Shown here piece after piece: positions 1 through 64,000 of a stretch of 64,000 bases of DNA. The notes below the pieces were generated by a model that was not told where the DNA came from, searched no databases, and saw only the letters and a program-made list of their open reading frames with translations. Position numbers and translations under genes: made by a program. The DNA comes from Anaerobranca gottschalkii DSM 13577. GTDB lineage: Bacteria > Bacillota > Proteinivoracia > Proteinivoracales > Proteinivoracaceae. The stretch is from assembly GCF_900111575.1 (NCBI RefSeq), contig NZ_FOIF01000001.1, positions 61,417-125,416 on the forward strand. Reading direction: 5' to 3'. Every line of letters starts with the position of its first letter. Position 1 is the stretch's first letter.

Positions 1-1301
1 CCAAGTTCTGCCGCCTTTTTATACCATTCATAGGCCTTAGTATAATCTTGTTCTACACCTTCACCTTCAAAATATAGTTCCCCTATCTTATAAATTGCTT
101 CTTTATTACCCAATTCAGCTTGTTCTATATAACCTAATATGTTATCTTCTTTTTCTAAATTTATAATTATACTAGTATTAAATTCTTTAGATTCTATATA
201 ACACCTCTTTACTTTAATAGAGTCTTCCCAACAAATTAACTTCCCTATTAGATTGAAAATTATATTTTCTTTACATAATATTTTTGCAGAATTTCTATCA
301 ATTTTAATATACCCTTTTTTTTGATTAAAAAAGTTACTCATCCAGTAATATTCTTCAATTTTAATTGGCAATTTTTCAGTTTCTATATCATACTCATTCA
401 TTTTTATCTTTACTATACCAATTGGAATAGGATCTAACCTATTAATTGTTTCCTTAAATTTATCTTTACTTTCATACCAATTACTATCTAAAACCAGGAC
501 ATTAACTTTATATTTCTTTTTGTTTACAAAAATATATGTATTTTCTATATCTATTACAACTTCCTCATTGACTACATCTAATTTTGAATATATTTCAAAG
601 TCACTACTGTTTTTCGGTAGATCATTATAATCATTTTTATTCATGTATATAAATTTTATTTCTGGAAATTTAATAGTTTCATCTATTTTATAAATAGAAA
701 ATGGAAATGCTGCTATTTTTTCTGTTATTATTGGTTCAACTTTTTCTAAATATATTTTTCCAATTTTAATTCCTTCATGATTTTTTATTCTTTGATAAAA
801 TTCTTCCTTGGTTTCAAAAACACCTCTTTCAAACCAATTCTTACTTTCCCTTAACTCTTCTTCTATTGATACATTACAATTAAAAGTAAAAGGGTTTATA
901 AAGTTTTTTTCATAATCAGTATTATCCCCCTTTATTATTTTTTTGATTTGAAACAATATATCTTTCAACTCATCTAAAAAATACTTTGCTAGCTCATCAT
1001 CCTTATAACCTTCATGAGCTGCTTTATTCCCATATTTCCTTATCTCATGAAATAGATTTGTTAACTTATTATTAAAATTTCTATTTAAATAATCAATTGT
1101 ATCTAACTTATCAATTAACTCTACTAATTCAACTTGGTCAAAATTTTCCTCACTTTCTAAAATTTTTTTTACTATGATTTCCACTGCTTGTCTTAACTTT
1201 ATTAATGTAATATTAGAATCATAATATAACTTTTCTTCAGCATCTTTCAAAATTTCATATACATCAGGCCATGTATCTATCAAATATGCAAACCTACTCA
1301 A
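1..1301 (-). CDS. DUF4145-like N-terminus plus SEL1-like repeat protein (3' end outside window)
   Basis: At least 433 residues are encoded; the C-terminus lies beyond base 1. The chosen start is a TTG at 1299-1301 with AAAGGAG nine bases upstream. Residues about 15-120 resemble DUF4145, a helical domain often found in restriction or defence-linked proteins: LRQAVE (36-41) and RKYGNKAAHEG (88-98) are visible. The middle part (about 120-380) is not recognised. The last 45 visible residues form a SEL1-like (TPR-type) repeat with GELYFEGEGV and YEWYKKAAEL, a fold used for protein-protein contacts. No signal peptide or membrane segment is seen, so it is probably cytoplasmic. Function is unknown; the domain pairing suggests a signalling or defence scaffold, which is inference. 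Confidence 0.7.
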   Translation of the reverse strand, partial: MSRFAYLIDTWPDVYEILKDAEEKLYYDSNITLIKLRQAVEIIVKKILESEENFDQVELVELIDKLDTIDYLNRNFNNKLTNLFHEIRKYGNKAAHEGYKDDELAKYFLDELKDILFQIKKIIKGDNTDYEKNFINPFTFNCNVSIEEELRESKNWFERGVFETKEEFYQRIKNHEGIKIGKIYLEKVEPIITEKIAAFPFSIYKIDETIKFPEIKFIYMNKNDYNDLPKNSSDFEIYSKLDVVNEEVVIDIENTYIFVNKKKYKVNVLVLDSNWYESKDKFKETINRLDPIPIGIVKIKMNEYDIETEKLPIKIEEYYWMSNFFNQKKGYIKIDRNSAKILCKENIIFNLIGKLICWEDSIKVKRCYIESKEFNTSIIINLEKEDNILGYIEQAELGNKEAIYKIGELYFEGEGVEQDYTKAYEWYKKAAEL

Positions 1302-1492
1302 TATTTGACACTCCTTTATAATTTTAGTTATAAAATAAAAAAAACTTAAAGCAAATATTTTGGCTCAACAAGTTTAGAAGACTTAGGGGTATATAATTAA
1401 TATATATTCTTTGTAAACGATAATTTTTCCTTCTTTACAACAATAAAGTTTATCTTTTCATTTTATAGATAATTTTAAAAATAATTAAAAGA
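1302..1492. other. AT-rich intergenic spacer
   Basis: About 190 bases of AT-rich sequence between the DUF4145/SEL1 gene and the terminator of the envelope-gene cluster. It should hold the promoter of the DUF4145/SEL1 gene, but no convincing -35/-10 pair stands out among the A/T runs. Confidence 0.4.
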
Positions 1493-1522
1493 AAAACCCC
1501 ATATTACCTAATAAGGGGTTTT
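1493..1522 (-). terminator. Rho-independent terminator after the sugar-phosphate transferase gene
   Basis: On the minus strand an AAAACCCC/GGGGTTTT stem with a 14-base loop is followed by TTTTTCTTTT. It lies ten bases beyond the stop codon of the 1533-2321 gene and ends the cluster that starts near 4894. Confidence 0.85.
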
Positions 1523-1532
1523 ACAATTAGTA

Positions 1533-2321
1533 TTATCCTTTAATTCTACCTAACTTATCTATATAATTTAAAAATCTATTTTTTTCAATAATCTTAGTAA
1601 AGGAATATTTTTCACCAATAAATGTCAAGATAAAAACCATAAGATAGACTATAACCCTATAGGGAAACTGTAGAGCTAAAACTTGAATTCCAGTAATAAT
1701 CCCTAATAAATTAGCTCCAGCATCTCCTAACATACCCTTTTCCCTAAGATCCATGATTAAAGTAGCTATGGTAATAGCTAATATACCTACATATAAAGGG
1801 GTTATAGTTTTGCTAAAGGGAAGTAATAGTAAATTTGTAATCAAGAAGACTTTTTGACATCTTCCTGGCCTTAAATCAAAGAAATTAAAGAGATTGACTA
1901 GTAAAGAAATAAAAATTAAATCTATTAACTTAATGTAATCATCAAAGGTGAAATAAAGGAGTAAAAGAATTGGAACTCCAACTGCCTTAATAAATCCTGT
2001 CGTTAGTTGCCCTTTAAAAAAAGCTTTAAAATGTCCTTTAAAACCTTTACTATCTCCTTTACCTAGCACATCATCAAAAAAACCTATTGTAAACACTCCT
2101 AAGTAGACAAATAACAACTTATAATCCAAAGGGGTATTCAGTAAATGAAGGATCAAAGAAATACCCATTATTCCACAAATAATGATTATCCCAAGGGCTA
2201 CAGGGACTTTTTCACCTCGATAATTAGTAACTACTAATCCCCCGTCTTTAGCTAAATTTAAGATCCATTTACTAATAATAAAGGAAATAAATAATCCAAA
2301 AAAAGCTGTCAAATAAAACAA
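1533..2321 (-). CDS. MraY/WecA-like polyprenyl-phosphate sugar-1-phosphate transferase family protein
   Basis: A 262-residue integral membrane protein with about eight hydrophobic segments. The family moves a sugar-1-phosphate from a UDP-sugar onto a lipid carrier in the cytoplasmic membrane. Family landmarks seen: the DD pair in GFFDDVLG (83-84) and GDAGANLLG at 199-207. The usual NxxxDGxxGL loop reads NFFDLRPGR (147-154), keeping the Asp but losing the Gly pair. At 262 residues it is shorter than typical MraY (about 320). The TTG start directly follows the stop of the upstream glycosyltransferase gene, so translation is probably coupled. The clustering with a GT2 enzyme and SteA/SteB-like proteins suggests a cell-envelope glycolipid role; the substrate is not predictable. 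Confidence 0.72.
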   Translation of the reverse strand: MFYLTAFFGLFISFIISKWILNLAKDGGLVVTNYRGEKVPVALGIIIICGIMGISLILHLLNTPLDYKLLFVYLGVFTIGFFDDVLGKGDSKGFKGHFKAFFKGQLTTGFIKAVGVPILLLLYFTFDDYIKLIDLIFISLLVNLFNFFDLRPGRCQKVFLITNLLLLPFSKTITPLYVGILAITIATLIMDLREKGMLGDAGANLLGIITGIQVLALQFPYRVIVYLMVFILTFIGEKYSFTKIIEKNRFLNYIDKLGRIKG

Positions 2322-2981
2322 CTACTTCACGCCCCTTATTAACTCTTTAACAATTGCTAGGCACTGTTTGCCTCTATGAAAGTAGCCTTTTAAGTCATTT
2401 CCCGTATAACGATGGCTCATATTTGTTTCAACTTCTATAAATTTATAGCCCCTTTTAGCTATAATCAAGTTCATATAAGTCTCTACTCCAAAACCCGGTG
2501 CAAAGGGAGTACAGGCTTTAAATAGGTCTAAAGTCATAACCCTTTGACCTGATAAAGGAAATTGGAAGTCAAGGCCTGTCCGCCATTTCATACCCTTTTT
2601 AGCTACAGTCATAGTGATACCAAGTCCACCCTTTTTCTTTTTCGGAAAACCAGCTATAGCTATATCGTACTCACCCTTTACTACTGGCTGGATTAACTTT
2701 ACTAGCTCCTTTGCTGATTCTCCTAAATCAGCATCGACCATAGCTACAAAAGGGGTATCTACATAAGGAATAAGGGCATTTAAAGCTCCCCCTTTCCCTC
2801 TATTTTTCTCTAACCTTATTAATATATCTGGATTCCCTTTTTGAGCTTCAAGATATGTATCATCTAAAGAACAATCATCTACTACTAGTACCTTAGAAAC
2901 TTCAGGAATCCCTTTAACATTAATAATTGTTTCCTTAATAGTCTTTTCTTCATTATATGCTGGAATTAATACAGTAATCAT
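2322..2981 (-). CDS. Family 2 glycosyltransferase
   Basis: A 219-residue GT-A fold glycosyltransferase. PAYNEEKTI at 7-15 and VVDDCSLDDT at 33-42 bind the nucleotide sugar, and VDADLGES at 82-89 carries the DxD-like metal site. No C-terminal membrane segments are present, so it is probably cytoplasmic or loosely membrane-bound. An ATG start follows a GAGGGGG Shine-Dalgarno site. It ends at the TTG start of the MraY-like gene and begins 12 bases after the SteB-like stop, which makes one transcription unit. It probably adds a sugar to the lipid-linked product of its neighbour. Acceptor and donor are unknown. Confidence 0.8.
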   Translation of the reverse strand: MITVLIPAYNEEKTIKETIINVKGIPEVSKVLVVDDCSLDDTYLEAQKGNPDILIRLEKNRGKGGALNALIPYVDTPFVAMVDADLGESAKELVKLIQPVVKGEYDIAIAGFPKKKKGGLGITMTVAKKGMKWRTGLDFQFPLSGQRVMTLDLFKACTPFAPGFGVETYMNLIIAKRGYKFIEVETNMSHRYTGNDLKGYFHRGKQCLAIVKELIRGVK

Positions 2982-2993
2982 TTTTCAACCCCC

Positions 2994-3773
2994 TCAATTT
3001 CCACTGACTTTTATAGCATCTTCAATTAAATTATTGATAAGGTCAATCTGAGCATCTAGACGGAATACTTTACTAATTTGCACTATATTTTTATTGAGTT
3101 TCAAAAAACTTTTACTATCTAAACTAGTTATTGCCACAACCTTGTTATTTAGTCCATAAAGCCTTTCTGCCATAATTTTTAGTAATTCATCTTCCCCGTC
3201 CCCGGTAAAATAAAAAATATATTGTTGATTAGTAAAGTCGTAATCCCCATAAAATGTCACTAAGTCTATTTCCTCTAAATATTTTATCGATAAGTCATCA
3301 CCATTATGAAGAAAATTAGCCATTTTTTCACTAAAAACTTTATTTATATTTTGGGTAATCCCTAGAAATGTTTGAAGATCTTCAGATTCCAATCTCTCTT
3401 CATCGATTAAAATTATATTTTGAAAAGAAATTTTACCTCTCTTTATTATAGGAAGTTCTGAAATAGGGTTATCTTTAGAAAAAGTTATTAAAGTGACATT
3501 ATCAATATCTTCGTAATCTTTAAGTAGTAGGGAAAACAATTTTTCTTCACTTTCCTTAAGATCTTTGATATTACCTTTTAGATCTCCTACTTCTACTATA
3601 AGGGCTGCCTTTTCTTCCTCTAAAGTATTGATTTTATTTTGCATAAGCTCAATTGTAGACATTTGACTCTCTATAATTATATTATCACTTAATGATGTTC
3701 CAATAACTATACCCAAAGCAAGGGCAACAAAAATTCCAACTACAGTAACTACGTGAAACTTGAAATTAGCCAT
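2994..3773 (-). CDS. SteB-like (MctB/'copper transporter' family) membrane-anchored coiled-coil protein
   Basis: A 259-residue protein with one N-terminal transmembrane helix (about residues 8-27), a coiled coil (about 38-80, rich in Leu/Glu/Lys) and an extracytoplasmic domain. This layout matches the family often annotated 'copper transporter' that includes corynebacterial SteB, a partner of SteA in septal and envelope functions. No metal-binding motif is visible here, so a copper role is not supported. It lies 11 bases downstream of the SteA-like gene, the pairing that defines the family. ATG start with an AGGAGGGGA-type ribosome site. Confidence 0.75.
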   Translation of the reverse strand: MANFKFHVVTVVGIFVALALGIVIGTSLSDNIIIESQMSTIELMQNKINTLEEEKAALIVEVGDLKGNIKDLKESEEKLFSLLLKDYEDIDNVTLITFSKDNPISELPIIKRGKISFQNIILIDEERLESEDLQTFLGITQNINKVFSEKMANFLHNGDDLSIKYLEEIDLVTFYGDYDFTNQQYIFYFTGDGEDELLKIMAERLYGLNNKVVAITSLDSKSFLKLNKNIVQISKVFRLDAQIDLINNLIEDAIKVSGN

Positions 3774-3784
3774 GTCATCCCCTC

Positions 3785-4894
3785 CTAAAAGCTGTATTTT
3801 AATCTCATTATAAATAATCGGACTAACTGTTGAACTGTTGGTGAATAGTAGGCCATAACTAAAAAGGGAAGAAACATACCTATAACTAACAAGACTATGG
3901 TTTTGGCATTCAGTGAACTATTGTATAAAACACTGACACCTTTGCCATCCACTAACTTAGGTCCAACTTTAAGCCTTACTAAAAAAGTACTTGCCATTCC
4001 TTTCCTACCTTTTTCCAAAAAATCGATCATATTAGAATGGGTTCCCAAAGCCACAATAATCTCAGCTTTATAATGATAAGCCAATAATAATGCTATATCC
4101 TCACTGGTACCGGGAGCTTTGAAGACCTTTCCCTCTAGACCTAATTTTTTTAAACGGTCTAAACCTGGTGCCCTGCCATCTGGATAACCATGAACAACTA
4201 ACTCTTTAGCCATTTTTAATGCCTCATCACTAACACTATCCATATCACCGACAATGATATCAGGTCTTAAACGATGTTCTAAAAAGGCATCAGCTCCACC
4301 ATCTACGGCAATAAGGATAGGCTTAACTTCTTTGATAAAGGACCTGATAGCTAAAAGGTCTTCTTTGTAACTTTTACCCCTAACTAATACTACTACCGGT
4401 TTATCTTTTAAATGGATACCAATGGGTGGCACTTTAAGTTTCCCTGTAACTAACCCCTTTTCCTTTTTTGCATAGGTTAATGTATTATCTATAAAGTCAT
4501 CAAGTACATTATTAAAATTATCCTCTGCTTCCTCTAATTTTTTTTCTATATCCTCTAAAGTCAATGGCTTACCCAAATCTATATCTAAACCCAAAATTTT
4601 ATTATCTAAAATTTCAATTTCAGATTCATTATTTATTTTATCCCATAAACTTTTATCAACATTATCCCACAAAATAATCCCTTTTTCTAATAAGAGTTTG
4701 GGGCCTTGATTAGGATAAAAACCAGAAATAGATTCTTCAATATTAATTACTGCTTTAACCCTTTTCTCTATTAAACCTAATGCTGCTATCTCATCAATAT
4801 CTTTATGACAAATTAACGCAATATCTCCATATTCTAATTCTTTGATCAAATCCTTAGTCTTTTTATTTTTTTTAATAATACCTTTTACATTCAT
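3785..4894 (-). CDS. SteA-like putative cytokinetic-ring protein (thiamin-pyrophosphokinase-like fold)
   Basis: A 369-residue protein. Residues about 165-310 resemble the catalytic fold of thiamin pyrophosphokinase: AVDGGADAFLE, then RPDIIVGDMDSVS, then GTSEDIALLLAYHY. The long N-terminal region (1-160) and a single hydrophobic helix near the C-terminus (about 330-350) are not found in true thiamin pyrophosphokinase. They match SteA, which is linked to the division machinery in actinobacteria. The C-terminal helix should tether it to the membrane. First gene of the four-gene envelope cluster, directly downstream of spo0A. No clear promoter is seen in the 125 bases before it. A role at the septum is inferred from the family. 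Confidence 0.78.
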   Translation of the reverse strand: MNVKGIIKKNKKTKDLIKELEYGDIALICHKDIDEIAALGLIEKRVKAVINIEESISGFYPNQGPKLLLEKGIILWDNVDKSLWDKINNESEIEILDNKILGLDIDLGKPLTLEDIEKKLEEAEDNFNNVLDDFIDNTLTYAKKEKGLVTGKLKVPPIGIHLKDKPVVVLVRGKSYKEDLLAIRSFIKEVKPILIAVDGGADAFLEHRLRPDIIVGDMDSVSDEALKMAKELVVHGYPDGRAPGLDRLKKLGLEGKVFKAPGTSEDIALLLAYHYKAEIIVALGTHSNMIDFLEKGRKGMASTFLVRLKVGPKLVDGKGVSVLYNSSLNAKTIVLLVIGMFLPFLVMAYYSPTVQQLVRLFIMRLKYSF

Positions 4895-5019
4895 CTATTT
4901 CACCCCAAAATTTATCTACACTTGTATTATTGTTTGAAAATTTAAAAATATACTAATACCTAAAACAACAGTTACTAATATAACATAAATTTACCTATAT
5001 ATCTACTGGTATTGTGTAA

Positions 5020-5057
5020 AAAGGCACTTCTTATCGGGACTAATAAGAAGTGCCTTT
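5020..5057 (-). terminator. Rho-independent terminator of spo0A
   Basis: A near-perfect 15-bp stem (AAAGGCACTTCTTAT / ATAAGAAGTGCCTTT) followed on the minus strand by TTTTT, starting four bases after the spo0A stop codon. Confidence 0.92.
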
Positions 5058-5060
5058 AAT

Positions 5061-5843
5061 TTAACTGGATTTTTGTTTTTGTGAAATTCTAATATTATCA
5101 GCAATAAGTGCAATGAACTCCGAATTAGTAGGTTTACCTTTATCATTTCTGATAGAATACTTAAAGAATTTATGTACTGCATGGATATTATTTCTACCAT
5201 TCCAAGCGGATTCAATAGCATGGCGGATAGCCCTTTCAACCCTAGATGGAGTTGTTTCAAATTTTTCCGCAATGGTAGGGTATAAACTTTTAGTAACACT
5301 ATTTATTATATCCATATCATTAACCACTATAGTAATAGCCTCTTTCAAGAACATATAACCCTTTATATGGGCTGGTATACCCATCTCCAATAGGATACTT
5401 GTTACTACATCTTCTAAATCTTTAGTCTTTGTTTCAGATGAACTTGAAATAATTTTTGAATTATTTATGGATTTATTTGTAATTAACTGACGAATCCTTT
5501 CTACCAATACTTCTAAATTAAATGGTTTTAAAATATAATAATCGGCACCTAATTCCAATGCCTCTTTGGTTATTCTTTCCTGACCAAAGGCAGTTAAAAC
5601 AATAACTTTAGGTGTTACTGATAAATTCATTCCTTTAATTTTTTCTAAAACTCCTAGACCATCTAAATGGGGCATTATAATATCTAGTATAATTATGTCT
5701 GGTTGTTCTAATTTTACTTTCTCTACTGCTTCCATACCGTTATGTGCTACACCTAATACTTGTAAATCCTCTTGTTTTTCAAAATAATCTTTTAACATAG
5801 TACAAAAATCTTCGTTGTCATCAACAATTAACACCTTAATCAT
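5061..5843 (-). CDS. spo0A: Sporulation master regulator Spo0A
   Basis: A 260-residue response regulator that, when phosphorylated by the phosphorelay or directly by kinases, switches genes at sporulation onset. Receiver domain about 1-120: acidic pair D8-D9, phospho-acceptor D54 in IIILDIIMP, and Lys in ILKPF. Effector domain about 145-260 with the diagnostic DNA-recognition stretch SRVERAIRHAIESAW. The ATG at 5843 is chosen over upstream starts because GAGGGGG lies eight bases before it and the receiver domain begins there. Its promoter has a sigma-H pattern with an overlapping 0A box, so it probably autoregulates. The neighbouring spoIVB is the classical arrangement. Confidence 0.98.
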   Translation of the reverse strand: MIKVLIVDDNEDFCTMLKDYFEKQEDLQVLGVAHNGMEAVEKVKLEQPDIIILDIIMPHLDGLGVLEKIKGMNLSVTPKVIVLTAFGQERITKEALELGADYYILKPFNLEVLVERIRQLITNKSINNSKIISSSSETKTKDLEDVVTSILLEMGIPAHIKGYMFLKEAITIVVNDMDIINSVTKSLYPTIAEKFETTPSRVERAIRHAIESAWNGRNNIHAVHKFFKYSIRNDKGKPTNSEFIALIADNIRISQKQKSS

Positions 5844-5880
5844 TTTTTCATCCCCCTCAATAAACACTTTTCAAATTTCT

Positions 5881-5909
5881 TTATTCGACACATTGTAAAT
5901 ATTTCCTTC
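5881..5909 (-). promoter_or_regulatory. Sigma-H promoter of spo0A
   Basis: On the minus strand GAAGGAAAT (5901-5909), an 11-base spacer, then GTCGAATAA (5881-5889). This fits the sigma-H pattern RnAGGAwWW-N11/12-RnnGAATww at every position. The expected transcript start lies about 30 bases before the spo0A ATG. Confidence 0.8.
5884..5890 (-). promoter_or_regulatory. Spo0A binding site (0A box)
   Basis: Exact TGTCGAA heptamer overlapping the -10 element of the sigma-H promoter of spo0A. This is the consensus 0A box. The overlap implies direct feedback by Spo0A on its own sporulation promoter; activation or repression cannot be told from sequence. Confidence 0.7.
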
Positions 5910-6044
5910 TTTTTTTAAAATATTTTTTAAAATTCTTTTAAATCCCTAAAAACCGCTATTTTATGCTATTTTTTACCCTTTTTCGATAAAGTAAAGTAAA
6001 TTTTTGTATAATTTTATTTAATATAACTTATAATAACAATAAAA

Positions 6045-6064
6045 CTAAGGGAAAATTCCCTTAG
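6045..6064 (-). terminator. Terminator of spoIVB
   Basis: CTAAGGG/CCCTTAG stem with an AAAATT loop region, overlapping the stop codon of spoIVB and followed on the minus strand by TTTTATTGTTATT. The U-tract is interrupted, so termination may be moderate. Confidence 0.7.
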
Positions 6065-7356
6065 TCTATGGTCTTAGATTCCATAATCATCCACTCTATA
6101 AAACATCCATATCCCCTTGTTGGATCATTGACAAATACATGGGTAACAGCACCGATTAATTTACCATTTTGAATTATTGGACTTCCACTCATCCCTTGAA
6201 CAATTCCCCCCGTTTTTTCTAACAGTTTTTCATCTGTTATTTTGAGTACAAGTCCTTTAGGGGCAGGATTGTTTTGAATTAAAATCTTCTCAATCTCAAC
6301 ATCAAAAACTTCCACATTATCTCCCTCAATTACCGTCATAATTTGAGCAGGTCCTGTTTTAATCTGATGTTTTAAAGCAATAGGTATTTGCTCTTTTTTC
6401 TTTTCAAACATTTTTATATCTTCTAGTTGGCCAAAAATACCAAACTCTGAATTTATTTTAATATCTCCTTGAAAACTACTCTTATATTTTATAATCCCCC
6501 TTTTTTCTCCAGGGCTACCCTTTTTGCTAGGTACTACACTGGTAATTGTTGATTCCATTATCTTCCCATTGTAAAGATCTACAGGTTTTTGGGTCGTTGA
6601 ATCAGTTATTATATGACCTAAAGCTCCATAAATTCCTGTTTCTGGTTGAACAAAGGTCATTGTTCCTACACCAGCTGTTGAGTCCTTTATAAACAAACCT
6701 ATTCTATAAGTATTTGTTTGTTTACATTTTTCAGGTTTTACTGTTAACTCCAGAATTTTATCCTTTCTTTTTACTGTAAAATTTAGTTTTTTACCTTTTC
6801 TAGAAAATTCTTCAATTAAAGTTGCTGCCCTTTCCACATCTCCTACATCTTCTCCGTTTATTTTTAATATTGTATCTCCAACTTCAAACCCAGCATTTTT
6901 TGCCGGTTGAACACTTCCATTTTTTGTTTCCACTTTGTCTAAACCAACAACCAATACACCTTCTTGACTAATTTTTACACCTATAGATTCACCGCCAGGG
7001 TAAACATAAATAGGTGGTACTACCTCTACATTTAATCTTTTTATTGGGATAATACCCAATAAATTAAATTGTATTTCATAACTTCCTAAATTTTCAGGTC
7101 TAAATTTTATTCCTTGAGAGACATCAAGGGCTACTCTTTTATCTGCCACTTCTATACCATTGATTAAAATTTGTTCTCCTTTATTAATAGCAGTTATTCC
7201 TATAGGTAAACCTAACTCCAGATGATGTTCTTCACCATAAAACATTCGTACGTTATCAGGAAAGCTATAAAAAGTTCTCATCGGTGTACTAAAGGAAATC
7301 ACCACTATTAAACAAGCTATAATTATCCCTAATAATTTTCTTATATCCTTTTCCAA
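6061..7356 (-). CDS. spoIVB: SpoIVB sporulation signalling protease (PDZ plus S55 serine peptidase)
   Basis: A forespore protease that crosses into the space between forespore and mother cell and triggers pro-sigma-K processing by cleaving SpoIVFA. An N-terminal membrane helix (about 8-23) is followed by a PDZ domain (about 130-205, GVLVVGLDKV to GDTILKINGEDV) and the S55 peptidase domain with catalytic His in GALGHIITD (about 248) and Ser in GMSGSPI (about 390). Start choice: AGGAGG overlaps a GTG and lies only two bases from an ATG, but is eight bases from the TTG at 7354-7356, which fits best. Using the GTG instead adds three residues. Length (431) is normal. It lies upstream of spo0A, as in other spore formers. 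Confidence 0.96.
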   Translation of the reverse strand: MEKDIRKLLGIIIACLIVVISFSTPMRTFYSFPDNVRMFYGEEHHLELGLPIGITAINKGEQILINGIEVADKRVALDVSQGIKFRPENLGSYEIQFNLLGIIPIKRLNVEVVPPIYVYPGGESIGVKISQEGVLVVGLDKVETKNGSVQPAKNAGFEVGDTILKINGEDVGDVERAATLIEEFSRKGKKLNFTVKRKDKILELTVKPEKCKQTNTYRIGLFIKDSTAGVGTMTFVQPETGIYGALGHIITDSTTQKPVDLYNGKIMESTITSVVPSKKGSPGEKRGIIKYKSSFQGDIKINSEFGIFGQLEDIKMFEKKKEQIPIALKHQIKTGPAQIMTVIEGDNVEVFDVEIEKILIQNNPAPKGLVLKITDEKLLEKTGGIVQGMSGSPIIQNGKLIGAVTHVFVNDPTRGYGCFIEWMIMESKTID

Positions 7357-7493
7357 ATACATCACCTCCTATTTCATATTAACCATGTATTTTGTTGGTC
7401 TTATTTTTAATTTGTTCTTTTACTGTTTTTTTTATGCCGCTAGTTTACATAATCCAAAACTTAATATTTGGTTATACAATAAAATTTTTGTCA

Positions 7494-7530
7494 AAAAAAA
7501 AAAAAGAAAAAGCAAGATTTGCTCTTGCTT
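7494..7530 (-). terminator. Rho-independent terminator downstream of recN and repeat copy A
   Basis: AAGCAAG/CTTGCTT stem followed on the minus strand by TTTTTC and a run of T. Together with repeat copy A it ends the nadK-recN transcript. Confidence 0.88.
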
Positions 7531-7720
7531 CATACTGAAGACAAACTATAGACAAAGTCATCATCAGCTGTGGTAATTAAACAAAGATACGATTAAGTTG
7601 AGGAGATAGATTTAAGAGCTGATTAGATAAAAGGAAGAAGGGGAAAAATCCCTTCTTCCTTTTAGATAGAAGCCTTAAATCTCGACGCAAAACTTTGTTA
7701 GAATGTTTAATTACCACAGC
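7531..7720 (-). repeat. Structured palindromic repeat, copy A (short form) with linker
   Basis: Core 7567-7720 (154 bp) begins with GCTGTGGTAATTAAACA and ends with its exact reverse complement. Further paired blocks are GTTGAG/CTCGAC (a G-U wobble where the other copies have G-C), ATTTAAG/CTTAAAT and AAAAGGAAGAAGGG/CCCTTCTTCCTTTT, separated by unpaired internal loops. The apical loop is only AAAAAT. A linker of about 29 bases (7531-7560) joins the core to the recN terminator. No coding potential. It fills the gap between recN and spoIVB and lies in the recN 3' untranslated region. Related to copies at 10929 and 45111. Confidence 0.85.
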
Positions 7721-7723
7721 CTT

Positions 7724-9412
7724 TTATCTTTTAAAACCTTGGGCTAAAGCCAACATTTCTTGTGCATGGTTAATTGTTCCTTGAGTTATTTCTGCACCGG
7801 AAATCATACGGGCTATTTCTAATATCTTTTCTTGACCATCTAACTTCCTTATTGTAGATATAGTTCTCCCAGCCACTTCTTTTTTCTCAATTTTATAATG
7901 ATTATCTGCCATTACACAAATTTGTGGAAGATGACTAACACATAATACTTGACGTCCTTTGCTGACATTTAACAACTTTTCTGCAACCCTCTGAGCTGTA
8001 CGACCACCAATACCTGTATCTACTTCATCAAAAACTAATGTTTCTATTTGATCAATTTGGGCTAAAATATTTTTCATAGCCAACATAATCCTGGACAGCT
8101 CGCCACCACTTGATATTTTTGCTAAAGGTTTTAAAGGTTCTCCAGGATTGGGTGATATTAAAAACTCCACTTGATCTAAACCAGTTTCATAAAATTCATC
8201 ATCATTATTTTTTTTGAAATAAACTTCAAACTTTGTTTTTTCCATAGACATATCTGCTAACTCTAAAGAAATTTTAGTACTTAAATTTAATGCTAATTCT
8301 TTTCTCTTTGCCGATAATTCTTGACCAATTTTTAAGAGTTCCTTCTCAACTAGTTTCAATTCCCCTTGTAATCCTTTAAATAATTCTTCACTATTTACCA
8401 ATTCTTCTAATTCTAATTTTCTTTGTTGATAATAGTTTAAAACATCTTCTATAGTTGGCCCATATTTTCTTTTTAAACGGTTAATTTCGTCTATTCTCAT
8501 TTCCACTGAAGTTAAAGCTTCAGGATCTAATTCCAAATCTTGTCCATAATTAAATAATTCCCTTGATACATCTTGAATTTGAAAAAGAGCTCCTTCTAAT
8601 TGGGGAATAAATTTAGATAAATTATCATCATATTTAGTTAAATGCTCTAAATCGGAGATTATAGAGCCAATAACTTCAACAACAGAAGGATTTTCTTCCC
8701 CTTGATAAAGATGATTATAACTATTCATAACTCCGTTATATAACTTTTCAGCATTAATTAACACTTTTCTACGATTTAATAGTTCTTCATCTTCACCTAC
8801 AGTTAAATTACAGTTTTCTATTTCTTCGATCTCAAATTTAAGTAAATCCATCTGTCTTTCTCTGTTTTCATTATTACTATGTAATTTGCTTAACCGATTT
8901 AAAATATCTCTCCGTTTTACATATAGTTCATTATATCTAGATAATAATTCTCCAATTCTTTTTCCTCCGTATAAATCTAAAAAACTTAAATGTTTTTGGG
9001 GATCAAGTAATGAATGATGTTCATGTTGCCCGTGAATATCCACTAAATCTTTTGTAATCTCCTTTAATAACCCTATAGTTATAATTTTATTGTTTACTTT
9101 GGCTATACTTTTTCCCGAAGAATAAATCTCCCTTTCAATAATTAATTGATCATCAACATCAATACCTAAAATTTCTTTAATTTTTTGGCTTTTTGAAGGA
9201 GTTAAGGAAAATACCCCTACAATAATACTTTTTTCACTTCCAGCCCTCACTAATTCTGCCGATGCCCTACCACCAGTTAATAAAGTTAAAGCATCAATAA
9301 TAATCGATTTACCAGCTCCCGTTTCACCTGATAGAACCGTTAACCCACAATCAAAATCAATTTCCAAAGCCTCTATCAAAGCAAAATTTTCGATACTAAT
9401 CCTATCAATCAT
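7724..9412 (-). CDS. recN: DNA repair protein RecN
   Basis: A 562-residue SMC-like ATPase acting early in double-strand break repair. N-terminal ATP-binding half with Walker A GETGAGKS (about 30-37), a central coiled coil (about 150-380), and the C-terminal half with the SSGGELSR signature and Walker B LVFDEVDTGIGG. Length is normal for the family. The ATG has AGGAGG five bases upstream and overlaps the nadK stop as ATGA. The recN neighbourhood (spoIVB, tlyA, dxs) is conserved in Firmicutes, but argR/ahrC, usually next to it, is not here. The stop codon lies four bases from repeat copy A. Confidence 0.97.
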   Translation of the reverse strand: MIDRISIENFALIEALEIDFDCGLTVLSGETGAGKSIIIDALTLLTGGRASAELVRAGSEKSIIVGVFSLTPSKSQKIKEILGIDVDDQLIIEREIYSSGKSIAKVNNKIITIGLLKEITKDLVDIHGQHEHHSLLDPQKHLSFLDLYGGKRIGELLSRYNELYVKRRDILNRLSKLHSNNENRERQMDLLKFEIEEIENCNLTVGEDEELLNRRKVLINAEKLYNGVMNSYNHLYQGEENPSVVEVIGSIISDLEHLTKYDDNLSKFIPQLEGALFQIQDVSRELFNYGQDLELDPEALTSVEMRIDEINRLKRKYGPTIEDVLNYYQQRKLELEELVNSEELFKGLQGELKLVEKELLKIGQELSAKRKELALNLSTKISLELADMSMEKTKFEVYFKKNNDDEFYETGLDQVEFLISPNPGEPLKPLAKISSGGELSRIMLAMKNILAQIDQIETLVFDEVDTGIGGRTAQRVAEKLLNVSKGRQVLCVSHLPQICVMADNHYKIEKKEVAGRTISTIRKLDGQEKILEIARMISGAEITQGTINHAQEMLALAQGFKR

Positions 9413-10269
9413 AATAACCTCCTGTTAGAGTAATTATTCATCTTCAGTCTTAATATATCAAAAAAATTCTTACCCTTTAAACGAACTACAGGTACAAATA
9501 AATCACTTCCTTTTACTTTAATCACATCACCGCTTTTAAGTCCAATTCCTTTTTGTCCATCTATTGTTAATACAACTTCTTGATTTGTCGTTGTCAAAAT
9601 AACTTTAATCTCCGATTTATTACTAACAACTACACTTCTAGAATGTAATGTATGGGGACAAATAGGTGTAATAACAAGTACAGGTAAAGCCGGTGTCAAA
9701 ATAGGTCCTCCAGCAGATAGGGAATAACCGGTAGAGCCAGTAGGAGTACTTATTATCACCCCGTCTCCAGGATAACATTCTAAAAACACATCATCGACAT
9801 ATGTATTTAAACTGATTATTCTTGCCAAGGGTCCCTTTGAAATAGTTATTTCATTTAATGCAACTACTTTCTCTATAATTTCTCCATCTCTAATTAATTG
9901 GGCTTCCACCATTTGTCTTTTTTCTATGTTATATTGACCTTTATCTATTTTTTCTATTGCATCTTCAACTTCTTTTAATTCAACTTCTGTCAAAAATCCT
10001 AAAGTTCCTAAATTGACTCCTAAGATAGGAACTTGATAACCTGCATATTCTCTGGCAACACTTAAAAATGTTCCATCTCCTCCTAATACCAATAAAAGTT
10101 CAACATTTTCAGGAAGATTTCCAGAACAAAAACCTTCTGTTCCATCTATAAAATAGTCCTTTGAACTATAGAGCTTAAATCCTTTTTCTTTAAGACTTGT
10201 AATAATTTCATTTGCTATCTTTAATCCATGTTCTTTAGAAAAATTTAAAAATATAGCGATATTTTTCAA
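9409..10269 (-). CDS. nadK: NAD kinase
   Basis: A 286-residue ATP-NAD kinase that makes NADP+ from NAD+. The GGDG active-site motif is in VLGGDGTFLSVA (about 64-75), followed by NLGTLGFLTE and the family signature TPTGSTGYSLSAGGPI (about 175-190). The coding end overlaps recN by four bases, and the start is 11 bases after the unknown gene 10281-10802, so the three form one unit. Cytoplasmic. Length is typical. Confidence 0.96.
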   Translation of the reverse strand: MKNIAIFLNFSKEHGLKIANEIITSLKEKGFKLYSSKDYFIDGTEGFCSGNLPENVELLLVLGGDGTFLSVAREYAGYQVPILGVNLGTLGFLTEVELKEVEDAIEKIDKGQYNIEKRQMVEAQLIRDGEIIEKVVALNEITISKGPLARIISLNTYVDDVFLECYPGDGVIISTPTGSTGYSLSAGGPILTPALPVLVITPICPHTLHSRSVVVSNKSEIKVILTTTNQEVVLTIDGQKGIGLKSGDVIKVKGSDLFVPVVRLKGKNFFDILRLKMNNYSNRRLL

Positions 10270-10280
10270 CTAAATCCCCC

Positions 10281-10802
10281 CTAAATTAACTTTTTACTAA
10301 GATAAAAGCCTAAGGTCATAAAGGCAATTAAAATTATTATCTTTTTTAGTAGTGTTATGAAATAGTTGGGAGTTATAATTTTAAGTTTACACTCTTTAAT
10401 TGCCTGACCCTTTGAATTAATAAAAAGCACTCCATTTATATTATAACAGACATAATCTAGTATTATCTTTAACTTTATCAAATTATCCCTCAAAGAAAAA
10501 CCTTGTGAAGGAGAATATGTTTCTACCAAATATTTCTTTCCAGAAAACTTAACCACTAGTTTAGGCTCGATCATATCTTCTCTACTTGAATAATCTTTAA
10601 AGTAAATGATTTTTCTAGGTGGGCAAACATCAACTATATTATAACCTTGTTCTTGTAAAGTTTCCAAGACCCTAATATCCCTTTTACTAGCTTTTTTAAT
10701 ATATTTCTTTATCCGCCAATGGGCTAAACTTTTTTCTACATAATAATAGCAAATACCTAAAATAATTATCAATAATAAAATCCTTTCAATAAAATCAAAC
10801 AT
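10281..10802 (-). CDS. Unrecognised two-helix membrane protein
   Basis: A 173-residue protein that I do not recognise. One hydrophobic helix lies at the N-terminus (about 7-22) and another at the C-terminus (about 151-168). Between them is a basic, probably cytoplasmic domain of about 125 residues beginning with a Lys/Arg-rich stretch (about 28-45). The pattern VVKFSGKKYLVETYS followed by FINSKG is loosely like nuclease-fold beta strands, but no catalytic set is clear. ATG start with GGGGGTGG upstream. Probably first gene of a unit with nadK and recN, since a terminator lies just upstream at 10862-10893. It occupies the place where argR often lies. Function unknown. Confidence 0.75.
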   Translation of the reverse strand: MFDFIERILLLIIILGICYYYVEKSLAHWRIKKYIKKASKRDIRVLETLQEQGYNIVDVCPPRKIIYFKDYSSREDMIEPKLVVKFSGKKYLVETYSPSQGFSLRDNLIKLKIILDYVCYNINGVLFINSKGQAIKECKLKIITPNYFITLLKKIIILIAFMTLGFYLSKKLI

Positions 10803-10861
10803 AAAACCACCCCCATTTTACAGGAAATATTCGTTATAAAAACTAAAATTCCTTTTTTATA

Positions 10862-10893
10862 AAAGAAAAAAGCAGGTTCTAACTCCCTGCTTT
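10862..10893 (-). terminator. Rho-independent terminator downstream of tlyA and repeat copy B
   Basis: AAAGCAGG/CCTGCTTT stem with a ten-base loop, followed on the minus strand by TTTTTTCTTTT. It closes the OLE-oapA-dxs-tlyA transcript. Confidence 0.9.
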
Positions 10894-11132
10894 AGACTAA
10901 AAATAAATTATAGATAAATTCACCAGCAGCTGTGGTAATTAAACAAAGATACGATTAAGTCGAGGAGATAGATTTAAGAGCTGATTAGATAAAAGGAAGA
11001 AGGGGTGAGGAACAGGACGTTCCGAAAGCTTATTGAGCCATGGACGGCGAATTAGAGCGGTACCCTTCTTCCTTTTAGATAGAAGCCTTAAATCTCGACG
11101 GAGACTTTGTTAGAATGTTTAATTACCACAGC
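10894..11132 (-). repeat. Structured palindromic repeat, copy B (long form) with linker
   Basis: Core 10929-11132 (204 bp) has the same 17-base ends and internal paired blocks as copy A. In place of the AAAAAT apical loop it carries an extra module of 57 bases (11006-11062) holding a GGAAC/GTTCC hairpin, a GAAA stretch and a second, partly mispaired stem. The linker to the terminator (10894-10928) is diverged relative to copies A and C. The repeat end supplies the last two codons and the stop of tlyA. No open reading frame. It accounts for the intergenic space between tlyA and the unknown gene. Confidence 0.88.
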
Positions 11133-11929
11133 CTTAATTCCTTAGCCTTTTCTACAATTACTTCAATTTTTTCAGAATCAATTTTTGAGTGATTATCTAA
11201 TTTTGCTAATAATAAATATTCTATATTACCCTCAGGACCAGTAATTGGGGAAAAATTTAAGTCTAATGTTCCAATCCCCAATTCAGAGCAAAAATCTATA
11301 ATATTTCTAATTACTTCCTTATGGACTTCAAAATCCCTAACTACACCTTTTTTCCCTACCTTTTCCCTACCAGCTTCAAATTGGGGCTTAATTAAAGCTA
11401 TAATTGTCCCACCTGGTACTAAAACTTCCTTTACTTTTGGTAGTAGTAACTTTAGGGAAATAAAGCTAGCATCAATAACTGCCATTTCAGGCTGAGGATC
11501 GAACATTCCCTTCTCTACATTTCTAAAATTAGTTCGCTCCATATTAATGACTTTAGGGTTACTTCTTAAACTCCAAGCCAATTGACCATAACCGACGTCT
11601 ACTGCAAAAACTAATTTAGCTCCATTTTGTAAAGCACAATCGGTGAACCCACCTGTAGATGCACCTACATCTACCACCACTTTATCGGTAAAATCTATTG
11701 AGAAACATTCCACAGCCTTTTGAAGTTTCAATCCCCCACGGCTAACAAAGGGACTATCCTTACCTTTAACTTGGATAGGAATATCTCTATCTACAAAAGT
11801 CCCTGCCTTATCTAATTTTTGCCCATCACTATAAACTAAACCTGCCATAATAGAACGTTTAGCCTTTTCTCTACTTTCAAATAAACCCCTTTCAACCAAT
11901 AACTGGTCTAATCGCACTTTCTTTTCCAT
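11123..11929 (-). CDS. tlyA: TlyA family rRNA (cytidine-2'-O)-methyltransferase
   Basis: A 268-residue protein with an N-terminal S4 RNA-binding domain (about 5-65, VRLDQLLVERGL) and an FtsJ-like methyltransferase domain whose SAM site is VVDVGASTGGFTDCAL (about 84-99), with DASFISLKLLLP further on. The family 2'-O-methylates ribosomal RNA. ATG start with AGGAG six bases upstream, inside the last 38 bases of dxs. The final Leu-Trp-stop is encoded by the end of repeat copy B, so the natural C-terminus may have been trimmed or changed. Part of the classical OLE locus. Confidence 0.94.
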   Translation of the reverse strand: MEKKVRLDQLLVERGLFESREKAKRSIMAGLVYSDGQKLDKAGTFVDRDIPIQVKGKDSPFVSRGGLKLQKAVECFSIDFTDKVVVDVGASTGGFTDCALQNGAKLVFAVDVGYGQLAWSLRSNPKVINMERTNFRNVEKGMFDPQPEMAVIDASFISLKLLLPKVKEVLVPGGTIIALIKPQFEAGREKVGKKGVVRDFEVHKEVIRNIIDFCSELGIGTLDLNFSPITGPEGNIEYLLLAKLDNHSKIDSEKIEVIVEKAKELRLW

Positions 11930-13808
11930 AACCTACTCCTGAAATCTCTCCAATAATTTTTTTGTATATTCCTTCAGCTGAAATACCATATTTGTCTAAA
12001 ATTTTTTTCCTTGAACCATGTTCAATAAATTTATCAGGTAATGAAATACTCAATAATTTACAGTGGACATTTTCTTCAATAAATATTGAAGAAACTAGTT
12101 CCCCAAAACCTCCTATTTTTGTATGATCTTCAATTACTAAAGCTAACCTATGCTTTTGGGCTAAGGTGATTAACGTATCTTTATCAAAGGGTTTTATGTA
12201 GGGGAAATGAACTACAGTAGCATTAATTCCCACATCCAATAACTTTTTAGCCCCTTCTAAAGAAATATTACTAGTAACTCCTGTGGAAATAAGGAGAACC
12301 TCTTCTCCCTGTTTCAACACTTGCCCTTTATTTTCCAAAATCCTAGGATTATTATAATCAATAAATTCCTCAACTACTATATCCTTTGGATATCTAATGG
12401 CTACAGGTGTTTTTAATGTTAAAGCTGTATGAATACCATCCCTTAGCTCTTGACCATCTTTAGGTGAAATAATGGTGATATTAGGAATATGCCTTAAAAA
12501 AGCGATATCATAAATCCCTTGGTGAGTTTCACCATCTGCTCCAACAATCCCAGCCCTATCAATGGCAAAAATTACTGGGAGGTTGGGCAGACAAACATCG
12601 TGGAGTACTTGATCATAACCCCTCTGCAAAAAGGTGGAATAGACTGCAAAAATAGGTTTCATTCCTTCCTTTGCTAAACCTGCTGCCATAGTAACTGCAT
12701 TTTGTTCAGCAATCCCAACATCAAAAAATCTCTGGGGATACTTTTGGGCAAACTCATCAAGGCCAGTTCCCGGAGCCATTGCTGCAGTTATAGCTATTAT
12801 GTTAGGATTTTTTTCTGCTTGTTCTATAATACTCTTTGAAAAAACTTCAGTAAAACTGATGCCTTTACCCTCTATAACCCTACCTGTTTCTTTTTCAAAT
12901 TGTCCAACTCCATGAAAAAGTTGGGGGTTATCTTCTGCCGGCCAATAACCTTTTCCTTTTTTTGTTATAACATGAACTAGTACCGGCCCATCGACTTTCT
13001 TAGCCTTCCTTAATGTATCTTCAACTACATTAAAATTGTGGCCATCGATAGGACCTAAATACTTAAATCCTAATTCTTCAAATAGGATACCTGCCACCAA
13101 AAGATATTTTAAACTATCTTTAACCCTCTCTAAAGATTTATATAATTTTCCTCCAATAGCAGGCACTTTATTTAATATGTACTGGATATCCTTTTTAATC
13201 TTCGTATACTTTGAATCTGTTCTAAGGCGATTTAAATAAGAACTTAAACCACCTACATTGTTCGTTATTGACATTTCATTATCATTTAAAACTACTATAA
13301 GTTTACAATCTTGTTTATGGCCTGCAAAATTAAGGGCTTCAAAGGCCATTCCTCCCGTCATAGCTCCATCACCAATAACGGCCACTACATTATAATTTTC
13401 TCCTTTAATTTCCCTGGCTAAAGCCATACCTAAGGCAGCAGAAATAGATGTAGAGCTGTGGCCTGTTTCAAAATGGTCATGGACACTCTCTTTGCATTTA
13501 GGGAAACCACTTAAACCACCATATTTTCTCAATGTGTGGAAATTATCTCGACGACCGGTTATAATTTTATGAACATAGGTTTGATGACCTACATCCCAAA
13601 CAATTTTATCTATAGGACTATTAAAAACCCTGTGTAAAGCTATGGTTAATTCCACTACCCCTAAATTAGGAGCTAAGTGTCCCCCTGTTTTTGAAACATT
13701 TTCTATCAAAAACTCCCGGATTTCCTCACAAAGCTTACTTATTTCTTCACCATTTAAAGTTTTTATATCATCAGGGCTGTTAATTTTACTGAGGATTGGA
13801 TAATTCAC
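11892..13808 (-). CDS. dxs: 1-deoxy-D-xylulose-5-phosphate synthase
   Basis: A 638-residue thiamin-diphosphate enzyme condensing pyruvate and glyceraldehyde-3-phosphate, the entry step of the MEP isoprenoid pathway. Seen: WDVGHQTYVHKIITGR (about 72-87), the ThDP motif beginning GDGAMTGG (about 146-153), and the transketolase pyrimidine domain with DRAGIVGADGETHQG (about 417-431). GTG start. It begins six bases after oapA and overlaps tlyA by 38 bases. Its last 20 residues are atypical, probably because of the overlap. With ispA in the same locus it ties the OLE region to isoprenoid synthesis. Confidence 0.97.
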   Translation of the reverse strand: MNYPILSKINSPDDIKTLNGEEISKLCEEIREFLIENVSKTGGHLAPNLGVVELTIALHRVFNSPIDKIVWDVGHQTYVHKIITGRRDNFHTLRKYGGLSGFPKCKESVHDHFETGHSSTSISAALGMALAREIKGENYNVVAVIGDGAMTGGMAFEALNFAGHKQDCKLIVVLNDNEMSITNNVGGLSSYLNRLRTDSKYTKIKKDIQYILNKVPAIGGKLYKSLERVKDSLKYLLVAGILFEELGFKYLGPIDGHNFNVVEDTLRKAKKVDGPVLVHVITKKGKGYWPAEDNPQLFHGVGQFEKETGRVIEGKGISFTEVFSKSIIEQAEKNPNIIAITAAMAPGTGLDEFAQKYPQRFFDVGIAEQNAVTMAAGLAKEGMKPIFAVYSTFLQRGYDQVLHDVCLPNLPVIFAIDRAGIVGADGETHQGIYDIAFLRHIPNITIISPKDGQELRDGIHTALTLKTPVAIRYPKDIVVEEFIDYNNPRILENKGQVLKQGEEVLLISTGVTSNISLEGAKKLLDVGINATVVHFPYIKPFDKDTLITLAQKHRLALVIEDHTKIGGFGELVSSIFIEENVHCKLLSISLPDKFIEHGSRKKILDKYGISAEGIYKKIIGEISGVGYGKESAIRPVIG

Positions 13809-13814
13809 AAAGAA

Positions 13815-14387
13815 TCACACCCTTTTTTTTCTTCTTTTACTTTTAGAATTTGTTAAATTTACCCGAAATATTTTTTCAATATAATAAATTATTTTACCAA
13901 CAAAAACTAAGATCTCTGTTGATTTCTTTATAGCCAAAGTTTTTCCTATACCTTTTCCTCCCACAGTTATTCCTGCTACTATGGAAGTTAAGATAACACT
14001 ATATAAAGATTCTCCTCCTTGGCCAAAGATCCTAAATATTATTGCTGCTGCAGCTCCACCACTAACTATCCCACTAATATCTCCTATGACATCATTGCAA
14101 AACACCGCCACCCGTTCAGCATTTCTTATGAAAAATAGAGCCTGTTTTGCCCCTATTATCTTTTTAGCCGCCTTTGCATTAATGGGGGCAGGTTCCGCTA
14201 CAGTAGCTGCAACTCCTATCATGTCAAATATTATACCCATAAAGACTATAGAAAACAACATAAAAAAAGCAGTAAATACACCTACTTTACTCAAAGTATT
14301 TTGAGAAAGGAGGGTAAATATTACTGCTAGTACAATTGTCCAAATTGTAATTCTTATTACCCACAAGTTATCATTCTTCAAGTCCAA
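13815..14387 (-). CDS. oapA: OLE RNA-associated membrane protein OapA
   Basis: A 190-residue protein with four predicted membrane helices (about 13-27, 34-58, 98-118, 128-145) and a very basic C-terminus ending KSKRRKKR. The segment around AKAAKKIIGAKQALFFIRNAERVA resembles the DUF21/CNNM-type region. OapA binds OLE RNA and holds it at the membrane; mutants in Bacillus halodurans are sensitive to ethanol, cold and magnesium (established for the family). Identification rests on topology plus its place directly after the OLE RNA and before dxs. The first TTG is only four bases from GAGG, so the second TTG two codons later is a possible start. Confidence 0.92.
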   Translation of the reverse strand: MDLKNDNLWVIRITIWTIVLAVIFTLLSQNTLSKVGVFTAFFMLFSIVFMGIIFDMIGVAATVAEPAPINAKAAKKIIGAKQALFFIRNAERVAVFCNDVIGDISGIVSGGAAAAIIFRIFGQGGESLYSVILTSIVAGITVGGKGIGKTLAIKKSTEILVFVGKIIYYIEKIFRVNLTNSKSKRRKKRV

Positions 14388-14407
14388 TACACCTCAAAAT
14401 TATATGT

Positions 14408-15016
14408 AACTAACGGTGGTAATATAGAAGGTAAATGTTGCGGCTTAGGTCTAGCAGGTTTTCCCAGAAAATTACCTGGTGTCGCCATCCAGGCGGTTTC
14501 CCTTTAAAATTTTCTCTGTTTTAAACAGGGCTAGATTGCCACTTAGTCCGCACTTTAATCCCTTCTATATTTCCTTACGGAACAGTCTAGGAGCTTTCCT
14601 CGACAAAGGTTGCTATATCCTAGCCTCTTTTGCACTAATGGTTTCAACCCCTGGTTTTCAAATTAGGCCCCTTTGAAAATCCAGTTTTTAAATAGTATCC
14701 ACCATTACCACTCAAGGCAGGCTACACTGTACACAGCCCTTGTTTTCGGGCAGAACCGCATACAGGTTTCTATCCTAAGCCATAATTTAGCACCCCATCT
14801 ACGTGATAAACTACAAACTTAGGTCTCCGCGGAGGCGGGGTCAACGCCCACATGCCATTGTGGATCGCCCCATCCCCCTTAACTCCCAGCACCAGCCCAC
14901 GACTGGGCGTCGTAAGCCAGCACCAGGAACTTCATCGATGTGCCCTTAACGGATTTTTAGGCCCGTCTTCAAATATAGCACCTTTGACTAGAATACTGCA
15001 CCACCGTTATTTGATA
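14408..15016 (-). ncRNA. ole: OLE RNA (ornate, large, extremophilic RNA)
   Basis: About 610 bases without a plausible gene, GC-richer than its surroundings and full of helices. The ends pair through AACGGTGGT (15008-15000) and ACCACCGTT (14420-14412). Length, the closing helix, and the exact gene order ispA, PAP2-like, RNA, oapA, dxs, tlyA match the OLE RNA locus. OLE RNA forms a membrane-associated ribonucleoprotein with OapA and affects stress and magnesium tolerance. The 5' end is set from the sigma-A promoter at 15023-15051; the 3' end is approximate because the transcript may read through into oapA. Confidence 0.92.
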
Positions 15017-15022
15017 AAATCT

Positions 15023-15051
15023 ATAATATCATTTTAAAAAATTTTTTTCAA
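15023..15051 (-). promoter_or_regulatory. Sigma-A promoter of OLE RNA
   Basis: On the minus strand TTGAAA (15046-15051), a 17-base spacer and TATTAT (15023-15028). The predicted start is about seven bases on, just before the closing helix of OLE RNA. This gives the RNA its own promoter in addition to read-through from ispA and the PAP2-like gene. Confidence 0.75.
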
Positions 15052-15059
15052 TAGCCAAT

Positions 15060-15494
15060 TTAAATCAAATATGGAACAATTATACCTAATAATGCTCCTG
15101 CTACTACTTCTATCGGCGTATGTCCTAATAATTCTTTTAGTTTCTCCTTCTCATCTATTATTTTATTCCCTTGCTGAAGCTCTGAGATAATTATATTGAG
15201 AATTTTAGCTTGTTTTCCAGCTGCCCTTCTTACTCCTGCGGCGTCATACATCACAACAAGTGCAAAAATAAAACTGATAGCCGTTAAAGGACTATCCCAA
15301 CCAAAATCTAAAGCCAATGTAGTGGTAAGTGCCATAACCAGGGCAGAATGGGAACTGGGCATCCCTCCTGCTCCAACAAAACGATAAGCATTAAACTCCC
15401 TTTTTAATAACAATTCTATGATAACCTTTAAAGTTTGTGCAATGGCCCATGCTATTACCGGTACAAAGAAATATCTGTTATCAAAAATCAACAA
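15060..15494 (-). CDS. Divergent PAP2-family membrane protein (YuiD-like)
   Basis: A 144-residue membrane protein of the divergent PAP2 (acid-phosphatase/vanadium-haloperoxidase-related) family. It retains the GAGGMPSSHSALV motif (about 42-54) that holds the catalytic Ser-His of PAP2 enzymes, then YDAAGVRRAAGKQA. About four hydrophobic helices. A role in isoprenyl-phosphate hydrolysis is suggested by the neighbouring ispA but is not proven for the family. The start is one of two tandem TTG codons preceded by AGGAGG. The OLE promoter begins within ten bases of its stop. Confidence 0.88.
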   Translation of the reverse strand: MLIFDNRYFFVPVIAWAIAQTLKVIIELLLKREFNAYRFVGAGGMPSSHSALVMALTTTLALDFGWDSPLTAISFIFALVVMYDAAGVRRAAGKQAKILNIIISELQQGNKIIDEKEKLKELLGHTPIEVVAGALLGIIVPYLI

Positions 15495-15511
15495 AATAAT
15501 CCTCCTTAAAC

Positions 15512-16393
15512 TTACCCTTTTCTATTCAAAAGATATGTTAATATTTCCTTTAAATATGGAATTTGTAAATTCCCTTCTTTCAATGCATTAACACCTAACT
15601 GGACATAATATTGGGCTAACTTTTGAGCTTTTTCTAAACCCATAATACTTACATAAGTTGCTTTTTGAAGTTTCTCATCACTTCCAGTTAGTTTACCCAT
15701 ATCTTGAAAGTTACCACAAACATCTAATATATCATCGGTTATCTGAAATGTCAAGCCTAGAGCTTCACCGTATTTTATTAAAGCTTTTTTTTCACAATCT
15801 TTTAAATCACAAACTTCAGCTGCCATTTTAAGGGGAGCTAATAGTAGTTTTCCTGTTTTATTATTATGGATTTCCTTTAATTCTTCCTCAGTTAATATTT
15901 TACCCTCATTTTCAAGATCTAAAACTTGCCCTTTGATCATACCACAAGGGCCAGAAGCTTCGCTTAAAATACTGATAACTTTAACCTTTTTCTCTGCTGA
16001 TAAACCTTTAACTTCAGATATAATATTAAAGGCTTGGGTTAACAAAGCATCACCAGCTAAAATAGCCATTCCTTCACCAAAAACTTTATGGTTCGTTAAT
16101 TTTCCCCGACGATAATCATCATTATCCATAGCCGGTAAATCATCATGGATTAATGAATAAGTATGAATATATTCAATACTTAATGCTAATGGCAGGGAAA
16201 TTTCTCGGGAAATTTTATAATGGTCACAAATCAAGAGAAGTAAAAGGGGACGTATTCTTTTTCCCCCTGCCTTTAAGCTATATTCCATAGACTTTGCTAA
16301 ATTTTCCGGTACATCTTGAGGAATAAATTGGCACAGATGATTATCTATAAAGTCTTTATAGTCCTTCAAAACTTCTTTTAATTCCACAGACAT
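15512..16393 (-). CDS. ispA: Farnesyl/geranylgeranyl diphosphate synthase
   Basis: A 293-residue short-chain trans-prenyltransferase that condenses IPP with allylic diphosphates. The first Asp-rich motif DDLPAMDND is at 84-92, preceded by SLIH, and the second DDILD at 220-224. The substrate-binding GGKRIRP is at 43-49. The spacing in the first motif is that of bacterial FPP synthases. ATG start with GGAG just upstream, five bases after xseB. It supplies polyprenyl precursors for undecaprenyl-phosphate and works with Dxs of the same locus. Confidence 0.96.
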   Translation of the reverse strand: MSVELKEVLKDYKDFIDNHLCQFIPQDVPENLAKSMEYSLKAGGKRIRPLLLLLICDHYKISREISLPLALSIEYIHTYSLIHDDLPAMDNDDYRRGKLTNHKVFGEGMAILAGDALLTQAFNIISEVKGLSAEKKVKVISILSEASGPCGMIKGQVLDLENEGKILTEEELKEIHNNKTGKLLLAPLKMAAEVCDLKDCEKKALIKYGEALGLTFQITDDILDVCGNFQDMGKLTGSDEKLQKATYVSIMGLEKAQKLAQYYVQLGVNALKEGNLQIPYLKEILTYLLNRKG

Positions 16394-16398
16394 TCTCC

Positions 16399-16587
16399 TT
16401 ACTCTACTTTCTCTGTCAAAAATTCTATTTTTTGTTCTGCTTTTTGTATTTTTTCTTTGCAGAAATTTAATAAAGCCATACCTTCTTCAAATTTTTTTAT
16501 AGCTTCTTCTAACTCAAGATTACCCTCTTCTAAACTTTTAACAATCCCCCTAAGTTCATTATAAGCTTCTTCAAACTTTTTTTCCAT
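16399..16587 (-). CDS. xseB: Exodeoxyribonuclease VII small subunit
   Basis: A 62-residue helical protein with the family pattern FEEAYNELRGIVKSLEEGNLELEEAIKKFEEG. It wraps the large subunit XseA to form exonuclease VII, which degrades single-stranded DNA from both ends. It begins three bases after xseA, as expected for a fixed-stoichiometry pair. Length is normal. Confidence 0.95.
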   Translation of the reverse strand: MEKKFEEAYNELRGIVKSLEEGNLELEEAIKKFEEGMALLNFCKEKIQKAEQKIEFLTEKVE

Positions 16588-16590
16588 TAT

Positions 16591-17796
16591 TCATTCCACC
16601 TCAAATTTTTCTAAAATCTTACACCAAAGTTTTCCATCTGTTAAAGAAACTTCGATTTCTTCATTTACCTCTACTTCTTTGATACTTTTTAAGATTTTAT
16701 TCCTCAATTTTATAAAAGCATATCCCCTTTTTAAAACCTCATTAGGTGAAAGGGATAAAAGCTTATTTTCTTCAGCAATTAAAGCTTCTTTAAAAAAATA
16801 AATTATATTGTTATATCCATTGAAGAGATCCCTTTGTAGTGAATCTAAATTCTGATAAAAAGGATTGAGAATAGTTAAAGGGCGTTGGAGGACAATGCGA
16901 GAACTTAATTCCATCAGCCTTTCTTTTTGCCTACTTAAATTTTTCTTTAACAAATTTTTTAATGAACTTTCATATATATCTAATTGCTGGTTTAATTCCT
17001 GTAAATCCAAAACCGCCTGCTGAGCTGCTGCTGTAGGGGTTGCAGCCCTTTTATCAGCGACAAAATCAGCTATAGTAAAATCTGTTTCATGGCCAATGCC
17101 GGTAATTATGGGAATGGGACAGTTAAAAATAGCCCTTGCCACTTCTTCTTCATTAAAAGGCCATAAATCTTCTAAACTTCCTCCACCTCTGGCTAAAATT
17201 ATTAAATCTATATCTGTCCTACTTCCTAAAACTTCCAATTTACTAACTATATCATTTTTAGCATATGCTCCCTGTACTAAACAAGTTGCTACTACTACTT
17301 CTACTAAAGGATTCCGTCTTTTTAAAGTTATGAGAATATCCCTTAGGGCAGCAGAATTATCACCGGTAACTACCCCTATTTTCCTGGGAAATTGGGGGGG
17401 ATTTTTTTTATGGATGGGACTAAATAACCCTTCTTTTTCCAACTTCTCTTTTAATTGATTAAAAGCAAGGGTTAAATCCCCTTCTCCTATAGAATGGAGG
17501 GAGGAAGCATATAATTGATAGCTTCCCCCTTCTTGATAAACCCCTACATAACCGGTAATTATAACTTGTTGACCATCCTGAGGCATAAACTTCAAATGTT
17601 TAGCATTGTATTTAAACATTACCACTTTTATTACACTCTGATTGTCCTTTAAAGTGAAATAGAGATGTCCACTATTATGATTTTTAAAATTAGAGATTTC
17701 CCCTTTTACTACCACATCCCGTAAAAGGGGTTCATCCTCAATTAATTCCTTTATTATAGTTGTTAGTTGACTAACGGTTATGGGGCTTTTAAACAT
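16591..17796 (-). CDS. xseA: Exodeoxyribonuclease VII large subunit
   Basis: A 401-residue catalytic subunit of exonuclease VII. N-terminal OB-fold (about 5-100, NFKNHNSGHLYFTLKD), then the nuclease domain with GVVTGDNSAALRDI (about 141-154), ARGGGSLEDLWPFNEE, and GIGHETDFTIADFVADKRAATPTAAA, followed by a coiled-coil region that binds XseB. ATG start, four bases from folD. Cytoplasmic; acts in repair and mutation avoidance. Confidence 0.96.
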   Translation of the reverse strand: MFKSPITVSQLTTIIKELIEDEPLLRDVVVKGEISNFKNHNSGHLYFTLKDNQSVIKVVMFKYNAKHLKFMPQDGQQVIITGYVGVYQEGGSYQLYASSLHSIGEGDLTLAFNQLKEKLEKEGLFSPIHKKNPPQFPRKIGVVTGDNSAALRDILITLKRRNPLVEVVVATCLVQGAYAKNDIVSKLEVLGSRTDIDLIILARGGGSLEDLWPFNEEEVARAIFNCPIPIITGIGHETDFTIADFVADKRAATPTAAAQQAVLDLQELNQQLDIYESSLKNLLKKNLSRQKERLMELSSRIVLQRPLTILNPFYQNLDSLQRDLFNGYNNIIYFFKEALIAEENKLLSLSPNEVLKRGYAFIKLRNKILKSIKEVEVNEEIEVSLTDGKLWCKILEKFEVE

Positions 17797-17800
17797 AGTT

Positions 17801-18643
17801 TTACCTTCTTTCAGCAGATAATACAGTATTATGCATCAGCATAGCAATGGTCATTGGACCAACACCACCAGGTACAGGGGTTATTTGGGCAGCTACTTCT
17901 TTAACTGAGTCAAAGTCAACATCCCCTACAAGACCTGATTCTACCCTATTAATACCAACATCTATTACAATGGCCCCTTCTTTAACCATATCTTTAGTAA
18001 TCATTTTTGGTCTACCGACAGCAACAATTAATACATCAGCCTGTCTGGTAATAGCACCTAAGTCTTTAGTCCTAGAATGGGCAATAGTAACAGTTGCATG
18101 CCGTTGTAGAGCCAACTGAGCCATGGGCTTACCCACAATATTACTTCTACCAACTACCACCACGTGTTTTCCTGTTAAATCAATATTACAATGTTCTAAC
18201 ATCACTATTACTCCTAGGGGAGTACAAGGAACAAAGGCATCCCTTCCGATACTTAAATTACCGACATTTATACTATGAAAACCGTCTACATCTTTTTGGG
18301 GGTTAATCCTATCGAGAACTTTCCACTCATCGATGTGTTTAGGTAATGGCAATTGGACTAAAATTCCGTGAATATTATCATCATTGTTTAACCTTTCAAT
18401 TAACTCTAGAACTTCTTTTTCTGAAGTATTTCCGGGCAATCTATAAACTTCAGAGTGGATACCTAGTTTTTTACAGGTCTTTTCTTTCATACCTACATAA
18501 GCCTGTGAAGCAGGGTCTTCTCCTACTAATATTACCCCTAAACCTGGAGTAATACCTTTAGCCTTTAGATTATCTACCCTTTTTTGAATTTCATCCTTCA
18601 CCCTTTGGGCTATAAGTTTACCATCGATTACAGTAGCTGCCAA
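17801..18643 (-). CDS. folD: Bifunctional methylene-THF dehydrogenase / methenyl-THF cyclohydrolase
   Basis: A 280-residue folate enzyme interconverting 5,10-methylene-, methenyl- and 10-formyl-THF with NADP(H). Seen: catalytic Lys in [18 protein letters not shown] (about 96-103), DVDGFH, and the nucleotide-binding [16 protein letters not shown] (about 161-176), ending [21 protein letters not shown] start preceded by AGGAGG. It lies 11 bases after nfnB, which would supply NADPH. It can oxidise the methylene-THF released by the glycine-cleavage enzymes encoded at 35-40 kb. Confidence 0.97.
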
Positions 18644-18654
18644 TAAAATCCCTC

Positions 18655-20040
18655 CTAACCTTTATTTTTTAAATATTGGTCTATAGCAATGGCAGCATTT
18701 TTTCCTGCTCCCATAGCTTTTATTACAGTGGCTGCTCCAGTTACTACATCACCACCGGCAAAAACTCCTTCCATAGAGGTTTTTCCAGTCATTTCATCGG
18801 CAATGATGTTACCCCATTTTGAAGTCTCTAGACTAGGGGTAGATCTGGGTATTAAAGGATTAGGGCCTTGCCCTACAGCAATAATAACTCCATCAACATC
18901 TAATTGGAATTCTGAACCTTCTACTGGTATAGGTCTCCTCCTGCCTGAAGAGTCTGGTTCACCTAACTCCATTTTTATACATTTAAGACCAGTTACCCAA
19001 CCTTCTTCATTTCCTAAAATTTCAACGGGATTTGTTAGTAATTTAAATATAATACCTTCTTCTTTGGCATGGTGTACTTCTTCTTCCCTAGCTGGCATTT
19101 CCTCTTCAGAACGACGATAAACGATATATACTTCTTCTGCCCCTAATCTTTTTGCTGTTCTAGCAGCATCCATTGCCACGTTTCCTGCACCTACTACTGC
19201 CACTTTCTTTCCTACTTTAATAGGTGTATGCCAATCTGGATGTAGATATGCCCTCATAAGATTTACCCTGGTTAAAAATTCGTTGGCAGAATAAACTCCA
19301 TTTAAATTTTCACCGGGAATATTTAAAAAGTAAGGTAACCCTGCTCCAGATCCAATAAATACAGCTTCATAACCTTCAGCAAATAATTCTTCTATAGTTA
19401 TAGTTTGACCAATCACCACATTGGTCTTAAGCTCTACTCCTAAATCTAATAAAGAGTTTATTTCCTCTTCAACGATTTTTTTAGGTAATCTAAACTCAGG
19501 AATACCATACATCAAAACTCCCCCTGGTTGATGGAAAGCTTCAAAGATGGTAACTTTATAGCCCATTTTAGCTAGTTCACCGGCACAAGTTAAACCAGCA
19601 GGTCCTGAGCCAACTACTGCCACTTTTTTACCTTCAGTAACTTGTTTACCTTTAGGTTTTACATTGACCCTTTCCCAGTCTGCTACAAACCTTTCTAATC
19701 TACCTATAGCTACCGGTTCATTTTTTATACCTACAACACACAATTTTTCACATTGATCTTCTTGGGGGCATACCCTTCCACAAATAGCTGGTAAAGAGTT
19801 TTTACTCTTTAAAATCTCGATAGAACTTTCAAAATCACCTTCAGCTATTTTTTGTATAAACTGTGGAATGTCTATTCCTACAGGACATCCTTGAACACAA
19901 CGGGGATTTTTACACTGAATACATCTTTTAGCTTCTGCTATGGCAGTTTGTTCATCATAGCCTAAAGCAACTTCAGAAAAATTTTTAATCCTTTCTTCTA
20001 CAGGCTGACAAGGCATTGGATGTTTTTTAGTTCTCGACAT
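18655..20040 (-). CDS. nfnB: NADH-dependent ferredoxin:NADP+ oxidoreductase large subunit (NfnB); glutamate-synthase small-subunit-like
   Basis: A 461-residue flavoprotein. An N-terminal Cys-rich region ([14 protein letters not shown], then [15 protein letters not shown]) binds 4Fe-4S clusters; an FAD site [14 protein letters not shown] and a second dinucleotide site [17 protein letters not shown] follow. The domain set is shared with the glutamate synthase small subunit, but pairing with the NfnA-type gene upstream points to the electron-bifurcating Nfn complex. The ATG at 20040 is chosen because GGGGAGG lies eight bases before it. It overlaps the end of nfnA by 14 bases. Cytoplasmic; links ferredoxin, NADH and NADPH pools. 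Confidence 0.9.
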
Positions 20041-20869
20041 TTTTTTCCGCCTCCCCACATTTACAGTCAACTAACTTTTCCTCTTCCTGATACATCCTCA
20101 ATCTTCTCATTTGTTCATCAAAATCTATACTGTGAGCCTCAAAGGCAGGTCCATCTATACAGGCAAATTTAACTTCATTTCCAATAGTTACCCTGCAACC
20201 ACCGCACATACCAGTCCCATCGACCATCAGGGAGTTTAAACTTACAATTGTATAGATACCATATTCTTTTGTAAGATTACTCACAGCTTTCATCATTGGC
20301 ATAGGGCCAATGGCTATAACACAGTCAATTTCCATACCTGATAAGATTAAGTCTTTAAGGGCATCGGTGACAAAACCCTTTCTTCCTGCACTACCATCAT
20401 CGGTTGTGATATAGAGCTCTTTACTAACCTTTTTCATTTCATCAACGTAAAATAGTAAGTCTTTATTTCTTGCCCCAATTATAGATATTACCTCTACACC
20501 ATTTTCATAAAGTTCCTTAGCTTCTGGATACACCGGCGCTACCCCTACTCCTCCACCAATACAAACTACCCTTTTAGCATGGGGATGTTTAGTCGCTTTA
20601 CCAAGGGGACCAACTAAGTCTAAAATCACATCACCAACCTCTAAATTTCCTAACAATTTAGTTGATGCTCCAACCTCTTGGAAAATAAGGGTAATAGTCC
20701 CTTTTTCCCTATCATAATCGGCAATAGTTAAAGGAAACCTTTCTCCCCTTTCATGTACCCTTAAAATAACAAATTGTCCTGCCTTTGCTTTTCTGGCAAT
20801 TAAAGGGGCGTTAACAACAATTTGTTTAAGTGTAGGTGCTAAAACCTTTTTTTCCAAAATTTTGTTCAC
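20027..20869 (-). CDS. nfnA: NADH-dependent ferredoxin:NADP+ oxidoreductase small subunit (NfnA); ferredoxin-NADP reductase-like
   Basis: A 280-residue protein of the dihydroorotate-dehydrogenase electron-transfer-subunit type. FAD-binding barrel about 1-100 (GERFPLTIADYD, VGPLGKATKH), NAD domain about 100-215 (CIGGGVGVAPVYPEAK), and a 2Fe-2S Cys set near the C-terminus (GTGMCGGCRV then KFACIDGPAF). The start is taken as GTG at 20867-20869 because GGGAGGG lies at proper distance and family members start at NKILEKK; an upstream ATG would add 15 residues with no ribosome site. Paired with nfnB. Confidence 0.9.
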   Translation of the reverse strand: MNKILEKKVLAPTLKQIVVNAPLIARKAKAGQFVILRVHERGERFPLTIADYDREKGTITLIFQEVGASTKLLGNLEVGDVILDLVGPLGKATKHPHAKRVVCIGGGVGVAPVYPEAKELYENGVEVISIIGARNKDLLFYVDEMKKVSKELYITTDDGSAGRKGFVTDALKDLILSGMEIDCVIAIGPMPMMKAVSNLTKEYGIYTIVSLNSLMVDGTGMCGGCRVTIGNEVKFACIDGPAFEAHSIDFDEQMRRLRMYQEEEKLVDCKCGEAEKNVEN

Positions 20870-20953
20870 TGAGTAACCCTCCCTGTTTCTTAACATCACG
20901 AAGCTAACATACATTAATAAATTCTATATAAAAACTTAAAACCCTGCCACTTT

Positions 20954-21892
20954 TTAAATATTTCTAGTAAGTTCTTTTTTTCCCATAAAAGCTACCCCTA
21001 CGGCGTTATCTGGAGATAGTTGGGGAGGGGCAAAATAAACTTCTCCTCTAACCTTTTCCTTTATGTATTTTCTTATATAGGAGTTTGATGCCACCCCTCC
21101 TATCAATAAAATTTTATTTAAACCAGTATTGGCTATACCAAAACTCAATACCTTTTCTACCGTTTTTGCGATACATTTGAATACTGCCAATGCAATATCT
21201 TCCTTTTTTTCTCCCCTTTGAATTAACTTTTCAGCGAAAGTTAAAGGTCCTGAAAAGCTTGGTACTCCATCTTTTACCGAAGAGGGAATAGTTAAAACTT
21301 TTTCAGAACTTTGAGCTAAATTATCTAGTTCTTTACCAGCTGGAAAGGTTAATCCCAACAATACTCCCATTCGATCGACAAATTGACCACAATGGAGATC
21401 TGAGGAAGAAGTTAATAGCTCAATATCTAGCCTATAACTCCCACCTTCTTTGACAAGAAGTAAATCAGTAGTCCCCCCAGAAAGGTGAAAAGCTAAAAAC
21501 GGGGGCTGTAACTTTAATGGCACCATACCTGCATAGATATGGCCTTCTTGATGGGAACACTCTATTAGAGGAATATTTAAAACATCGCTAAGTACTTGAG
21601 CGTAATTACTTCCTGCTTTAAAAACTGGCATATAGGAATTTTCTATATTCCTAGGCTTTGTAGAAACAGCTATACCTGCAATTTTATCTAGTTCAATTTC
21701 CCCTTTTAACAATGAAAACATTTCAGGGAAGTTGTTATTATGCTGAAAAAAGGCTTCCGATTGACGTAAGCCCCTTTTCCCACCTTCTACTGATAAAATT
21801 TTTCTTCTATCATAAATAATTTCATCTTTTTCACTTACTACCGCTAGTGAAGTTGTATAATTACTGGTATCTATCCCTAAATACAATTTCAT
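20954..21892 (-). CDS. TsaD/Kae1-like (peptidase M22) paralogue
   Basis: A 312-residue ASKHA-fold protein related to TsaD, the tRNA t6A enzyme. It starts GIDTSNYTTSLAVV, carries the metal-binding HQEGH pair (about 111-115), the phosphate loop LSGGTTDLLLV, and a C-terminal LIGGVASNSYIRKY. It is shorter than canonical TsaD (about 335-340), and its SNYTT start is typical of a clostridial paralogue of unknown role. TsaD proper is expected elsewhere in the genome with tsaB/tsaE, none of which is here. Lies two bases downstream of nusB. Activity unknown. Confidence 0.8.
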   Translation of the reverse strand: MKLYLGIDTSNYTTSLAVVSEKDEIIYDRRKILSVEGGKRGLRQSEAFFQHNNNFPEMFSLLKGEIELDKIAGIAVSTKPRNIENSYMPVFKAGSNYAQVLSDVLNIPLIECSHQEGHIYAGMVPLKLQPPFLAFHLSGGTTDLLLVKEGGSYRLDIELLTSSSDLHCGQFVDRMGVLLGLTFPAGKELDNLAQSSEKVLTIPSSVKDGVPSFSGPLTFAEKLIQRGEKKEDIALAVFKCIAKTVEKVLSFGIANTGLNKILLIGGVASNSYIRKYIKEKVRGEVYFAPPQLSPDNAVGVAFMGKKELTRNI

Positions 21893-21893
21893 T

Positions 21894-22298
21894 TTACTCT
21901 CCCATTTCTTTCTCTTTTCGAATTTGGTCTAATAATCCATTGATAAATTTAGGTGAATCTTCATTACTATAATTTTTCGCCAATTCTACCCCTTCATTGA
22001 TAGCAACGATATCGGGAACATCTTCTTTGAATAAAATTTCATAGATAGCAAGTCTTAAAATTGCTTTATCGACTTTAGATAAACGTTCCAACTTCCAATT
22101 TTTACTAAACTTCTTGATCTTCTCATCGATAATTTCTAAATTTCCTTCTACCCCTAAGAGTACATCTTGTAAGTATTCTATATCTTTAATAGGCCTTTCA
22201 GATAATAAATTATCAATTATTGTCCTAGCTTTTTCTTTAAGAATATCCATTTGATAAATTCCTTGAAATGCCAATTCCCTAGCTTCTTTTCTTGACAC
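21894..22298 (-). CDS. nusB: Transcription antitermination factor NusB
   Basis: A 134-residue all-helical RNA-binding protein that, with NusE (S10), binds boxA RNA in rRNA antitermination. Family landmarks: ARELAFQGIYQMD (about 5-18), LSKVDKAILRLAIYEILF (about 75-92), and VAINEGVELAKNYSNEDSPKFINGLLD at the end. GTG start with GGAGG nine bases upstream. It begins after a terminator (22325-22362), so it may be expressed partly by read-through. Confidence 0.95.
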   Translation of the reverse strand: MSRKEARELAFQGIYQMDILKEKARTIIDNLLSERPIKDIEYLQDVLLGVEGNLEIIDEKIKKFSKNWKLERLSKVDKAILRLAIYEILFKEDVPDIVAINEGVELAKNYSNEDSPKFINGLLDQIRKEKEMGE

Positions 22299-22324
22299 GA
22301 CCTTTACCTCCTCTAATCAATTTG

Positions 22325-22362
22325 CAAAAAAAAAGCCTAGAAAGACTTTAAAAATCTCTAGG
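22325..22362 (-). terminator. Terminator between the DUF2273 gene and nusB
   Basis: CCTAGA/TCTAGG stem followed on the minus strand by GC and nine T. It overlaps the 3' end of the DUF2273 gene and closes, at least partly, the asp23-amaP-DUF2273 transcript. Confidence 0.82.
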
Positions 22363-22569
22363 TCCTAATAATTTCTTAACGGTTTGGATAAAGTCTTTAT
22401 CATCATCTATTCTTTTACCAATAAAATATCCAATACCTACAGAAATTATTATAAATGTTGCCCGTAAAAAGCCAAAACTTATGTAAAAAATACTGATAAG
22501 CAAACCAATTATAGCCCCTATTACCTTACCCCTATTTTTATCAATTACTCTCTTAATGTCATGCCACAT
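22348..22569 (-). CDS. DUF2273 small membrane protein
   Basis: A 73-residue protein with two closely spaced hydrophobic helices (about 15-33 and 36-52) in the DUF2273 pattern IGAIIGLLISIFYISFGF then GYFIGKRIDDD. DUF2273 proteins are regularly encoded beside Asp23 and AmaP and probably help place the Asp23 complex at the membrane (inference). The ATG at 22569 is preferred because GGGAG lies eight bases upstream; an earlier start would add seven residues and overlap amaP. Confidence 0.88.
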   Translation of the reverse strand: MWHDIKRVIDKNRGKVIGAIIGLLISIFYISFGFLRATFIIISVGIGYFIGKRIDDDKDFIQTVKKLLGPRDF

Positions 22570-22589
22570 AATATCATCTCCCTTTAGCA

Positions 22590-23123
22590 TTAGCTAACTT
22601 TGGTTTTAAAGTCTGTGGCTACGTTTTCAATTAATACCTTTACTTCTGAGACATTTACCCCTGAAATTTTATATACATGGTCTTGGATAATCCCTTGCAT
22701 TTGTTGACTTAACTCTGGTATATTTCTATCTCCATAAAGAACTACTTTTACATAGATGAAAAGGCCATTTTCCCTTAAAATAACTTTAGTTTTAAGGTCT
22801 TTAATCCCTTTTATAGTTTTCACTGCCTGATGTACCAAGCTATCGATACTTTCTAAAGAAATTCGAACTTCACCAAGTTCTGAAGGGACTAATATAGATG
22901 TTGGTTGAGCTTTTCCTTGTAAATTTAAGCAGATATACAAAAATCCTAATAATACTACAATAAGGAATAGAAAAATATACTCTATAGAACCCTCCATGCT
23001 GGAAATAAAATCCAACATCTGGCTGGGAAATTTACCAAAACCAGAGGCGATTACTAAAAATATCCCACCGAGAATTACCACAAGTAGACCTAATATTGAA
23101 CCTAGCAATTTTTTTAAAAGCAT
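22590..23123 (-). CDS. amaP: Alkaline-shock membrane anchor protein AmaP
   Basis: A 177-residue protein with two N-terminal membrane helices (about 7-27 and 48-68) and a C-terminal Asp23-like domain (about 85-165, VRISLESIDSLVHQAV, then VYVKVVLYGDRNIPELSQ-type). In staphylococci AmaP anchors Asp23 at the membrane. Located between the asp23 and DUF2273 genes. ATG start with GGAG upstream. Confidence 0.88.
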   Translation of the reverse strand: MLLKKLLGSILGLLVVILGGIFLVIASGFGKFPSQMLDFISSMEGSIEYIFLFLIVVLLGFLYICLNLQGKAQPTSILVPSELGEVRISLESIDSLVHQAVKTIKGIKDLKTKVILRENGLFIYVKVVLYGDRNIPELSQQMQGIIQDHVYKISGVNVSEVKVLIENVATDFKTKVS

Positions 23124-23142
23124 GTCCCAGACGCTCCTTTCA

Positions 23143-23169
23143 TATAATCCCCTGAATTCCAGGGGATTA
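23143..23169. other. Intercistronic hairpin between asp23 and amaP
   Basis: AATCCCCTG / CAGGGGATT palindrome around GAATTC between the asp23 stop and the amaP ribosome site. No U-tract follows, so it is more likely an RNA-stability or expression-balancing hairpin than a terminator. Confidence 0.55.
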
Positions 23170-23173
23170 TCTT

Positions 23174-23569
23174 TTACTTTAACTTAATTTCATCTTTATC
23201 TTTATCACCGGTTCCTTGAAGCTTTACCCCTTGAACAAAAACATTAACTTCTAAAACGGTAAGACCAGTCATTGTCTCTACATTCTGTTTTACTGCTTCT
23301 TGAATAGCCCTTGTTACATCAGGGATTCTCACCCCATAATCTAAAACTACGAACAAATCTATGGTAGCTTCTGATTCCCCTACATTAACCTTTACTCCTT
23401 TAGAAAGATTTTTCTTTCCTAACATCTCTGCTATTCCATGGGTAATACCGCCACTCATTCCTGCAACTCCTTGAATTTCAGTAGCAGCAATCCCAGCTAT
23501 TATAGATACCACCTCATCGGCAATACGAACAACACCATTTCCTTGATTCATTGTGAATGTATTTTCCAT
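23174..23569 (-). CDS. asp23: Asp23/Gls24 family envelope stress protein
   Basis: A 131-residue alpha/beta protein of the Asp23 family: GVVRIADEVVSIIAGIAATEIQGVAGM at about 12-38, VNVGESEATIDLFVVLDYGVRIPDV, and the end VLEVNVFVQGVKL. Abundant, membrane-tethered through AmaP, and linked to alkaline and cell-wall stress in Gram-positives. First gene of the asp23-amaP-DUF2273 unit behind a sigma-A promoter. Confidence 0.93.
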   Translation of the reverse strand: MENTFTMNQGNGVVRIADEVVSIIAGIAATEIQGVAGMSGGITHGIAEMLGKKNLSKGVKVNVGESEATIDLFVVLDYGVRIPDVTRAIQEAVKQNVETMTGLTVLEVNVFVQGVKLQGTGDKDKDEIKLK

Positions 23570-23621
23570 AAAGCACCTCCAAATATGTAAAAATGATAAA
23601 TAATTCCTTTCATTATAGTAT

Positions 23622-23649
23622 ATTATACCAAATTATTAACTAATTACAA
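23622..23649 (-). promoter_or_regulatory. Sigma-A promoter of asp23
   Basis: On the minus strand TTGTAA (23644-23649), 16-base spacer, TATAAT (23622-23627). It lies 53 bases before the asp23 ATG, between it and spoIIIAH. Confidence 0.6.
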
Positions 23650-23654
23650 ATAAA

Positions 23655-24212
23655 TTAATTGCCTTTTTCAGTAATAAATACTTGATACCTTTCTACTCCG
23701 ATAATTTTAGAAACTATTTCTGCAATCCTTGCCTTTTCTTCCCTTGTTAACGCTTCTGCATTTACGACAATATTAGCATTACCATTTTGATAAAATAATA
23801 TTGCATGCTTATATCCCATAGCCACTAATGAATTTTCCACCGCCAGTTCCTGTTCCATTATTCTTTGAATTTGCATTAGTTTTTGTTCTGCTTCCCTTTT
23901 AGATTCAGGGGTAGAATTGGGATTGTTAATTAAAGCTTGTAATATATCAATTTCCCTGCTTCGAATCCTTTCCCGTTCAAGGCGGTATTCCACAAAAAAC
24001 TCTTCTCCCCGTTCTAAACTCCAATTGTCATCGGGATCTGGATCTTGTAAAAAAACCTCTTCATTTTCTGGATTGATATATTCTTTAACTATACTAAATC
24101 CTCCTCCAAACCTAAGTACTACAATTAACCCAATACCTAACAGTAAAAAAAGTGAGCCAATAATAATATAAGGTTTGTATTTATTAACTGTAACAGTTAT
24201 AAATTTTATCAC
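23655..24212 (-). CDS. spoIIIAH: Stage III sporulation protein AH
   Basis: A 185-residue protein with one N-terminal membrane helix (about 15-33), a charged coiled region (about 60-125) and a C-terminal YscJ-like ring-building domain ending in VSKIIGVERYQVFITEKG. In the mother-cell membrane it contacts forespore SpoIIQ across the intermembrane space to form the feeding-tube channel. Last gene of the spoIIIA operon, as usual. Confidence 0.95.
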   Translation of the reverse strand: MIKFITVTVNKYKPYIIIGSLFLLLGIGLIVVLRFGGGFSIVKEYINPENEEVFLQDPDPDDNWSLERGEEFFVEYRLERERIRSREIDILQALINNPNSTPESKREAEQKLMQIQRIMEQELAVENSLVAMGYKHAILFYQNGNANIVVNAEALTREEKARIAEIVSKIIGVERYQVFITEKGN

Positions 24213-24228
24213 CTTCTTCCCTCCTCCC

Positions 24229-24780
24229 CTATTTACCTTTCACTACAGAAATTTTATAAGCTGGTACATCCAATACACTTTGAATAGCCTTAGTAATCTC
24301 TAGTTTTACTTTAGGATTATCACCATTTTCACTTACTACCATTACTCCTCTAATTTTAGGCATTATTTCCTTGATCACAACTGGTTCTTCATTACCAGCC
24401 CGCCTTATAATAACTAGTTGCCCTGTCTTATTGTATTCAACGGTATTTCTTGTCCCCCCTTGACTGTCTTCTTCCCTATTTTCCCTTCTACTTTCAGTAT
24501 AATTTTCACTGTAAATCATTTCAGAACTATTCTCTAAAGTGACCATTACACTTACTTTTCCTACTCCATCCATTTTACTTAAAATGTTTTCTAATTCTTT
24601 TTTAATTTGGAGCTCAAAGGTTTCTAAATTTTCGACTTTAGGATTAGATGAAGTTGGTGTTGGATCCTTCCCTGATGGAAAATTAAATAGAATAAGTACT
24701 ATACCAAGAAATGCTAATAATAAAATTGATAAATTTTTTTTCCCTTTTAATTCACTAAAAACCTTTTTAAAATTATCCAA
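24229..24780 (-). CDS. spoIIIAG: Stage III sporulation protein AG
   Basis: A 183-residue protein with an N-terminal membrane helix (about 17-33), a Pro/Ser-rich linker and a ring-building motif domain (LSKMDGVGKVSVMVTLE, then PKIRGVMVVSENGDNPKVKLEITKAIQSVLDV). SpoIIIAG forms a large ring in the channel between mother cell and forespore. Sixteen bases upstream of spoIIIAH. Confidence 0.95.
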   Translation of the reverse strand: MDNFKKVFSELKGKKNLSILLLAFLGIVLILFNFPSGKDPTPTSSNPKVENLETFELQIKKELENILSKMDGVGKVSVMVTLENSSEMIYSENYTESRRENREEDSQGGTRNTVEYNKTGQLVIIRRAGNEEPVVIKEIMPKIRGVMVVSENGDNPKVKLEITKAIQSVLDVPAYKISVVKGK

Positions 24781-24786
24781 TTTTTA

Positions 24787-25380
24787 TCACCCCTCCCTCT
24801 CTATAAACACTAAGATTTTTGACCGGGATATACCAAAGTAATTTGTGACAACGTCTTTAATATCTGTCCCCTCGTGATATTCTACAAAATCATCATTACC
24901 TTTATTACCAATAACCACAGGTTTTATCTGGATAATTCCCCCATTTTTCTTTGTTAGATAGATCCTAATTTCTTCTATTTTACCAAACTCTTTACTGTCA
25001 AAATCTTTAACAACGGAAACTTCTACCTTCTTTTCATAATCTGTTGTATATGGCTGGACTAGTTCTATAACTTTATTTTGGAGATTTTCTATATATTGAT
25101 TTAATGTTAATTGGTTATACACTTCCGTTGCTTTTTCGTCATCTATAAAATTAACTGTTTCTGTAAAATTAAGTCCAGAAAAATCAAAGGAAGCTCTTCC
25201 AATACTACTTAAAATAACAGCTACAGGATTAAGTAAAGTGGCAATTATCATTAAACCAAAAATTATTTTTGCTGTAGTTCTAAGCTGACCCTCTGGCAAA
25301 AACATTTCTAAAAAAGTCATTATAATAACTAAAATTACTAAATTCCGTACTAAGGTATTTAATATATCCATTATTTTCAC
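24787..25380 (-). CDS. spoIIIAF: Stage III sporulation protein AF
   Basis: A 197-residue protein with two N-terminal membrane helices (about 8-27 and 33-57) and a soluble C-terminal domain with a ring-building fold (VEVSVVKDFDSKEFGKIEEIRI). Part of the SpoIIIA-SpoIIQ channel. The start is immediately adjacent to spoIIIAE (no gap), which indicates translational coupling. Confidence 0.93.
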   Translation of the reverse strand: MKIMDILNTLVRNLVILVIIMTFLEMFLPEGQLRTTAKIIFGLMIIATLLNPVAVILSSIGRASFDFSGLNFTETVNFIDDEKATEVYNQLTLNQYIENLQNKVIELVQPYTTDYEKKVEVSVVKDFDSKEFGKIEEIRIYLTKKNGGIIQIKPVVIGNKGNDDFVEYHEGTDIKDVVTNYFGISRSKILVFIEREG

Positions 25381-26520
25381 CTACCTAACCATTTGAGTTA
25401 TGTTGCCAGCACCCATGATTATGGCTATGGTCATAAAATACATTATTGATGAAGCCATTACCGCGATAAATAACATAATTAAAGAGTTACCTAAAGTCTC
25501 AATGGTTTTTACAATATTAGTATCACCTAATGGTTGTAAAAGGGCTGCTGTTAACCGATATATAAAAACCATGGCTAAAATCTTTATTAAAGGAAAAATA
25601 GTATAGAGAATAATTATTATCATACCATAAACAGAAATTGCTGATTTTAACACCATCGATGCCCCTGCTACAGTTTCAAAGGCATCGGCAAACAATCCTC
25701 CTACTACGGGAATAAAAACCTTAGCTGCGAATTTACCGGTCTTCATACCTATACCATCAACTACAGCAGAGCCAACCCCTTGGATACCGGTGATTCCTAC
25801 AAAAGTAATTAAGGTAAAACCTAAAATATACATACTAAGATCTCGAAGAAATCCTGCTAATTTATTTAATTTAAAAGAGCTAAAACAATCAACTAAATTA
25901 AGAATGGTTGAGAGAAAAATTAGTGGAAAAACCACTCCTTTAATAATAACTGCCCCTAAATTTACCGAAAGGATTACCAGAGGTTTAAAAAGGGCTACAC
26001 TGGAAACTGAGCCCATCCCCGCCATCAATGTTAATAAAAGGGGAATCACTCCTTTTACTGTAGTAATCATATCATCTATTACCCCATTCCCTAATTCCAA
26101 GGCCATGTAGAAAGTCTTTATAGCTATAGTAAATAACACTAAAAATATTACACCTTGAGCCAATTTAGCAACGGTATGGGCAGAAAAATTACTCTTAAGA
26201 TTTTCCAATAATACCCCTAGTATGGCCAAAATAATTAACTGTCCCATTAGTTTGGTATTTGCAACCACTTCTTTAAACATGAAAGCAACAATATTTCCTA
26301 AAAACTCCTTTAAACTAAAAACAGATGAACCTTCACCCCTAATCATTTCCCTTAAATTTAAAGTAGGTACGTATTTACCAAATTCCTGTTCTAGTTGAAA
26401 ATAAAAGTTTTCTATTTCTGTTAAATCTATATATTCATCCATTCCCCCTTCAGCTAGAGCTACCGGACTAAAAAGAAACATAATTCCACTAATTAAAATT
26501 ATTATTATCCAGTTTTTCAT
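25381..26520 (-). CDS. spoIIIAE: Stage III sporulation protein AE
   Basis: A 379-residue protein with an N-terminal signal sequence (residues 1-23, ending near ALA) and about seven membrane helices in the second two thirds. Family landmarks: LVILSVNLGAVIIKGVVFPL, FIPVVGGLFADAFETVAGASMVLKSA. It forms the polytopic membrane core of the SpoIIIA export-like complex. Length (379) matches the family. Confidence 0.95.
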   Translation of the reverse strand: MKNWIIIILISGIMFLFSPVALAEGGMDEYIDLTEIENFYFQLEQEFGKYVPTLNLREMIRGEGSSVFSLKEFLGNIVAFMFKEVVANTKLMGQLIILAILGVLLENLKSNFSAHTVAKLAQGVIFLVLFTIAIKTFYMALELGNGVIDDMITTVKGVIPLLLTLMAGMGSVSSVALFKPLVILSVNLGAVIIKGVVFPLIFLSTILNLVDCFSSFKLNKLAGFLRDLSMYILGFTLITFVGITGIQGVGSAVVDGIGMKTGKFAAKVFIPVVGGLFADAFETVAGASMVLKSAISVYGMIIIILYTIFPLIKILAMVFIYRLTAALLQPLGDTNIVKTIETLGNSLIMLFIAVMASSIMYFMTIAIIMGAGNITQMVR

Positions 26521-26544
26521 ATCTTTTCCTCCAGCTTTTTAGAC

Positions 26545-26940
26545 TTAGGGTAAAATGGTAATCAAAGTTTTCAAGATAGTGGAAATGATGGGGATTGCTA
26601 AAATTAACATCAAAGTTTTGCCGGCTAGAACTACTTTATTTGCTAAAGCATTTTCATTGGCATCTTGACAAATTTGGGCTCCAAATTCCGTTATGTAAGC
26701 AATACCAATAATCCGTAAGATAGTTCCTAAAAACACTATATTTAAGTTAGCTTGCAATGCCAAATCTTCAAAAATTTTCATAATATAATAAATAGAACTG
26801 GCTAAAGCTAAAAAAATCAGTGCTGCTGCCGCCACCCTTATCTGCATGGCTATTTCAGGTTTTTGTTGCTTAACTATTACAATGAGAACCGTTGCAATAA
26901 TAGCAAAAGCCACAAAGGTCATAATATTCATAGACCTCAA
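26545..26940 (-). CDS. spoIIIAD: Stage III sporulation protein AD
   Basis: A 131-residue protein with three to four membrane helices, containing RIIGIAYITEFGAQICQDANENALANKV (about 86-113), a region typical of SpoIIIAD. It resembles small membrane subunits of secretion systems. Three bases downstream of spoIIIAC. Confidence 0.94.
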   Translation of the reverse strand: MRSMNIMTFVAFAIIATVLIVIVKQQKPEIAMQIRVAAAALIFLALASSIYYIMKIFEDLALQANLNIVFLGTILRIIGIAYITEFGAQICQDANENALANKVVLAGKTLMLILAIPIISTILKTLITILP

Positions 26941-26943
26941 CTC

Positions 26944-27144
26944 CTACATGTTGAATATTGTCCTTATAGTCGTAAAAAGTTCAGCAATCAACTGAATAAC
27001 TAAAAACAGTACTAAAACAACTCCAACTAATGTTAACATCTGACTGTGCTCCTTCTTTTGAGCTTGTTCTAAAACAATACTAAAAATAGCGATTAATATT
27101 CCTAAACCAGCTATCTGAAAAATTAAATTTATATTCAAACCCAT
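26944..27144 (-). CDS. spoIIIAC: Stage III sporulation protein AC
   Basis: A 66-residue protein with two membrane helices (about 6-24 and 36-58) separated by a short basic loop (LEQAQKKEH). Size, layout and place between spoIIIAB and spoIIIAD identify it. Confidence 0.93.
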   Translation of the reverse strand: MGLNINLIFQIAGLGILIAIFSIVLEQAQKKEHSQMLTLVGVVLVLFLVIQLIAELFTTIRTIFNM

Positions 27145-27165
27145 TTTTTACCCCTCCTAATTTTG

Positions 27166-27681
27166 TCATATCAAAACTAAAATTAAAGCTAATCCAGAAA
27201 AGAAACCAAGGTATTTCCACATTTTTTCATTTTTAGCACATAAATCTCTACTTTCCTTTTCCGCCATTTGTAATTGCCTAATTGTTAAATCTAGATGTTT
27301 TTTCTGTTCCATAACACTGCTCCTACCTAAAGTGAATCCCAAATTCTCTAGTATCGCTATATCTTCCCTAGTCAATGAAAAATTTATTTCTTTTAGACAA
27401 TTGCTCCAGTAGATTTCTAACTGTTCCCCTTCCCCTTGTTTTAACTTTTGAGCTACTTTTTCGAAAAATTTTGCTACCGGTTCCTTCATCACTCTACTTA
27501 CCTTTTCCATAACCAACGGTAATGGTGTCAGCCCATAGGTCACTTCAGATTGAAGGATAGCAAGGGCATCTTGGAAATATCTTAATTGGATAGTTCTATT
27601 TTGGAACTCTTGAGCTTTCCTAAATCCATAGCTAGTTGTGGCATATAAGATTAATCCCGATCCTATAATTTTAAACCACAT
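27166..27681 (-). CDS. spoIIIAB: Stage III sporulation protein AB
   Basis: A 171-residue protein related to the F domain of type II secretion proteins. N-terminal hydrophobic segment (about 3-20), helical body with LRYFQDALAILQSEVTYGLTPLP, and a C-terminal helix (about 153-171). Overlaps the 3' end of spoIIIAA by 11 bases, so the two are coupled. Confidence 0.94.
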   Translation of the reverse strand: MWFKIIGSGLILYATTSYGFRKAQEFQNRTIQLRYFQDALAILQSEVTYGLTPLPLVMEKVSRVMKEPVAKFFEKVAQKLKQGEGEQLEIYWSNCLKEINFSLTREDIAILENLGFTLGRSSVMEQKKHLDLTIRQLQMAEKESRDLCAKNEKMWKYLGFFSGLALILVLI

Positions 27682-28600
27682 GATATTTCCCCTCCCAAAT
27701 ACTTCTACCGGTTTCTAGGTCTATAATATCTTCAACAGTCCCCATTCCCCCTTTGTTAGAGAGAATTATCAATCGCTTAAATAAATTTAAATTTAATATT
27801 TCACAAAAATATGGCTTATTTTTTAGATCAAAAAGGTCTTTACCGTGAACTGTAGTTAAAACATTAACCCCTGCTGTTACGGCGTATTCTAAAGCTTCTA
27901 TATCTTCCTTCTTCCCTAACTCATCGGTAGCTAAAATGTGGGGCGACATTGACCTTATTAACATAATCATCCCTTCTTTTTTAGGACAAGAATCTATTAC
28001 ATCTACCCTTTTTCCAATATCTAGCTGAGGGATACCCCTAAAACATCCTGCAATTTCAGATCTCTCATCTACAACCCCTACTTTAAAAGAAAATCTATCA
28101 CTGCTTGATAAAATTCTGACCAAATCCCTTAACAATGTGGTCTTACCACAATTAGGAGGAGATAAGATTATAGTACTCAAAAAACTATTTTCTCTAATTA
28201 GATAGGGTAATACCTTATCACCTATTCCCCTTTGTTGCCTAGCAATCCTTATATTTAAACTGTTTATATCTACTAATGTTTTAACTTTTTCTTTTTCCAC
28301 AACAGCTTTACCACAAATTCCAACCCTGTGTCCCCCGGGAATTGTTAAATATCCATTTTGCAGTTCCTGCTCCACAGAATAATAGGAGTAATTTGTTAAT
28401 AAATAAAATATTTTTTCAATTATCTCTTTATCCACTATAAAATTAGTTGCCACTTCCCTCCCCTGAACAAAAAGGGACAAAGGCTTATTGACCCTAACCC
28501 TAATTTCCTCACAATTAGGGTAGTTTTTGAAAATCGATATAATAACATCTTTAATTTCAAAGGGAAAATAAGGCAAAATTTGGTCAATTATTTTTTCCAT
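27671..28600 (-). CDS. spoIIIAA: Stage III sporulation protein AA (secretion-type ATPase)
   Basis: A 309-residue ATPase related to type II/IV secretion ATPases, thought to power assembly of the feeding channel. Walker A SPPNCGKTTLLRDL (about 147-160), GVVDERSEIAG, and the Walker B/Asp-box region LATDELGKKEDIEAL. First gene of the operon. A CATAATAAT element 53-61 bases upstream of the ATG could be a sigma-E -10, but the matching -35 is weak. Confidence 0.96.
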   Translation of the reverse strand: MEKIIDQILPYFPFEIKDVIISIFKNYPNCEEIRVRVNKPLSLFVQGREVATNFIVDKEIIEKIFYLLTNYSYYSVEQELQNGYLTIPGGHRVGICGKAVVEKEKVKTLVDINSLNIRIARQQRGIGDKVLPYLIRENSFLSTIILSPPNCGKTTLLRDLVRILSSSDRFSFKVGVVDERSEIAGCFRGIPQLDIGKRVDVIDSCPKKEGMIMLIRSMSPHILATDELGKKEDIEALEYAVTAGVNVLTTVHGKDLFDLKNKPYFCEILNLNLFKRLIILSNKGGMGTVEDIIDLETGRSIWEGKYHVV

Positions 28601-28681
28601 TTTAGTCCCTCCTTAAGCTATAGATATTTATAAAAAGGAATTATTATGCCTAACTTTTAAAGTTTTCATTTTCAAAAGGGC

Positions 28682-28729
28682 AAAAAAAAAAAAAAATTAG
28701 CCAGTACCATGAGGTACTGGCTAATTTTT
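28682..28729 (-). terminator. Strong terminator after the zinc-ribbon gene
   Basis: A 17-bp perfect stem (AAAAATTAGCCAGTACC with its complement) around ATGA, followed on the minus strand by 14 T. It separates the zinc-ribbon gene and efp region from spoIIIA. The plus-strand side also has a short T run, so it could act in both directions. Confidence 0.93.
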
Positions 28730-29198
28730 ATAGTTCGTCATCGTCATCACTTTCAGTGCTTTCAAAAAGGACTTTTCCACAATTTGGACAGAGAATTTCT
28801 AATTCTTCATCAGCTAAATCTTCTTCTTCGACATAGGCAACTTCTCCACAATGGGGACATTCTACTTCTACTTCATCATCATCTATTTCTTCAACATCAA
28901 CATCGTCAAGGTCATCTAAATCATCTAAATCCTCATCTGAATAGTGGTCATGATCACAACTACATTCTACTTCCCTTTCAAGGAAATCCTTTTCTAGTTC
29001 AGCTAAATCTTCATCAATTGCTTCAACATAATCTTCTAGTTCAGCTTGGCCTAAATCGATGTCTTCAACAATATCTGCCATATCTTCTAAAACCTCTAAG
29101 ATATGTCTTAAAATTTTACCTTCTGCACTTTTGTCATCGAGATTTAAACCATCTGCTAGACCTTGAATGTAAGCTATTTTTTCTTTAAGTTCTGCCAT
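28728..29198 (-). CDS. CD1247-type N-terminal domain / acidic zinc-ribbon protein
   Basis: A 156-residue, very acidic protein. N-terminal domain (about 1-65, KEKIAYIQGLADGLNLDD then EGKILRHILEVLEDMADIVEDI) recurs in clostridial proteins annotated CD1247 N-terminal domain. A run of Asp/Glu (about 80-112) follows, then a zinc ribbon with two CxxC pairs, ECPHCGE and LCPNCGK. Cytoplasmic. Often beside spoIIIA and efp in Clostridia. No activity known; the zinc ribbon suggests nucleic-acid or protein binding, which is inference. Confidence 0.82.
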   Translation of the reverse strand: MAELKEKIAYIQGLADGLNLDDKSAEGKILRHILEVLEDMADIVEDIDLGQAELEDYVEAIDEDLAELEKDFLEREVECSCDHDHYSDEDLDDLDDLDDVDVEEIDDDEVEVECPHCGEVAYVEEEDLADEELEILCPNCGKVLFESTESDDDDEL

Positions 29199-29250
29199 TT
29201 TACATACCTCCTTTTCTAACTAATATTTAAGATACCCTAAGTTGAAATAA

Positions 29251-29808
29251 TTATGCCCTTTCAATATATGTTTTGGTTCTGGTATCTACTTTTAATTTAT
29301 CTCCCACATTGATAAAGAAAGGAACTTGAATTACAAGACCTGTCTGTAATGTAGCAGGTTTTGAACCTCCTGAGGCAGTATCACCTTTAATTCCCGGTTC
29401 AGTTTCAACAACTTCCAAAACAACAGAGTTTGGAAGCTCTATACCGATTGGTTTTTCTTTATAATATAAAACAGTTATTTCCATATCTTCAATCAAAAAT
29501 TTAACATTTTCATCTAATTGTTGTTTTGTTAAAGTTATTTGCTCATAGTTTTCAGTATCCATAAAAATATAGTCATCACCGGAAGAATATAGATACTGCA
29601 TATTTCTCCTATCGATATGGGCCTTTTCAATTTTTTCTTTTGGGTTAAAGGTTTTTTCAATTACTGCTCCTGTTTCGACGTTTTTAAGCTTTGCCCTAAC
29701 AAAAGCAGCTCCTTTACCTGGCTTAACGTGCTGAAAGTCTACGATTTGTAGTACAGCTCCTTCAAATTCAATTGTTAATCCTGTTTTAAAATCATTTGGT
29801 GAAATCAT
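29251..29808 (-). CDS. efp: Elongation factor P
   Basis: A 185-residue three-domain translation factor that rescues ribosomes stalled on proline runs. The tip loop reads [15 protein letters not shown], with K32 at the site that is modified in some bacteria. The C-terminal end [17 protein letters not shown] is the family signature. ATG start. 18 bases downstream of the M24 peptidase gene, the common order aroQ-pepP-efp. Confidence 0.98.
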
Positions 29809-29826
29809 GTCTTTTTCCTCCTTAAA

Positions 29827-30897
29827 CTAGTTTATCTCGATTAATTCTTTTGTAACTTTTGTTAAGTTTCTATTTCCATTTTCAGTAATTACAACTACAT
29901 CTTCAATTCTAACCCCACCAAATTCTGGAATATATATTCCAGGTTCCACTGTAACAACATTTCCAACTTGGAGAATATCTTCAGCTTTAGGGGATAATCT
30001 AGGATTTTCATGGACAACCATTCCGATACCATGTCCTAAACCGTGGCCAAAATTTTCAGTATATCCTTTATTATATATAATATCCCTAGCTAAAGCATCG
30101 GCCTCTTTACCGGAAATACCACTTTTAATTCCTGCTAAAGCAGCTTCTTGAGCTTCTAAAACAGTATAGTAAATTTTCTTTTGTTCATCGGTTGCTTTAC
30201 CTAGCACTACTGTTCTCGTCAAATCTGAACAATAATTGTTGTAGATACAACCAAAATCCATTTTTACAAAATCCCCTTTTTCTAAAACCTTATCGGAAGC
30301 TACTCCATGGGGTAGTGAAGATCGCTGACCAGAAGCTACAATGGTGGTGAAAGCTAAACCTGAAGCCCCTTTCCTTTTCATAAAAAATTCTAGTTCTAAT
30401 GCTACATCTTTTTCTGTAATACCAGGTTTTAAAAAACCTAAAATATGGGCAAAGGCATCTCCGGCAATTTGGATAGCTTTTTCCATGTTAGCAATTTCTT
30501 CTGAATCTTTAACCATCCTTAACCCTTCCACAACAGGCTCTACAGCCTTTAATTCTATCCCTTCAAAGGCTTTTTTATAACTTAAATACCCGGAATATGT
30601 TACATACTCCCGTTCAAAACCTAAAACTTTAACCCCTAATCTCTCCATTTCCTTTAACACATCTTCTAGAGGGTTAAGTCCATGTTGCAAAATAGTAATT
30701 CCAGGTATCATTTCTTTACGAGCCTGTTCTGTATAGCGGAAGTCTGTTAAAAATACATCTTCCCCTTCTGTTACTAATAAATAACCACTACTGCCAGTAA
30801 AACGGGATAAGTAATAACGGTTTTGTGGTTGAGTAATTAGCAAAGCATCTACCCCTATTTCCCTTAGTTTACCCTTTAATTTCTTAATCCTTTCCAT
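29827..30897 (-). CDS. M24 family Xaa-Pro aminopeptidase
   Basis: A 356-residue metallopeptidase that removes N-terminal residues before proline. N-terminal creatinase-like domain (about 1-125), then the pita-bread catalytic domain with metal ligands in MDFGCIYNNYCSDLTRTV, HGLGHGIGM, EPGIYIPEFGGVRIEDV. The ATG at 30897 is chosen because GGAGGGGG lies eight bases upstream. It overlaps aroQ by 14 bases. Cytoplasmic. YqhT-like, and its presence with efp is conserved in Firmicutes. Confidence 0.93.
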   Translation of the reverse strand: MERIKKLKGKLREIGVDALLITQPQNRYYLSRFTGSSGYLLVTEGEDVFLTDFRYTEQARKEMIPGITILQHGLNPLEDVLKEMERLGVKVLGFEREYVTYSGYLSYKKAFEGIELKAVEPVVEGLRMVKDSEEIANMEKAIQIAGDAFAHILGFLKPGITEKDVALELEFFMKRKGASGLAFTTIVASGQRSSLPHGVASDKVLEKGDFVKMDFGCIYNNYCSDLTRTVVLGKATDEQKKIYYTVLEAQEAALAGIKSGISGKEADALARDIIYNKGYTENFGHGLGHGIGMVVHENPRLSPKAEDILQVGNVVTVEPGIYIPEFGGVRIEDVVVITENGNRNLTKVTKELIEIN

Positions 30898-31336
30898 ACT
30901 TTTTTCCCCCTCCAATATTTCTTAGTCCCTCTATAGCTAAAATATAACTAAAAGGACCAAAACCTGTAATCTGTCCCGTCGCATAAGGTGCAACAACAGA
31001 TTTTCTCCTAAATTCTTCCCTACTGTAAATATTTGAAATATGTACTTCAACAACTGGTATATTTATAGCTTCTACAGCATCTCCGATGGCATGGGAATAA
31101 TGGGTATAAGCACCGGGATTTAATACTACACCATGAAATTCTCTCCCAGCCCTGTGAAGTAAATCAATAATTTCTCCTTCACTATTCCTTTGGTGTATCT
31201 CTATTTTAAGACCATTTCTCTCTCCATATTCTAAAATTTCCTTATTGATATAGTCTAACCCTTGATTACCATAAATTTCAGTTTTCCGCTGACCTAATAA
31301 ATTGAGGTTTGGTCCATGAATAACCATAATATCCAT
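30884..31336 (-). CDS. aroQ: Type II 3-dehydroquinate dehydratase
   Basis: A 150-residue enzyme of the shikimate pathway converting 3-dehydroquinate to 3-dehydroshikimate. Start region IMVIHGPNLNLLGQRKTEIYG with the flexible-loop Arg/Tyr, then IHQRNSEGEIIDLLH, NPGAYTHYSHAI and VEVHISNIYSREEFR. The ATG at 31336 fits the family start and has GGGGGA upstream. First gene of the aroQ-peptidase-efp unit behind the promoter at 31369-31397. Confidence 0.96.
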   Translation of the reverse strand: MDIMVIHGPNLNLLGQRKTEIYGNQGLDYINKEILEYGERNGLKIEIHQRNSEGEIIDLLHRAGREFHGVVLNPGAYTHYSHAIGDAVEAINIPVVEVHISNIYSREEFRRKSVVAPYATGQITGFGPFSYILAIEGLRNIGGGKKYGKD

Positions 31337-31368
31337 ATCTATTCCCCCGTGGAAAGTATACACTATCT

Positions 31369-31397
31369 ATTATAATCTTATTGTTAATTTATAGCAA
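31369..31397 (-). promoter_or_regulatory. Sigma-A promoter of aroQ
   Basis: On the minus strand TTGCTA (31392-31397), 17-base spacer, perfect TATAAT (31369-31374). It lies about 33 bases before the aroQ ATG and just after lpd. Confidence 0.78.
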
Positions 31398-31413
31398 TAA
31401 AAACTTTTTAAAA

Positions 31414-32796
31414 TTATTTTCTTTTAGGTACTCCATGGATTATTTCACCATCAATACCGTGACAGGCTTCTGAAAAAGATTCACTAAGGGTAGGGTGAGC
31501 ATGGATGGTATTGTAAATATCTTTAGCCGTTAATCTGTGCTGGACTGCTAAAACCCCTTCGGCAATTAAATCACTGCTATGGGGACCTAAAATATGAACT
31601 CCAATAATTTTATTTTCAGAATCGGCGATAACCTTAACTATACCTTCCCCTTCCCCTTCTGCCAATGCTTTACCGTTGGCAGCGAAATTAAATTTACTCA
31701 CTTTATATTCAATATTCCCTTCTTTACATTGTTCTTCTGTTAAACCTACGCTGGCTAATTCGGGATAAGTAAAGACTACACTGGGTACAGCCCTATAATC
31801 CATAACCCTCTCCATACCGGCTATATTCTCTACTGCAACTATCCCTTCTTGGGAAGCTACATGGGCTAACATGATCCCTCCGGTACAATCCCCTACTGCG
31901 TAAACATCGGGAATATTAGTTTCCATTTTATCATTAGTTAAAATACCACCATTTTCCTTTAGGGTAAGATTTAAATTTTCTAAACCCCTTAAATTTGGCT
32001 TTCTTCCACCAGCCATTAAACATAAATTTACCCTTATTTCTTCTACCCCTTTTTTAGTCCCTACAAATATATTTAAATCATTATCTATTTTTTCTATCTT
32101 TTCCACTTTAGCAGATGTTAAAATATTTACCCCTGCTTTTTTTAAGAAAATATTAAGCCTCCGGACCAGTTCCTCATCAAAGGTGTAAAGGATCCTTGGC
32201 AACATTTCAATCAAAGTCACTTCTACTCCTAAACTGGCGAAAATGCCGGCAAATTCAGTTCCTACCACCCCACCACCTATTATGGCCATTTTTTCAGGTA
32301 ATGTAGTTAATTCTAAAATTTCATCAGAAGTTAAGACCCCTTCTAGATCAGCACCGGGTATTGGTGGAATAAAGGGTTTTGAACCTGTAGCAATAATCAG
32401 TTTTTCACCTTTAATTTCTTCTCCAATTCCTTCTACTAATACTGTATTCTTATCTATTATTTGTCCTTTACCATGATAATAATCTATTTTATTTCCTTTA
32501 ATTAGGGTTTCAATTCCTTTAACTAAGTTTTCAACTATCTGATCTTTTCTTTCCTTTATTTTAGGATAATTTACAGAAAAACCTTGAACATCAAAACCGA
32601 AACTTTCAGCATCTTTAATCAGTTTACCAACATAACTTGAGCGATACAGTGCCTTTGTAGGAATACAACCCCTATTTAAACATGTACCTCCCAAACGGGT
32701 ATCTTCTATTAATGCCACCTTCATACCTAAATGGGCACCTTTAATTGCTGCTACATAGCCACCGGGTCCGCCCCCTATAACTACAAGATTATACAT
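31414..32796 (-). CDS. lpd: Dihydrolipoyl dehydrogenase (glycine cleavage L protein)
   Basis: A 460-residue FAD disulfide oxidoreductase that reoxidises the dihydrolipoyl arm of GcvH. FAD site VVIGGGPGGYVAA (5-17), redox disulfide C39-C44 in GGTCLNRGCIPTKAL, NAD site AIIGGGVVGTEFAG, and catalytic His-Glu in HAHPTLSE near the C-terminus. The ATG at 32796 is preferred over a longer frame because AGGAGG lies upstream and the FAD motif begins there; the extra 64 codons upstream overlap the ligase gene and look non-coding. Last gene of the lipoate/glycine-cleavage cluster. Confidence 0.96.
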   Translation of the reverse strand: MYNLVVIGGGPGGYVAAIKGAHLGMKVALIEDTRLGGTCLNRGCIPTKALYRSSYVGKLIKDAESFGFDVQGFSVNYPKIKERKDQIVENLVKGIETLIKGNKIDYYHGKGQIIDKNTVLVEGIGEEIKGEKLIIATGSKPFIPPIPGADLEGVLTSDEILELTTLPEKMAIIGGGVVGTEFAGIFASLGVEVTLIEMLPRILYTFDEELVRRLNIFLKKAGVNILTSAKVEKIEKIDNDLNIFVGTKKGVEEIRVNLCLMAGGRKPNLRGLENLNLTLKENGGILTNDKMETNIPDVYAVGDCTGGIMLAHVASQEGIVAVENIAGMERVMDYRAVPSVVFTYPELASVGLTEEQCKEGNIEYKVSKFNFAANGKALAEGEGEGIVKVIADSENKIIGVHILGPHSSDLIAEGVLAVQHRLTAKDIYNTIHAHPTLSESFSEACHGIDGEIIHGVPKRK

Positions 32797-32815
32797 AGAA
32801 AAAACCTCCTTAAAA

Positions 32816-33616
32816 TTATTTTTTGAAGTTCCAACTTTCCGTAGAATACTTTTCCCGATAGAGTTTTTCAGCAAGTTCTTTTTCTTCTTCTGTGAGTTCA
32901 CCCCAATAACCTTTTGTACTGAAATTTTCAGCCATTTTTTCTGCCAACACTTCTTTAAGTTCATTAAAATTATAGTTATATCCTTCATTGGATAAGGATG
33001 TAGCTTTCCCTTTCAGTATTTTCTCTACCTTTTCCCTCTGTCCTTCCTTTAAGTTTAATATATTTAAATTTTCTTCTATATCAAAACTAAAGAGTAAAGA
33101 CCCGTGTTGCAGTAAACCATCTTTAATTCTAGTTTGAGCACTGCCGATTATTTTCTTACCATTTAGTACAATTTCATACCAAGAAGGGGTATCAAAACAA
33201 GCTGCAGAATCTACAACTTTCAAGTCTACCCCTTTATCCTGGGTGGTAACTGGAATCCCTAAACTATTTAAACCCGCTAACAGCCCTTTACTTATTTCCC
33301 TATAACTAGTGATAACATCTTTAATTATCAATGGATTCCCTTTACCAGTAATAAAACTGTAAGTCAGTTCATCATTATGAAAAACTGCCCTGCCTCCAGT
33401 TGGTCGACGAACAATTTTATAGCCCCTTTGAGAACAATAGTTTACATTTATTTCCTTCTCTACCTTCTGAAAATATCCGATTGAAACAGTGGGGACATCC
33501 CAACGGTAAAATCTTAAGGTATCAGGACTTTTACCTTCCGCCCGTAATTGTAAAATAGCTTCATCCAACGCCATATTATAATAACCACAACTGATACCGG
33601 TATCTAATAACCTCAT
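32816..33616 (-). CDS. Lipoate-protein ligase / octanoyltransferase family protein (LplA/LipM-like)
   Basis: A 266-residue biotin/lipoate ligase-fold protein: MALDEAILQ (about 17-25), RRPTGGRAVFHNDELTYSF (about 70-88), and a C-terminal IIGSAQTRIKDGLLQHGSLL loop. It attaches lipoate or octanoate to the lipoyl-domain lysine, here most likely GcvH. Free-acid ligase and ACP-dependent transferase cannot be told apart by eye. With the two radical SAM genes upstream it would complete octanoylation followed by sulfur insertion. ATG start, 11 bases after the radical SAM gene. Confidence 0.9.
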   Translation of the reverse strand: MRLLDTGISCGYYNMALDEAILQLRAEGKSPDTLRFYRWDVPTVSIGYFQKVEKEINVNYCSQRGYKIVRRPTGGRAVFHNDELTYSFITGKGNPLIIKDVITSYREISKGLLAGLNSLGIPVTTQDKGVDLKVVDSAACFDTPSWYEIVLNGKKIIGSAQTRIKDGLLQHGSLLFSFDIEENLNILNLKEGQREKVEKILKGKATSLSNEGYNYNFNELKEVLAEKMAENFSTKGYWGELTEEEKELAEKLYREKYSTESWNFKK

Positions 33617-33627
33617 TTTACTCCCCC

Positions 33628-34590
33628 TTAATAAAACTCCCCTAAATTTAGCTCAGATATAGCTTTAACTAACTCTTCTTCTGTTAAAGGCCGTGGATAA
33701 TTATACATAATTTTACCTGGTTTTTCATTGTAATAGGGTCTGTTACAATGTTCACAACCAGAAGTTTGAAAAGCTTTACCATCACCAATAATTTCTAGAA
33801 CCTTTTCTAAATTTTCTCCTATTTTGCTAAACTGACCTTTTTTATCAAATTCTACTTTTAAAGAAATTCCTTCTTTATAACAATAGTTAAAAAGCTGCAC
33901 CCTCCGATAATAGCTTATATCTGGAGGAGAAACCTTTTCCATTGGTGTTCCTTTAATAGGGGTAAAGGCAAAAAGGGCTACAGAAACCTTAGCCTTATGG
34001 ATTTCCCCTAAAAATTCTATCATTTCCTGGGGTGTTTCCCCTAACCCAGCTATGACATGGGTAGAGATCTTGCCGGGAAATTTTTCTGACCCGGTTAGTA
34101 TTAATTCTTTAATTTTATACCAATCCCCTTGTTTTATCTCGGCAAAAATCTTTGGATTAACGGCATCTATGGCTATACTAACTTTATCTGCCCCCGCTGT
34201 TAATAATTTTTCTATATCCTCTAAACTTCTAGCTCCACCGGATATACATAAAGGTAGTGAACTACTTTCCTTGATCTTTTTTATTTTCTCCACAGTTTCC
34301 TCTAATACTCCCCGATACTGGGTAACTTGAAGACATAATCTTTTTAATGGGTGATTTCCTTCAAGGACTTCTTTTAAAGTCTCTAAGGGAAATTCCGGCC
34401 AAGTAACCCGGGAAAGGCGGTGGCTAGGCCCTTGACTTACAGAGCTTTGGGAACAAAAAGCACAGCTTTTTTTACACCTTTGTGGATCCATTAAATATCC
34501 AGTAGTTGGTAATTCATCACACTTTATTTCTTTCAATTTTAATTGGTGGGCAGTTCCTGCAGAAATTCTAATCCAATCCACAACATTCAC
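33628..34590 (-). CDS. Radical SAM protein, candidate subunit of a LipS1/LipS2-type lipoyl synthase
   Basis: A 320-residue radical SAM enzyme. The SAM-cluster motif is CKKSCAFC (C39, C43, C46), followed by a TIM-barrel with SGGARSLEDIEKLL and GLGETPQEMIEFL. Near the C-terminus GCEHCNRPYYNE (C279, C282) could bind an auxiliary cluster. It overlaps the next radical SAM gene by 23 bases. Two radical SAM proteins between a lipoate ligase gene and gcvPB match the two-component lipoyl synthase LipS1/LipS2 described in archaea and some bacteria. No classical lipA is in the window. Which subunit this is cannot be settled here; a biotin-synthase-like role is the main alternative. Confidence 0.75.
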   Translation of the reverse strand: MNVVDWIRISAGTAHQLKLKEIKCDELPTTGYLMDPQRCKKSCAFCSQSSVSQGPSHRLSRVTWPEFPLETLKEVLEGNHPLKRLCLQVTQYRGVLEETVEKIKKIKESSSLPLCISGGARSLEDIEKLLTAGADKVSIAIDAVNPKIFAEIKQGDWYKIKELILTGSEKFPGKISTHVIAGLGETPQEMIEFLGEIHKAKVSVALFAFTPIKGTPMEKVSPPDISYYRRVQLFNYCYKEGISLKVEFDKKGQFSKIGENLEKVLEIIGDGKAFQTSGCEHCNRPYYNEKPGKIMYNYPRPLTEEELVKAISELNLGEFY

Positions 34591-35482
34591 TCCCCCTTTT
34601 TATACTTAAACCAAGTTTTTCCGCCATTTCTCTTCCTTTAGGGGCAGGAATAACCAGCTTATTAACCCCTGCTAGCACCGCTAGTGGATCTAAAATATTC
34701 CTATAACTTCCTTTAGGCCGCATACATCCCAAATAGATTGGGGTTTTAGGGAACAATATCCTAGCCCTTACTATAACATCAATAACTTCTAGGGGAGATG
34801 GAGGTTTCTCTTCAGCAAACTCTGTCCCTTTAGTTGGAACAAAAACTATAAAGGATAGGGCATCAACTCCTAGTTCCTTTAATTTTTCCAATGCCTGATA
34901 CTCCCAAAATATTTCCCCTTTATACAGACCAATACAGATATGGGGTACAACTTTAAGGTGTTTTCTTAAGGAAAGATAACTATCGACATAATCCTCTTTA
35001 CCTTTATTTAACTTATATACCTTTTTAATTACATCATCATTGTAGATAAAATCAAAGGAAACTACATCGGCAACAGAAGCGATTTTTTTAGCCCCCTCTT
35101 CATCAACTAACCCGCTGTGAAGATTGATAGCTTTTCCACCCTTTAAATTCCCTATCTCCTGGGCAAATCCTAAAATGGGAACCTTCCCATCCCTACTACA
35201 TCCACCACTAATCAGACAACTACTATAATCCTCTAAATTCTTTAGTTCTGTTAAAGGTTTCATTCCTTTTAAATAATGCCCCCCACAATGGGCACAGTTT
35301 AATGAACAATCACTGCCGGTTAAAGTAACCGGCAGTGTCCTGTTGGGATAATCAAACTGTATTTCTTTAGGGAAGTTTTCCAGACGGACTTCCCATCCTT
35401 CCCTAAGCTTCCCTATTAAATTATGATCTACGGAAATTGAGGGTACAGCAGACAACAGGGTTTCTAGCTGCTCCAACTTCAT
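34568..35482 (-). CDS. Radical SAM protein, second candidate subunit of a LipS1/LipS2-type lipoyl synthase
   Basis: A 304-residue radical SAM enzyme with the cluster motif CSLNCAHC (C59, C63, C66) followed by GGHYLKGM. Further cysteines occur in [15 protein letters not shown] and the C-terminal SECCGLD, possible auxiliary-cluster ligands. ATG start with GAGG upstream, inside the last 62 bases of gcvPB. The overlap with both neighbours implies tight co-translation with gcvPB and the partner radical SAM gene. It would insert sulfur into octanoyl-GcvH together with its partner (inference from family and context). Confidence 0.73.
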
Positions 35483-36887
35483 CTAACCTCTTGATAAAGG
35501 TTTTGTGGGGTGCATTTTTCAATTCTTCGGGATTTTCCTTGGCTTTTTCGGCAATTTCCTTCATAGCAGTTATAAATCTGTCTAGGGTTTCTTTAGTTTC
35601 TGTTTCTGTAGGTTCGATCATCAAAGCTTCCTCAACAATTAATGGGAAATAGATAGTTGGTGGATGGATACCGTAATCTAACAGTGCTTTAGCCACATCT
35701 AAGGTTTTTACACCATATTCCTTTAAGTTTTTACCTGAAAGGACAAATTCGTGCATACAGGTTTTATCATAGGGTAGATGGTAATATCCTTTTAGATGTT
35801 CCATTAAATAGTTAGCATTTAATACGGCATCTTCACTAACTTGACGTAAACCCTTAGCTCCCATAGTTAAAATATAGGAATAAGCCCTGATATTAACACC
35901 GAAATTACCATAGAAACTGTGTACTCTACCAATAGATTTTGGCAAGTTATAATTTAGTGTAAACTTATCTCCCTTTTTCTCTATTATTGGAGTAGGTAAA
36001 AATTCCATCAATTCTTTTTTAACCCCAACTGGACCGGAGCCAGGACCGCCACCGCCATGGGGAGTAGAAAAAGTTTTGTGTAAATTTAAATGGACTACAT
36101 CAAAGCCCATATCCCCTGGCCTGGCAATACCTAAAATGGCATTAGCATTAGCTCCATCGTAATAAAGTAGTCCCCCTGCTTCATGGACAAGTTTTGCGAT
36201 CTCTACGATATTTTCTTCAAAAAGTCCTAAAGTAGATGGATTAGTGAGCATAAGGGCTGCTACATCGTCATTTAAGGACTCTTTTAAACTTTCTAAACAA
36301 ACAGAACCATCGCAATCTGATTTAATTTCCACAACTTTAAAACCTGCCATAGCGGCACTTGCCGGATTGGTACCATGGGCAGAATCGGGAACTAAAACTG
36401 TCCTTCTCTTTTCTCCTCTATTTTTGTGATATGCATCAATTAACATCAAACCAACCAATTCTCCATGGGCACCAGCCACCGGTTGTAATGTTACTGCATC
36501 CATACCAGTAATTTCCCCTAAATAGTTTTGCAGGTTATACATCAATTCTAAAGCACCCTGTACACCTTCTTCATCCATAAGGGGATGTAAGTTTGCAAAA
36601 CCTGGAATCCTGACCATATCCTCATTGATTTTAGGATTGTATTTCATAGTACAAGAACCTAATGGATAAAAACCACTATCTACACCATGATTTCTCGTAG
36701 ACAGTTCCACATAATGTCTAACAACTTCTCCTTCACTAACCTGTGGAAGTTCTAAAGGCTCTTTTCGCAAAAATTCACTAGGTAAAAGTTCTTCTAACTT
36801 TCTTTCTCCTACATCGGAATTAGGCAAAGAGAACCCCACATGACCGGGGATAGATTTTTCAAAAATCGTTTTTACTTCTCCTCTCAT
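35421..36887 (-). CDS. gcvPB: Glycine dehydrogenase (decarboxylating) subunit 2
   Basis: A 488-residue PLP enzyme, the catalytic half of split P protein, which decarboxylates glycine and passes the aminomethyl group to lipoyl-GcvH. PLP lysine in [17 protein letters not shown] (about 270-286); also [15 protein letters not shown] and [15 protein letters not shown]. The start overlaps the gcvPA stop as ATGA. The C-terminus ends [15 protein letters not shown], close to the family's usual end but with a few extra residues created by the overlap. Confidence 0.97.
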
Positions 36888-38227
36888 AGGGATTCCTCCA
36901 ATCTCTTAAGGGTAGTATCCATCTCTTCGATACTCCTTTTTTCAGTAACCGCTGTCAATACTCCACCCTTTAACTGAGGATAATATTTCTCTAAAGGAAT
37001 ACCTAAATAGATATCTTCTTTTTTTAGTCCTTCTAATACCCCTAAATCCTCCAATTTAAAGGAAAATTCTTTAAAGGTAGGGCCAGTAAACAGCGGTTTA
37101 AAACCTTTTTCTGCCAGTTTTTCTTTAAAATAATGGGCTTTTTGTAGAGTAAGTGTTGCAACTTGTTTTAAACCTTGTTCACCCATTAAGGACATATACA
37201 CAGATGCTGCTAAAGCACAGAGTGCTTGGTTTGAACAGATATTAGAAGTGGCTTTATCCCTACGGATATGCTGTTCCCTTGTTTGTAAAGTTAAAACAAA
37301 TCCCCTTTTACCATCTTTATCTTTCGTTTCACCTACAATTCTACCAGGCATTTTCCGCATCAATTTATTGGTAGTAGCGAAAAAACCTAAATATGGACCA
37401 CCAAAGGATAAAGGTATTCCTAAAGATTGACCTTCCCCTACAACTATATCGGCATGGTAAGTAGAAGGTTTATTTAAAATTCCTAAAGAAATGGGATCAA
37501 CTACAGCGATAAATAACGGCTTTTTATCTCTTAAAACCTCACCAATCCCTGGCATATTTTCCACTATTCCAAAGAAGTTAGGACTTTGAATAATAACTCC
37601 AGCCACATCATCAGAAAGTTTAGCTTCTACTTCATTTACATCGGTTTGCCCTGTTTCTAAATTAAAAGGTAGTGTCTCTACAGTAATTTCTAGGGCAGCA
37701 GCATAGGTTTTTAACACTTCCCGATAATGGGGATGAACAGCTTCAGAAATTAAAATCTTATCTTTTCTATTATGATTTACTGCCACTAAAGCGGCTTCTG
37801 CCATAGCAGTAGCACCATCATACATAGAAGCATTGGCTACATCCATACCAGTTAAACGACAAATCATTGATTGAAATTCAAAAATAGTTTGTAGTACCCC
37901 TTGACTAATTTCTGCTTGGTAAGGGGTATATGCAGTATAAAATTCAGACCTTAATAAAATATGATTAACTACTGAAGGGATATAATGGTCATAACTGCCT
38001 CCCCCTAAAAAACTGATAATTTTATCATTGCTTTTATTTTTTCCCGCCAATTCCCCAATTTTTTTACTTAGCTCTAGTTCCGAATGGGGCTGGGGAAGAT
38101 CCATTTCCCCTTGAAATCTCACTTCTTGTGGAATATGGGCAAATAACTCTTCAATGGAATTTTTCCCGATACTTTTGAGCATTTCTTCTCTTTCAGCATC
38201 GGTTTTAGGAATATATCGAAAAACCAT
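36884..38227 (-). CDS. gcvPA: Glycine dehydrogenase (decarboxylating) subunit 1
   Basis: A 447-residue partner subunit of split P protein, beginning [19 protein letters not shown], with [39 protein letters not shown] and [14 protein letters not shown]. The active PLP lysine is in subunit 2. Two bases after gcvH, overlapping gcvPB by four bases. Length typical. Confidence 0.97.
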
Positions 38228-38229
38228 TT

Positions 38230-38610
38230 TTATTCCTCCTCAATAAAGGTTTCGTATTCCTCAGGAGATAATAAATCATCTAGTTCCCCCTCATCATCTA
38301 ATTGGATTACCACTAACCACCCTCCATCATAAGGATCACTATTAACAGTTTCCGGTGCATCTAAAAGTTCTTCATTAACTTCAACAATAGTTCCACTTAT
38401 TGGGGCATAGACGTCGGCGGCAGCCTTTACTGATTCTATTACAGCAAATCCTTCCCCTTTATTTACTGAATCTCCTACAGAAGGCAATTCAATAAAAACA
38501 ATATCTCCTAACTGGTCTTGAGCATGGTCAGTAATCCCTACCTTCACTTTATTACCTTCAACCTTTAACCATTCATGATCTTTAGAATAAAGTAAACCTT
38601 TTTTTATCAT
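38230..38610 (-). CDS. gcvH: Glycine cleavage system H protein
   Basis: A 126-residue lipoyl carrier that shuttles between P, T and L proteins. The lipoylation site is K62 in GFAVIESVKAAADVYAP. N-terminal SKDHEWLKVEGNKVKVGITD and C-terminal GGWLVVIQLDDEGELDDLL are family signatures. Two bases after gcvT. It is the presumed substrate of the ligase and radical SAM proteins encoded downstream. Confidence 0.97.
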   Translation of the reverse strand: MIKKGLLYSKDHEWLKVEGNKVKVGITDHAQDQLGDIVFIELPSVGDSVNKGEGFAVIESVKAAADVYAPISGTIVEVNEELLDAPETVNSDPYDGGWLVVIQLDDEGELDDLLSPEEYETFIEEE

Positions 38611-38612
38611 TT

Positions 38613-39713
38613 TTAAACATCCTCCCTTTTATAAAATGGTATATTAATGACTTCAGCTTTAAGCTGACGGTTACGAACACCTATTAAAATGTGATCACCG
38701 GTTTTAAAGTTTAAGTTTTTCACTAAAGCTAAACCAATGTTTAAATCTAAAGTAGGGGAATAAGAGCCTGTAGTTACATGGCCAATCTTTTCACCTTCTA
38801 AGTTGAAAACGGGAAATTCTCCCCTAGGTATTCCCCTATCTATCATTTTAAATCCAATAGTTTCCCTTGGAGCTCCATTTTCCAATTGGTCTTGTAAAAT
38901 TTCTTTTCCAATATAATCTGGTTTTTTAAACTTCACAAACCTCTGTAAATTAGCTTCAATTGGTGTTATATCTTTATCAATTTCATGGCCATATAAAGGT
39001 AGGCAAGCTTCAAACCGCAGGGTATCTCTAGCCCCTAAGCCGGCAGGAACCACTTCACCTTCCCCTACCTCAAGTATCTTTTCCCAAACCTTTATGGCAT
39101 CTTCTCCCGATAGATAGATTTCAAAACCATCTTCTCCAGTATAACCGGTTCTAGAAATTAACACTTTACTGCCAGCAACCTCTACATCTTCAGCACAATA
39201 GAAAAACTGCAAATTATTTAAGTCATAGTTTGTTAATTTCTGTAAAATTTGTTGAGCCTTTGGTCCTTGAAAGGCAATTTGAGCTACTTCTGAGGAAATA
39301 TTTTCAATTTCCACTCCCTCTATTTTATGTTCCATCAACCAGTTATAATCTTTCTCTACGTTGGCTGCATTAACAACTAACAAATATTTATCTACCGCTA
39401 ATTTGTAAACTAGTAAATCATCTACTATACCACCATTTTCGTAACACATTAAAGTATACTGTACTTGATGGTCCTTTAACCTTTCCACATTGTTAGTAAC
39501 CATTTTTTGCAAAAAATCTAAAGAATTCCGACCGGTAACCATTATCTCTCCCATATGGGATACATCAAATAACCCGGCTTTAGTCCTAACTCCTTTAACT
39601 TCTTCTATTATCCCGGTATATTGAACCGGTAAAGCCCAACCTCCAAAGTCCACCATTTTACCCTGTAATTTTAAGTGCAGGGGATACAAAGGGGTTTTTT
39701 TCAAATTATCCAA
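38613..39713 (-). CDS. gcvT: Aminomethyltransferase (glycine cleavage T protein)
   Basis: A 366-residue THF-dependent enzyme that releases ammonia from the aminomethyl-lipoyl intermediate and forms 5,10-methylene-THF. Seen: PLHLKLQGKMVDFGGWALPVQY-type start, GLFDVSHMGEI (about 48-58), GYTGEDGFEIY (about 195-205), and GLGARDTLRFEACLPLYGHE. TTG start preceded by AGGTG. First gene of the operon and directly controlled by the glycine riboswitch upstream. Confidence 0.97.
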   Translation of the reverse strand: MDNLKKTPLYPLHLKLQGKMVDFGGWALPVQYTGIIEEVKGVRTKAGLFDVSHMGEIMVTGRNSLDFLQKMVTNNVERLKDHQVQYTLMCYENGGIVDDLLVYKLAVDKYLLVVNAANVEKDYNWLMEHKIEGVEIENISSEVAQIAFQGPKAQQILQKLTNYDLNNLQFFYCAEDVEVAGSKVLISRTGYTGEDGFEIYLSGEDAIKVWEKILEVGEGEVVPAGLGARDTLRFEACLPLYGHEIDKDITPIEANLQRFVKFKKPDYIGKEILQDQLENGAPRETIGFKMIDRGIPRGEFPVFNLEGEKIGHVTTGSYSPTLDLNIGLALVKNLNFKTGDHILIGVRNRQLKAEVINIPFYKREDV

Positions 39714-39785
39714 AGTTTACACCTCCATTTTATTTTTTCTCAAAATTCTTAGAAATAACCTGTTGAGAGAAAATTCACAATAAAT

Positions 39786-39823
39786 AAAGGACAGGGTAAG
39801 CAATTGCTTAGCCTCTGTCCTTT
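39786..39823 (-). terminator. Expression-platform hairpin of the glycine riboswitch
   Basis: AAAGGACAG/CTGTCCTTT stem with an inner TAAGCAATTGCTTA palindrome. Its 5' arm contains the GGACAG that also forms the 3' side of the second aptamer's P1 helix, so hairpin and ligand-bound aptamer exclude each other. On the minus strand only TTTATTTATT follows, so it may be a weak terminator. Confidence 0.75.
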
Positions 39824-39985
39824 TTACCTGAGAGATTTAGTTCCCCTTTGGTGCACCGATGGTGCTCTCCAGAGTTGTGTCCCTTTTAGGTACTTTTGCC
39901 TGAAAGTTTCGTTGCTTATAGCAAATTATTCTAAGCAACTTGCTTCTTCGGCGCCTTTACAGGTCTCTCCCTAAAAGTTCATTCA
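39812..39985 (-). ncRNA. Tandem glycine riboswitch
   Basis: On the minus strand aptamer 1 opens with GGGAGAGACCTG, continues GGCGCCGAAG and closes with TTTCAGGCAAAAG; aptamer 2 opens with ACTCTGGAGAGCACC, carries CACCAAAGGGG and closes with CTCTCAGGTAAAAAGGACAGAG. These are the conserved blocks of two glycine aptamers joined by a short linker. It lies 100 bases before gcvT and controls the glycine-cleavage genes. The layout with a competing hairpin suggests that glycine turns expression on. The remaining space of the 39714-40098 gap is AT-rich with no clear promoter. Confidence 0.95.
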
Positions 39986-40098
39986 CCAAATATTAACTTA
40001 TTAAAACAATTTATAAAAATCCCTTATATATTTTATTCTACAACTTATTTAAAATTCCTGCTTTTATATAAATTTTTTAAAGTTATTCTACTAATTTT

Positions 40099-40731
40099 TC
40101 AGCAAGAATATCCATAAGATGCAATTATCTTTCTACCTTCAGCTATTGCCTTTTCTGCCCTATCAATCACCACTTCTAACTTTTCTTCTATTTCCTTTTT
40201 AAAACTTTGGTCTTTCAAAGTAGATAAATTAACCTGGACATTAGCAACAGCTCCAACAAAACCAGTATAACAAAGTTCCATACCAACTTTTAAATCACTG
40301 ATGGCATTAGGATTACCTTTAGGGGCAATCTCTATAACCATTTCTAATAAAGGAACAATCTCTTTCGCAGTTTCTAAAGGAACTTCCGTAGCCCTTTGAC
40401 TTGCCAACTCTATAGCTTCCCTTCTCTTTTCTTTTTCTTCTTCACTTTCTTTGGGAAGTTTAAAAGCTTGCATCACTTCTAAGTAGGCCTTAGTATCCTC
40501 ATCGGCAAGTTTTAATAACTTTTCTCTAATTTTGTCCCCTTCTTCCCCTATTCTTTCCATTTCATCTTTGACATCAACGTATTTTTTCCCCTTTGCTGTA
40601 ACTCTACAAAACATTGAAATTAAACTAGCACCCATTGCCCCGGAAATTGCAGCTACAGTTCCACCACCGGGTGTTGGATTTTCACTGGCTACTTCTTGTA
40701 AAAATTTCTCCACAGTTAAATTTTTAAACAC
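40099..40731 (-). CDS. fchA: Methenyltetrahydrofolate cyclohydrolase / formiminoTHF cyclodeaminase family protein
   Basis: A 210-residue all-helical folate enzyme: LTVEKFLQEVASENPTPGGG (about 4-23), GAMGASLISMFCRVTAKGKKY and GNPNAISDLKVGMELCYTG. Members hydrolyse methenyl-THF or deaminate formimino-THF. The GTG at 40731 is chosen because AGGAGGG lies seven bases upstream and the family starts here; a longer frame would overlap the phosphatase gene. Beside the glycine-cleavage operon it may feed one-carbon units towards formyl-THF, alongside FolD. Confidence 0.88.
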   Translation of the reverse strand: MFKNLTVEKFLQEVASENPTPGGGTVAAISGAMGASLISMFCRVTAKGKKYVDVKDEMERIGEEGDKIREKLLKLADEDTKAYLEVMQAFKLPKESEEEKEKRREAIELASQRATEVPLETAKEIVPLLEMVIEIAPKGNPNAISDLKVGMELCYTGFVGAVANVQVNLSTLKDQSFKKEIEEKLEVVIDRAEKAIAEGRKIIASYGYSC

Positions 40732-40747
40732 AAAAACTCCCTCCTCT

Positions 40748-41383
40748 TTAATGTCTTGCTTCAACCACTTCTAAAAGTTCAAAATGGGCTGTATCGTTAA
40801 TCCTTTCCACCACCACTTTTTCTTCACTAACCTTTAAAATAGTAAGGCTACAGTTGTCAATATAAAGGTTGTTTTTTACTACCGGCCATGGTAGTTGAAG
40901 GTAATGGTGAAGTAAGGCTTTAATAAAAACACTGTGGGTAACAGCTAAAACATTTCCCTGATGTTTAGCTAAACAATTTTCCACAAACCTCTGACAGCGG
41001 GTAACAAGGTCGGCATATTTCTCACCCTGGGGTATTTCTACATCAGGGGTAGTATTTCGCTTTAAGGCTAATTCCCGATAATTTTCAAAGATTTCCCCCG
41101 TTGTTAACCCTTCCCAAACTCCAAAATGAAATTCCCGTAAAAGGGGTTCAGAAATTAAAGGTATTTTAATGTCTTTATGATTAACTATCTCTTGGGCAGT
41201 GGCTTGGGCCCTTTTTAGATCACTGGTATAAACGGCTTCTAAGGGATAATTTTTAAGCCGTTGAGCCAAGACTTTTCCTTGGCTCAACCCCCTAAAAGTC
41301 AATTCTACATCAGTTTGTCCTTGACAGCGTTTTTGGAGATTCCACTCTGTTTCCCCATGTCTTACAAAGATAATCCTCACCAT
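40748..41383 (-). CDS. Histidine phosphatase family protein (phosphoglycerate-mutase-like)
   Basis: A 211-residue branch-1 histidine phosphatase. Catalytic RHGE (8-11) in FVRHGETEWN, then YTSDLKRAQATAQ, and the second His in AVTHSVFIKALL (about 149). Substrate cannot be named: cobalamin or ribazole phosphatase and sugar phosphatases share this fold, and no cobalamin genes are near. The ATG overlaps the ddl stop by one base. Confidence 0.88.
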   Translation of the reverse strand: MVRIIFVRHGETEWNLQKRCQGQTDVELTFRGLSQGKVLAQRLKNYPLEAVYTSDLKRAQATAQEIVNHKDIKIPLISEPLLREFHFGVWEGLTTGEIFENYRELALKRNTTPDVEIPQGEKYADLVTRCQRFVENCLAKHQGNVLAVTHSVFIKALLHHYLQLPWPVVKNNLYIDNCSLTILKVSEEKVVVERINDTAHFELLEVVEARH

Positions 41384-42417
41384 TAGAAATCCCGCCTTAA
41401 CTTTGCTATTTCTTCCTTTCTTTCCAAAGCTAATTCTATTAGTTTCATAACCAGTTCTTTACCATTGATTCCACTTGCTTCGATCAATTTAGGATACATA
41501 CTTATCCGGGTAAAGCCTGGAATAGTATTTATTTCATTTAGCCAAATGTTACCTTGATTGTCATAAAAGAAGTCTACTCTAGCTAAACCATAACAGTCTA
41601 ATGCTCTAAATGCTTCTTTTGCTAACCTTTGTATTTCCCTTTCTACCTCTAGAGATATTTCCGCCGGAATGATTATTTTGGAGTTATCATCAATGTATTT
41701 GGCATTATAGTCGTAAAATTCGTTTCCCGGTACTATTTCTCCCACTATAGAAACAAATAGTTCATTATTCCCTAAAACACTACATTCTAGTTCCCTAGCT
41801 ATTAATCCTTTTTCCACAACGATTTTAATATCATACTGAAGGGCTAATTCCACTCCCTTTAATAAATCTTCTCTATTTTTAGCTTTAGATATTCCTACAC
41901 TGGAACCTAAATTTGCTGGTTTAACAAAGAGTGGATAACCTAAGGCTTCCATTTCTTGTATAAGAGATTCCCTATCCCTTTGCCATTGATAATTATTAAA
42001 GGAAATATACGGTCCTACAGGTAACCCCTTTTGTGCAAAAATCCTTTTCATCATCCCTTTATCCATACCAACAGCAGAACCTAAAACACCACTCCCGACA
42101 TAGGGTATGTTTAAGATTTCTAATAGACCCTGTAAGCAGCCGTCTTCTCCGTAAGTGCCGTGAATACAAGGAAAAACCACATCTATCTCTAAATCTTCCC
42201 AACCATTTTCCCCTTTTACCATAAACCCACGGTTTTGTCCAAAGAGGCGAATAGATATCGGTTTAAAATCGGTAAACCACTCCCCTTCTTTAGTTACTTT
42301 AATTGGAACTACATTGTATAGTTCCCTATCTATCATATCCATAATATATTTTGCTGACTGTAGAGAAACTTCGTGTTCTCCAGACCGTCCTCCAAAAATT
42401 ACTGCTACATTTTTCAC
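41383..42417 (-). CDS. ddl: D-alanine--D-alanine ligase
   Basis: A 344-residue ATP-grasp ligase making D-Ala-D-Ala for peptidoglycan. N-terminal VIFGGRSGEHEVSLQSA (about 6-22), HGTYGEDGCLQGLLEILNIPYVGSGV (split across about 89-115), FVKPANLGSSVGISK, and LARVDFFYDNQGNIWLNEINTIPGFT with metal ligands. GTG start with AGGAGG nine bases upstream. It was originally preceded by the EamA transporter gene on the same strand. Confidence 0.96.
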   Translation of the reverse strand: MKNVAVIFGGRSGEHEVSLQSAKYIMDMIDRELYNVVPIKVTKEGEWFTDFKPISIRLFGQNRGFMVKGENGWEDLEIDVVFPCIHGTYGEDGCLQGLLEILNIPYVGSGVLGSAVGMDKGMMKRIFAQKGLPVGPYISFNNYQWQRDRESLIQEMEALGYPLFVKPANLGSSVGISKAKNREDLLKGVELALQYDIKIVVEKGLIARELECSVLGNNELFVSIVGEIVPGNEFYDYNAKYIDDNSKIIIPAEISLEVEREIQRLAKEAFRALDCYGLARVDFFYDNQGNIWLNEINTIPGFTRISMYPKLIEASGINGKELVMKLIELALERKEEIAKLRRDF

Positions 42418-42466
42418 TACAAAAAACCTCCTTTTCCTTTTACAACCATTATATTATTACCGGTCA

Positions 42467-42576
42467 TAAAAAGCACCTTTTTTTACTGTTTTTATTAAAT
42501 CACCATTTATTTCATTGTACAAAATTGCGGAAAAAATTACAATACAACCGGCTAATTGCTGATAAGTTAAAGTTTC
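42467..42576 (-). pseudogene. 3' remnant of EamA-family transporter gene, cut off by the TnpB element
   Basis: Reading on the minus strand from 42576 gives ETLTYQQLAGC then IVIFSAILYNE and a stop at 42467-42469. This is the expected C-terminal helix of an EamA/DMT permease and continues, in frame, the LLLG that ends the 5' part at 44038. Joined, the site reads TTA TTA GGG GAA ACT. It shows exactly where the mobile element went in. About 50 bases separate its stop from the ddl start, and a TATAAT at the junction may drive ddl. Confidence 0.82.
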
Positions 42577-42760
42577 CGTTACAGAAAACTTATAAAACTT
42601 TACAAAGTTTTTATCAAACCTTATAAAAGTTTATGTTTCCTTCCTTGTTCATCGTGTCCAGTTTCGAAAAATTCTACTCCTGTTTGGTTTAACACTCCGA
42701 AGGCTTAAATTCCCGACTAACGTATCGGTACATATCAATAGTTGCTTTAAGTGCTATGCT
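42577..42760 (-). ncRNA. Candidate omega (reRNA) scaffold and right end of the TnpB element
   Basis: Downstream of the tnpB stop the minus strand carries CCGA/TCGG around TACGTTAG, the GTCGGGAATTTAAGCC stretch common to right ends of IS605/IS1341-type elements, and near the end the perfect palindrome AAAACTTTGTAAAGTTTT-like hairpin at 42593-42611. In characterised elements this region is the scaffold of the TnpB guide RNA, with the guide read from sequence just outside the element (here 42576 downward). Boundaries are approximate and expression is not shown. Confidence 0.5.
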
Positions 42761-43938
42761 ATTGATTTACCGTAATTTTTTAAATTTATACTTGCATTTA
42801 AATCCCTATCTATTTTATAACCACAAACGTTACAGATAAAAGTTCTTTCTGATAGAGAAAGTTTGTCTTTTATACTTCCACAGCTGCTACAAATTTTAGA
42901 TGAAGGATAGAATTTTTCTGCAAGGATAAATTTAATACCGTTACATTGGCATTTATATTCCATCTGTCTTCTAAATTCACGGAATGTTTGTTCTTGGATT
43001 GCTTTAGATAGCTTTTTGTTTTTTAACATTCCCTTTGTATTTAGGTTTTCCATAACTACATATTCTGGTTTGGTTTTCACCAATGATGTAGTTATTTGAT
43101 GGAGATAGTCTTTCCTTATATTTTTTAGCCTTCTTCGTGTTTTTAGAACAAGGTGTTCTAACTTTTTAATGTTGTTAGTTTTTCTGTAACGGTATTCACC
43201 TCCTTCTGTTTGTATTTTGTTTAATTCATATTTTTTAGATAATTTTCGTTGTAATCGTTTAAGTCTTTTCTCTAACTTCTTAACTTTCTTTGATTTATTT
43301 ATGTTTTTGTACTTTTGTCCTGTACTTATTGTAGCTAATTCTTTTACTCCTAAATCTATTCCTATACCCTCTGTATATTCTTTATTCTTATATTCTACTT
43401 CTTCTACTCCTATTGTTAAGTACCAGTTAAGTCCATCAAATGTTACCCTTGGGTTGTAGTATTTAATATTATCACCTACAGGTATTCTTCCTTTTTCAGC
43501 AAGTTTAACCCAATTTAGTTTTTGCTTATTGGGCTTTTTACTGTTAGTTAATTTTTCTAATTTTACATGGGTTGGGGTTATTTTAATTTTTTCTGTATCT
43601 ACATAAAAACTAGGTTTACTTTTCTTTTTTGACTTAAACTTAGGAAAGTCTGCTCTGCCTTCAAAGAAGTTTTTGTATGCAATACATACATCTTTTATTG
43701 CTTGTTTGGTTATATTGTTTGAATAGTCATTAAGCCATGAGTATTCTTTTGTCTTTTTTAGCTCAGTTAATATTTTTCTAAGTTCTCTGTCATTTAAAAA
43801 TTTGCCACCGTTATTATAATTCTCTTGTTCTGTAGCTAAAGCCCAATTATATGCCCATCTTGCAACCCCTGCACATTCTTTTAATTTAGTTTTTTGTTTT
43901 TTGTTAGGTAGAAGCATTACTTTATAGGTTTTAATCAT
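42754..43938 (-). CDS. tnpB: TnpB RNA-guided endonuclease of IS200/IS605-type element
   Basis: A 394-residue OrfB/TnpB protein, ancestor type of Cas12. All parts appear intact: N-terminal helix-turn-helix and WED-like region (MIKTYKVMLLPN, WAYNWAL), RuvC Asp195 in GIDLGVKEL, Glu297 in VVMENLN, zinc finger C350/C353 and C369/C372, and Asp379 in DRDLNAS. The ATG at 43938 fits the family start; an upstream GTG would be too close to the GGGGG site. It would cut DNA matching its right-end guide RNA next to a target-adjacent motif and so favour retention of the element. Confidence 0.95.
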   Translation of the reverse strand: MIKTYKVMLLPNKKQKTKLKECAGVARWAYNWALATEQENYNNGGKFLNDRELRKILTELKKTKEYSWLNDYSNNITKQAIKDVCIAYKNFFEGRADFPKFKSKKKSKPSFYVDTEKIKITPTHVKLEKLTNSKKPNKQKLNWVKLAEKGRIPVGDNIKYYNPRVTFDGLNWYLTIGVEEVEYKNKEYTEGIGIDLGVKELATISTGQKYKNINKSKKVKKLEKRLKRLQRKLSKKYELNKIQTEGGEYRYRKTNNIKKLEHLVLKTRRRLKNIRKDYLHQITTSLVKTKPEYVVMENLNTKGMLKNKKLSKAIQEQTFREFRRQMEYKCQCNGIKFILAEKFYPSSKICSSCGSIKDKLSLSERTFICNVCGYKIDRDLNASINLKNYGKSIA

Positions 43939-44037
43939 TAGATTTATCACCCCCTGACAATTTCCTCATTTATAAAATTATTATAGATATTTAGATTGTT
44001 TTATAAATATAGTTTAACTGTTAAAAGCCCCTAATAA

Positions 44038-44536
44038 CAGGTATGCAAATACTACTCCAAAAACCGGCTCTAAAGTAAAAATAATTGCTGCCCTCTGTCC
44101 GCTGACCTTTTTCTGACCTATGGTTTGTAATACCAAAACACAAAGCACAAAATAGAACTAATATATCACCATAGTTTATTCCGTAGGGTAAATCTTTTTC
44201 AAAACTCAATAAAGCTGTACCTATTATAGCGAAAACCACTGCTAACCCTGTTAAAAATGCGCCCTTTGCTGCAGTAGTATAAGTTAACCCAGTGATTTGG
44301 AAAATCAACCCCCCTGCCAACAGTAGTCCTAAAATTATGCCACCTTTAATTTCCCCTTTGTTAATCTCTTTTATTTCTCTCCAAAAAATTAAAAGACCTA
44401 AAATTGTAGCAAAGGTAAATCTAACTGCAATGAGGGAAAAGGGTGGCAAACTTTCTAAAGCAGCTTTAAGAACAGCAAAGGTAGTTCCCCAAATTATTGT
44501 AATAAAGACTAATAAAAGTTCTCCTCTAATTTTCAA
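44038..44536 (-). pseudogene. 5' part of decayed EamA/DMT-family transporter gene
   Basis: The N-terminal half reads as a DMT-family permease (IIWGTTFAVLKAALESLPPFSLIAVRF-type pattern, then TTAAKGAFLTGLAVVF). Two internal losses follow: AVVF jumps straight to AIIGTALLSFE, lacking a helix usually in between, and after LCFGI the frame shifts. The correct C-terminal part LQTIGQKKVSGQ then EPVFGVVFAYLLLG is found in another frame with roughly 90 residues missing before it. Insertion of the TnpB element at 44038 removed the last helix. The gene is dead; probable start is a TTG at 44536 with GAGGTG upstream. Confidence 0.8.
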
Positions 44537-44661
44537 AAGTATCACCTCAAGTAGACCACTAAAATAAATTTAATAAAGTTTATTCAACATCTAATGTGAA
44601 AATCCTTTTATCTTTCTATTATTTTTTTGTCACTTTTTACAGTTTATTTACACCCTGTTGA

Positions 44662-44689
44662 TTATCATCTTAAATTTTGGAGATATAAT
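44662..44689 (+). promoter_or_regulatory. Probable sigma-A promoter of the small secreted-protein gene
   Basis: TTATCA (44662-44667), 16-base spacer, perfect TATAAT (44684-44689), then AAGGAGG at 44702-44708. The -35 is weak. Confidence 0.55.
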
Positions 44690-44716
44690 AAAATTAAATC
44701 CAAGGAGGTGGTTAAA

Positions 44717-45052
44717 ATAAATAAAAAGATTTTTGCTGTTGTTTTAGTTTTAAGTATTTTTGTGGTAGGTTTAGGTTTTGTCTCTGCCCAAGAAACAGAG
44801 GAAGGTAATCGGTTCTTTAACAGAAGAAATTGGAACTTTAGATTCGGCATGGCCAGAGGACAGTGCATTAACCCTTTAGAGGATGAAGAAAGGCTAGAAA
44901 GAATAGCAGAACGAAAAGGGGTTACCGTTGAAGAATTAAAGGAATTCATCCTTGAAAAAAGGGAACAAATGGAAAATCTTGAAAACTGCAGACCCCGTAT
45001 GGGTAGAAGATTTAAGGGAAAAATAGGCAATGGTCAAATGATCAACAATTAA
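44717..45052 (+). CDS. Small secreted protein with probable AUA start codon
   Basis: The only convincing plus-strand gene. From 44717 it encodes 111 residues: NKKIFAVVLVLSIFVVGLGFVSA is a standard signal peptide, cut after VSA, followed by an Arg/Asn-rich stretch and a helix (EDEERLERIAERKGVTVEELKEF-type) with two cysteines. The SD AAGGAGG (44702-44708) is eight bases before ATA at 44717-44719. No ATG, GTG or TTG lies at usable distance: the GTG at 44708 overlaps the SD. AUA initiation is thus the simplest reading; a mutated ATG and a dying gene is the alternative. Function unknown. Confidence 0.65.
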   Translation: MNKKIFAVVLVLSIFVVGLGFVSAQETEEGNRFFNRRNWNFRFGMARGQCINPLEDEERLERIAERKGVTVEELKEFILEKREQMENLENCRPRMGRRFKGKIGNGQMINN

Positions 45053-45075
45053 AAGGAGCCAATCAGGCTCCTTTT
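45051..45075. terminator. Terminator hairpin, left copy
   Basis: AAAAGGAGCC/GGCTCCTTTT stem with an AATCA loop immediately after the small secreted-protein gene. It is palindromic, so it can work on both strands; read on the minus strand it directly follows repeat copy C. A 23-base identical copy lies at 45345-45367. Confidence 0.82.
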
Positions 45076-45076
45076 A

Positions 45077-45344
45077 GACTGAAGACAAACTATAGACAAA
45101 GTCACCATTAGCTGTGGTAATTAAACAAAGATACGATTAAGTCGAGGAGATAGATTTAAGAGCTGATTAGATAAAAGGAAGAAGGGGTGAGGAACAGGAC
45201 GTTCCGAAAGCTCTATTGAGCCATGGACGGCGAATTAGAGCGGTACCCTTCTTCCTTTTAGATAGAAGCCTTAAATCTCGACGGAGACTTTGTTAGAATG
45301 TTTAATTACCACAGACTTTTAAAAATGACTTTGTCTACAAACTG
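45077..45344 (-). repeat. Structured palindromic repeat, copy C (long form, complete outer arms)
   Basis: Core 45111-45314 (204 bp) is nearly identical to copy B: the same 17-base ends, paired blocks and apical module (45188-45245), here with a fully paired GCTCTA/TAGAGC stem. Outside the core it has an additional inverted pair TAGACAAAGTCA (45093-45104) / TGACTTTGTCTA (45326-45337). The left linker matches that of copy A. Flanked by identical 23-base palindromic terminators. No coding potential. It fills the gap between the convergent small secreted-protein and aminopeptidase genes. Confidence 0.88.
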
Positions 45345-45367
45345 AAAGGAGCCAATCAGGCTCCTTT
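45345..45367. terminator. Terminator hairpin, right copy
   Basis: AAAGGAGCC/GGCTCCTTT stem overlapping the aminopeptidase stop codon; identical over 23 bases to 45052-45074. It may end the aminopeptidase transcript, though on the minus strand only TTTC follows. Confidence 0.7.
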
Positions 45368-46484
45368 ACTTTTTTAATACCTCATCAATAAACTTTCCAT
45401 TTTCATAAAACAGCTCGCCATCGGCATAGATCTTGCCACCATTTCTCATATCACATAACATATCCCAATGGATAGCGGAGCGGTTCTTTCCTCCCGCTTC
45501 TGGCATGGAATCTCCGATAGCCATATGGATAGTTCCACCTATTTTTTCATCAAATAGCATATTCTTAGTAAATTTCTGAATTCCGTAATTAGTACCTATA
45601 GCTACTTCTCCGAAAAATCTCGCCCCTTGATCAGTATCCAGTAAGGCATGGAGGAGATCTTCCCCTTTAGAAGCTGTAGCCTTAACTACTTTCCCCTTTT
45701 CTACCTCTAAATAAATATTTTCAATTTCTTTTCCAGCATAAATTCCTGGGAATGAAAAGGTTATATATCCATCAATACCATCTTCCACCGGTGATGTAAA
45801 GATCTCTCCATCAGGGAAATTTACTCTTCCATCACAGTTGATCCATTTCCTTCCCTCGATCTTTACTTTAATATCAGTACCTTCAGCTATTATATGGAGT
45901 TCTTTTTTGGTATTTAAATAATCCACCCATCTTTGCTGCTGGGCACTGATTTTTTTCCATTCAGCTATGGGATCTTCTTTATCTAAAAGGCCAGCACCGT
46001 AAACAAAATCTTCATATTCCCTCAATGACATATTGGCCTCTTGGGCATCGGCATGGGTAGGAAACTGGGTACCACACCAACGAATTTCTCCACTACCCAT
46101 TTTTTCTGAAAAACGCTTCCTTGTTTCACTGTTGCCCCTTACCCTTGTTTGAATCTTTTTAGGGTCTATATTAGAATTTACCCTGGTATTTTCCGTTCCC
46201 CAGGCGGTTATATAAACATCGGCGTTATCCACTACTAATTTAAAGGTTTCACTAGGTTTTAAAAGCTGTTCCTCGCTACCTTCCTTTAGCAATGTTTCAC
46301 CAATTTCTGGAATATTAACGGTATACTCCACAAAAGCACCTTTTTTAATAGCAGCTTTAGCCACTTCTGTTATAAAGGGAATTGTTATTGCTTCCCCAGA
46401 AATATAGACCTTTTCCCCCTTTTTTACTCCTGTGGAATATTCCACTAGTAAATGGGCTAACCTCTGTAATCTAATATCAGCCAT
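45366..46484 (-). CDS. M29-family aminopeptidase
   Basis: A 372-residue metallopeptidase of the thermophilic aminopeptidase family (AmpS/AmpT). N-terminal RLAHLLVEYSTGVKKGEKVYISG, middle FPDGEIFTSPVEDGIDGYITFSFPG with a metal-binding Glu, and C-terminal IHWDMLCDMRNGGKIYADGELFYENGKF with His and Asp ligands (HWDM). It hydrolyses N-terminal residues from peptides in the cytoplasm. ATG start. Monocistronic as far as can be seen, converging on the small secreted-protein gene. Confidence 0.93.
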   Translation of the reverse strand: MADIRLQRLAHLLVEYSTGVKKGEKVYISGEAITIPFITEVAKAAIKKGAFVEYTVNIPEIGETLLKEGSEEQLLKPSETFKLVVDNADVYITAWGTENTRVNSNIDPKKIQTRVRGNSETRKRFSEKMGSGEIRWCGTQFPTHADAQEANMSLREYEDFVYGAGLLDKEDPIAEWKKISAQQQRWVDYLNTKKELHIIAEGTDIKVKIEGRKWINCDGRVNFPDGEIFTSPVEDGIDGYITFSFPGIYAGKEIENIYLEVEKGKVVKATASKGEDLLHALLDTDQGARFFGEVAIGTNYGIQKFTKNMLFDEKIGGTIHMAIGDSMPEAGGKNRSAIHWDMLCDMRNGGKIYADGELFYENGKFIDEVLKK

Positions 46485-46537
46485 AAAAGCACCTCCTATG
46501 TTTTAGCAAACTAATATAAATATACTACATTTTCTCA

Positions 46538-49150
46538 CTATTTCCTCTTTTTCACTTTCAATAATTTATTAAAGGTATTTTCTTGTACATTTACATTTTC
46601 ATCTACTATTGCTAGATTTTTCTCTCTCTTGGGAAATTTAATATTGGGTTTAATCCGCCTTAAACCTACATCTATAAGAAAAAGGAGTAAACTTAAAACT
46701 AAAAAGGGTAATGTTAAATCCCTAAGGCCCTTCTTTTTTTGGTAAGGTGCATTAAAAACTTCATAAGGCCTTTTTAAAACCCGTCCACCTGTAACTTCAG
46801 CTATTTTCCTTAGAACATACCCAGTATCCTGCAAATTATCGATACTGTATTCTGCAGAATAAGGAAGGGTAAAACCATTAATGTTTAAACCTGTGGTTGT
46901 TTCCCCTTTTTTCCTTAAGGTATTTAAAAAATATATCCCTTGGGAAAGATTTTCTATTATTCCCCTGTACTCTCTACTGGATAGGGGAATTAATTCAACC
47001 TGTTCCTTTTCTCCCCCTTCTTTTACTAAGGTCATAGTTAATGTTTCCCCTTCTTCCAATGGGTTCATTACTCTAACAACTACCTCTGCCCCACTTCCTT
47101 TTAACTGAACATTAACCCCCAAATCACCATAATTTTCGCCAGCGACAACCCAATTTAAAGTATCTAACCAAAGGGTTGGAAAATCAGGACTAGATAGGAG
47201 ATTTTGCGTCCACATTCCATAACTATCAGAGGTAAAAGCCACTGTTTTCCCTAAACCATAATGAAATCTAGCATATAGGGGGTGATCCCGGTGGGTGGTC
47301 AAAATCTCTTCAGCACCGGGTTTAAGGGTTGTAGCTATATATCCTCCTAAAAGTGGAGCTCCCCCTTTAAAGGGATTGTAGGCAGGGCTCACTAATTTAG
47401 GGGTAAATTCTTCTTCAATTATATAATTGCCAGCTACTAATAATGTTTCCCGGGAAAAGACTCCAGGTAAATCTACCACATTTCGGACATCATAAAACCT
47501 ACCACCACCGTTGACTGCCAAATATTCCATCAATTGAAGATCTGCATCATTCCCTAAAGCAATTGTTGTTAAAGTTATCCCTTCCCTGCGGATTCTAGCC
47601 AACAACTCTTCATAGTTTTGAGGTCCTTCCACTCCATCACTTAATAAAATGATATGTTTGTTACCGGTTTCTTTAGTGAACAAGGTTACAGCTTTTTCTA
47701 AGGCGGGGTAAATGGAAGTTCCCCCACCAATTGTGATATTTTGAATTATCCTTTTTAACCTGTCTTTTTCAGTGACTTCAGTTAAAGGAAAGTCTACATA
47801 AAAACTGTGGTCAAAGGTAATGAGCCCTAATTTATCCTTTTCACCTAGTATATCTAAGGCTGAAATACCAGCATTTTTTGCCATATTAAGTTTTTCCCCA
47901 TCCATGCTACCAGACCGGTCGATAACTAATACCAGCTCTATACCCGGTAACTCCTGCTGACTTTCTACTTCCATAGTCACTGGCAATATTTCTTCTAAGG
48001 GACTATCACCATAATACCCCATGCCAAAGGAATTTTTACCACCTATGGCGACAAAACCTCCCCCAATAACTTCTACAAAGGTCTTGAGATTATTAAGGCT
48101 AGTTTCCCCTAAGATGTATTTAGGAACATCTACAAAAAATATTCCTTTATAATCTAACAAACCTTCTAAGTTTTTCGGAAAATCTTCCCCTTGGATTAAT
48201 GTAACATCAACTCCATTTTCTTTGAAAAGGTGGTAAAGGGGAAATCCGATATCTTTCCGTCCTTCCACTACCAATACTTTTGGTGGAGCATCGACAAGGG
48301 TAAGCCCTTCACTCCTATTGTTTTCTAAGATTTTGTCATCTTTCGATTGAATAACAGCTTTAACCCTTTGAAAACCAGAACCAGTTATTTCTACAGGGAA
48401 AACTAAGGTCTGGCTTCCCTTGGGAATTTTGACCGTTTCTTTATAAATAACCCTATTTTCCCAAAAAATAGTCAATTCCCCTTCAGTATTGGAAGTACTT
48501 TCTATTTCCACTTCCAGTAAAACCCTTTGGCCTTGATAGGTATTGGCAGGGAGATTGACAGCCTTTATCGCCACTTCATTTCCAATTTTAAGGTGTAAAG
48601 GATAAACATCTACAGGAATGTTATTTCCTCTCAACATCTTAGCAAAGGCTAGACTATCCCCGATATTTTCATAGCCATCACTAATTAACACAATCCTGCC
48701 ATTGACATCCCCTGGCAACAACCCTGCTGCCACCTTAAGGGCCCTTTCTATATCGGTAAATTCTTTATTAACTCCCACATTCCAGTTGATCGGTGTTTGT
48801 CGGGAAAAGGAACGGAGGAGTTGAGTATCACTACCAAAGGCCAATACCGCCATTTTATCCTTTTTCCCCATAAACTTGCTGCTTTCCTCTATCCATTCCT
48901 TAAAATTTTCTCCATGGACTGTACTGTAGGAAAGATCTGCTAAATAAACTACCCACTGACCGTCGATAGTTTTAACTATAGAAGGTCCAGCTAAAGAGAG
49001 TATAAGAAAAATTGCTGTCAAGGTCCGAATAATATATATTCCCTTAGTTAAATAAGATGATCTTATGTTTTTGATATAAAACCACCAGATGTAAATAACT
49101 ATCGGTAACAAAAGGAACAAATAATAGGGTTTTGAAAAACTAAAAAACAT
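46538..49150 (-). CDS. Large VWA-domain / glutamine-amidotransferase-like membrane protein
   Basis: An 870-residue protein with two N-terminal helices (about 10-26 and 38-57), a degenerate VWA-like region (about 65-185), a Rossmann-like amidotransferase-type segment (about 290-400) and a complete VWA domain with MIDAS residues in IDRSGSMDGEKLNMAK (about 412-427) and GGGTSIYPALEKA. A further helix near 827-843 precedes a basic tail. It belongs to the family encoded with MoxR, DUF58 and BatA-like genes. The VWA domain probably binds a partner in a metal-dependent way. Last gene of the operon, overlapping the BatA-like gene by 11 bases. Confidence 0.85.
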   Translation of the reverse strand: MFFSFSKPYYLFLLLPIVIYIWWFYIKNIRSSYLTKGIYIIRTLTAIFLILSLAGPSIVKTIDGQWVVYLADLSYSTVHGENFKEWIEESSKFMGKKDKMAVLAFGSDTQLLRSFSRQTPINWNVGVNKEFTDIERALKVAAGLLPGDVNGRIVLISDGYENIGDSLAFAKMLRGNNIPVDVYPLHLKIGNEVAIKAVNLPANTYQGQRVLLEVEIESTSNTEGELTIFWENRVIYKETVKIPKGSQTLVFPVEITGSGFQRVKAVIQSKDDKILENNRSEGLTLVDAPPKVLVVEGRKDIGFPLYHLFKENGVDVTLIQGEDFPKNLEGLLDYKGIFFVDVPKYILGETSLNNLKTFVEVIGGGFVAIGGKNSFGMGYYGDSPLEEILPVTMEVESQQELPGIELVLVIDRSGSMDGEKLNMAKNAGISALDILGEKDKLGLITFDHSFYVDFPLTEVTEKDRLKRIIQNITIGGGTSIYPALEKAVTLFTKETGNKHIILLSDGVEGPQNYEELLARIRREGITLTTIALGNDADLQLMEYLAVNGGGRFYDVRNVVDLPGVFSRETLLVAGNYIIEEEFTPKLVSPAYNPFKGGAPLLGGYIATTLKPGAEEILTTHRDHPLYARFHYGLGKTVAFTSDSYGMWTQNLLSSPDFPTLWLDTLNWVVAGENYGDLGVNVQLKGSGAEVVVRVMNPLEEGETLTMTLVKEGGEKEQVELIPLSSREYRGIIENLSQGIYFLNTLRKKGETTTGLNINGFTLPYSAEYSIDNLQDTGYVLRKIAEVTGGRVLKRPYEVFNAPYQKKKGLRDLTLPFLVLSLLLFLIDVGLRRIKPNIKFPKREKNLAIVDENVNVQENTFNKLLKVKKRK

Positions 49151-50909
49151 AATGCTGCACCCACCATTCTAATAGAAAAAGAACTATTGCTATAAGGATT
49201 AACCAAGGGGTTATATTTAAATTCCCTTTAACTTCCCCACCTTTAATTTCTCCACCTGGGGCAGTTATCGTAGGGTTATATGCTAAACTTTCCCTTGTCC
49301 GGGGATGATTTAAAGGTAACAATACCTTTTTATCTTCCCAAATGAATTGATAAACCCCTTCTTCTGACAATTGATCCCCTATTTGAGGAAAATCCCCGGT
49401 ATAAACCTTTTCTCCTCCAGAAGGTGTAATTACTTGGAGCTGTTTAACACCTAAGGGAGGATTATATACTGGGTAATGATGGAGTTTAAAGTTATCTACC
49501 ACATTAGTAGAATCTAAAAAATAATCCATGATATTGAGGATAAGTACAGGAAATGCAGGTCTTAAGTGTAAATCTCCCCCTTGTAAAGGAAAACCAAAGA
49601 TAATAGCGGGATAACCACCTATTTCCATTTCCACCCCTATCTTCCCTTTATCACTATTTAATAGCCCTTTGCCCTCTTCCAATATTTTACTGTAATATAT
49701 ATTGACATCGGTAAAATCTACAAAATTAAAGAGTCTACTCCCTTCAGGGGAGATATTTACAAGTTTTTGGGGCTTAGAAAGGGGAAAATATCCGTTAGGA
49801 TAAGGGGGATCAAAAACCAACATAGAACCTTGAGGAAGTTTTCCTGGTAAATAACCGTCAAAGACATAGATATCATAACCGGTAAGTAACCCTTCCTCAA
49901 AACGCTTAGGAGGAATTTTGCTGACTTTAAGGTTAGGATTTAAAAGCAATGCCTTTTCCAAAAAGGGATTGTTTTCTGTTACTAATAGGACTCTACCCTG
50001 TTTAACTTTTTCGTTGACGGTGTAATAAAGATTATCTTCTGGGAAATCATCTCTAAACTCTATTTCTCCCTTATACCAAGGGGAATCGGGGAGATTTCTC
50101 CAAAGAAAATCGGCATAACTTCCCCTTTTAATTTCTACATTCCTTCTCCCAATTCTTTCCCCTTCACTGTTATAAATATTGACATATGTGGTGATATCCT
50201 TTACTCCGTTATTGCCAAGTCGCAATAACAACCGACCCTCTTCTACTATCATATTAGCTATATAAATGTTTTCAACTTCACCCTTCCCTACTGGAAGAAA
50301 AGTAAAGGGTATAGTAATACTTCCAATATTTCCAAAGTTACCATCACTAATCAAATAAATTTCTTTCTTTTCTAAGGTTTCCCCTAAACTTTGGGCTAAT
50401 AAAAAATTTTCTTGAATATCAAAGGCTTCCCCTTTAATTTTAATATTTTCTAAACTTCCGTATAACTGCCCTTTATCTTTAGTAAGGCCTGTTAAAAACT
50501 CTCCCCCCGCTATAATGGCCATATAACTATCCCGGCCCTTACCATCTATCAATTTTTTTATCTTCTCTATTCCTTGCTCTAGCCGGGATTGGCCATCAGA
50601 CCTTACCCCCATAGAAACAGATGTATCTAATATGACAATTATATTGACATCTTCTTTACCAAACCCTAAAAGGACAGGGGTTGCCAAAGATAAGGCAATA
50701 AGTAAGACAACTAAAAGCTGAAGGTATAGCAAGAGATTTTTCAAGAGTTTGTTTAAGTTAAAGGCAGAGGAAGTGGGGCGATCTAACTTTTCCCAAAGGA
50801 AAATACTGGGAACTATAATGGGATTTCTCTTTCTTTTTACCATATAAAAAAGGATGATAATTGGTAAACCTAGTAAGGCTATCAGTCCTAAAGGATTTAA
50901 AAAGTTCAT
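49140..50909 (-). CDS. BatA-like VWA membrane protein
   Basis: A 589-residue protein with the BatA N-terminal region FLNPLGLIALLGLPIIILFYMVKRKR, typical of 'aerotolerance regulator N-terminal' proteins, a second helix (about 60-80), and a VWA domain with MIDAS residues in ILDTSVSMGVRSDG (about 92-105). A long extracytoplasmic part follows, and a C-terminal helix (about 568-583) anchors it. It lies 11 bases after the DUF58 gene. Likely partner of the MoxR ATPase and DUF58 protein; substrate unknown. Confidence 0.85.
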   Translation of the reverse strand: MNFLNPLGLIALLGLPIIILFYMVKRKRNPIIVPSIFLWEKLDRPTSSAFNLNKLLKNLLLYLQLLVVLLIALSLATPVLLGFGKEDVNIIVILDTSVSMGVRSDGQSRLEQGIEKIKKLIDGKGRDSYMAIIAGGEFLTGLTKDKGQLYGSLENIKIKGEAFDIQENFLLAQSLGETLEKKEIYLISDGNFGNIGSITIPFTFLPVGKGEVENIYIANMIVEEGRLLLRLGNNGVKDITTYVNIYNSEGERIGRRNVEIKRGSYADFLWRNLPDSPWYKGEIEFRDDFPEDNLYYTVNEKVKQGRVLLVTENNPFLEKALLLNPNLKVSKIPPKRFEEGLLTGYDIYVFDGYLPGKLPQGSMLVFDPPYPNGYFPLSKPQKLVNISPEGSRLFNFVDFTDVNIYYSKILEEGKGLLNSDKGKIGVEMEIGGYPAIIFGFPLQGGDLHLRPAFPVLILNIMDYFLDSTNVVDNFKLHHYPVYNPPLGVKQLQVITPSGGEKVYTGDFPQIGDQLSEEGVYQFIWEDKKVLLPLNHPRTRESLAYNPTITAPGGEIKGGEVKGNLNITPWLILIAIVLFLLEWWVQHYVF

Positions 50910-50920
50910 TTCCCCACCCC

Positions 50921-51787
50921 CTATTTTATTTTTCCTTTGAGGGAATAAAGGGTTTGATAAAGGCTTTCCTTTGTATCGACAAAGGAATAACTGATATTTC
51001 TCTTTTTACAAAAATCCTCAATTTCCCTTTGGTGTTTTTGAAAATTTTCCTTATACCTTCTCAATGACCAGTAATCTAAATCTAGTTCCTTTATTTTTCC
51101 CGTTTCACTATCAACGAGTTTTACCCCACCCTTTAACATAGGATCTATTTCATCTCCACTGGCTATCTGAAAAACTATCACTTCATGTTCAAGTGATAGT
51201 AATGTGTTAAGACCCCTTTCATAACCATTAGGTGAGAGAAAATCAGAAAAGAGGATAGTTACCCCTTTAGGTTTCAACAGAGATTTAGCTGAAAGGATAA
51301 AACTATTTAAATCCCCTAATCCTGCAAATTCCACTTTTTCCATAAATTTTAGCACTTTGTTGTAACTATTTCCTCCATAGAGGGGTTTTAAATGGTCATA
51401 GATAGTTTCCCTTCCTAAATATATCCCCACCCGATCTAATGCCTTTAAACTAATATAGCTTAAACCTAAACTTAATTCCAAAGCTTTATAGCCTTTGTGG
51501 GGATCGCCAAAATCCATGGATTTACTGGTATCTATTAAGATATTTATTGTAGCATCAATTTCACTGCGATGAAGTTTTGTATAAAGCCTTTTAGACCGAC
51601 CATATAAACTCCAATCTATCCGGCGGATATCATCCCCCGGTAGATATGGACGATAATCGGCAAATTCCAAAGAAGTACCGTATTTATTGGTCAGCCTTTT
51701 ACCACTGCTGGTTCCGGTAAGACCCGTTCTGAAAATTAATGCTAAGGTATTCAACTTTTGATAATCTATAGTGAATTCCCAAGCCAT
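50921..51787 (-). CDS. DUF58 domain protein
   Basis: A 288-residue protein carrying the DUF58 signature GTSLEFADYRPYLPGDDIRRIDW and the VWA-like DTSKSMDFG (about 106-114). DUF58 proteins accompany MoxR ATPases; their VWA-like fold lacks the full MIDAS set in some members, while here DxSxS is present. No membrane segment. The gene starts three bases after moxR stops. Role: probably an adaptor or client of MoxR (inference). Confidence 0.9.
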   Translation of the reverse strand: MAWEFTIDYQKLNTLALIFRTGLTGTSSGKRLTNKYGTSLEFADYRPYLPGDDIRRIDWSLYGRSKRLYTKLHRSEIDATINILIDTSKSMDFGDPHKGYKALELSLGLSYISLKALDRVGIYLGRETIYDHLKPLYGGNSYNKVLKFMEKVEFAGLGDLNSFILSAKSLLKPKGVTILFSDFLSPNGYERGLNTLLSLEHEVIVFQIASGDEIDPMLKGGVKLVDSETGKIKELDLDYWSLRRYKENFQKHQREIEDFCKKRNISYSFVDTKESLYQTLYSLKGKIK

Positions 51788-51790
51788 AAT

Positions 51791-52747
51791 CTATCCCTTT
51801 TCCACACTATTTAAAATATCAGTAATTATCTCATCTGCCTTTACCCCATCCCCTATCCCTTCAAAATTCAGGATTAGTCGATGCCTCAAAGCAGGGATAG
51901 CGACTTTCTCGATATCGGCAAAACTGACATTATACCTACCATCAAGGAGGGCTGTAACTTTAGCAGCTAAAATTATACTTTGAATACCCCTAGGACTTGC
52001 CCCTACTTCTACATATTTTTTTACTTTGTCAGTAGCAAAGGGTGTAGTTTTATGGGTTGCTGAAACAACTTTAATGGCGAAATCTAAAACCTTTTCCGCA
52101 ACGGGTACTTCCCTAGCCAGTTTGTTAAATTCTATCAGTTCATCTCCTCCCATTACCGGTTGGATTTGCCCTTCTTCACTACCTGTAGTTCGAAGGACAA
52201 TTTCCCTCAATTCTTCGAAGGGAGGGTATTGTACTTCAATTTTAAATAAAAAGCGGTCTAATTGGGCTTCTGGTAGGGGATATGTTCCTTCCATTTCCAA
52301 TGGGTTTTGGGTTGCCATGACAAAAAAAGGTTGCGGTAATGGATAAGTTGTACCAAAGACTGTCACTTTTTTTTCTTGCATACTCTCTAGTAAAGCACTT
52401 TGGGTTTTAGGTGTCGCCCTGTTGATCTCATCGGCCAATACTAAGTTGGCAAAAATCGGTCCTTTTTTAAACTGAAAATCTTCCCCTTTCCCCGGGATAA
52501 TGATATTGGTTCCGGTGATATCAGAAGGCATTAAATCAGGGGTAAATTGGATCCGGTTGTAGCTGATGTTTAACACCCTAGCTAAGGTTTTTACCAACAT
52601 AGTCTTTCCAAGTCCCGGTACCCCTTCTAACAAAACATGGCCACCGGAGAGGATGGCTATAAGGCTTAAATCTATAACTTCCCTCTGCCCTACCATTATT
52701 TTCCCAATTTCTTCCTTTACCTTCTCTATTTTTTTAACTAAATCCAT
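51791..52747 (-). CDS. MoxR-family AAA+ ATPase
   Basis: A 318-residue AAA+ ATPase. Walker A LEGVPGLGKTMLVK (about 39-52), Walker B LVLADEINRATPKTQSALL (about 103-121), sensor 1 ATQNPLEMEGTYPLPEAQLDRF, and the lid domain with GASPRGIQSIILAAK (sensor 2). MoxR proteins act as chaperone-like remodelers that help insert cofactors or assemble complexes, usually working on VWA proteins encoded nearby, as here. ATG start with AGGAGG upstream. Confidence 0.95.
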   Translation of the reverse strand: MDLVKKIEKVKEEIGKIMVGQREVIDLSLIAILSGGHVLLEGVPGLGKTMLVKTLARVLNISYNRIQFTPDLMPSDITGTNIIIPGKGEDFQFKKGPIFANLVLADEINRATPKTQSALLESMQEKKVTVFGTTYPLPQPFFVMATQNPLEMEGTYPLPEAQLDRFLFKIEVQYPPFEELREIVLRTTGSEEGQIQPVMGGDELIEFNKLAREVPVAEKVLDFAIKVVSATHKTTPFATDKVKKYVEVGASPRGIQSIILAAKVTALLDGRYNVSFADIEKVAIPALRHRLILNFEGIGDGVKADEIITDILNSVEKG

Positions 52748-52758
52748 AAAAAACCTCC

Positions 52759-54099
52759 TTAAGGGGCAATAGCTTTAAAATACTGCCTAATATAGTCTTC
52801 TAAAGGTTTAGGGATTTCTCCACGTCTAATTGATGTCATCCCTTGGGTATAATACTCCCTGTAGATATCATTATATGGAATATTGGTAATTTCTGGATTA
52901 AGTTTGAGGATTTCTTCTAGAGTATAACCATCTTCCCCCGCCCCTTCCAAAATCAACTGGGCATCTTTGGGAATATAGGTAAATTCATGTTCCTTTTTCC
53001 CATCTTCTCCCGTCGGTGAATGTCCATCCCCACCATTACTACCGTTATCCCCGTCATTGCCATTGTCACCATTATTTCCATTATTACCATTACTACCGTT
53101 ATTACCATCATTACCATTGTTACCATTATTGCCATTACCGTCACTGCCGCCATCGATTTCTCCCAAAAGTTCTTCTAAAGGCTTAAGGGAAAGTTTACCC
53201 TTTAGATCATCTAATAAATCTCCTAAGGCTTCCCAATCTTTCTTCTCCATTAAATCACTTATTCTTTCTAGTGTTTCTTGATCTAAGGGAAGATTTTTTA
53301 AGGATTCTATCCTTTCCATTATTTCTTCTAAATTATTGTTGGGATTAGGTTGATCTAATAGTTCTTCTAACCTATCTATAACATCTAAACCTTCTTTCAA
53401 TTCTTCCATTTTTTCTAAAAGGAGTTCCTGCCATTCCCTCATTAACAGCTCTAACTCCTCCATATTTTTGCTGTTTTCCATTAGTTCTTTAATCAACTCT
53501 AATTCTTCGATTAAATCCTTATAAATTTCTTCATCTAATTCTATTAGATACTGAAGATCTTCCTCAATTTCTTCAATAACTTCTTTTTTCTTATCTTCAA
53601 AGAAACTATCCCTGTCAATCCCTTCACTTAAAAGGGGAAGGGATAGGAAAATTACTGTCAATAGAAGTGATACCAGCCCTTTTTTGGCAATACCCTTCAT
53701 ATCAAGGTTTATTTGAAGGGGAGATCTTTTGACAAACTCCTCTACTTCCCTTTTCATTTCCCAGAACAAAGGATTCCTTTGGCTATCTGGTTTTTCAGTA
53801 AATTCCAGATAAGTTAAAATCCTCTCTTTACTTCCTAGCTTACCATCTAAAAAGGTGGCTATTTCTGAAACTTTAGGCCTCCTTTTATAAAAATGGTAGC
53901 CTAAGTAAAGGATAAGGGTGAAATTACCCAAGTAAATTACTCCCAAAGGAAGTGCTACTAAAAAGAGAGAAATAAAGGTAAAGAGAATATTTAGCAAAAG
54001 GACACCACTAATTATTCCTAAAAGGGATTCACACCAATATTTTAGTAAAATTTTGTTAACTACCGGTTTTAGCCTTGCTAATTCTCCAGGCCATTTCAT
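52759..54099 (-). CDS. Membrane protein with acidic coiled coil and Asn/Gly low-complexity linker
   Basis: A 446-residue protein, not assigned to a known family. Two hydrophobic stretches (about 20-70) form the N-terminal membrane part and another helix lies at about 138-156. A long Glu/Leu-rich coiled coil follows (about 165-310), then a low-complexity linker (about 318-355) of repeated NGN, NGD and NGS units, and a conserved-looking C-terminal domain with YTLEEILKLNPEITNIPYNDIYREYYTQGM. The general layout recalls DUF4175-like proteins of MoxR loci, but this is weak. Its place between the ABC permease and moxR suggests a linker between transporter and VWA parts. Confidence 0.72.
   Translation of the reverse strand: MKWPGELARLKPVVNKILLKYWCESLLGIISGVLLLNILFTFISLFLVALPLGVIYLGNFTLILYLGYHFYKRRPKVSEIATFLDGKLGSKERILTYLEFTEKPDSQRNPLFWEMKREVEEFVKRSPLQINLDMKGIAKKGLVSLLLTVIFLSLPLLSEGIDRDSFFEDKKKEVIEEIEEDLQYLIELDEEIYKDLIEELELIKELMENSKNMEELELLMREWQELLLEKMEELKEGLDVIDRLEELLDQPNPNNNLEEIMERIESLKNLPLDQETLERISDLMEKKDWEALGDLLDDLKGKLSLKPLEELLGEIDGGSDGNGNNGNNGNDGNNGSNGNNGNNGDNGNDGDNGSNGGDGHSPTGEDGKKEHEFTYIPKDAQLILEGAGEDGYTLEEILKLNPEITNIPYNDIYREYYTQGMTSIRRGEIPKPLEDYIRQYFKAIAP
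53036..53150. repeat. Trinucleotide-rich low-complexity tract inside a coding region
   Basis: Reiterated plus-strand units of the type ATTACC, ATTGCC and GTTACC encode the Asn-Gly linker of the 52759-54099 protein. Unit length is a multiple of three, so expansion or contraction would keep the frame. No dyad-symmetric repeats or regular unique spacers are present. Confidence 0.8.
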
Positions 54100-54102
54100 T
54101 TT

Positions 54103-54969
54103 TTACCCACTCCTCTTCCCCTTTTTGAGAGGGTTTACTTCCTTTGAAGCCCAATAGAGGGCTAAACCACTTAAAATAATATTGATACTACCGGACAATG
54201 CCCAAAACTTTACCCCTTGTAATATCCCTGTAAAGGGATACTTACCACCACTTATAGCTTTAAAAACCTCCCCTACTTCTGGGTATAAAAATTCTGCAAT
54301 ACTCCCTGGATTTAGCAAGAGAAAATAAGGGAAAGGTAAGGGTAAATTTCTAACTTGGGTTAACCCCGCTATAATAGTAGTTATAATCACAGTTAAACCT
54401 AAGAACATCAAAGCCAAAACATAACTTACAATAACAGCCGGTTGACTTTTTTTGAATTTAGAAGAAAGGAAAGTATAATAACCACCGTAGACAAAGGCGG
54501 TATAGAGATAAATAAGGACTAACTTGACCAGTTCTCCCACCGTCACTCCCCCTAGTAAAAACACTAGACCGTATACAGGAAGGGAAGCAAAAATCAATAA
54601 TACCACATTATTTAAGGCAGAAAATAGTTTTCCACTTATAATGTTCATTGGTGTTAGTTGGGTACAAACTAAAAGATCAAAGGTTTGCCGTTCTTTCTCC
54701 GCTGTTATGGAATTGGAGGTGAACCCTGGCACAATAAAGTAAATCATTAAAAACTGGATGATACTCAAAAATATAAATAGATTTCTTCCCACTTCTGATA
54801 AATCCACTCCACCATATTGTAAACTCCAATAGGCAGTGGCGAAAAACATCGTCCCTAATCCCCCTAAAATCACCAAGTATATGGCGATTAAGGCAAAGGT
54901 CCGCCAATTCCTCATTTTCAGCCGGGATTCATTTGTCAGTATAGGGTTTACTCTAACCTTCACCGCCAT
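54103..54969 (-). CDS. ABC-2 type transporter permease
   Basis: A 288-residue membrane protein with six predicted helices (about 26-49, 66-84, 116-137, 143-165, 175-203, 255-275). The segment FIVPGFTSNSITAEKERQTFDLLVCTQLTP is a hallmark of ABC-2 permeases of the NosY/gliding type. It overlaps the ATPase gene by 17 bases, so the two proteins are made together. Substrate unknown. Confidence 0.9.
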   Translation of the reverse strand: MAVKVRVNPILTNESRLKMRNWRTFALIAIYLVILGGLGTMFFATAYWSLQYGGVDLSEVGRNLFIFLSIIQFLMIYFIVPGFTSNSITAEKERQTFDLLVCTQLTPMNIISGKLFSALNNVVLLIFASLPVYGLVFLLGGVTVGELVKLVLIYLYTAFVYGGYYTFLSSKFKKSQPAVIVSYVLALMFLGLTVIITTIIAGLTQVRNLPLPFPYFLLLNPGSIAEFLYPEVGEVFKAISGGKYPFTGILQGVKFWALSGSINIILSGLALYWASKEVNPLKKGKRSG

Positions 54970-55885
54970 TCACCTCCGTAAGCTCCATAAAGATCTCCTC
55001 AAGATTTTGCCTTTGAGGGTTAAAGGAAAGAACTAAAAACTTCTCCGCCATCTCTTTAAGTAGCACAGCCATTTCCCTTTCATCTCCAGAAAATGTCACT
55101 TCAAAATCTCCTAAGTTGTTGATATCTACATTGACAACTTTATGTTGTTCTAATAACCACAATTTAGCCCTCTCTAAATCTTCTAAAACTTTAATCTGAA
55201 CTAAAGTGTTTCCTTGAACTTGGGATAGGACCTTATCCATAGGACCGATAATTGGCATTTTACCATCGACAATAATTCCTACATGGGTACAAAGTTGGGA
55301 TAACTCTAGTAGGATGTGGGAACTGATGATAATTGTTTTCCCCATTTTTTGTAACTCTTTTAAGATATTCCTTAACTCCACCCTGGCCCTAGGATCTAAA
55401 CCAGATGCCGGTTCATCGAGGATCAATACCTCTGGCTGGTGGATTAAAGTCCGGGCTAAACACAACCGCTGTTTCATCCCCCGGGAGAGGTTATTGACAA
55501 AATCATCCCTCTTATGGCCAAGGCCCACCAATTCCAATAAATCAGGGATAACTTTCCGGACATCTATCAGATTCAAACCATAGGCTTCCCCATAAAACTC
55601 TAAGTATTCTGAAACCCTTAAATCGTCGTAAACACCGAAAAAGTCCGGCATATATCCCAACATCTTCCGGGATTCCTTAATATCTTTATAAAGGTCTTGC
55701 CCTCCTAAAAAAATGTTCCCCGATGTTTTGGTGAGAAGGGTAGCCATTATCCTCATAGTTGTAGTCTTCCCCGCTCCATTGGGTCCAATCAAACCAAAAA
55801 TACTGCCCTTTTCTATTTCAAAACTAATATCATTTACTGCTGTGAAATTTCCGTAGTTTTTAACTAAATTCTCTATTTTAAACAT
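54953..55885 (-). CDS. ABC transporter ATP-binding protein
   Basis: A 310-residue ATPase. Walker A GPNGAGKTTTMR (about 35-46), signature LSRGMKQRLCLARTL, Walker B VLILDEPASGLDPRA, and H-loop SSHILLELSQL. The C-terminal extension (about 215-310) is common in exporters of the CcmA/NatA type. Partner of the permease encoded immediately downstream; the start touches the stop of the 716-residue protein gene. Confidence 0.95.
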   Translation of the reverse strand: MFKIENLVKNYGNFTAVNDISFEIEKGSIFGLIGPNGAGKTTTMRIMATLLTKTSGNIFLGGQDLYKDIKESRKMLGYMPDFFGVYDDLRVSEYLEFYGEAYGLNLIDVRKVIPDLLELVGLGHKRDDFVNNLSRGMKQRLCLARTLIHQPEVLILDEPASGLDPRARVELRNILKELQKMGKTIIISSHILLELSQLCTHVGIIVDGKMPIIGPMDKVLSQVQGNTLVQIKVLEDLERAKLWLLEQHKVVNVDINNLGDFEVTFSGDEREMAVLLKEMAEKFLVLSFNPQRQNLEEIFMELTEVNGGEG

Positions 55886-58035
55886 TACTGGCCACCTCCC
55901 ACTACCGACAACTTAAAGGAATGGGGATTAATATCTACACTTGCCCCTTGACTAACTAAAAGTTTAACTTTAACTACATTTCCTAATAAATAATTTTCCG
56001 CCTTTCCCAGGTTGACCATACCTCCTAAAGATAATTCCTTCCATTCTCCCTGAATATCTAATATTTGTAATTTGACATTACCATAATGGTAAAGTTCCGT
56101 AGATAGAACTAAACCATTACCACTGTAATCTAATCCAGAAGGTAAGGTGAAAACCACTTCAACCTCTCCATCTCCTCGAACAAAATGGGCATTTCCCCAT
56201 TTGGTATAGTCAGCAGCTTTGACTTTAGTTACCACTCCCGGGAGATTCCGGATACCGGTTATTTCCCGATAATCCACATTGATGGCATTTTGGTATAACA
56301 GATAAATATTTAACCCTTCTGTTCCTTTAGATTGGCGAATAGTAACAGGAGATAAGGTATCTTCAAAGGCAATAAAGGTAACCATCCCTTCCGCTAATCT
56401 TTCCCCTATCTCTGAGAACATCCACCTATTAGGACTGTTATACCTTTGGAATAAAAAGTTGTAATCGATATTTCTCGTACCTGAAGTTAAAGTATAACTC
56501 TTCTTTTCTCCCCCTTTTATCTCCCCTAAGGAATGCCACTCTCCTCCAATTTGGATAAAGGAGGCAAAATAGTCAGCTTCTGATTTATTTTCCACCACCA
56601 CTTCTTTTTTATAGTGAAATATATCTACTGAAACCACAGGAGCTTTTTTATTAACTACCTTTGTCACATGGACCCTCTGATTAGACCAGATCCTTCCCTC
56701 CGATAAATCAAAGTACTTATTGTTTACTAAGGAAATACCATTAGTTAAAGGGGTTAAAGTCAAACCATCTTCAACCTCCACCCTTTTCTCCCTAGAAGAA
56801 GGTAAGAAAATGCTAATATAGCTATCTACAAAGGCTTGATTTTCATCTAGATATTCAATAATACTAACTTGGGTATCGACGATTTCTTTACTCCGCCCTG
56901 TACTTCCGATAATAAACAAAGAGGTGGTAAAGAAAATGGCAAGTAAAGGAACAGTCAACCAACCGAAATCCCACTTTTTCCACTTTCTCAATAAATAAAA
57001 ATTAAGGGGCCCGATAACTAAAATATAGATTATTAAACCTAAGGCTAAAAACCCTGGTTTCAAAAAGGTAAGATTAAAATCACCTTTACTAAAAACATTC
57101 CTTAAATCCCTAAGTAGCCCTAACCTATAGATATTGTTCTGTAAATGGTTTTCTGAAGTATTAGGTAAAATGTATGACCAAAATCCAGTAAAGAATTGGG
57201 GTTTAGTAAACACATTATCTGTTAAAGGAATTGCAGAAAAAATAACAGTACCTCGACCTAAGTCTTTTTTAACCAATATAGGGAGTCCATCATGCTCTAA
57301 CAATACATCACCTAAAGGTTCTCCCTTTAAGTACAATACCTCCTCTGTAACGTCAAAGAGGTCTATTTCTTTTATCTCACTACCGGTAACCCTATAGGGC
57401 AGGAAATCAAAACCGGTATTATTAGCACCTATTACCAAGGTACCTCCCCTTTTAACCCAAAGCTCAATATTTTCCTTGTGGGCACCGGTTAAATTAAAAT
57501 CTTTCGAATCATCGATAACAATCATTGAGAAATTCTGTAAAGGTAAAAAGTTATTAAAATCCTCCCCTTTTAAAGTTACCAGACTTTCTCTTCCTAAGGT
57601 TTTTAATAAATTATACCTTTCTACCCTAGAACCTATAATCCCCACCTTTTCAGTACTAGGGTTCCACATAACAGATAGATTTCTCTTAGTAACCTCTCTC
57701 CCCCTAGAATCTACAACCTGTATAACCACATCGTTGTATGAGCTGTCTAAAAAATTAGGAGGAAGGGAAAAGTCTAAGGTTACTTTTTTCCCACTTTGGA
57801 TAAAAACCTCTTGGATAACTTTACTTCGGTAGTCCAGGATGACACTACCGGCAAAATCCCTATCTCCTTTATTAGTTATAGTTACTTCTATTTTGTTCCA
57901 CCGTTCATAAATGATAGGCTCATTAACAAAGTTAGTCACTACTTTTAACTCTAAATCGGCAGCATATACCCGTTCTATTCCTATAAAGGAAAGGAGCATA
58001 CAAACTACAATTATATAAAAGATTACCTTTTTCAA
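55885..58035 (-). CDS. Large exported membrane protein of the MoxR/ABC operon
   Basis: A 716-residue protein. A signal peptide (about 1-25, ending VYAA) leads to an immunoglobulin-like beta region (about 28-125), a Rossmann/amidotransferase-like segment (about 130-290: VIDDSKDFNL, WVKRGGTLVIGANNTG), two to three helices (about 326-380, with GPLNFYLLRKWKKWDFGW), and a long beta-rich C-terminal part. Similar proteins are encoded upstream of ABC-2 transporters with MoxR loci, but I cannot name the family with confidence. First gene of the eight-gene operon. ATG start. Confidence 0.78.
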   Translation of the reverse strand: MKKVIFYIIVVCMLLSFIGIERVYAADLELKVVTNFVNEPIIYERWNKIEVTITNKGDRDFAGSVILDYRSKVIQEVFIQSGKKVTLDFSLPPNFLDSSYNDVVIQVVDSRGREVTKRNLSVMWNPSTEKVGIIGSRVERYNLLKTLGRESLVTLKGEDFNNFLPLQNFSMIVIDDSKDFNLTGAHKENIELWVKRGGTLVIGANNTGFDFLPYRVTGSEIKEIDLFDVTEEVLYLKGEPLGDVLLEHDGLPILVKKDLGRGTVIFSAIPLTDNVFTKPQFFTGFWSYILPNTSENHLQNNIYRLGLLRDLRNVFSKGDFNLTFLKPGFLALGLIIYILVIGPLNFYLLRKWKKWDFGWLTVPLLAIFFTTSLFIIGSTGRSKEIVDTQVSIIEYLDENQAFVDSYISIFLPSSREKRVEVEDGLTLTPLTNGISLVNNKYFDLSEGRIWSNQRVHVTKVVNKKAPVVSVDIFHYKKEVVVENKSEADYFASFIQIGGEWHSLGEIKGGEKKSYTLTSGTRNIDYNFLFQRYNSPNRWMFSEIGERLAEGMVTFIAFEDTLSPVTIRQSKGTEGLNIYLLYQNAINVDYREITGIRNLPGVVTKVKAADYTKWGNAHFVRGDGEVEVVFTLPSGLDYSGNGLVLSTELYHYGNVKLQILDIQGEWKELSLGGMVNLGKAENYLLGNVVKVKLLVSQGASVDINPHSFKLSVVGGGQ

Positions 58036-58111
58036 GTAAATTCCCCCTTAAGCTTTCTACTTTTAGTGTATAACAAAAAATGTAAAAAAGCTATGAATTT
58101 TTTATTAAGTT

Positions 58112-58157
58112 TTGAAAAAGAAAAGACAAAGTCTTGTAGAAGTGGACTTTATCTTTT
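58112..58157 (-). terminator. Terminator of the type IV pilus operon
   Basis: AAAAGATAAAGTC / GACTTTGTCTTTT stem (one mismatch) around a short loop, followed on the minus strand by C and TTTTTC. It lies 20 bases after the last pilin gene and before the MoxR operon. Confidence 0.82.
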
Positions 58158-58176
58158 AACTAACCTACTATGATAA

Positions 58177-59577
58177 TTAATAAATATCTATATCTACAAT
58201 CGGTGGCAATTTAATATCACCTAAAACCTGTAAGATAAGTTTTCCATTACCACCAATTTCTCTAATAGAACCCCTTTCCATTATAAAATCATGGGATGTT
58301 TTAATTAAAATATTGCCACTATGGTTTGCTTTATGTTTTAAAAGTAAGTGGGAGTCTGTCAAAGCTATAGTTCTATTTCCAGCTAAAAAATTATCCCTTT
58401 GGGTATCTAAAATAATGTCAGAGGCAATAATTTGGGTCTCCCAAATATTTATCCTCCCTTTAGGGGCTAAGGTTAACCTACCTCCCCCATTTATTCCATT
58501 ATTTTTTTGAATATTGATATTTCCCCTACCTTCTGTTGTGATTATAACATCTCCCTCTGTCTTTATTGCTATATCTTCTCCAATTCTTTCATGAAAAGTT
58601 ATACTTCCCTCTCTACTGTTAATTGTTATATCTGTGGAATTTAATCCAACAATTTTTCCAGCAAAATGGATACTTTTACAAACATTCCAGTTAATCCTTT
58701 GATCTCCAGTTAATTCTAGTTGAATATTTCTAGGAAAATAAAGGGAGCCTCCTTCTAAAGGTATAAGGTTTAAATCCTCATCGTAAATTCCTCGTGCGGT
58801 ATCTAAATCATATAGTTGTTCTAAATTTAACCTTACATCTGTTCCTTCATCATAAACCCCATTGCCATTTAAATCGACCCAAGGAAAGTGTCCATCTTTC
58901 CAATCATTTCCCCTAATATATATAGTTTGACTAGATATCTCTCTACCCCGTAAACCAAAGGCATCAACGGGAACTACTGTAAAAATCGCAAACCGGTTAG
59001 GATAATTTTTATAGTTCGAAAAAATTTTTCCTGTACTAACTAAAGTATAATCTTGGGGAAATTGGGGATCTACTATCCCTTCCCTAGAAACATACCATTG
59101 GTAGAGGGATAAATAGTAGGGATTATCTCCTTCTTCTACCTGATAAAAACCTTCAATTAAAGGATTTTTATCAATATCTGCAGTAAAATTGTTAGGGTCT
59201 GTGCTGATTTGAATATTTACCCCTTTAGCTACAGGGGGATTCTTTTTCCTTCTAAGGGTTAACTGCCTTGAAATATAAAATGTAATGGAACTGTTATTTT
59301 TTAAATTAACTTCCCCTTTAGATAGAGAAACCTTTTTACCAAATAATTCTATTTCCTCTTTTTCTAAACTAGGATTTTCTTCTAGAGTCCTCCTTTTAAT
59401 TTCTGTAATTTCCCTTTCAATCTCCCCTTGTATTTCAAAGGCTTTTTCTGTCAAAGTCTTCCCTTCCTGCAGTGTTATAAGCTGGCTGTAAAAGGCAGGA
59501 ATAGCAGCTAAAATTACAATACTCAAAATCAATATCGCTATTATTACTTCTAATAGGGTAAAACCTTTTTTCCCCAT
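58177..59577 (-). CDS. Modular type IV pilin with large beta-rich C-terminal region
   Basis: A 466-residue class III-signal pilin. Leader MGKKG is followed by FTLLEVIIAILILS, with processing after Gly and Glu at mature position 5. The pilin part extends to about residue 200. An EF-hand-like loop DLNGNGVYDEGTD lies at about 244-256. From about 290 to the end there are regularly repeated short beta strands (DIAIKTEGDVIITTEG, NINIQK, RINIWETQIIASDIIL), as expected for a beta-helix or beta-prism. Usual minor pilins are under 200 residues, so a functional module seems grafted on. The ATG at 59577 has GGAGGGA upstream. Confidence 0.8.
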   Translation of the reverse strand: MGKKGFTLLEVIIAILILSIVILAAIPAFYSQLITLQEGKTLTEKAFEIQGEIEREITEIKRRTLEENPSLEKEEIELFGKKVSLSKGEVNLKNNSSITFYISRQLTLRRKKNPPVAKGVNIQISTDPNNFTADIDKNPLIEGFYQVEEGDNPYYLSLYQWYVSREGIVDPQFPQDYTLVSTGKIFSNYKNYPNRFAIFTVVPVDAFGLRGREISSQTIYIRGNDWKDGHFPWVDLNGNGVYDEGTDVRLNLEQLYDLDTARGIYDEDLNLIPLEGGSLYFPRNIQLELTGDQRINWNVCKSIHFAGKIVGLNSTDITINSREGSITFHERIGEDIAIKTEGDVIITTEGRGNINIQKNNGINGGGRLTLAPKGRINIWETQIIASDIILDTQRDNFLAGNRTIALTDSHLLLKHKANHSGNILIKTSHDFIMERGSIREIGGNGKLILQVLGDIKLPPIVDIDIY

Positions 59578-59592
59578 CTTCTTTCCCTCCAT

Positions 59593-61176
59593 CTAAGGGC
59601 CAAAGATATGCCATTGTTCCCTGATAATAATATTGATAATTTCTTCAAAAACGACCTCTAATTCTATAGCATCACCGGCTTCATAATAACTGCCACCACA
59701 TAGCTCTGCAATCCTTTTTGACCTATCAATTTCATTTCTTACTGCGGAAAAACCTATTACAAAGGTTTCTATATCTAAACCACCATTGACTATTAAATTT
59801 TCTGCAACATGTTCTACATATTTCATGTTGTTATCTACATTAATTTCTGGTTCTAACATCCCAGTCCCTATTATTTGATTACCATATATTTGAAATGGAA
59901 CAATGTTCCAAAGTGGCTCACTTACCCAACCTGGGGAGTCAGTAAAACTATGATTATTACTAAAATTACTGGTAGATCTTACATATATTTGACCTCCAGA
60001 CCGACTTCTACTATTAGTTACCCGTAAAAAGACATTTTCGTCAACATTGCCATCAGCTAAAAGAAAATGGTTAGGGTTTTGGAAATTTTGGGTACGGGTA
60101 GACCAATAATTGTTATAACCAGGCCACTGTCTAATTCTAACGGAATCATTTTGAGGTATTACACTGGAAAAAGTGGGATTACCATCAACCAGTAAAATCA
60201 TGTAATTACTAATATTCCTGCCAGTATTTAGATGGTTAAAGTTCTTTAACTGATAATAAGCCCTTCTCATTCCGTCTCCTGTATTAGTTCCACCAAAGGC
60301 AATTAATCCATTTATTTGATTTATAAGGATTTGTTTTTGCTGAGGATCTGCTGGACGGTAGAAATTCCCTGGATTATTTGCTGAGGTTGAGAAGGGAATT
60401 AAACTAATATAAAGGTTTTCCATTGTAGAGAAATTTTCAATCAGTTTTTTTGCTTCTTCTTTTAAAATGTCTATCCGCCTGTTAGGATAATTGGCATTTC
60501 TACCCCACATATCCCAAGCCATACTTCCAGAGACATCAAGGACCATAGTGATAGCTACCAAATCTGTGGTTTCTTCAATTATATTAATTTCCGGTGTTGG
60601 TCGCTCATCGTCACGATATGCTATAACGGTAGCAAAGGAAAAATCATCACCTCTATCTACTACCTGCAAAGAATTTAAGGCTTCTAATTGGGTATTTATA
60701 ACTACTTTTTGTTTTGGATTATTTTGTAAATATCCCTCTAATGTAAAGTTTATTAAATTCCCTTCCCCTTCCTCTTTTCGAAAATAGAGGTTGTAGATTA
60801 TATTATCCTTTTTTTCAACAACTGGAATTTTAAAATGTTTGTATCTACCTGTGGTGCTATCCTTTGCCCAAAGGTAATGGACTATTTCGCTCCGATCTTC
60901 TCCTACAGTAAAATAACTCCAACCTTCCCTTAAATCATTATGATTAAAATTTTCTTCCTTTAAGGTAAAGATAGCTGTTGCATTTCTAACTTGACTATTT
61001 ACTAATTGTGCAGCCCTTCTCATATCTGATTGTAAGTTAAATTCATCTAAGACTAAATTTTGAGATTTTAAAGTAAAGTTTATCGCCGGGTAAGCCATTA
61101 ATAAGACTAAACTGAAAATCCCTATTGCTAGGATAAGTTCAATTAGGGTAAATCCTTTATTTTTCACACCTTTCAC
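59593..61176 (-). CDS. Modular type IV pilin fused to a von Willebrand factor A domain
   Basis: A 527-residue protein. Prepilin start MKGVKNKG followed by FTLIELILAIGIFSLVLLM, then a pilin-type region to about 200. Residues about 207-527 form a VWA domain with MIDAS residues D214, S216, S218 in VLDVSGSMAWD, Thr in GGTNTGDGM and Asp in LVDGNP. Pilins with a C-terminal VWA module, such as PilB of Streptococcus sanguinis, act as adhesive tip subunits; the same is likely here. Fifteen bases separate it from the next modular pilin gene. Confidence 0.85.
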   Translation of the reverse strand: MKGVKNKGFTLIELILAIGIFSLVLLMAYPAINFTLKSQNLVLDEFNLQSDMRRAAQLVNSQVRNATAIFTLKEENFNHNDLREGWSYFTVGEDRSEIVHYLWAKDSTTGRYKHFKIPVVEKKDNIIYNLYFRKEEGEGNLINFTLEGYLQNNPKQKVVINTQLEALNSLQVVDRGDDFSFATVIAYRDDERPTPEINIIEETTDLVAITMVLDVSGSMAWDMWGRNANYPNRRIDILKEEAKKLIENFSTMENLYISLIPFSTSANNPGNFYRPADPQQKQILINQINGLIAFGGTNTGDGMRRAYYQLKNFNHLNTGRNISNYMILLVDGNPTFSSVIPQNDSVRIRQWPGYNNYWSTRTQNFQNPNHFLLADGNVDENVFLRVTNSRSRSGGQIYVRSTSNFSNNHSFTDSPGWVSEPLWNIVPFQIYGNQIIGTGMLEPEINVDNNMKYVEHVAENLIVNGGLDIETFVIGFSAVRNEIDRSKRIAELCGGSYYEAGDAIELEVVFEEIINIIIREQWHIFGP

Positions 61177-61180
61177 CCCC

Positions 61181-61603
61181 TTAATTTATCCATCGCTGAT
61201 TTTCCGGATTCTCTTTTTCAAACTCCAGTATAACTTTATTTTCTATCCCGGTATTTTTATAACTACCTATCCCCTGAATTACAACCCAATCCCTGTTACC
61301 CCTCTTTATTTGCCATACTTCTACTACCACTTTACCATCGGCTAATTCTATGGTCTCTGGTCCTAATTTACCTAGATTGTCTAAGTTTTCCAACAACTGA
61401 CCATTGTCAGCCCATAAAGCCTCATAAGCAATTTCTATTCCCGACCGGGCTAGGTAATGGGCTTTTAAATAATTTTCTTGATATTTTACCATCATAATAT
61501 TGTTGGAGGTTATATTATATATAGATAAAGAGATAATTGCTATCACCAGCACCGCTATAATAACCAAAGGCAATGCCGCCCCTTTATCCTTTAAAAGATC
61601 CAT
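61181..61603 (-). CDS. PilX-like minor pilin / pilus assembly protein
   Basis: A 140-residue protein. It starts KDKGAALPLVIIAVLVIAIISLSIYNI; the Gly-Ala cleavage context and lack of Glu at mature position 5 are typical of PilX/PilK-type proteins. YLARSGIEIAYEALWA (about 46-61) is another hallmark. It probably takes part in pilus tip initiation with the two large pilins encoded downstream. Four bases from the VWA pilin gene. Confidence 0.82.
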   Translation of the reverse strand: MDLLKDKGAALPLVIIAVLVIAIISLSIYNITSNNIMMVKYQENYLKAHYLARSGIEIAYEALWADNGQLLENLDNLGKLGPETIELADGKVVVEVWQIKRGNRDWVVIQGIGSYKNTGIENKVILEFEKENPENQRWIN

Positions 61604-61663
61604 CTAAATCACATCCCTTCTAAAATTAAATCTACTTACCAATAATGATAAGCACATTTAATT

Positions 61664-61688
61664 TTAGGGAAGGTTTGCCCTTCCCTAA
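61664..61688 (-). terminator. Hairpin after the major pilin gene
   Basis: Ten-bp stem TTAGGGAAGG/CCTTCCCTAA with a five-base loop, ten bases after the pilin stop. The following minus-strand sequence AATTAAATG has no real U-tract, so it is more likely a partial terminator or RNA-stabilising hairpin that raises pilin mRNA over downstream genes. Confidence 0.65.
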
Positions 61689-61697
61689 GGTGTTTGG

Positions 61698-62162
61698 TTA
61701 TTGTGCTGGACGTACTTCAACTTTAATGTTTACAGCTTGATTTGCATTTGTAACAGTATTACCGTCATCATCAAGACCTATTATTTCCCAATGTGTTTTA
61801 CCTGTTTGTTGTGGTTCATTTAGTTCTACGAGTTTTTCAAGTTCAGATATACCTATATCATTATTTTCTCTATCCTTAGGTGCTCCTGTACTCCCCCATT
61901 TAGCATCATTACCATCAAATTCTATAGTCTTCCCAACAAACTCACTTAACGAAATATTCTCACTAGCTGCCAATAGCTTAATTGCATTTTCGATACTTTT
62001 TGCAGTAGCTTCATCGGCTCTTACCTTAGCCCTATCAGTGAAACCAGTTAACCTAGGAACTGCGATTAGAGCTAAAATTCCGATAATAGCGATTACGATA
62101 ATTAGCTCCATTAAAGTAAAACCTTTTTTGTTGTTTAAGTGTTTGTAAAAAAATCTTAACAT
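61698..62162 (-). CDS. Type IV major pilin
   Basis: A 154-residue prepilin. Leader ends NNKKG, then FTLMELIIVIAIIGILALIAVPRL with Glu5 and the long hydrophobic alpha1 helix. Small globular domain follows, about 120 residues. Size, the canonical N-terminus and the hairpin after it suggest that this is the main structural pilin. ATG start with AGGAGG-type site upstream. Confidence 0.93.
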   Translation of the reverse strand: MLRFFYKHLNNKKGFTLMELIIVIAIIGILALIAVPRLTGFTDRAKVRADEATAKSIENAIKLLAASENISLSEFVGKTIEFDGNDAKWGSTGAPKDRENNDIGISELEKLVELNEPQQTGKTHWEIIGLDDDGNTVTNANQAVNIKVEVRPAQ

Positions 62163-62248
62163 TTTACTCTTCCTCCTTTTGTTTTTTCTTTTCTCCTATT
62201 AATACTTTCGACCTATTTCCCTAAAATCCTGCTGGGCTTAATAATTTT

Positions 62249-62980
62249 TTAGAAAAATGAAAAGTATAAGAAAATGAGTCTTTCTCCTAAAAAGTATGCG
62301 ACTATTGTACCTAAAGACAAATAGGGACCAAAGGGTATTGCTTTTTTTCTACTTTCTCCTTTAAGTAAAAGAAAGGTTCCTATTACTCCTCCTATAAAGA
62401 AGGCTAGTAAAACTGCTACAATCCCTTTAGCTATACCTAAATAAAGTCCTAATGTAAAGGCTAGCTTGATGTCACCTCCCCCCATACCCCCTTTTGAAAC
62501 TACTGCTATTAGGAAAAAAGCAGTAAAGAACAGTATTGCAGAAAGGAAATGGCTATAAAGACCTTTGTATAACAGATAAGGGAAATAGGCTAGGATAAGG
62601 TATATATTGAATAGATCCGGAATTGTCATTGTCCGGAGATCTATTACAGTTATTGCAACTAATACCATAAACAAATTATAGTAGATAATACCTTCAATCC
62701 AACTTGTCGAAAAATTAAAGGTTATTAAGGCTAAAATACCTCCTAAAAGCTCTATTAAAGGGTAAATTGGCGATATTTTTTCTCCACAATTAAAACAGCT
62801 ACCCTTGGTCAAGAAATAACCTATAACAGGTATTAGGTAAAGGATGGGAATCCTTTTTTTACAGTTAGGACAACTGGAAGGGGGATAAATAATTGACTGC
62901 CCTTCAGGTATCCTATAGATACAAACATTTAGAAAACTTCCTATACAAGTTCCTAATAAAAATAAGAATAGATTATACAT
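62249..62980 (-). CDS. pilD: Prepilin peptidase / N-methyltransferase PilD
   Basis: A 243-residue membrane protease that removes prepilin leaders and methylates the new N-terminus. Cytoplasmic zinc motif with two CxxC pairs (SCPNCKKR and SCFNCGEK, about 37-65), catalytic Asp residues in TVIDLRTMTIPD and GGGDIKL (about 168-174), and eight helices. It processes the pilins encoded downstream. Length is typical. Confidence 0.95.
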   Translation of the reverse strand: MYNLFLFLLGTCIGSFLNVCIYRIPEGQSIIYPPSSCPNCKKRIPILYLIPVIGYFLTKGSCFNCGEKISPIYPLIELLGGILALITFNFSTSWIEGIIYYNLFMVLVAITVIDLRTMTIPDLFNIYLILAYFPYLLYKGLYSHFLSAILFFTAFFLIAVVSKGGMGGGDIKLAFTLGLYLGIAKGIVAVLLAFFIGGVIGTFLLLKGESRKKAIPFGPYLSLGTIVAYFLGERLIFLYFSFF

Positions 62981-62990
62981 TTTTCCTCCC

Positions 62991-63524
62991 CTAGTAAAAC
63001 TTCTCTCCGTAAACTCTTAATGTCAAATTTACAGAACCTAAGTTTTTGTCACCACTAAAATTATAATTTTCTATCTGAACAATCCTTTCATTTCCCTCAA
63101 TCCCTTGTAGTAAATTATAAACAGAGTTATAGTCACCTCTAAATGTTAAATTTAACTGTAAATAACTAGGCTGACCGTTGACTATTTGCATCTGAATATT
63201 AGGTTCATCTATTCCATTAGCTTGGAAAATATTCTCTATCCACAAAAGAACTTCCGGTATATAACCTTCTTCCGGTAATCTTTTCCTTAAATCTTCTAGC
63301 TGATAATCCCCATAATTTGTTTTTAAGGAATTGTAACGGACTAAATGAAGGTTTAAATTACTTTCTTTCATCTCCAAAGTTTCTAATTTGCTTTGATACT
63401 CTTCTCTTTTGTTAAGGGTAGCCGTTATAACATAATTATAGAGAACATATACGACAATTAGAGAAAATAAGATCAGTAACATCTTTTTTTCCCTTTCATT
63501 TAATTTGTTCAAGATCTCTTTCAT
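62991..63524 (-). CDS. pilO: PilO-like type IV pilus alignment protein
   Basis: A 177-residue protein with one N-terminal helix (about 17-36), a coiled coil (about 40-75) and a ferredoxin-like domain (about 85-177, SYLQLNLTFRGDYNSVYNLLQGIE). PilO pairs with PilN to link the inner-membrane platform with the pilus. ATG at 63524 with GGAGG eight bases upstream, overlapping the pilN stop as ATGA. Confidence 0.87.
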   Translation of the reverse strand: MKEILNKLNEREKKMLLILFSLIVVYVLYNYVITATLNKREEYQSKLETLEMKESNLNLHLVRYNSLKTNYGDYQLEDLRKRLPEEGYIPEVLLWIENIFQANGIDEPNIQMQIVNGQPSYLQLNLTFRGDYNSVYNLLQGIEGNERIVQIENYNFSGDKNLGSVNLTLRVYGEKFY

Positions 63525-64000
63525 GGGCTTACCCTCCATCCTTCAATTTGGACACTAAAGAAATATTTATCATTAGAGTAGTTTAAACCTGATAAAGCTG
63601 GTCTCCCGCCAAACTCCCAATTATATAAATTATCGAGGAATGTAGAAATAACTGATAGATTTTCCCCTTCAGCTTGAATACTAATAACCATTTCTCTGAT
63701 GTTAAATGATGTCAACTCAACTCCTACCGGCGTAGCCTCCTCTAAAGTATCTAAAATATAGGTAAAGTTTACAGAACTTTCCTCTAATTGTTCAATGTTT
63801 TTTACTAGGTTTTCTATAACTAATAAACTATTTAATTCAGTATCTACTGAAGCTAGTTTCTTTTGTAAAATCTCTATATTCCCTTCTTTTTCCCTTATTA
63901 AGGCTTTAGTTTCCCATATATCTATACTTACAGACAACACCCATAGCAAAAGGATAAAGACTAAAAGAACCGGTAAAAACAACTTAAAAAAACTTTGGGG
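63521..64000 (-). CDS. pilN: PilN-like type IV pilus alignment protein (5' end outside window)
   Basis: At least 159 residues are encoded and the frame stays open to base 64000 (PQSFFKLFLPVLL), so the N-terminus lies outside. One membrane helix (LFLPVLLVFILLLWVLSV), a coiled coil and a ferredoxin-like domain (PVGVELTSFNIREMVISIQAEG) fit PilN. It binds PilM in the cytoplasm through its missing N-terminus and PilO through its coiled coil. The rest of the operon (pilM, pilC, pilB/T) is presumably upstream. Confidence 0.87.
   Translation of the reverse strand, partial: PQSFFKLFLPVLLVFILLLWVLSVSIDIWETKALIREKEGNIEILQKKLASVDTELNSLLVIENLVKNIEQLEESSVNFTYILDTLEEATPVGVELTSFNIREMVISIQAEGENLSVISTFLDNLYNWEFGGRPALSGLNYSNDKYFFSVQIEGWRVSP

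Follow-up and report, generated by a model that had tools for sequence, protein, structure and literature searches.

OLE RNA, which forms an abundant, membrane-associated RNA-protein particle, is counted among the largest and best conserved of the bacterial RNAs that have no known function. The closest described system is that of Halalkalibacterium halodurans, in which, according to the passages of a 2022 paper that treat the gene (PMC9723947, citing Ko and Altman 2007), ole lies within a large operon yet has a promoter of its own. The 3' end of that RNA is described, in the relevant portion of a second source, as processed, with RNase PH put forward only as a speculation (PMC11332333). The size of the RNA is quoted as 610 nt in one paper (PMC5643018) and as about 630 nt in another (PMC9723947), in the parts of each that give a length, and excerpts of a further study (PMC12054373) describe a conserved RNA that has a particle and phenotypes of its own.

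Two ribonucleases of the MazF type supply the other precedents. In the part of a mapping study that concerns EndoA of B. subtilis (PMC11780869), the enzyme is reported to cut U/ACAU in vivo only if an A follows, an activity that is lost upon deletion of ndoA; the same text reports that U/ACAUA cutting is absent in the wild-type organism. The MazF of Symbiobacterium thermophilum (MazF-sth), as described in excerpts of PMC10893535, prefers the same hexamer, UACAUA, cuts UACUUA more weakly and AACAUA only slightly; the targets estimated for it are coding sequences, and the available passages of that paper include no structured RNA.

The window, by which is meant the whole 64,000-nt stretch of Anaerobranca gottschalkii DSM 13577 DNA that was analysed, carries on its minus strand a match to the Rfam OLE family (RF01071) at 15020-14400, which spans positions 1-616 of the 616 in the model and scores 518 bits against a gathering score of 50 (cmscan over the window, E 4.7e-149); it is the single copy in the whole genome. 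An earlier note on this DNA had claimed a complete OLE RNA in the classical gene order, and the full-length Rfam match bears out the former while the neighbours, with ispA upstream and oapA and dxs downstream, bear out the latter. The order along the minus strand is xseA, xseB (named from its sequence alone), ispA, DUF212, OLE, oapA, dxs and tlyA, and the locus is a genuine, unexceptional representative of the OLE family. Its features, all on the minus strand, are as follows.

15512-16393, minus: ispA, polyprenyl synthetase (Pfam PF00348, 199 bits)
15060-15494, minus: DUF212 / divergent PAP2 gene, the upstream neighbour of OLE (Pfam PF02681, 173 bits)
15046-15051, minus: -35 element TTGAAA, read from the sequence, its position conserved in relatives of the same class
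15023-15031, minus: extended -10 element TG-A-TATTAT (TG at 15031-15030, TATTAT at 15028-15023), of a kind found family-wide
14400-15020, minus: OLE RNA (Rfam RF01071), with a predicted primary 5' end at about 15016-15015, placed about 7 nt beyond the -10 element, and a predicted cut 3' end at 14408
15000-15009, minus: 5' strand of the closing helix, UAACGGUGGU, from the sequence and from covariation of the outward pairs in 127 loci
14411-14420, minus: 3' strand of the closing helix, ACCACCGUUA, from the sequence and covariation
14403-14408, minus: UACAUA, predicted EndoA/MazF site, with a cut expected between 14408 and 14407 (specificity as given in passages of PMC11780869 and PMC10893535)
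14390-14395, minus: GAGGTG, likely Shine-Dalgarno sequence of oapA, as read from the sequence
13815-14387, minus: oapA, open reading frame starting from TTG 14387 or, with greater probability, from TTG 14381
11892-13808, minus: dxs, 3' of oapA (Pfam DXP_synthase_N)

The start of oapA at 14381 is favoured because of its spacing from GAGGTG. No Pfam or NCBIfam model matched the oapA product, which is 48% identical to the product of the reading frame adjoining OLE in the H. halodurans locus; elsewhere the genome encodes two L7Ae-type (OapC-like) proteins and one bS21, identified by Pfam, as candidate OLE partner proteins. The window and the H. halodurans OLE locus thus have in common the full-length RF01071 match, an adjoining oapA, an upstream ispA, a predicted extended -10 promoter of their own and a UACAUA behind the closing helix. 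They differ in that DUF212 lies between ispA and OLE here, in the -35 (TTGAAA here, TTGAGC in H. halodurans), in the -10 (TATTAT here, TATAAT there) and in the distance from ACCAC to UACAUA, which is 7 nt here and 5 in H. halodurans.

Two further structured RNAs were seen in the window. A RAGATH-18 RNA (42641-42703, minus, 71.7 bits) begins some 50 nt after the stop codon of a tnpB gene of the IS605 type (42754-43950, minus; Cas12f1-like_TNB), in the position expected of a guide RNA for TnpB, and a glycine riboswitch (39878-39982, minus, 66.5 bits) precedes gcvT, gcvH and two gcvP genes, the names of which were read from the sequences of their reading frames.

The earlier note had also placed a TTGAAA-N17-TATTAT promoter inside the operon just 5' of OLE. 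Such a sequence is present at 15051-15023; its hexamers stand 17 nt apart, within the 16-18 nt allowed for a sigma-A promoter, and a TG precedes the -10, as in the extended -10 class. It lies within the 40 nt that follow the stop codon of the upstream gene, which ends at 15060, and its consensus suggests sigma-A as the sigma factor. Because promoter-like sites are common in AT-rich DNA (the 10 kb around OLE hold 53, against 33.6 in shuffled sequence), a 10/12 match to consensus would by itself be weak evidence, and it is the position of the elements and their conservation across relatives that raise the window promoter above chance.

That conservation was measured in OLE loci drawn from the window's phylum, where 217 of 299 sampled genomes have OLE, and from a set of named genomes; the phylum loci consist of the best-listed matches together with genomes weak or lacking in MazF, and are a subset of the 217. 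Among 192 OLE sequences, 185 could be anchored on a conserved 5' block (7 could not), 179 of these were distinct after removal of 6 duplicates, and 174 retained at least 100 nt of upstream sequence after 5 were dropped. A TGN joined to a -10 with at least 5 of 6 consensus bases was the best site in 151 of the 174, where shuffles gave 12.65 (sd 3.2), and in 140 of 163 loci once near-identical upstream regions had been removed. By comparison, an extended -10 was found at 26 of 325 intra-operon starts of other genes in the same loci and in 120 of 3102 random windows. It was found in 74/79 loci whose upstream gene, on the same strand, ends no more than 80 nt away, and in 50/64 in which the gap exceeds 80 nt. 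Within the window's class, a TG and a 17-nt spacer occur at about the same place in all nine loci examined, with 4 or 5 of 6 consensus matches in the -10; five of the nine fall outside the 140 because their -10 matches at only 4/6. In two loci of that class (L153 and L156) the TG-type promoter is present although the upstream gene points the opposite way, and in the family of Halalkalibacter wakoensis an extended -10 promoter was found in 19/19 unique loci.

Two side observations concern the form of these promoters. The H. halodurans family (L297-L316) has a -35 of TTGAGC or close variants together with a near-perfect extended -10, and in a minority of loci (L033, L077, L118, L147 and similar ones) the best -10 is found 35-60 nt ahead of the start of OLE, so that a longer 5' leader is predicted.

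On this comparative evidence the promoter belongs to the OLE gene, and the gene very probably is equipped with a start of its own. A promoter of this kind has already been reported and is not new in principle; a statement extending it to the whole OLE family was not found in the passages on OLE that were searched, the primary papers being outside the scope of the search. The family-wide promoter explains how OLE could be transcribed separately from the rest of the operon. The earlier note's prediction that OLE could be produced without transcription of ispA and the other genes upstream gains support because the extended -10 is conserved family-wide just 5' of OLE, including loci with an opposed upstream gene, and it agrees with the statement on H. 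halodurans in PMC9723947; as the note proposed, such a promoter may bear on the high abundance of the RNA.

The same element bears on the numbering in use. Locus L297 contains seven of nine primers from PMC12054373, and the OLE1-637 construct described in the portion of that paper examined measures exactly 637 nt there; the mutated positions published in it (G151, G152, C182 and C183) are likewise in register on L297. Nucleotide 1 of the H. halodurans numbering then coincides with the final T of TATAAT, the -10 element, which points to a 5' boundary that has been set within that element; a transcript from that promoter would start near nucleotide 8 or 9. In many loci the 5' flank of the Rfam model (RF01071 positions 1-16) overlaps the -10 region, and because of this overlap the model probably opens with promoter sequence that is not transcribed into the RNA.

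At the other end of the RNA, the earlier note had described a 9-bp closing helix. Its strands, AACGGUGGU and ACCACCGUU, are present as described; the length, however, comes to 10 pairs with the inclusion of U15009-A14411. From 163 loci, 32 without a 3' anchor and a further 4 of 131 without full GUGGU pairing were set aside, and in the remaining 127 the frequency of pairing at the four positions outside GUGGU/ACCAC is 93, 83, 70 and 61%, against 72, 48, 40 and 39% for shuffled partners, with the outward pairs interchanging among GC, AT, TA and CG. By the measure of this covariation the closing helix is real across the OLE family.

A role of the helix as an intrinsic terminator was considered and rejected: flanks rich in U (at least 6 T in 8) number 31/127 against 20.5 when shuffled, which is only slightly above chance, and the minus strand at the 3' end of the window's OLE holds no terminator-like site. 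It follows from the lack of such a site that oapA should be co-transcribed, and that OLE is not an isolated unit.

Directly behind the helix, and starting two nucleotides past it in the window, lies the hexamer UACAUA. As TACATA it occurs in 44 of the 127 40-nt OLE 3' flanks, where shuffles gave 4.0 and no hexamer exceeded 26. In a larger set of 222 unique 30-nt flanks, from which flanks with E >1e-3, shorter than 30 nt or duplicated were left out, it occurs in 74, whereas shuffles gave 5.47 and at most 13; the 3' flanks were placed with an ungapped 36-column profile, to which 9 loci gave no match. The base following UACAU is A in 74/79 flanks. The hexamer reaches a rate of 0.333 per 25 positions in the flanks, compared with 0.008 over the rest of the OLE strand and 0.012 for the remaining intergenic gaps, and it is rarer than expected inside the RNA itself (4 occurrences in 253 OLE bodies against 14.8 expected). 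Its enrichment extends to the H. wakoensis family, which includes the H. halodurans sequence, with 18/19 unique loci against 0.79 in shuffles; in this same family the hexamer is identical, its flanking bases vary, and its offset from the helix ranges from 5 to 28 nt. These patterns make it very likely that UACAUA is under selection. On the tree of OLE sequences it changes 31 times.

A target of an EndoA-type MazF is expected to be unpaired. A 65-nt stretch around the hexamer in the window, taken without the 5' strand of the helix, has a folding energy like that expected by chance (z 0.52), and in the minimum-free-energy fold two of the hexamer bases are paired; in L305 and L308, UACAUA could pair within a small AU hairpin. 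A part in ribosome binding for oapA was rejected as the main reading, the distance from UACAUA to the next reading frame varying (quartiles 15 to 41.5 nt in 39 loci) and the hexamer mostly staying near the helix. Where the exact site is missing (148 flanks), the one-mismatch forms seen most often are TACTTA (8 against 2.1) and AACATA (6 against 1.5); all one-mismatch forms together (37 against 27.2) stay inside the shuffle range. Flanks without UACAUA are more often U-rich (62/148 against 12/74 with it), so that other lineages may use another route. A separate observation is that Alkaliphilus and some other flanks (L041, L066, L039 and L074) carry no UACAUA and have a common CTGATAGT instead.

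The hexamer is the one that EndoA cuts and that MazF-sth prefers, and the two commonest one-mismatch forms are the secondary sites of the S. thermophilum enzyme. The genome encodes an EndoA-type MazF (L192, 1480-1848, minus; 122 aa; PemK_toxin, 130.9 bits), which adjoins an RHH antitoxin and alanine racemase and aligns over its full length with chains 4mdx and 4me7 of EndoA, the U^ACAUA-specific type II toxin RNase of B. subtilis. Across 164 OLE genomes with a readable flank, UACAUA was present in 47/131 with an EndoA-type MazF and 1/33 without (one-sided Fisher 4.4e-5), the type being defined by a best E <1e-35 to the MazF of the A. gottschalkii genome, a cut-off set after the table of E values and some of the flanks had been seen. 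Counted by family, the figures are 25/53 with and 1/19 without (p 6.6e-4); in the window's class they are 10/10 and 0/1, and for flanks of at least 55% AT they are 40/101 and 0/22. Every one of the 18 genomes searched in the H. halodurans family has an EndoA-type MazF. Among the named genomes, where the comparison covers 49 of the 96 loci with a usable flank, 23 have the site, of which 21 have an intact EndoA-type match, one (L102) has a frame-broken match of 81% and one has none; 24 of the 26 without the site also have an EndoA-type match.

Several observations limit this association. A tree-controlled test of site against EndoA was not significant and had no power, with 9 independent pairs in which the site follows EndoA in 2.3 and opposes it in 1.0. 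One genome with UACAUA (G138) has only a weak MazF match, and another, the 1.2-Mb genome behind locus L097 (G318), has none. The EndoA site is not the sole route to an OLE 3' end, because 148/222 flanks lack the exact hexamer, as do 84/131 genomes with EndoA. EndoA may also be mostly antitoxin-held, since U/ACAUA cutting is absent in wild-type B. subtilis in the mapping study, whereas normally growing cells contain OLE in abundance. In H. halodurans the predicted cut falls at U619^A620 and the OLE1-637 construct ends 18 nt past it, which, if nucleotide 637 is the mapped end, may speak against an EndoA cut as the source of the usual 3' end in that organism. With these points in the balance, EndoA is, in our estimation, somewhat more probably than not the reader of UACAUA. 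Our literature search, from which most subscription papers were out of scope, returned no report of EndoA acting on OLE RNA and none joining OLE RNA with EndoA or UACAU; the papers that join OLE RNA with MazF or toxin-antitoxin concern other subjects, to judge by their titles.

The explanation that we prefer assembles these elements as follows. Transcription of OLE would start near 15016-15015 from its own sigma-A-type extended -10 promoter, and read-through from the ispA/DUF212 side would probably add to it. Without a terminator at the OLE end, RNA polymerase would continue into oapA, and the folded OLE would be closed by its 10-bp helix with U^ACAUA carried in the linker directly behind. The EndoA-type MazF encoded beside alanine racemase would cut at that site, perhaps under stress, and thereby split ole from oapA. 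The cut would free an OLE of about 608 nt (15015 to 14408), or of 611-612 nt in H. halodurans, and the downstream oapA message would keep a short leader and the intact Shine-Dalgarno GAGGTG; the quoted sizes of 610 and about 630 nt cannot decide on such a cut. As the simplest account of all the parts, this combination of own promoter, oapA co-transcription and EndoA cut is one towards which we lean by a small degree. Its boldest element, that a large structured noncoding RNA owes its maturation to a type II toxin RNase of the EndoA/MazF kind, which frees OLE from the oapA message by cutting the conserved U^ACAUA, we would put at an even chance.

Some alternatives concern the promoter. That the promoter-like sequence arose by chance in AT-rich DNA, with OLE merely processed from a long operon transcript, draws on the frequency of such matches around OLE and on the H. 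halodurans numbering, in which nucleotide 1 lies upstream of any start that the promoter could give; it is nevertheless very improbable in light of the family-wide conservation of position, the persistence of the promoter where the upstream gene is opposed (L153 and L156) and the promoter published for H. halodurans, as the cited passages of PMC9723947 have it. A reading in which the promoter is genuine and chiefly serves oapA and dxs, with OLE as a very long processed leader of their message, agrees with the closeness of oapA behind OLE, the missing terminator-like site and the small excess of U-rich flanks. We consider it unlikely, given that OLE is a conserved RNA with the particle and phenotypes described above (excerpts of PMC12054373), although both readings may hold together.

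Other alternatives accept the promoter and concern the 3' end. The end might be made by RNase P, Y, III or PH or by exonuclease trimming to the helix, with UACAUA serving the OLE particle in binding or folding and resembling an EndoA site by coincidence. Cleavage of OLE by RNase P is cited in passages of PMC11332333 and PMC4919922, RNase PH has been suggested in the former, the exact site is absent from two thirds of the loci, and the tree-controlled test was not significant. Against this, a nuclease site would fit better than a docking motif with the exact six-base specificity down to the last A, the variants TACTTA and AACATA, the rarity of the hexamer inside OLE bodies, its fixed sequence at a movable offset and its association with EndoA-type MazF, and we hold the alternative to be possible and rather doubtful. 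We extend much the same tentative credit to a stress switch, in which OLE is normally trimmed and EndoA freed by stress cuts oapA from ole, shifting the ratio of RNA to protein; this overlaps the explanation that we prefer and differs from it in the timing of the cut. It would be consistent with the mapping study in which EndoA cutting goes unseen in wild-type B. subtilis (PMC11780869, in the part cited above) and with the rise of OLE in ethanol noted in an excerpt of PMC9723947.

For the OLE family, these comparisons indicate a promoter that belongs to the OLE gene regardless of what lies upstream, and they provide, in EndoA, a named candidate nuclease for the processing of the OLE 3' end. 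If the proposed cut is true, the assembly of the OLE stress particle would be tied to the state of a toxin-antitoxin pair, and a MazF would have a conserved physiological substrate.

Follow-up and report, generated by a model that had tools for sequence, protein, structure and literature searches.

The window, a 64,000-nt stretch of the Anaerobranca gottschalkii DSM 13577 genome, carries an intact tnpB inside a gene of the EamA family, as the original prediction had recognised. The locus raises the question of what kind of element this is, where its borders lie and what its insertion site says about how such elements choose their targets.

Borders and family of the element

Other copies in the same genome, with unrelated flanks, were used to set the borders: three left ends (L002, L005 and L006) and three right ends (L003, L004 and L009). 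The whole element occupies 42576..44027 on the minus strand and is 1452 bp long, one copy of the crossover GG being counted, at the right end. It begins with CTTTTAACAG at 44027, preceded by the target GG (44028..44029, minus strand), and finishes with CTGTAACGG at 42576; a second GG lies at 42576-42577. Because the target GG is found on both sides, the exact border base is ambiguous within it. The right border at 42576 was thus as originally predicted, while the left border had been placed at 44038, about 10 bp from the correct position (44028|44027). A join of 44038 to 42576 would not give LLLG-ETLT.

A GG is present at both junctions and a single GG is left in the empty site, so that insertion took place without target duplication. 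This pattern is characteristic of crossover by serine recombinases of the IS607 type (PMC6188088). The element therefore belongs to the IS607 family and not to IS200/IS605. Similarity to ISDra2-like IS200/IS605 elements extends to TnpB homology, the RuvC residues, a guide beyond the right end and a target-adjacent motif (TAM) on the left. These elements differ in having a Y1 transposase, no GG crossover, a variable right-flanking nucleotide, a different TAM and a guide-RNA scaffold that overlaps the end of the tnpB coding region. Membership of IS200/IS605 was ruled out by the GG crossover together with the IS607 TnpA of relatives.

The tnpB gene (42757..43950, minus strand; stop at 42754-42756) encodes 398 aa when read from the GTG at 43950, an alternative to the ATG at 43938 that opens the conserved start MIKTYKV. 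Pfam domains HTH_OrfB_IS605, OrfB_IS605 and Cas12f1-like_TNB were found in the protein. Among solved structures its best match is 8iaz_A (E 3e-72, residues 6-392), named in its source paper as ISFba1 TnpB (PMC11061315); the ISDra2-type, IS200/IS605 structure 8bf8_A matched with E 1.7e-39. The RuvC residues D199, E301 and D381 align with those of ISFba1, and the zinc-ribbon cysteines (CxxC pairs) are also present. Downstream of tnpB and ahead of the right end is a RAGATH-18 RNA, the reRNA scaffold (42641..42703, minus strand; RF03064, 71.7 bits against a gathering threshold of 44.9). It is followed by the 3' flanking scaffold or right end (RE; 42576..42640, minus strand, ending in TTATAAGTTTTCTGTAACGG), which is conserved in 60 other right ends. 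With its catalytic residues, RAGATH-18 scaffold and ISFba1 homology, TnpB is a plausible RNA-guided nuclease, in agreement with what had been predicted for it.

No tnpA is present in the window copy, where about 90 bp separate tnpB from the left end (LE; 43994..44027, minus strand, starting CTTTTAACAGTTAAACTATATTTATAAAA). The LE is conserved across copies and probably forms part of putative TnpA-binding end repeats. The draft genome (2.3 Mb, 110 contigs) holds eight more partial matches to the element, most of them cut by contig ends. Two of these copies (L007 and L008) have tnpB preceded by an internally deleted TnpA, and IS607 TnpA occurs in the draft genome as fragments only. By contrast, a related element of Alkalithermobacter with similar ends (L037), located between genes for two succinyl-CoA-ligase-type subunits (the upstream one named by reading its sequence), has a full IS607-type TnpA of 215 aa. 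The window element is thus, from its sequence, an IS607-family transposon that has lost tnpA and kept a predicted RAGATH-18-guided TnpB nuclease. Neither the IS607 type, the RAGATH-18 scaffold, the loss of tnpA nor the otherwise broken state of the host gene had been noticed in the original prediction.

The element belongs to the published RAGATH-18/IS607 TnpB family, which includes ISFba1 (Ren et al. 2024, PMC11061315). Like the window element, this family has a TnpB of about 390 aa, a RAGATH-18 guide-RNA scaffold that is separate from tnpB and lies 3' of it, IS607 type and an AG-rich flank beside the left end; its members are mostly from Firmicutes and have often lost tnpA. The window copy departs from it in lying at TAGGG, not at AGGAG or GAGGG. 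The IS607/ISXfa1 TnpB (PMC10711439) is alike in its GG crossover, fixed right-flanking nucleotide and guide beyond the right end, but its TAM is GGG, and the term RAGATH is absent from that paper. IStrons of the CdISt1 type resemble the element in being IS607/IS605-related mobile elements that the host must tolerate, and differ in carrying a self-splicing group I intron. A search for introns over the window and over 42500-45450 gave no matching family, and membership of the IStrons was ruled out.

The empty site in the EamA gene

The element separates the 5' part of the EamA-family gene (44028..44545, minus strand; PF00892, E 5e-17, aligned to the intact 298-aa orthologue L128) from its 3' end (42457..42575, minus strand; ETLTYQQLAGCIVIFSAILYNEINGDLIKTVKKGAFYDR, then the stop). 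In a sister species (G001) the EamA gene is intact, with 298 uninterrupted codons. Joined together, the two flanks of the element match it at 83% over 302 nt and the alignment is ungapped through the junction, indicating that the reconstructed empty site is right. Removal of the element does restore LLLG-ETLTYQQ, as had been proposed, and the sister species' empty site agrees; the repair is however only local. Relative to the sister species, the window's gene has lost 194 nt at 44134|44133, which shifts the frame, and, upstream of that point, apparently another 66 nt or so in frame. As judged by this alignment, the host gene would be a pseudogene even without the element, and only its last part is mended when the element is taken out.

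Related elements mostly lie between ribosome-binding sites and start codons

We collected related elements by a TnpB scan of genome contigs, which gave 59 loci, mostly from Caloramator, Alkalithermobacter, Anoxybacillus, Thermotalea and Selenomonas. Searching further genomes for RAGATH-18 brought additional loci, and a pattern search over 399 genomes of the phylum gained few extra sites. A start codon was counted only if it opened an ORF of at least 60 codons, with distance measured after the terminal ...AACGG. On this definition 49 of 61 distinct right ends (80%, own genome included) had a start codon 4-11 nt downstream, and the distances peaked sharply at 7 nt (22/61). Controls from the same flanking DNA were far lower: a start codon followed 10.1% of any GG (Fisher 1.7e-37 against the elements), 13.2% of RRRGG (Fisher 2.8e-31) and 32.1% of AGGAGG (Fisher 4.6e-10). 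For AGGAGG lying outside any ORF of 100 codons or more the figure rose to 45% (p 4.6e-5), and non-coding RRRGG was followed by a start codon in 20% of cases (p 5e-22). Since the copies share ancestry, and several were taken from a single Alkalithermobacter genome, these P values overstate their independence.

On the left side, each of the 37 assigned copies had only purines in the five bases before the element, and the consensus was A-G-G-A-G-G; the left ends were assigned by eye among candidates required to follow GG. These flanks are Shine-Dalgarno sequences, that is, AGGAGG and its variants. The clade thus usually inserts exactly between the ribosome-binding site and the start codon. The window copy is an exception, being an in-gene insertion at TTAGGGG and not at a Shine-Dalgarno site. 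Its left flank, TTATTAGGGG (44028..44037, minus strand), has TAGGG at the TAM positions where the family consensus is AGGAG; AGGAG is found beside the own-genome copies L002 and L005 and in many relatives.

This pattern bears directly on the motif first put forward for the element, TTATTAGGG, under which it would be a simple TnpB element with the TAM seen at the EamA gene. That sequence does adjoin the window copy. Alignment of the left flanks of other copies, however, revealed AGGAGG-type or related purine flanks at the three other left ends of its own genome and at 33 elsewhere, and TTATTAGGG was not shared. These copies contradict the proposed motif, though not the borders of the element as such; the family consensus is AGGAGG, and the simple reading based on TTATTAGGG has become barely tenable.

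Individual reconstructed sites illustrate the placement. For glmM (L068) the site reads AAGGAGG, CACAGGT and ATG; for dnaB (L041), TTAGGAGG, TGAGGAA and ATG; and for nusB (L073), TTAGGAGG, GATACAA and ATG. All three are, by sequence, textbook ribosome-binding sites. The sister species supplied a direct empty ribosome-binding site, reading GCTCTAGGAGGTGATTATATG where the window's genome has GCTCAAGGAGG, the element and then CGATTATATG. In the sister species the left flank of L002 and the right flank of L003 are adjacent (GCTCTAGGAGG-TGATTATATG), ahead of a DNA polymerase IV gene. The sites of L009, L005 and L006 are also unbroken there, each with AGGAGG or a weaker purine run ahead of the start codon. 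The gene at the L009 site encodes an L,D-transpeptidase with LysM; judged from sequence, L005 marks a transporter permease and L006 a murC-like start. For L005 and L006 the left flank alone is seen in the window's genome and the gene start was read in the sister species. An uninterrupted version of the L004 site (EVE domain) was found in another genome (G002). With the EamA copy excepted, the five other resolvable insertions of the window's genome thus lie between a ribosome-binding site and a start codon. L006 lies directly beside a murC-like leader, yet a TIGR01082 search of the draft genome gave nothing for murC over the family cut-off; the missing match is probably due to an assembly gap at the repeat.

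Shortened and divergent copies were also observed. In the sister species, L157 (about 1190-1311) consists of a solo RAGATH-18 with a right end and no tnpB, a guide-RNA remnant. Alkalithermobacter thermoalcaliphilus has at least 10 copies (L065-L075 and L081) with shortened tnpB/tnpA remnants in common, whose RAGATH-18 and right ends are intact and lie at ribosome-binding sites. Their structure suggests mobilisation or guide function in trans. In a second subgroup (L107, L108, L110, L117, L118, L122 and L126) the right end finishes in TTTAGTAGCAG and no GG crossover is visible. Right ends of this subgroup, which read AGTAGCAG at the terminus, lie, by eye, 5-11 nt ahead of start codons, including those of mutS-like (L108), rimO-like (L107) and pcrA-like (L117) genes, named by reading the sequence and not by search. 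Location at ribosome-binding sites may therefore hold beyond the GG group.

We found no published statement on placement at ribosome-binding sites or start codons within open-licence papers, and the main text of PMC11061315 has zero occurrences of 'ribosom' or 'start codon'. AG-rich motifs beside left ends had been noted there. The site analysis gives the published AGGAG motif a meaning, namely the Shine-Dalgarno core.

A proposed TnpB-based account of the insertion bias

The TAM of RAGATH-18 TnpB proteins has been determined as AGGAG in 18 of 22 strains and GAGGG in 4 of 22, and any single change of AGGAG abolished cleavage by ISFba1 (PMC11061315). When AGGAG is aligned to our left-flank logo it occupies positions -6 to -2, and the last G of the logo is the crossover base. 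The guide therefore begins with that G. In this register, which was obtained by fitting the published TAM to the logo, the predicted native guide of the window copy is GAAACTTTAACTTATCAGCA (42557..42576, minus strand), its first G being the crossover base. The start proposed earlier for the guide, GAAACTTTAACTTATC, is correct if the crossover G is indeed the first guide base. The native guide is unique in the genome, with zero other matches within 2 mismatches, and the sister allele mismatches it at several positions, three of them within the first six. With TAGGG at the TAM positions, the EamA site is predicted to be a weak or off-type target and is probably poorly suited to its own TnpB. The proposed TAM and native guide make a poor test pair, because the TTAGGGG motif of the window copy is atypical. 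Tool builders should also be aware that, in this clade, a natural guide usually spans a start codon.

We propose an account that joins the borders, family, insertion pattern and empty sites observed here to the TAM and nuclease activity published for relatives, 23 of which cleave DNA (PMC11061315). Elements of the IS607 family recombine at a GG dinucleotide and duplicate no target sequence. The clade's TnpB would recognise AGGAG next to a target matching the roughly 20 nt beyond the right end, and would cut element-free alleles that carry AGGAG, with repair putting the element back. Insertions bearing AGGAG may thereby be retained, a step from TAM to retention that we infer from the general TnpB model cited in PMC11061315. 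Because AGGAGG is the Shine-Dalgarno core, elements would accumulate downstream of the ribosome-binding site, ahead of the start codon. In the sense orientation there, host transcription could also yield tnpB and guide RNA, and such transcription would presumably benefit the element. We give a probability of about 85% to this account as a whole: an IS607 element that has lost tnpA, TnpB-driven retention at AGGAGG, and a window copy that is a minority case. With a Shine-Dalgarno sequence as its motif, the element would have thousands of similar, conserved, transcribed and non-coding landing sites per Firmicutes genome.

TnpB, rather than TnpA, is the presumed cause of the Shine-Dalgarno bias. 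Insertion sites are selected by TnpA, which related elements such as L037 have intact; the clade's TnpA could itself prefer a target beyond GG and so make the bias, with TnpB merely protecting the element later. IS607 TnpA alone, however, requires only (G)GG at its target, with no further target pattern (PMC6188088), and it is the measured TnpB TAM that fits positions -6 to -2 of the logo. We therefore consider a TnpA-made bias unlikely. Purifying selection alone would have elements inserting at any purine-rich GG, with in-gene copies lost and those in 5' leaders staying. In-gene copies are indeed rare, and non-coding AGGAGG already has a start codon downstream in 45% of cases. Against this, non-coding RRRGG reaches only 20% where the elements reach 80%, and random intergenic sites would include antisense and 3'-UTR positions too, which makes selection as the only cause improbable. 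Either a TnpA preference for AGGAGG or purifying selection could still be the source of part of the pattern alongside TnpB-driven retention.

Tolerance of the insertions by host genes

The interrupted genes glmM, dnaB, murI, coaBC, nusB, SMC and mnmA are all full length. In the 1.86-Mb record of Alkalithermobacter, PF02878 matched one gene besides glmM, a phosphomutase-type gene of 579 codons, and no second glmM copy was found among these matches. This raises the question of how glmM, dnaB, murI and coaBC are translated with 1.1-1.5 kb between ribosome-binding site and start codon. Predicted pairing of the leader with the 16S tail falls from a mean of -10.0 to -4.4 kcal/mol after insertion, and a TG, part of GG(UGA), is retained in 14 of 48 right ends. 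Residual GG(UGA) pairing would thus make at most a partial contribution.

Host expression might instead survive through removal of the element at the RNA level, or through pairing of its ends that places the Shine-Dalgarno sequence near the start codon. The interrupted yet intact genes are essential in most bacteria, and LE and RE are partly complementary. On the other hand, an intron was not detected in the element, and cognate LE:RE pairs bound no better (-15.2 kcal/mol) than ends from different copies (-14.9 kcal/mol). An mRNA bridge was rejected on these values and RNA-level rescue in general appears very improbable. The equal binding of cognate and mixed ends points to shared, putative protein-binding repeats.

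The right end has a -10-like TATAAG box conserved in 36 of 48 related sequences. Matches to a -35 averaged 3.8 of 6, against 2.6 in shuffles, and a -35 is not consistently present. A short-leader promoter in the right end is a possible candidate. Taken further, the whole TnpB clade may use the Shine-Dalgarno sequence as its TAM and live between ribosome-binding sites and start codons, including those of essential genes, with translation kept by an undescribed route such as initiation via the right end. We offer this extension tentatively and hold the odds to be somewhat against it.

Other RNAs in the window

Three further structured RNAs were recorded in the window. At 45142-45289 (plus strand) a TwoAYGGAY-like RNA scored just under the Rfam threshold (42.0 versus 43 bits, E 1.1e-4); it is enclosed by two terminator-like hairpins (45047-45074 and 45340-45367) that are 93% identical. 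A full-length OLE RNA (518 bits) lies at 14400-15020 (minus strand), and a glycine riboswitch aptamer (66.5 bits) at 39878-39982 (minus strand).
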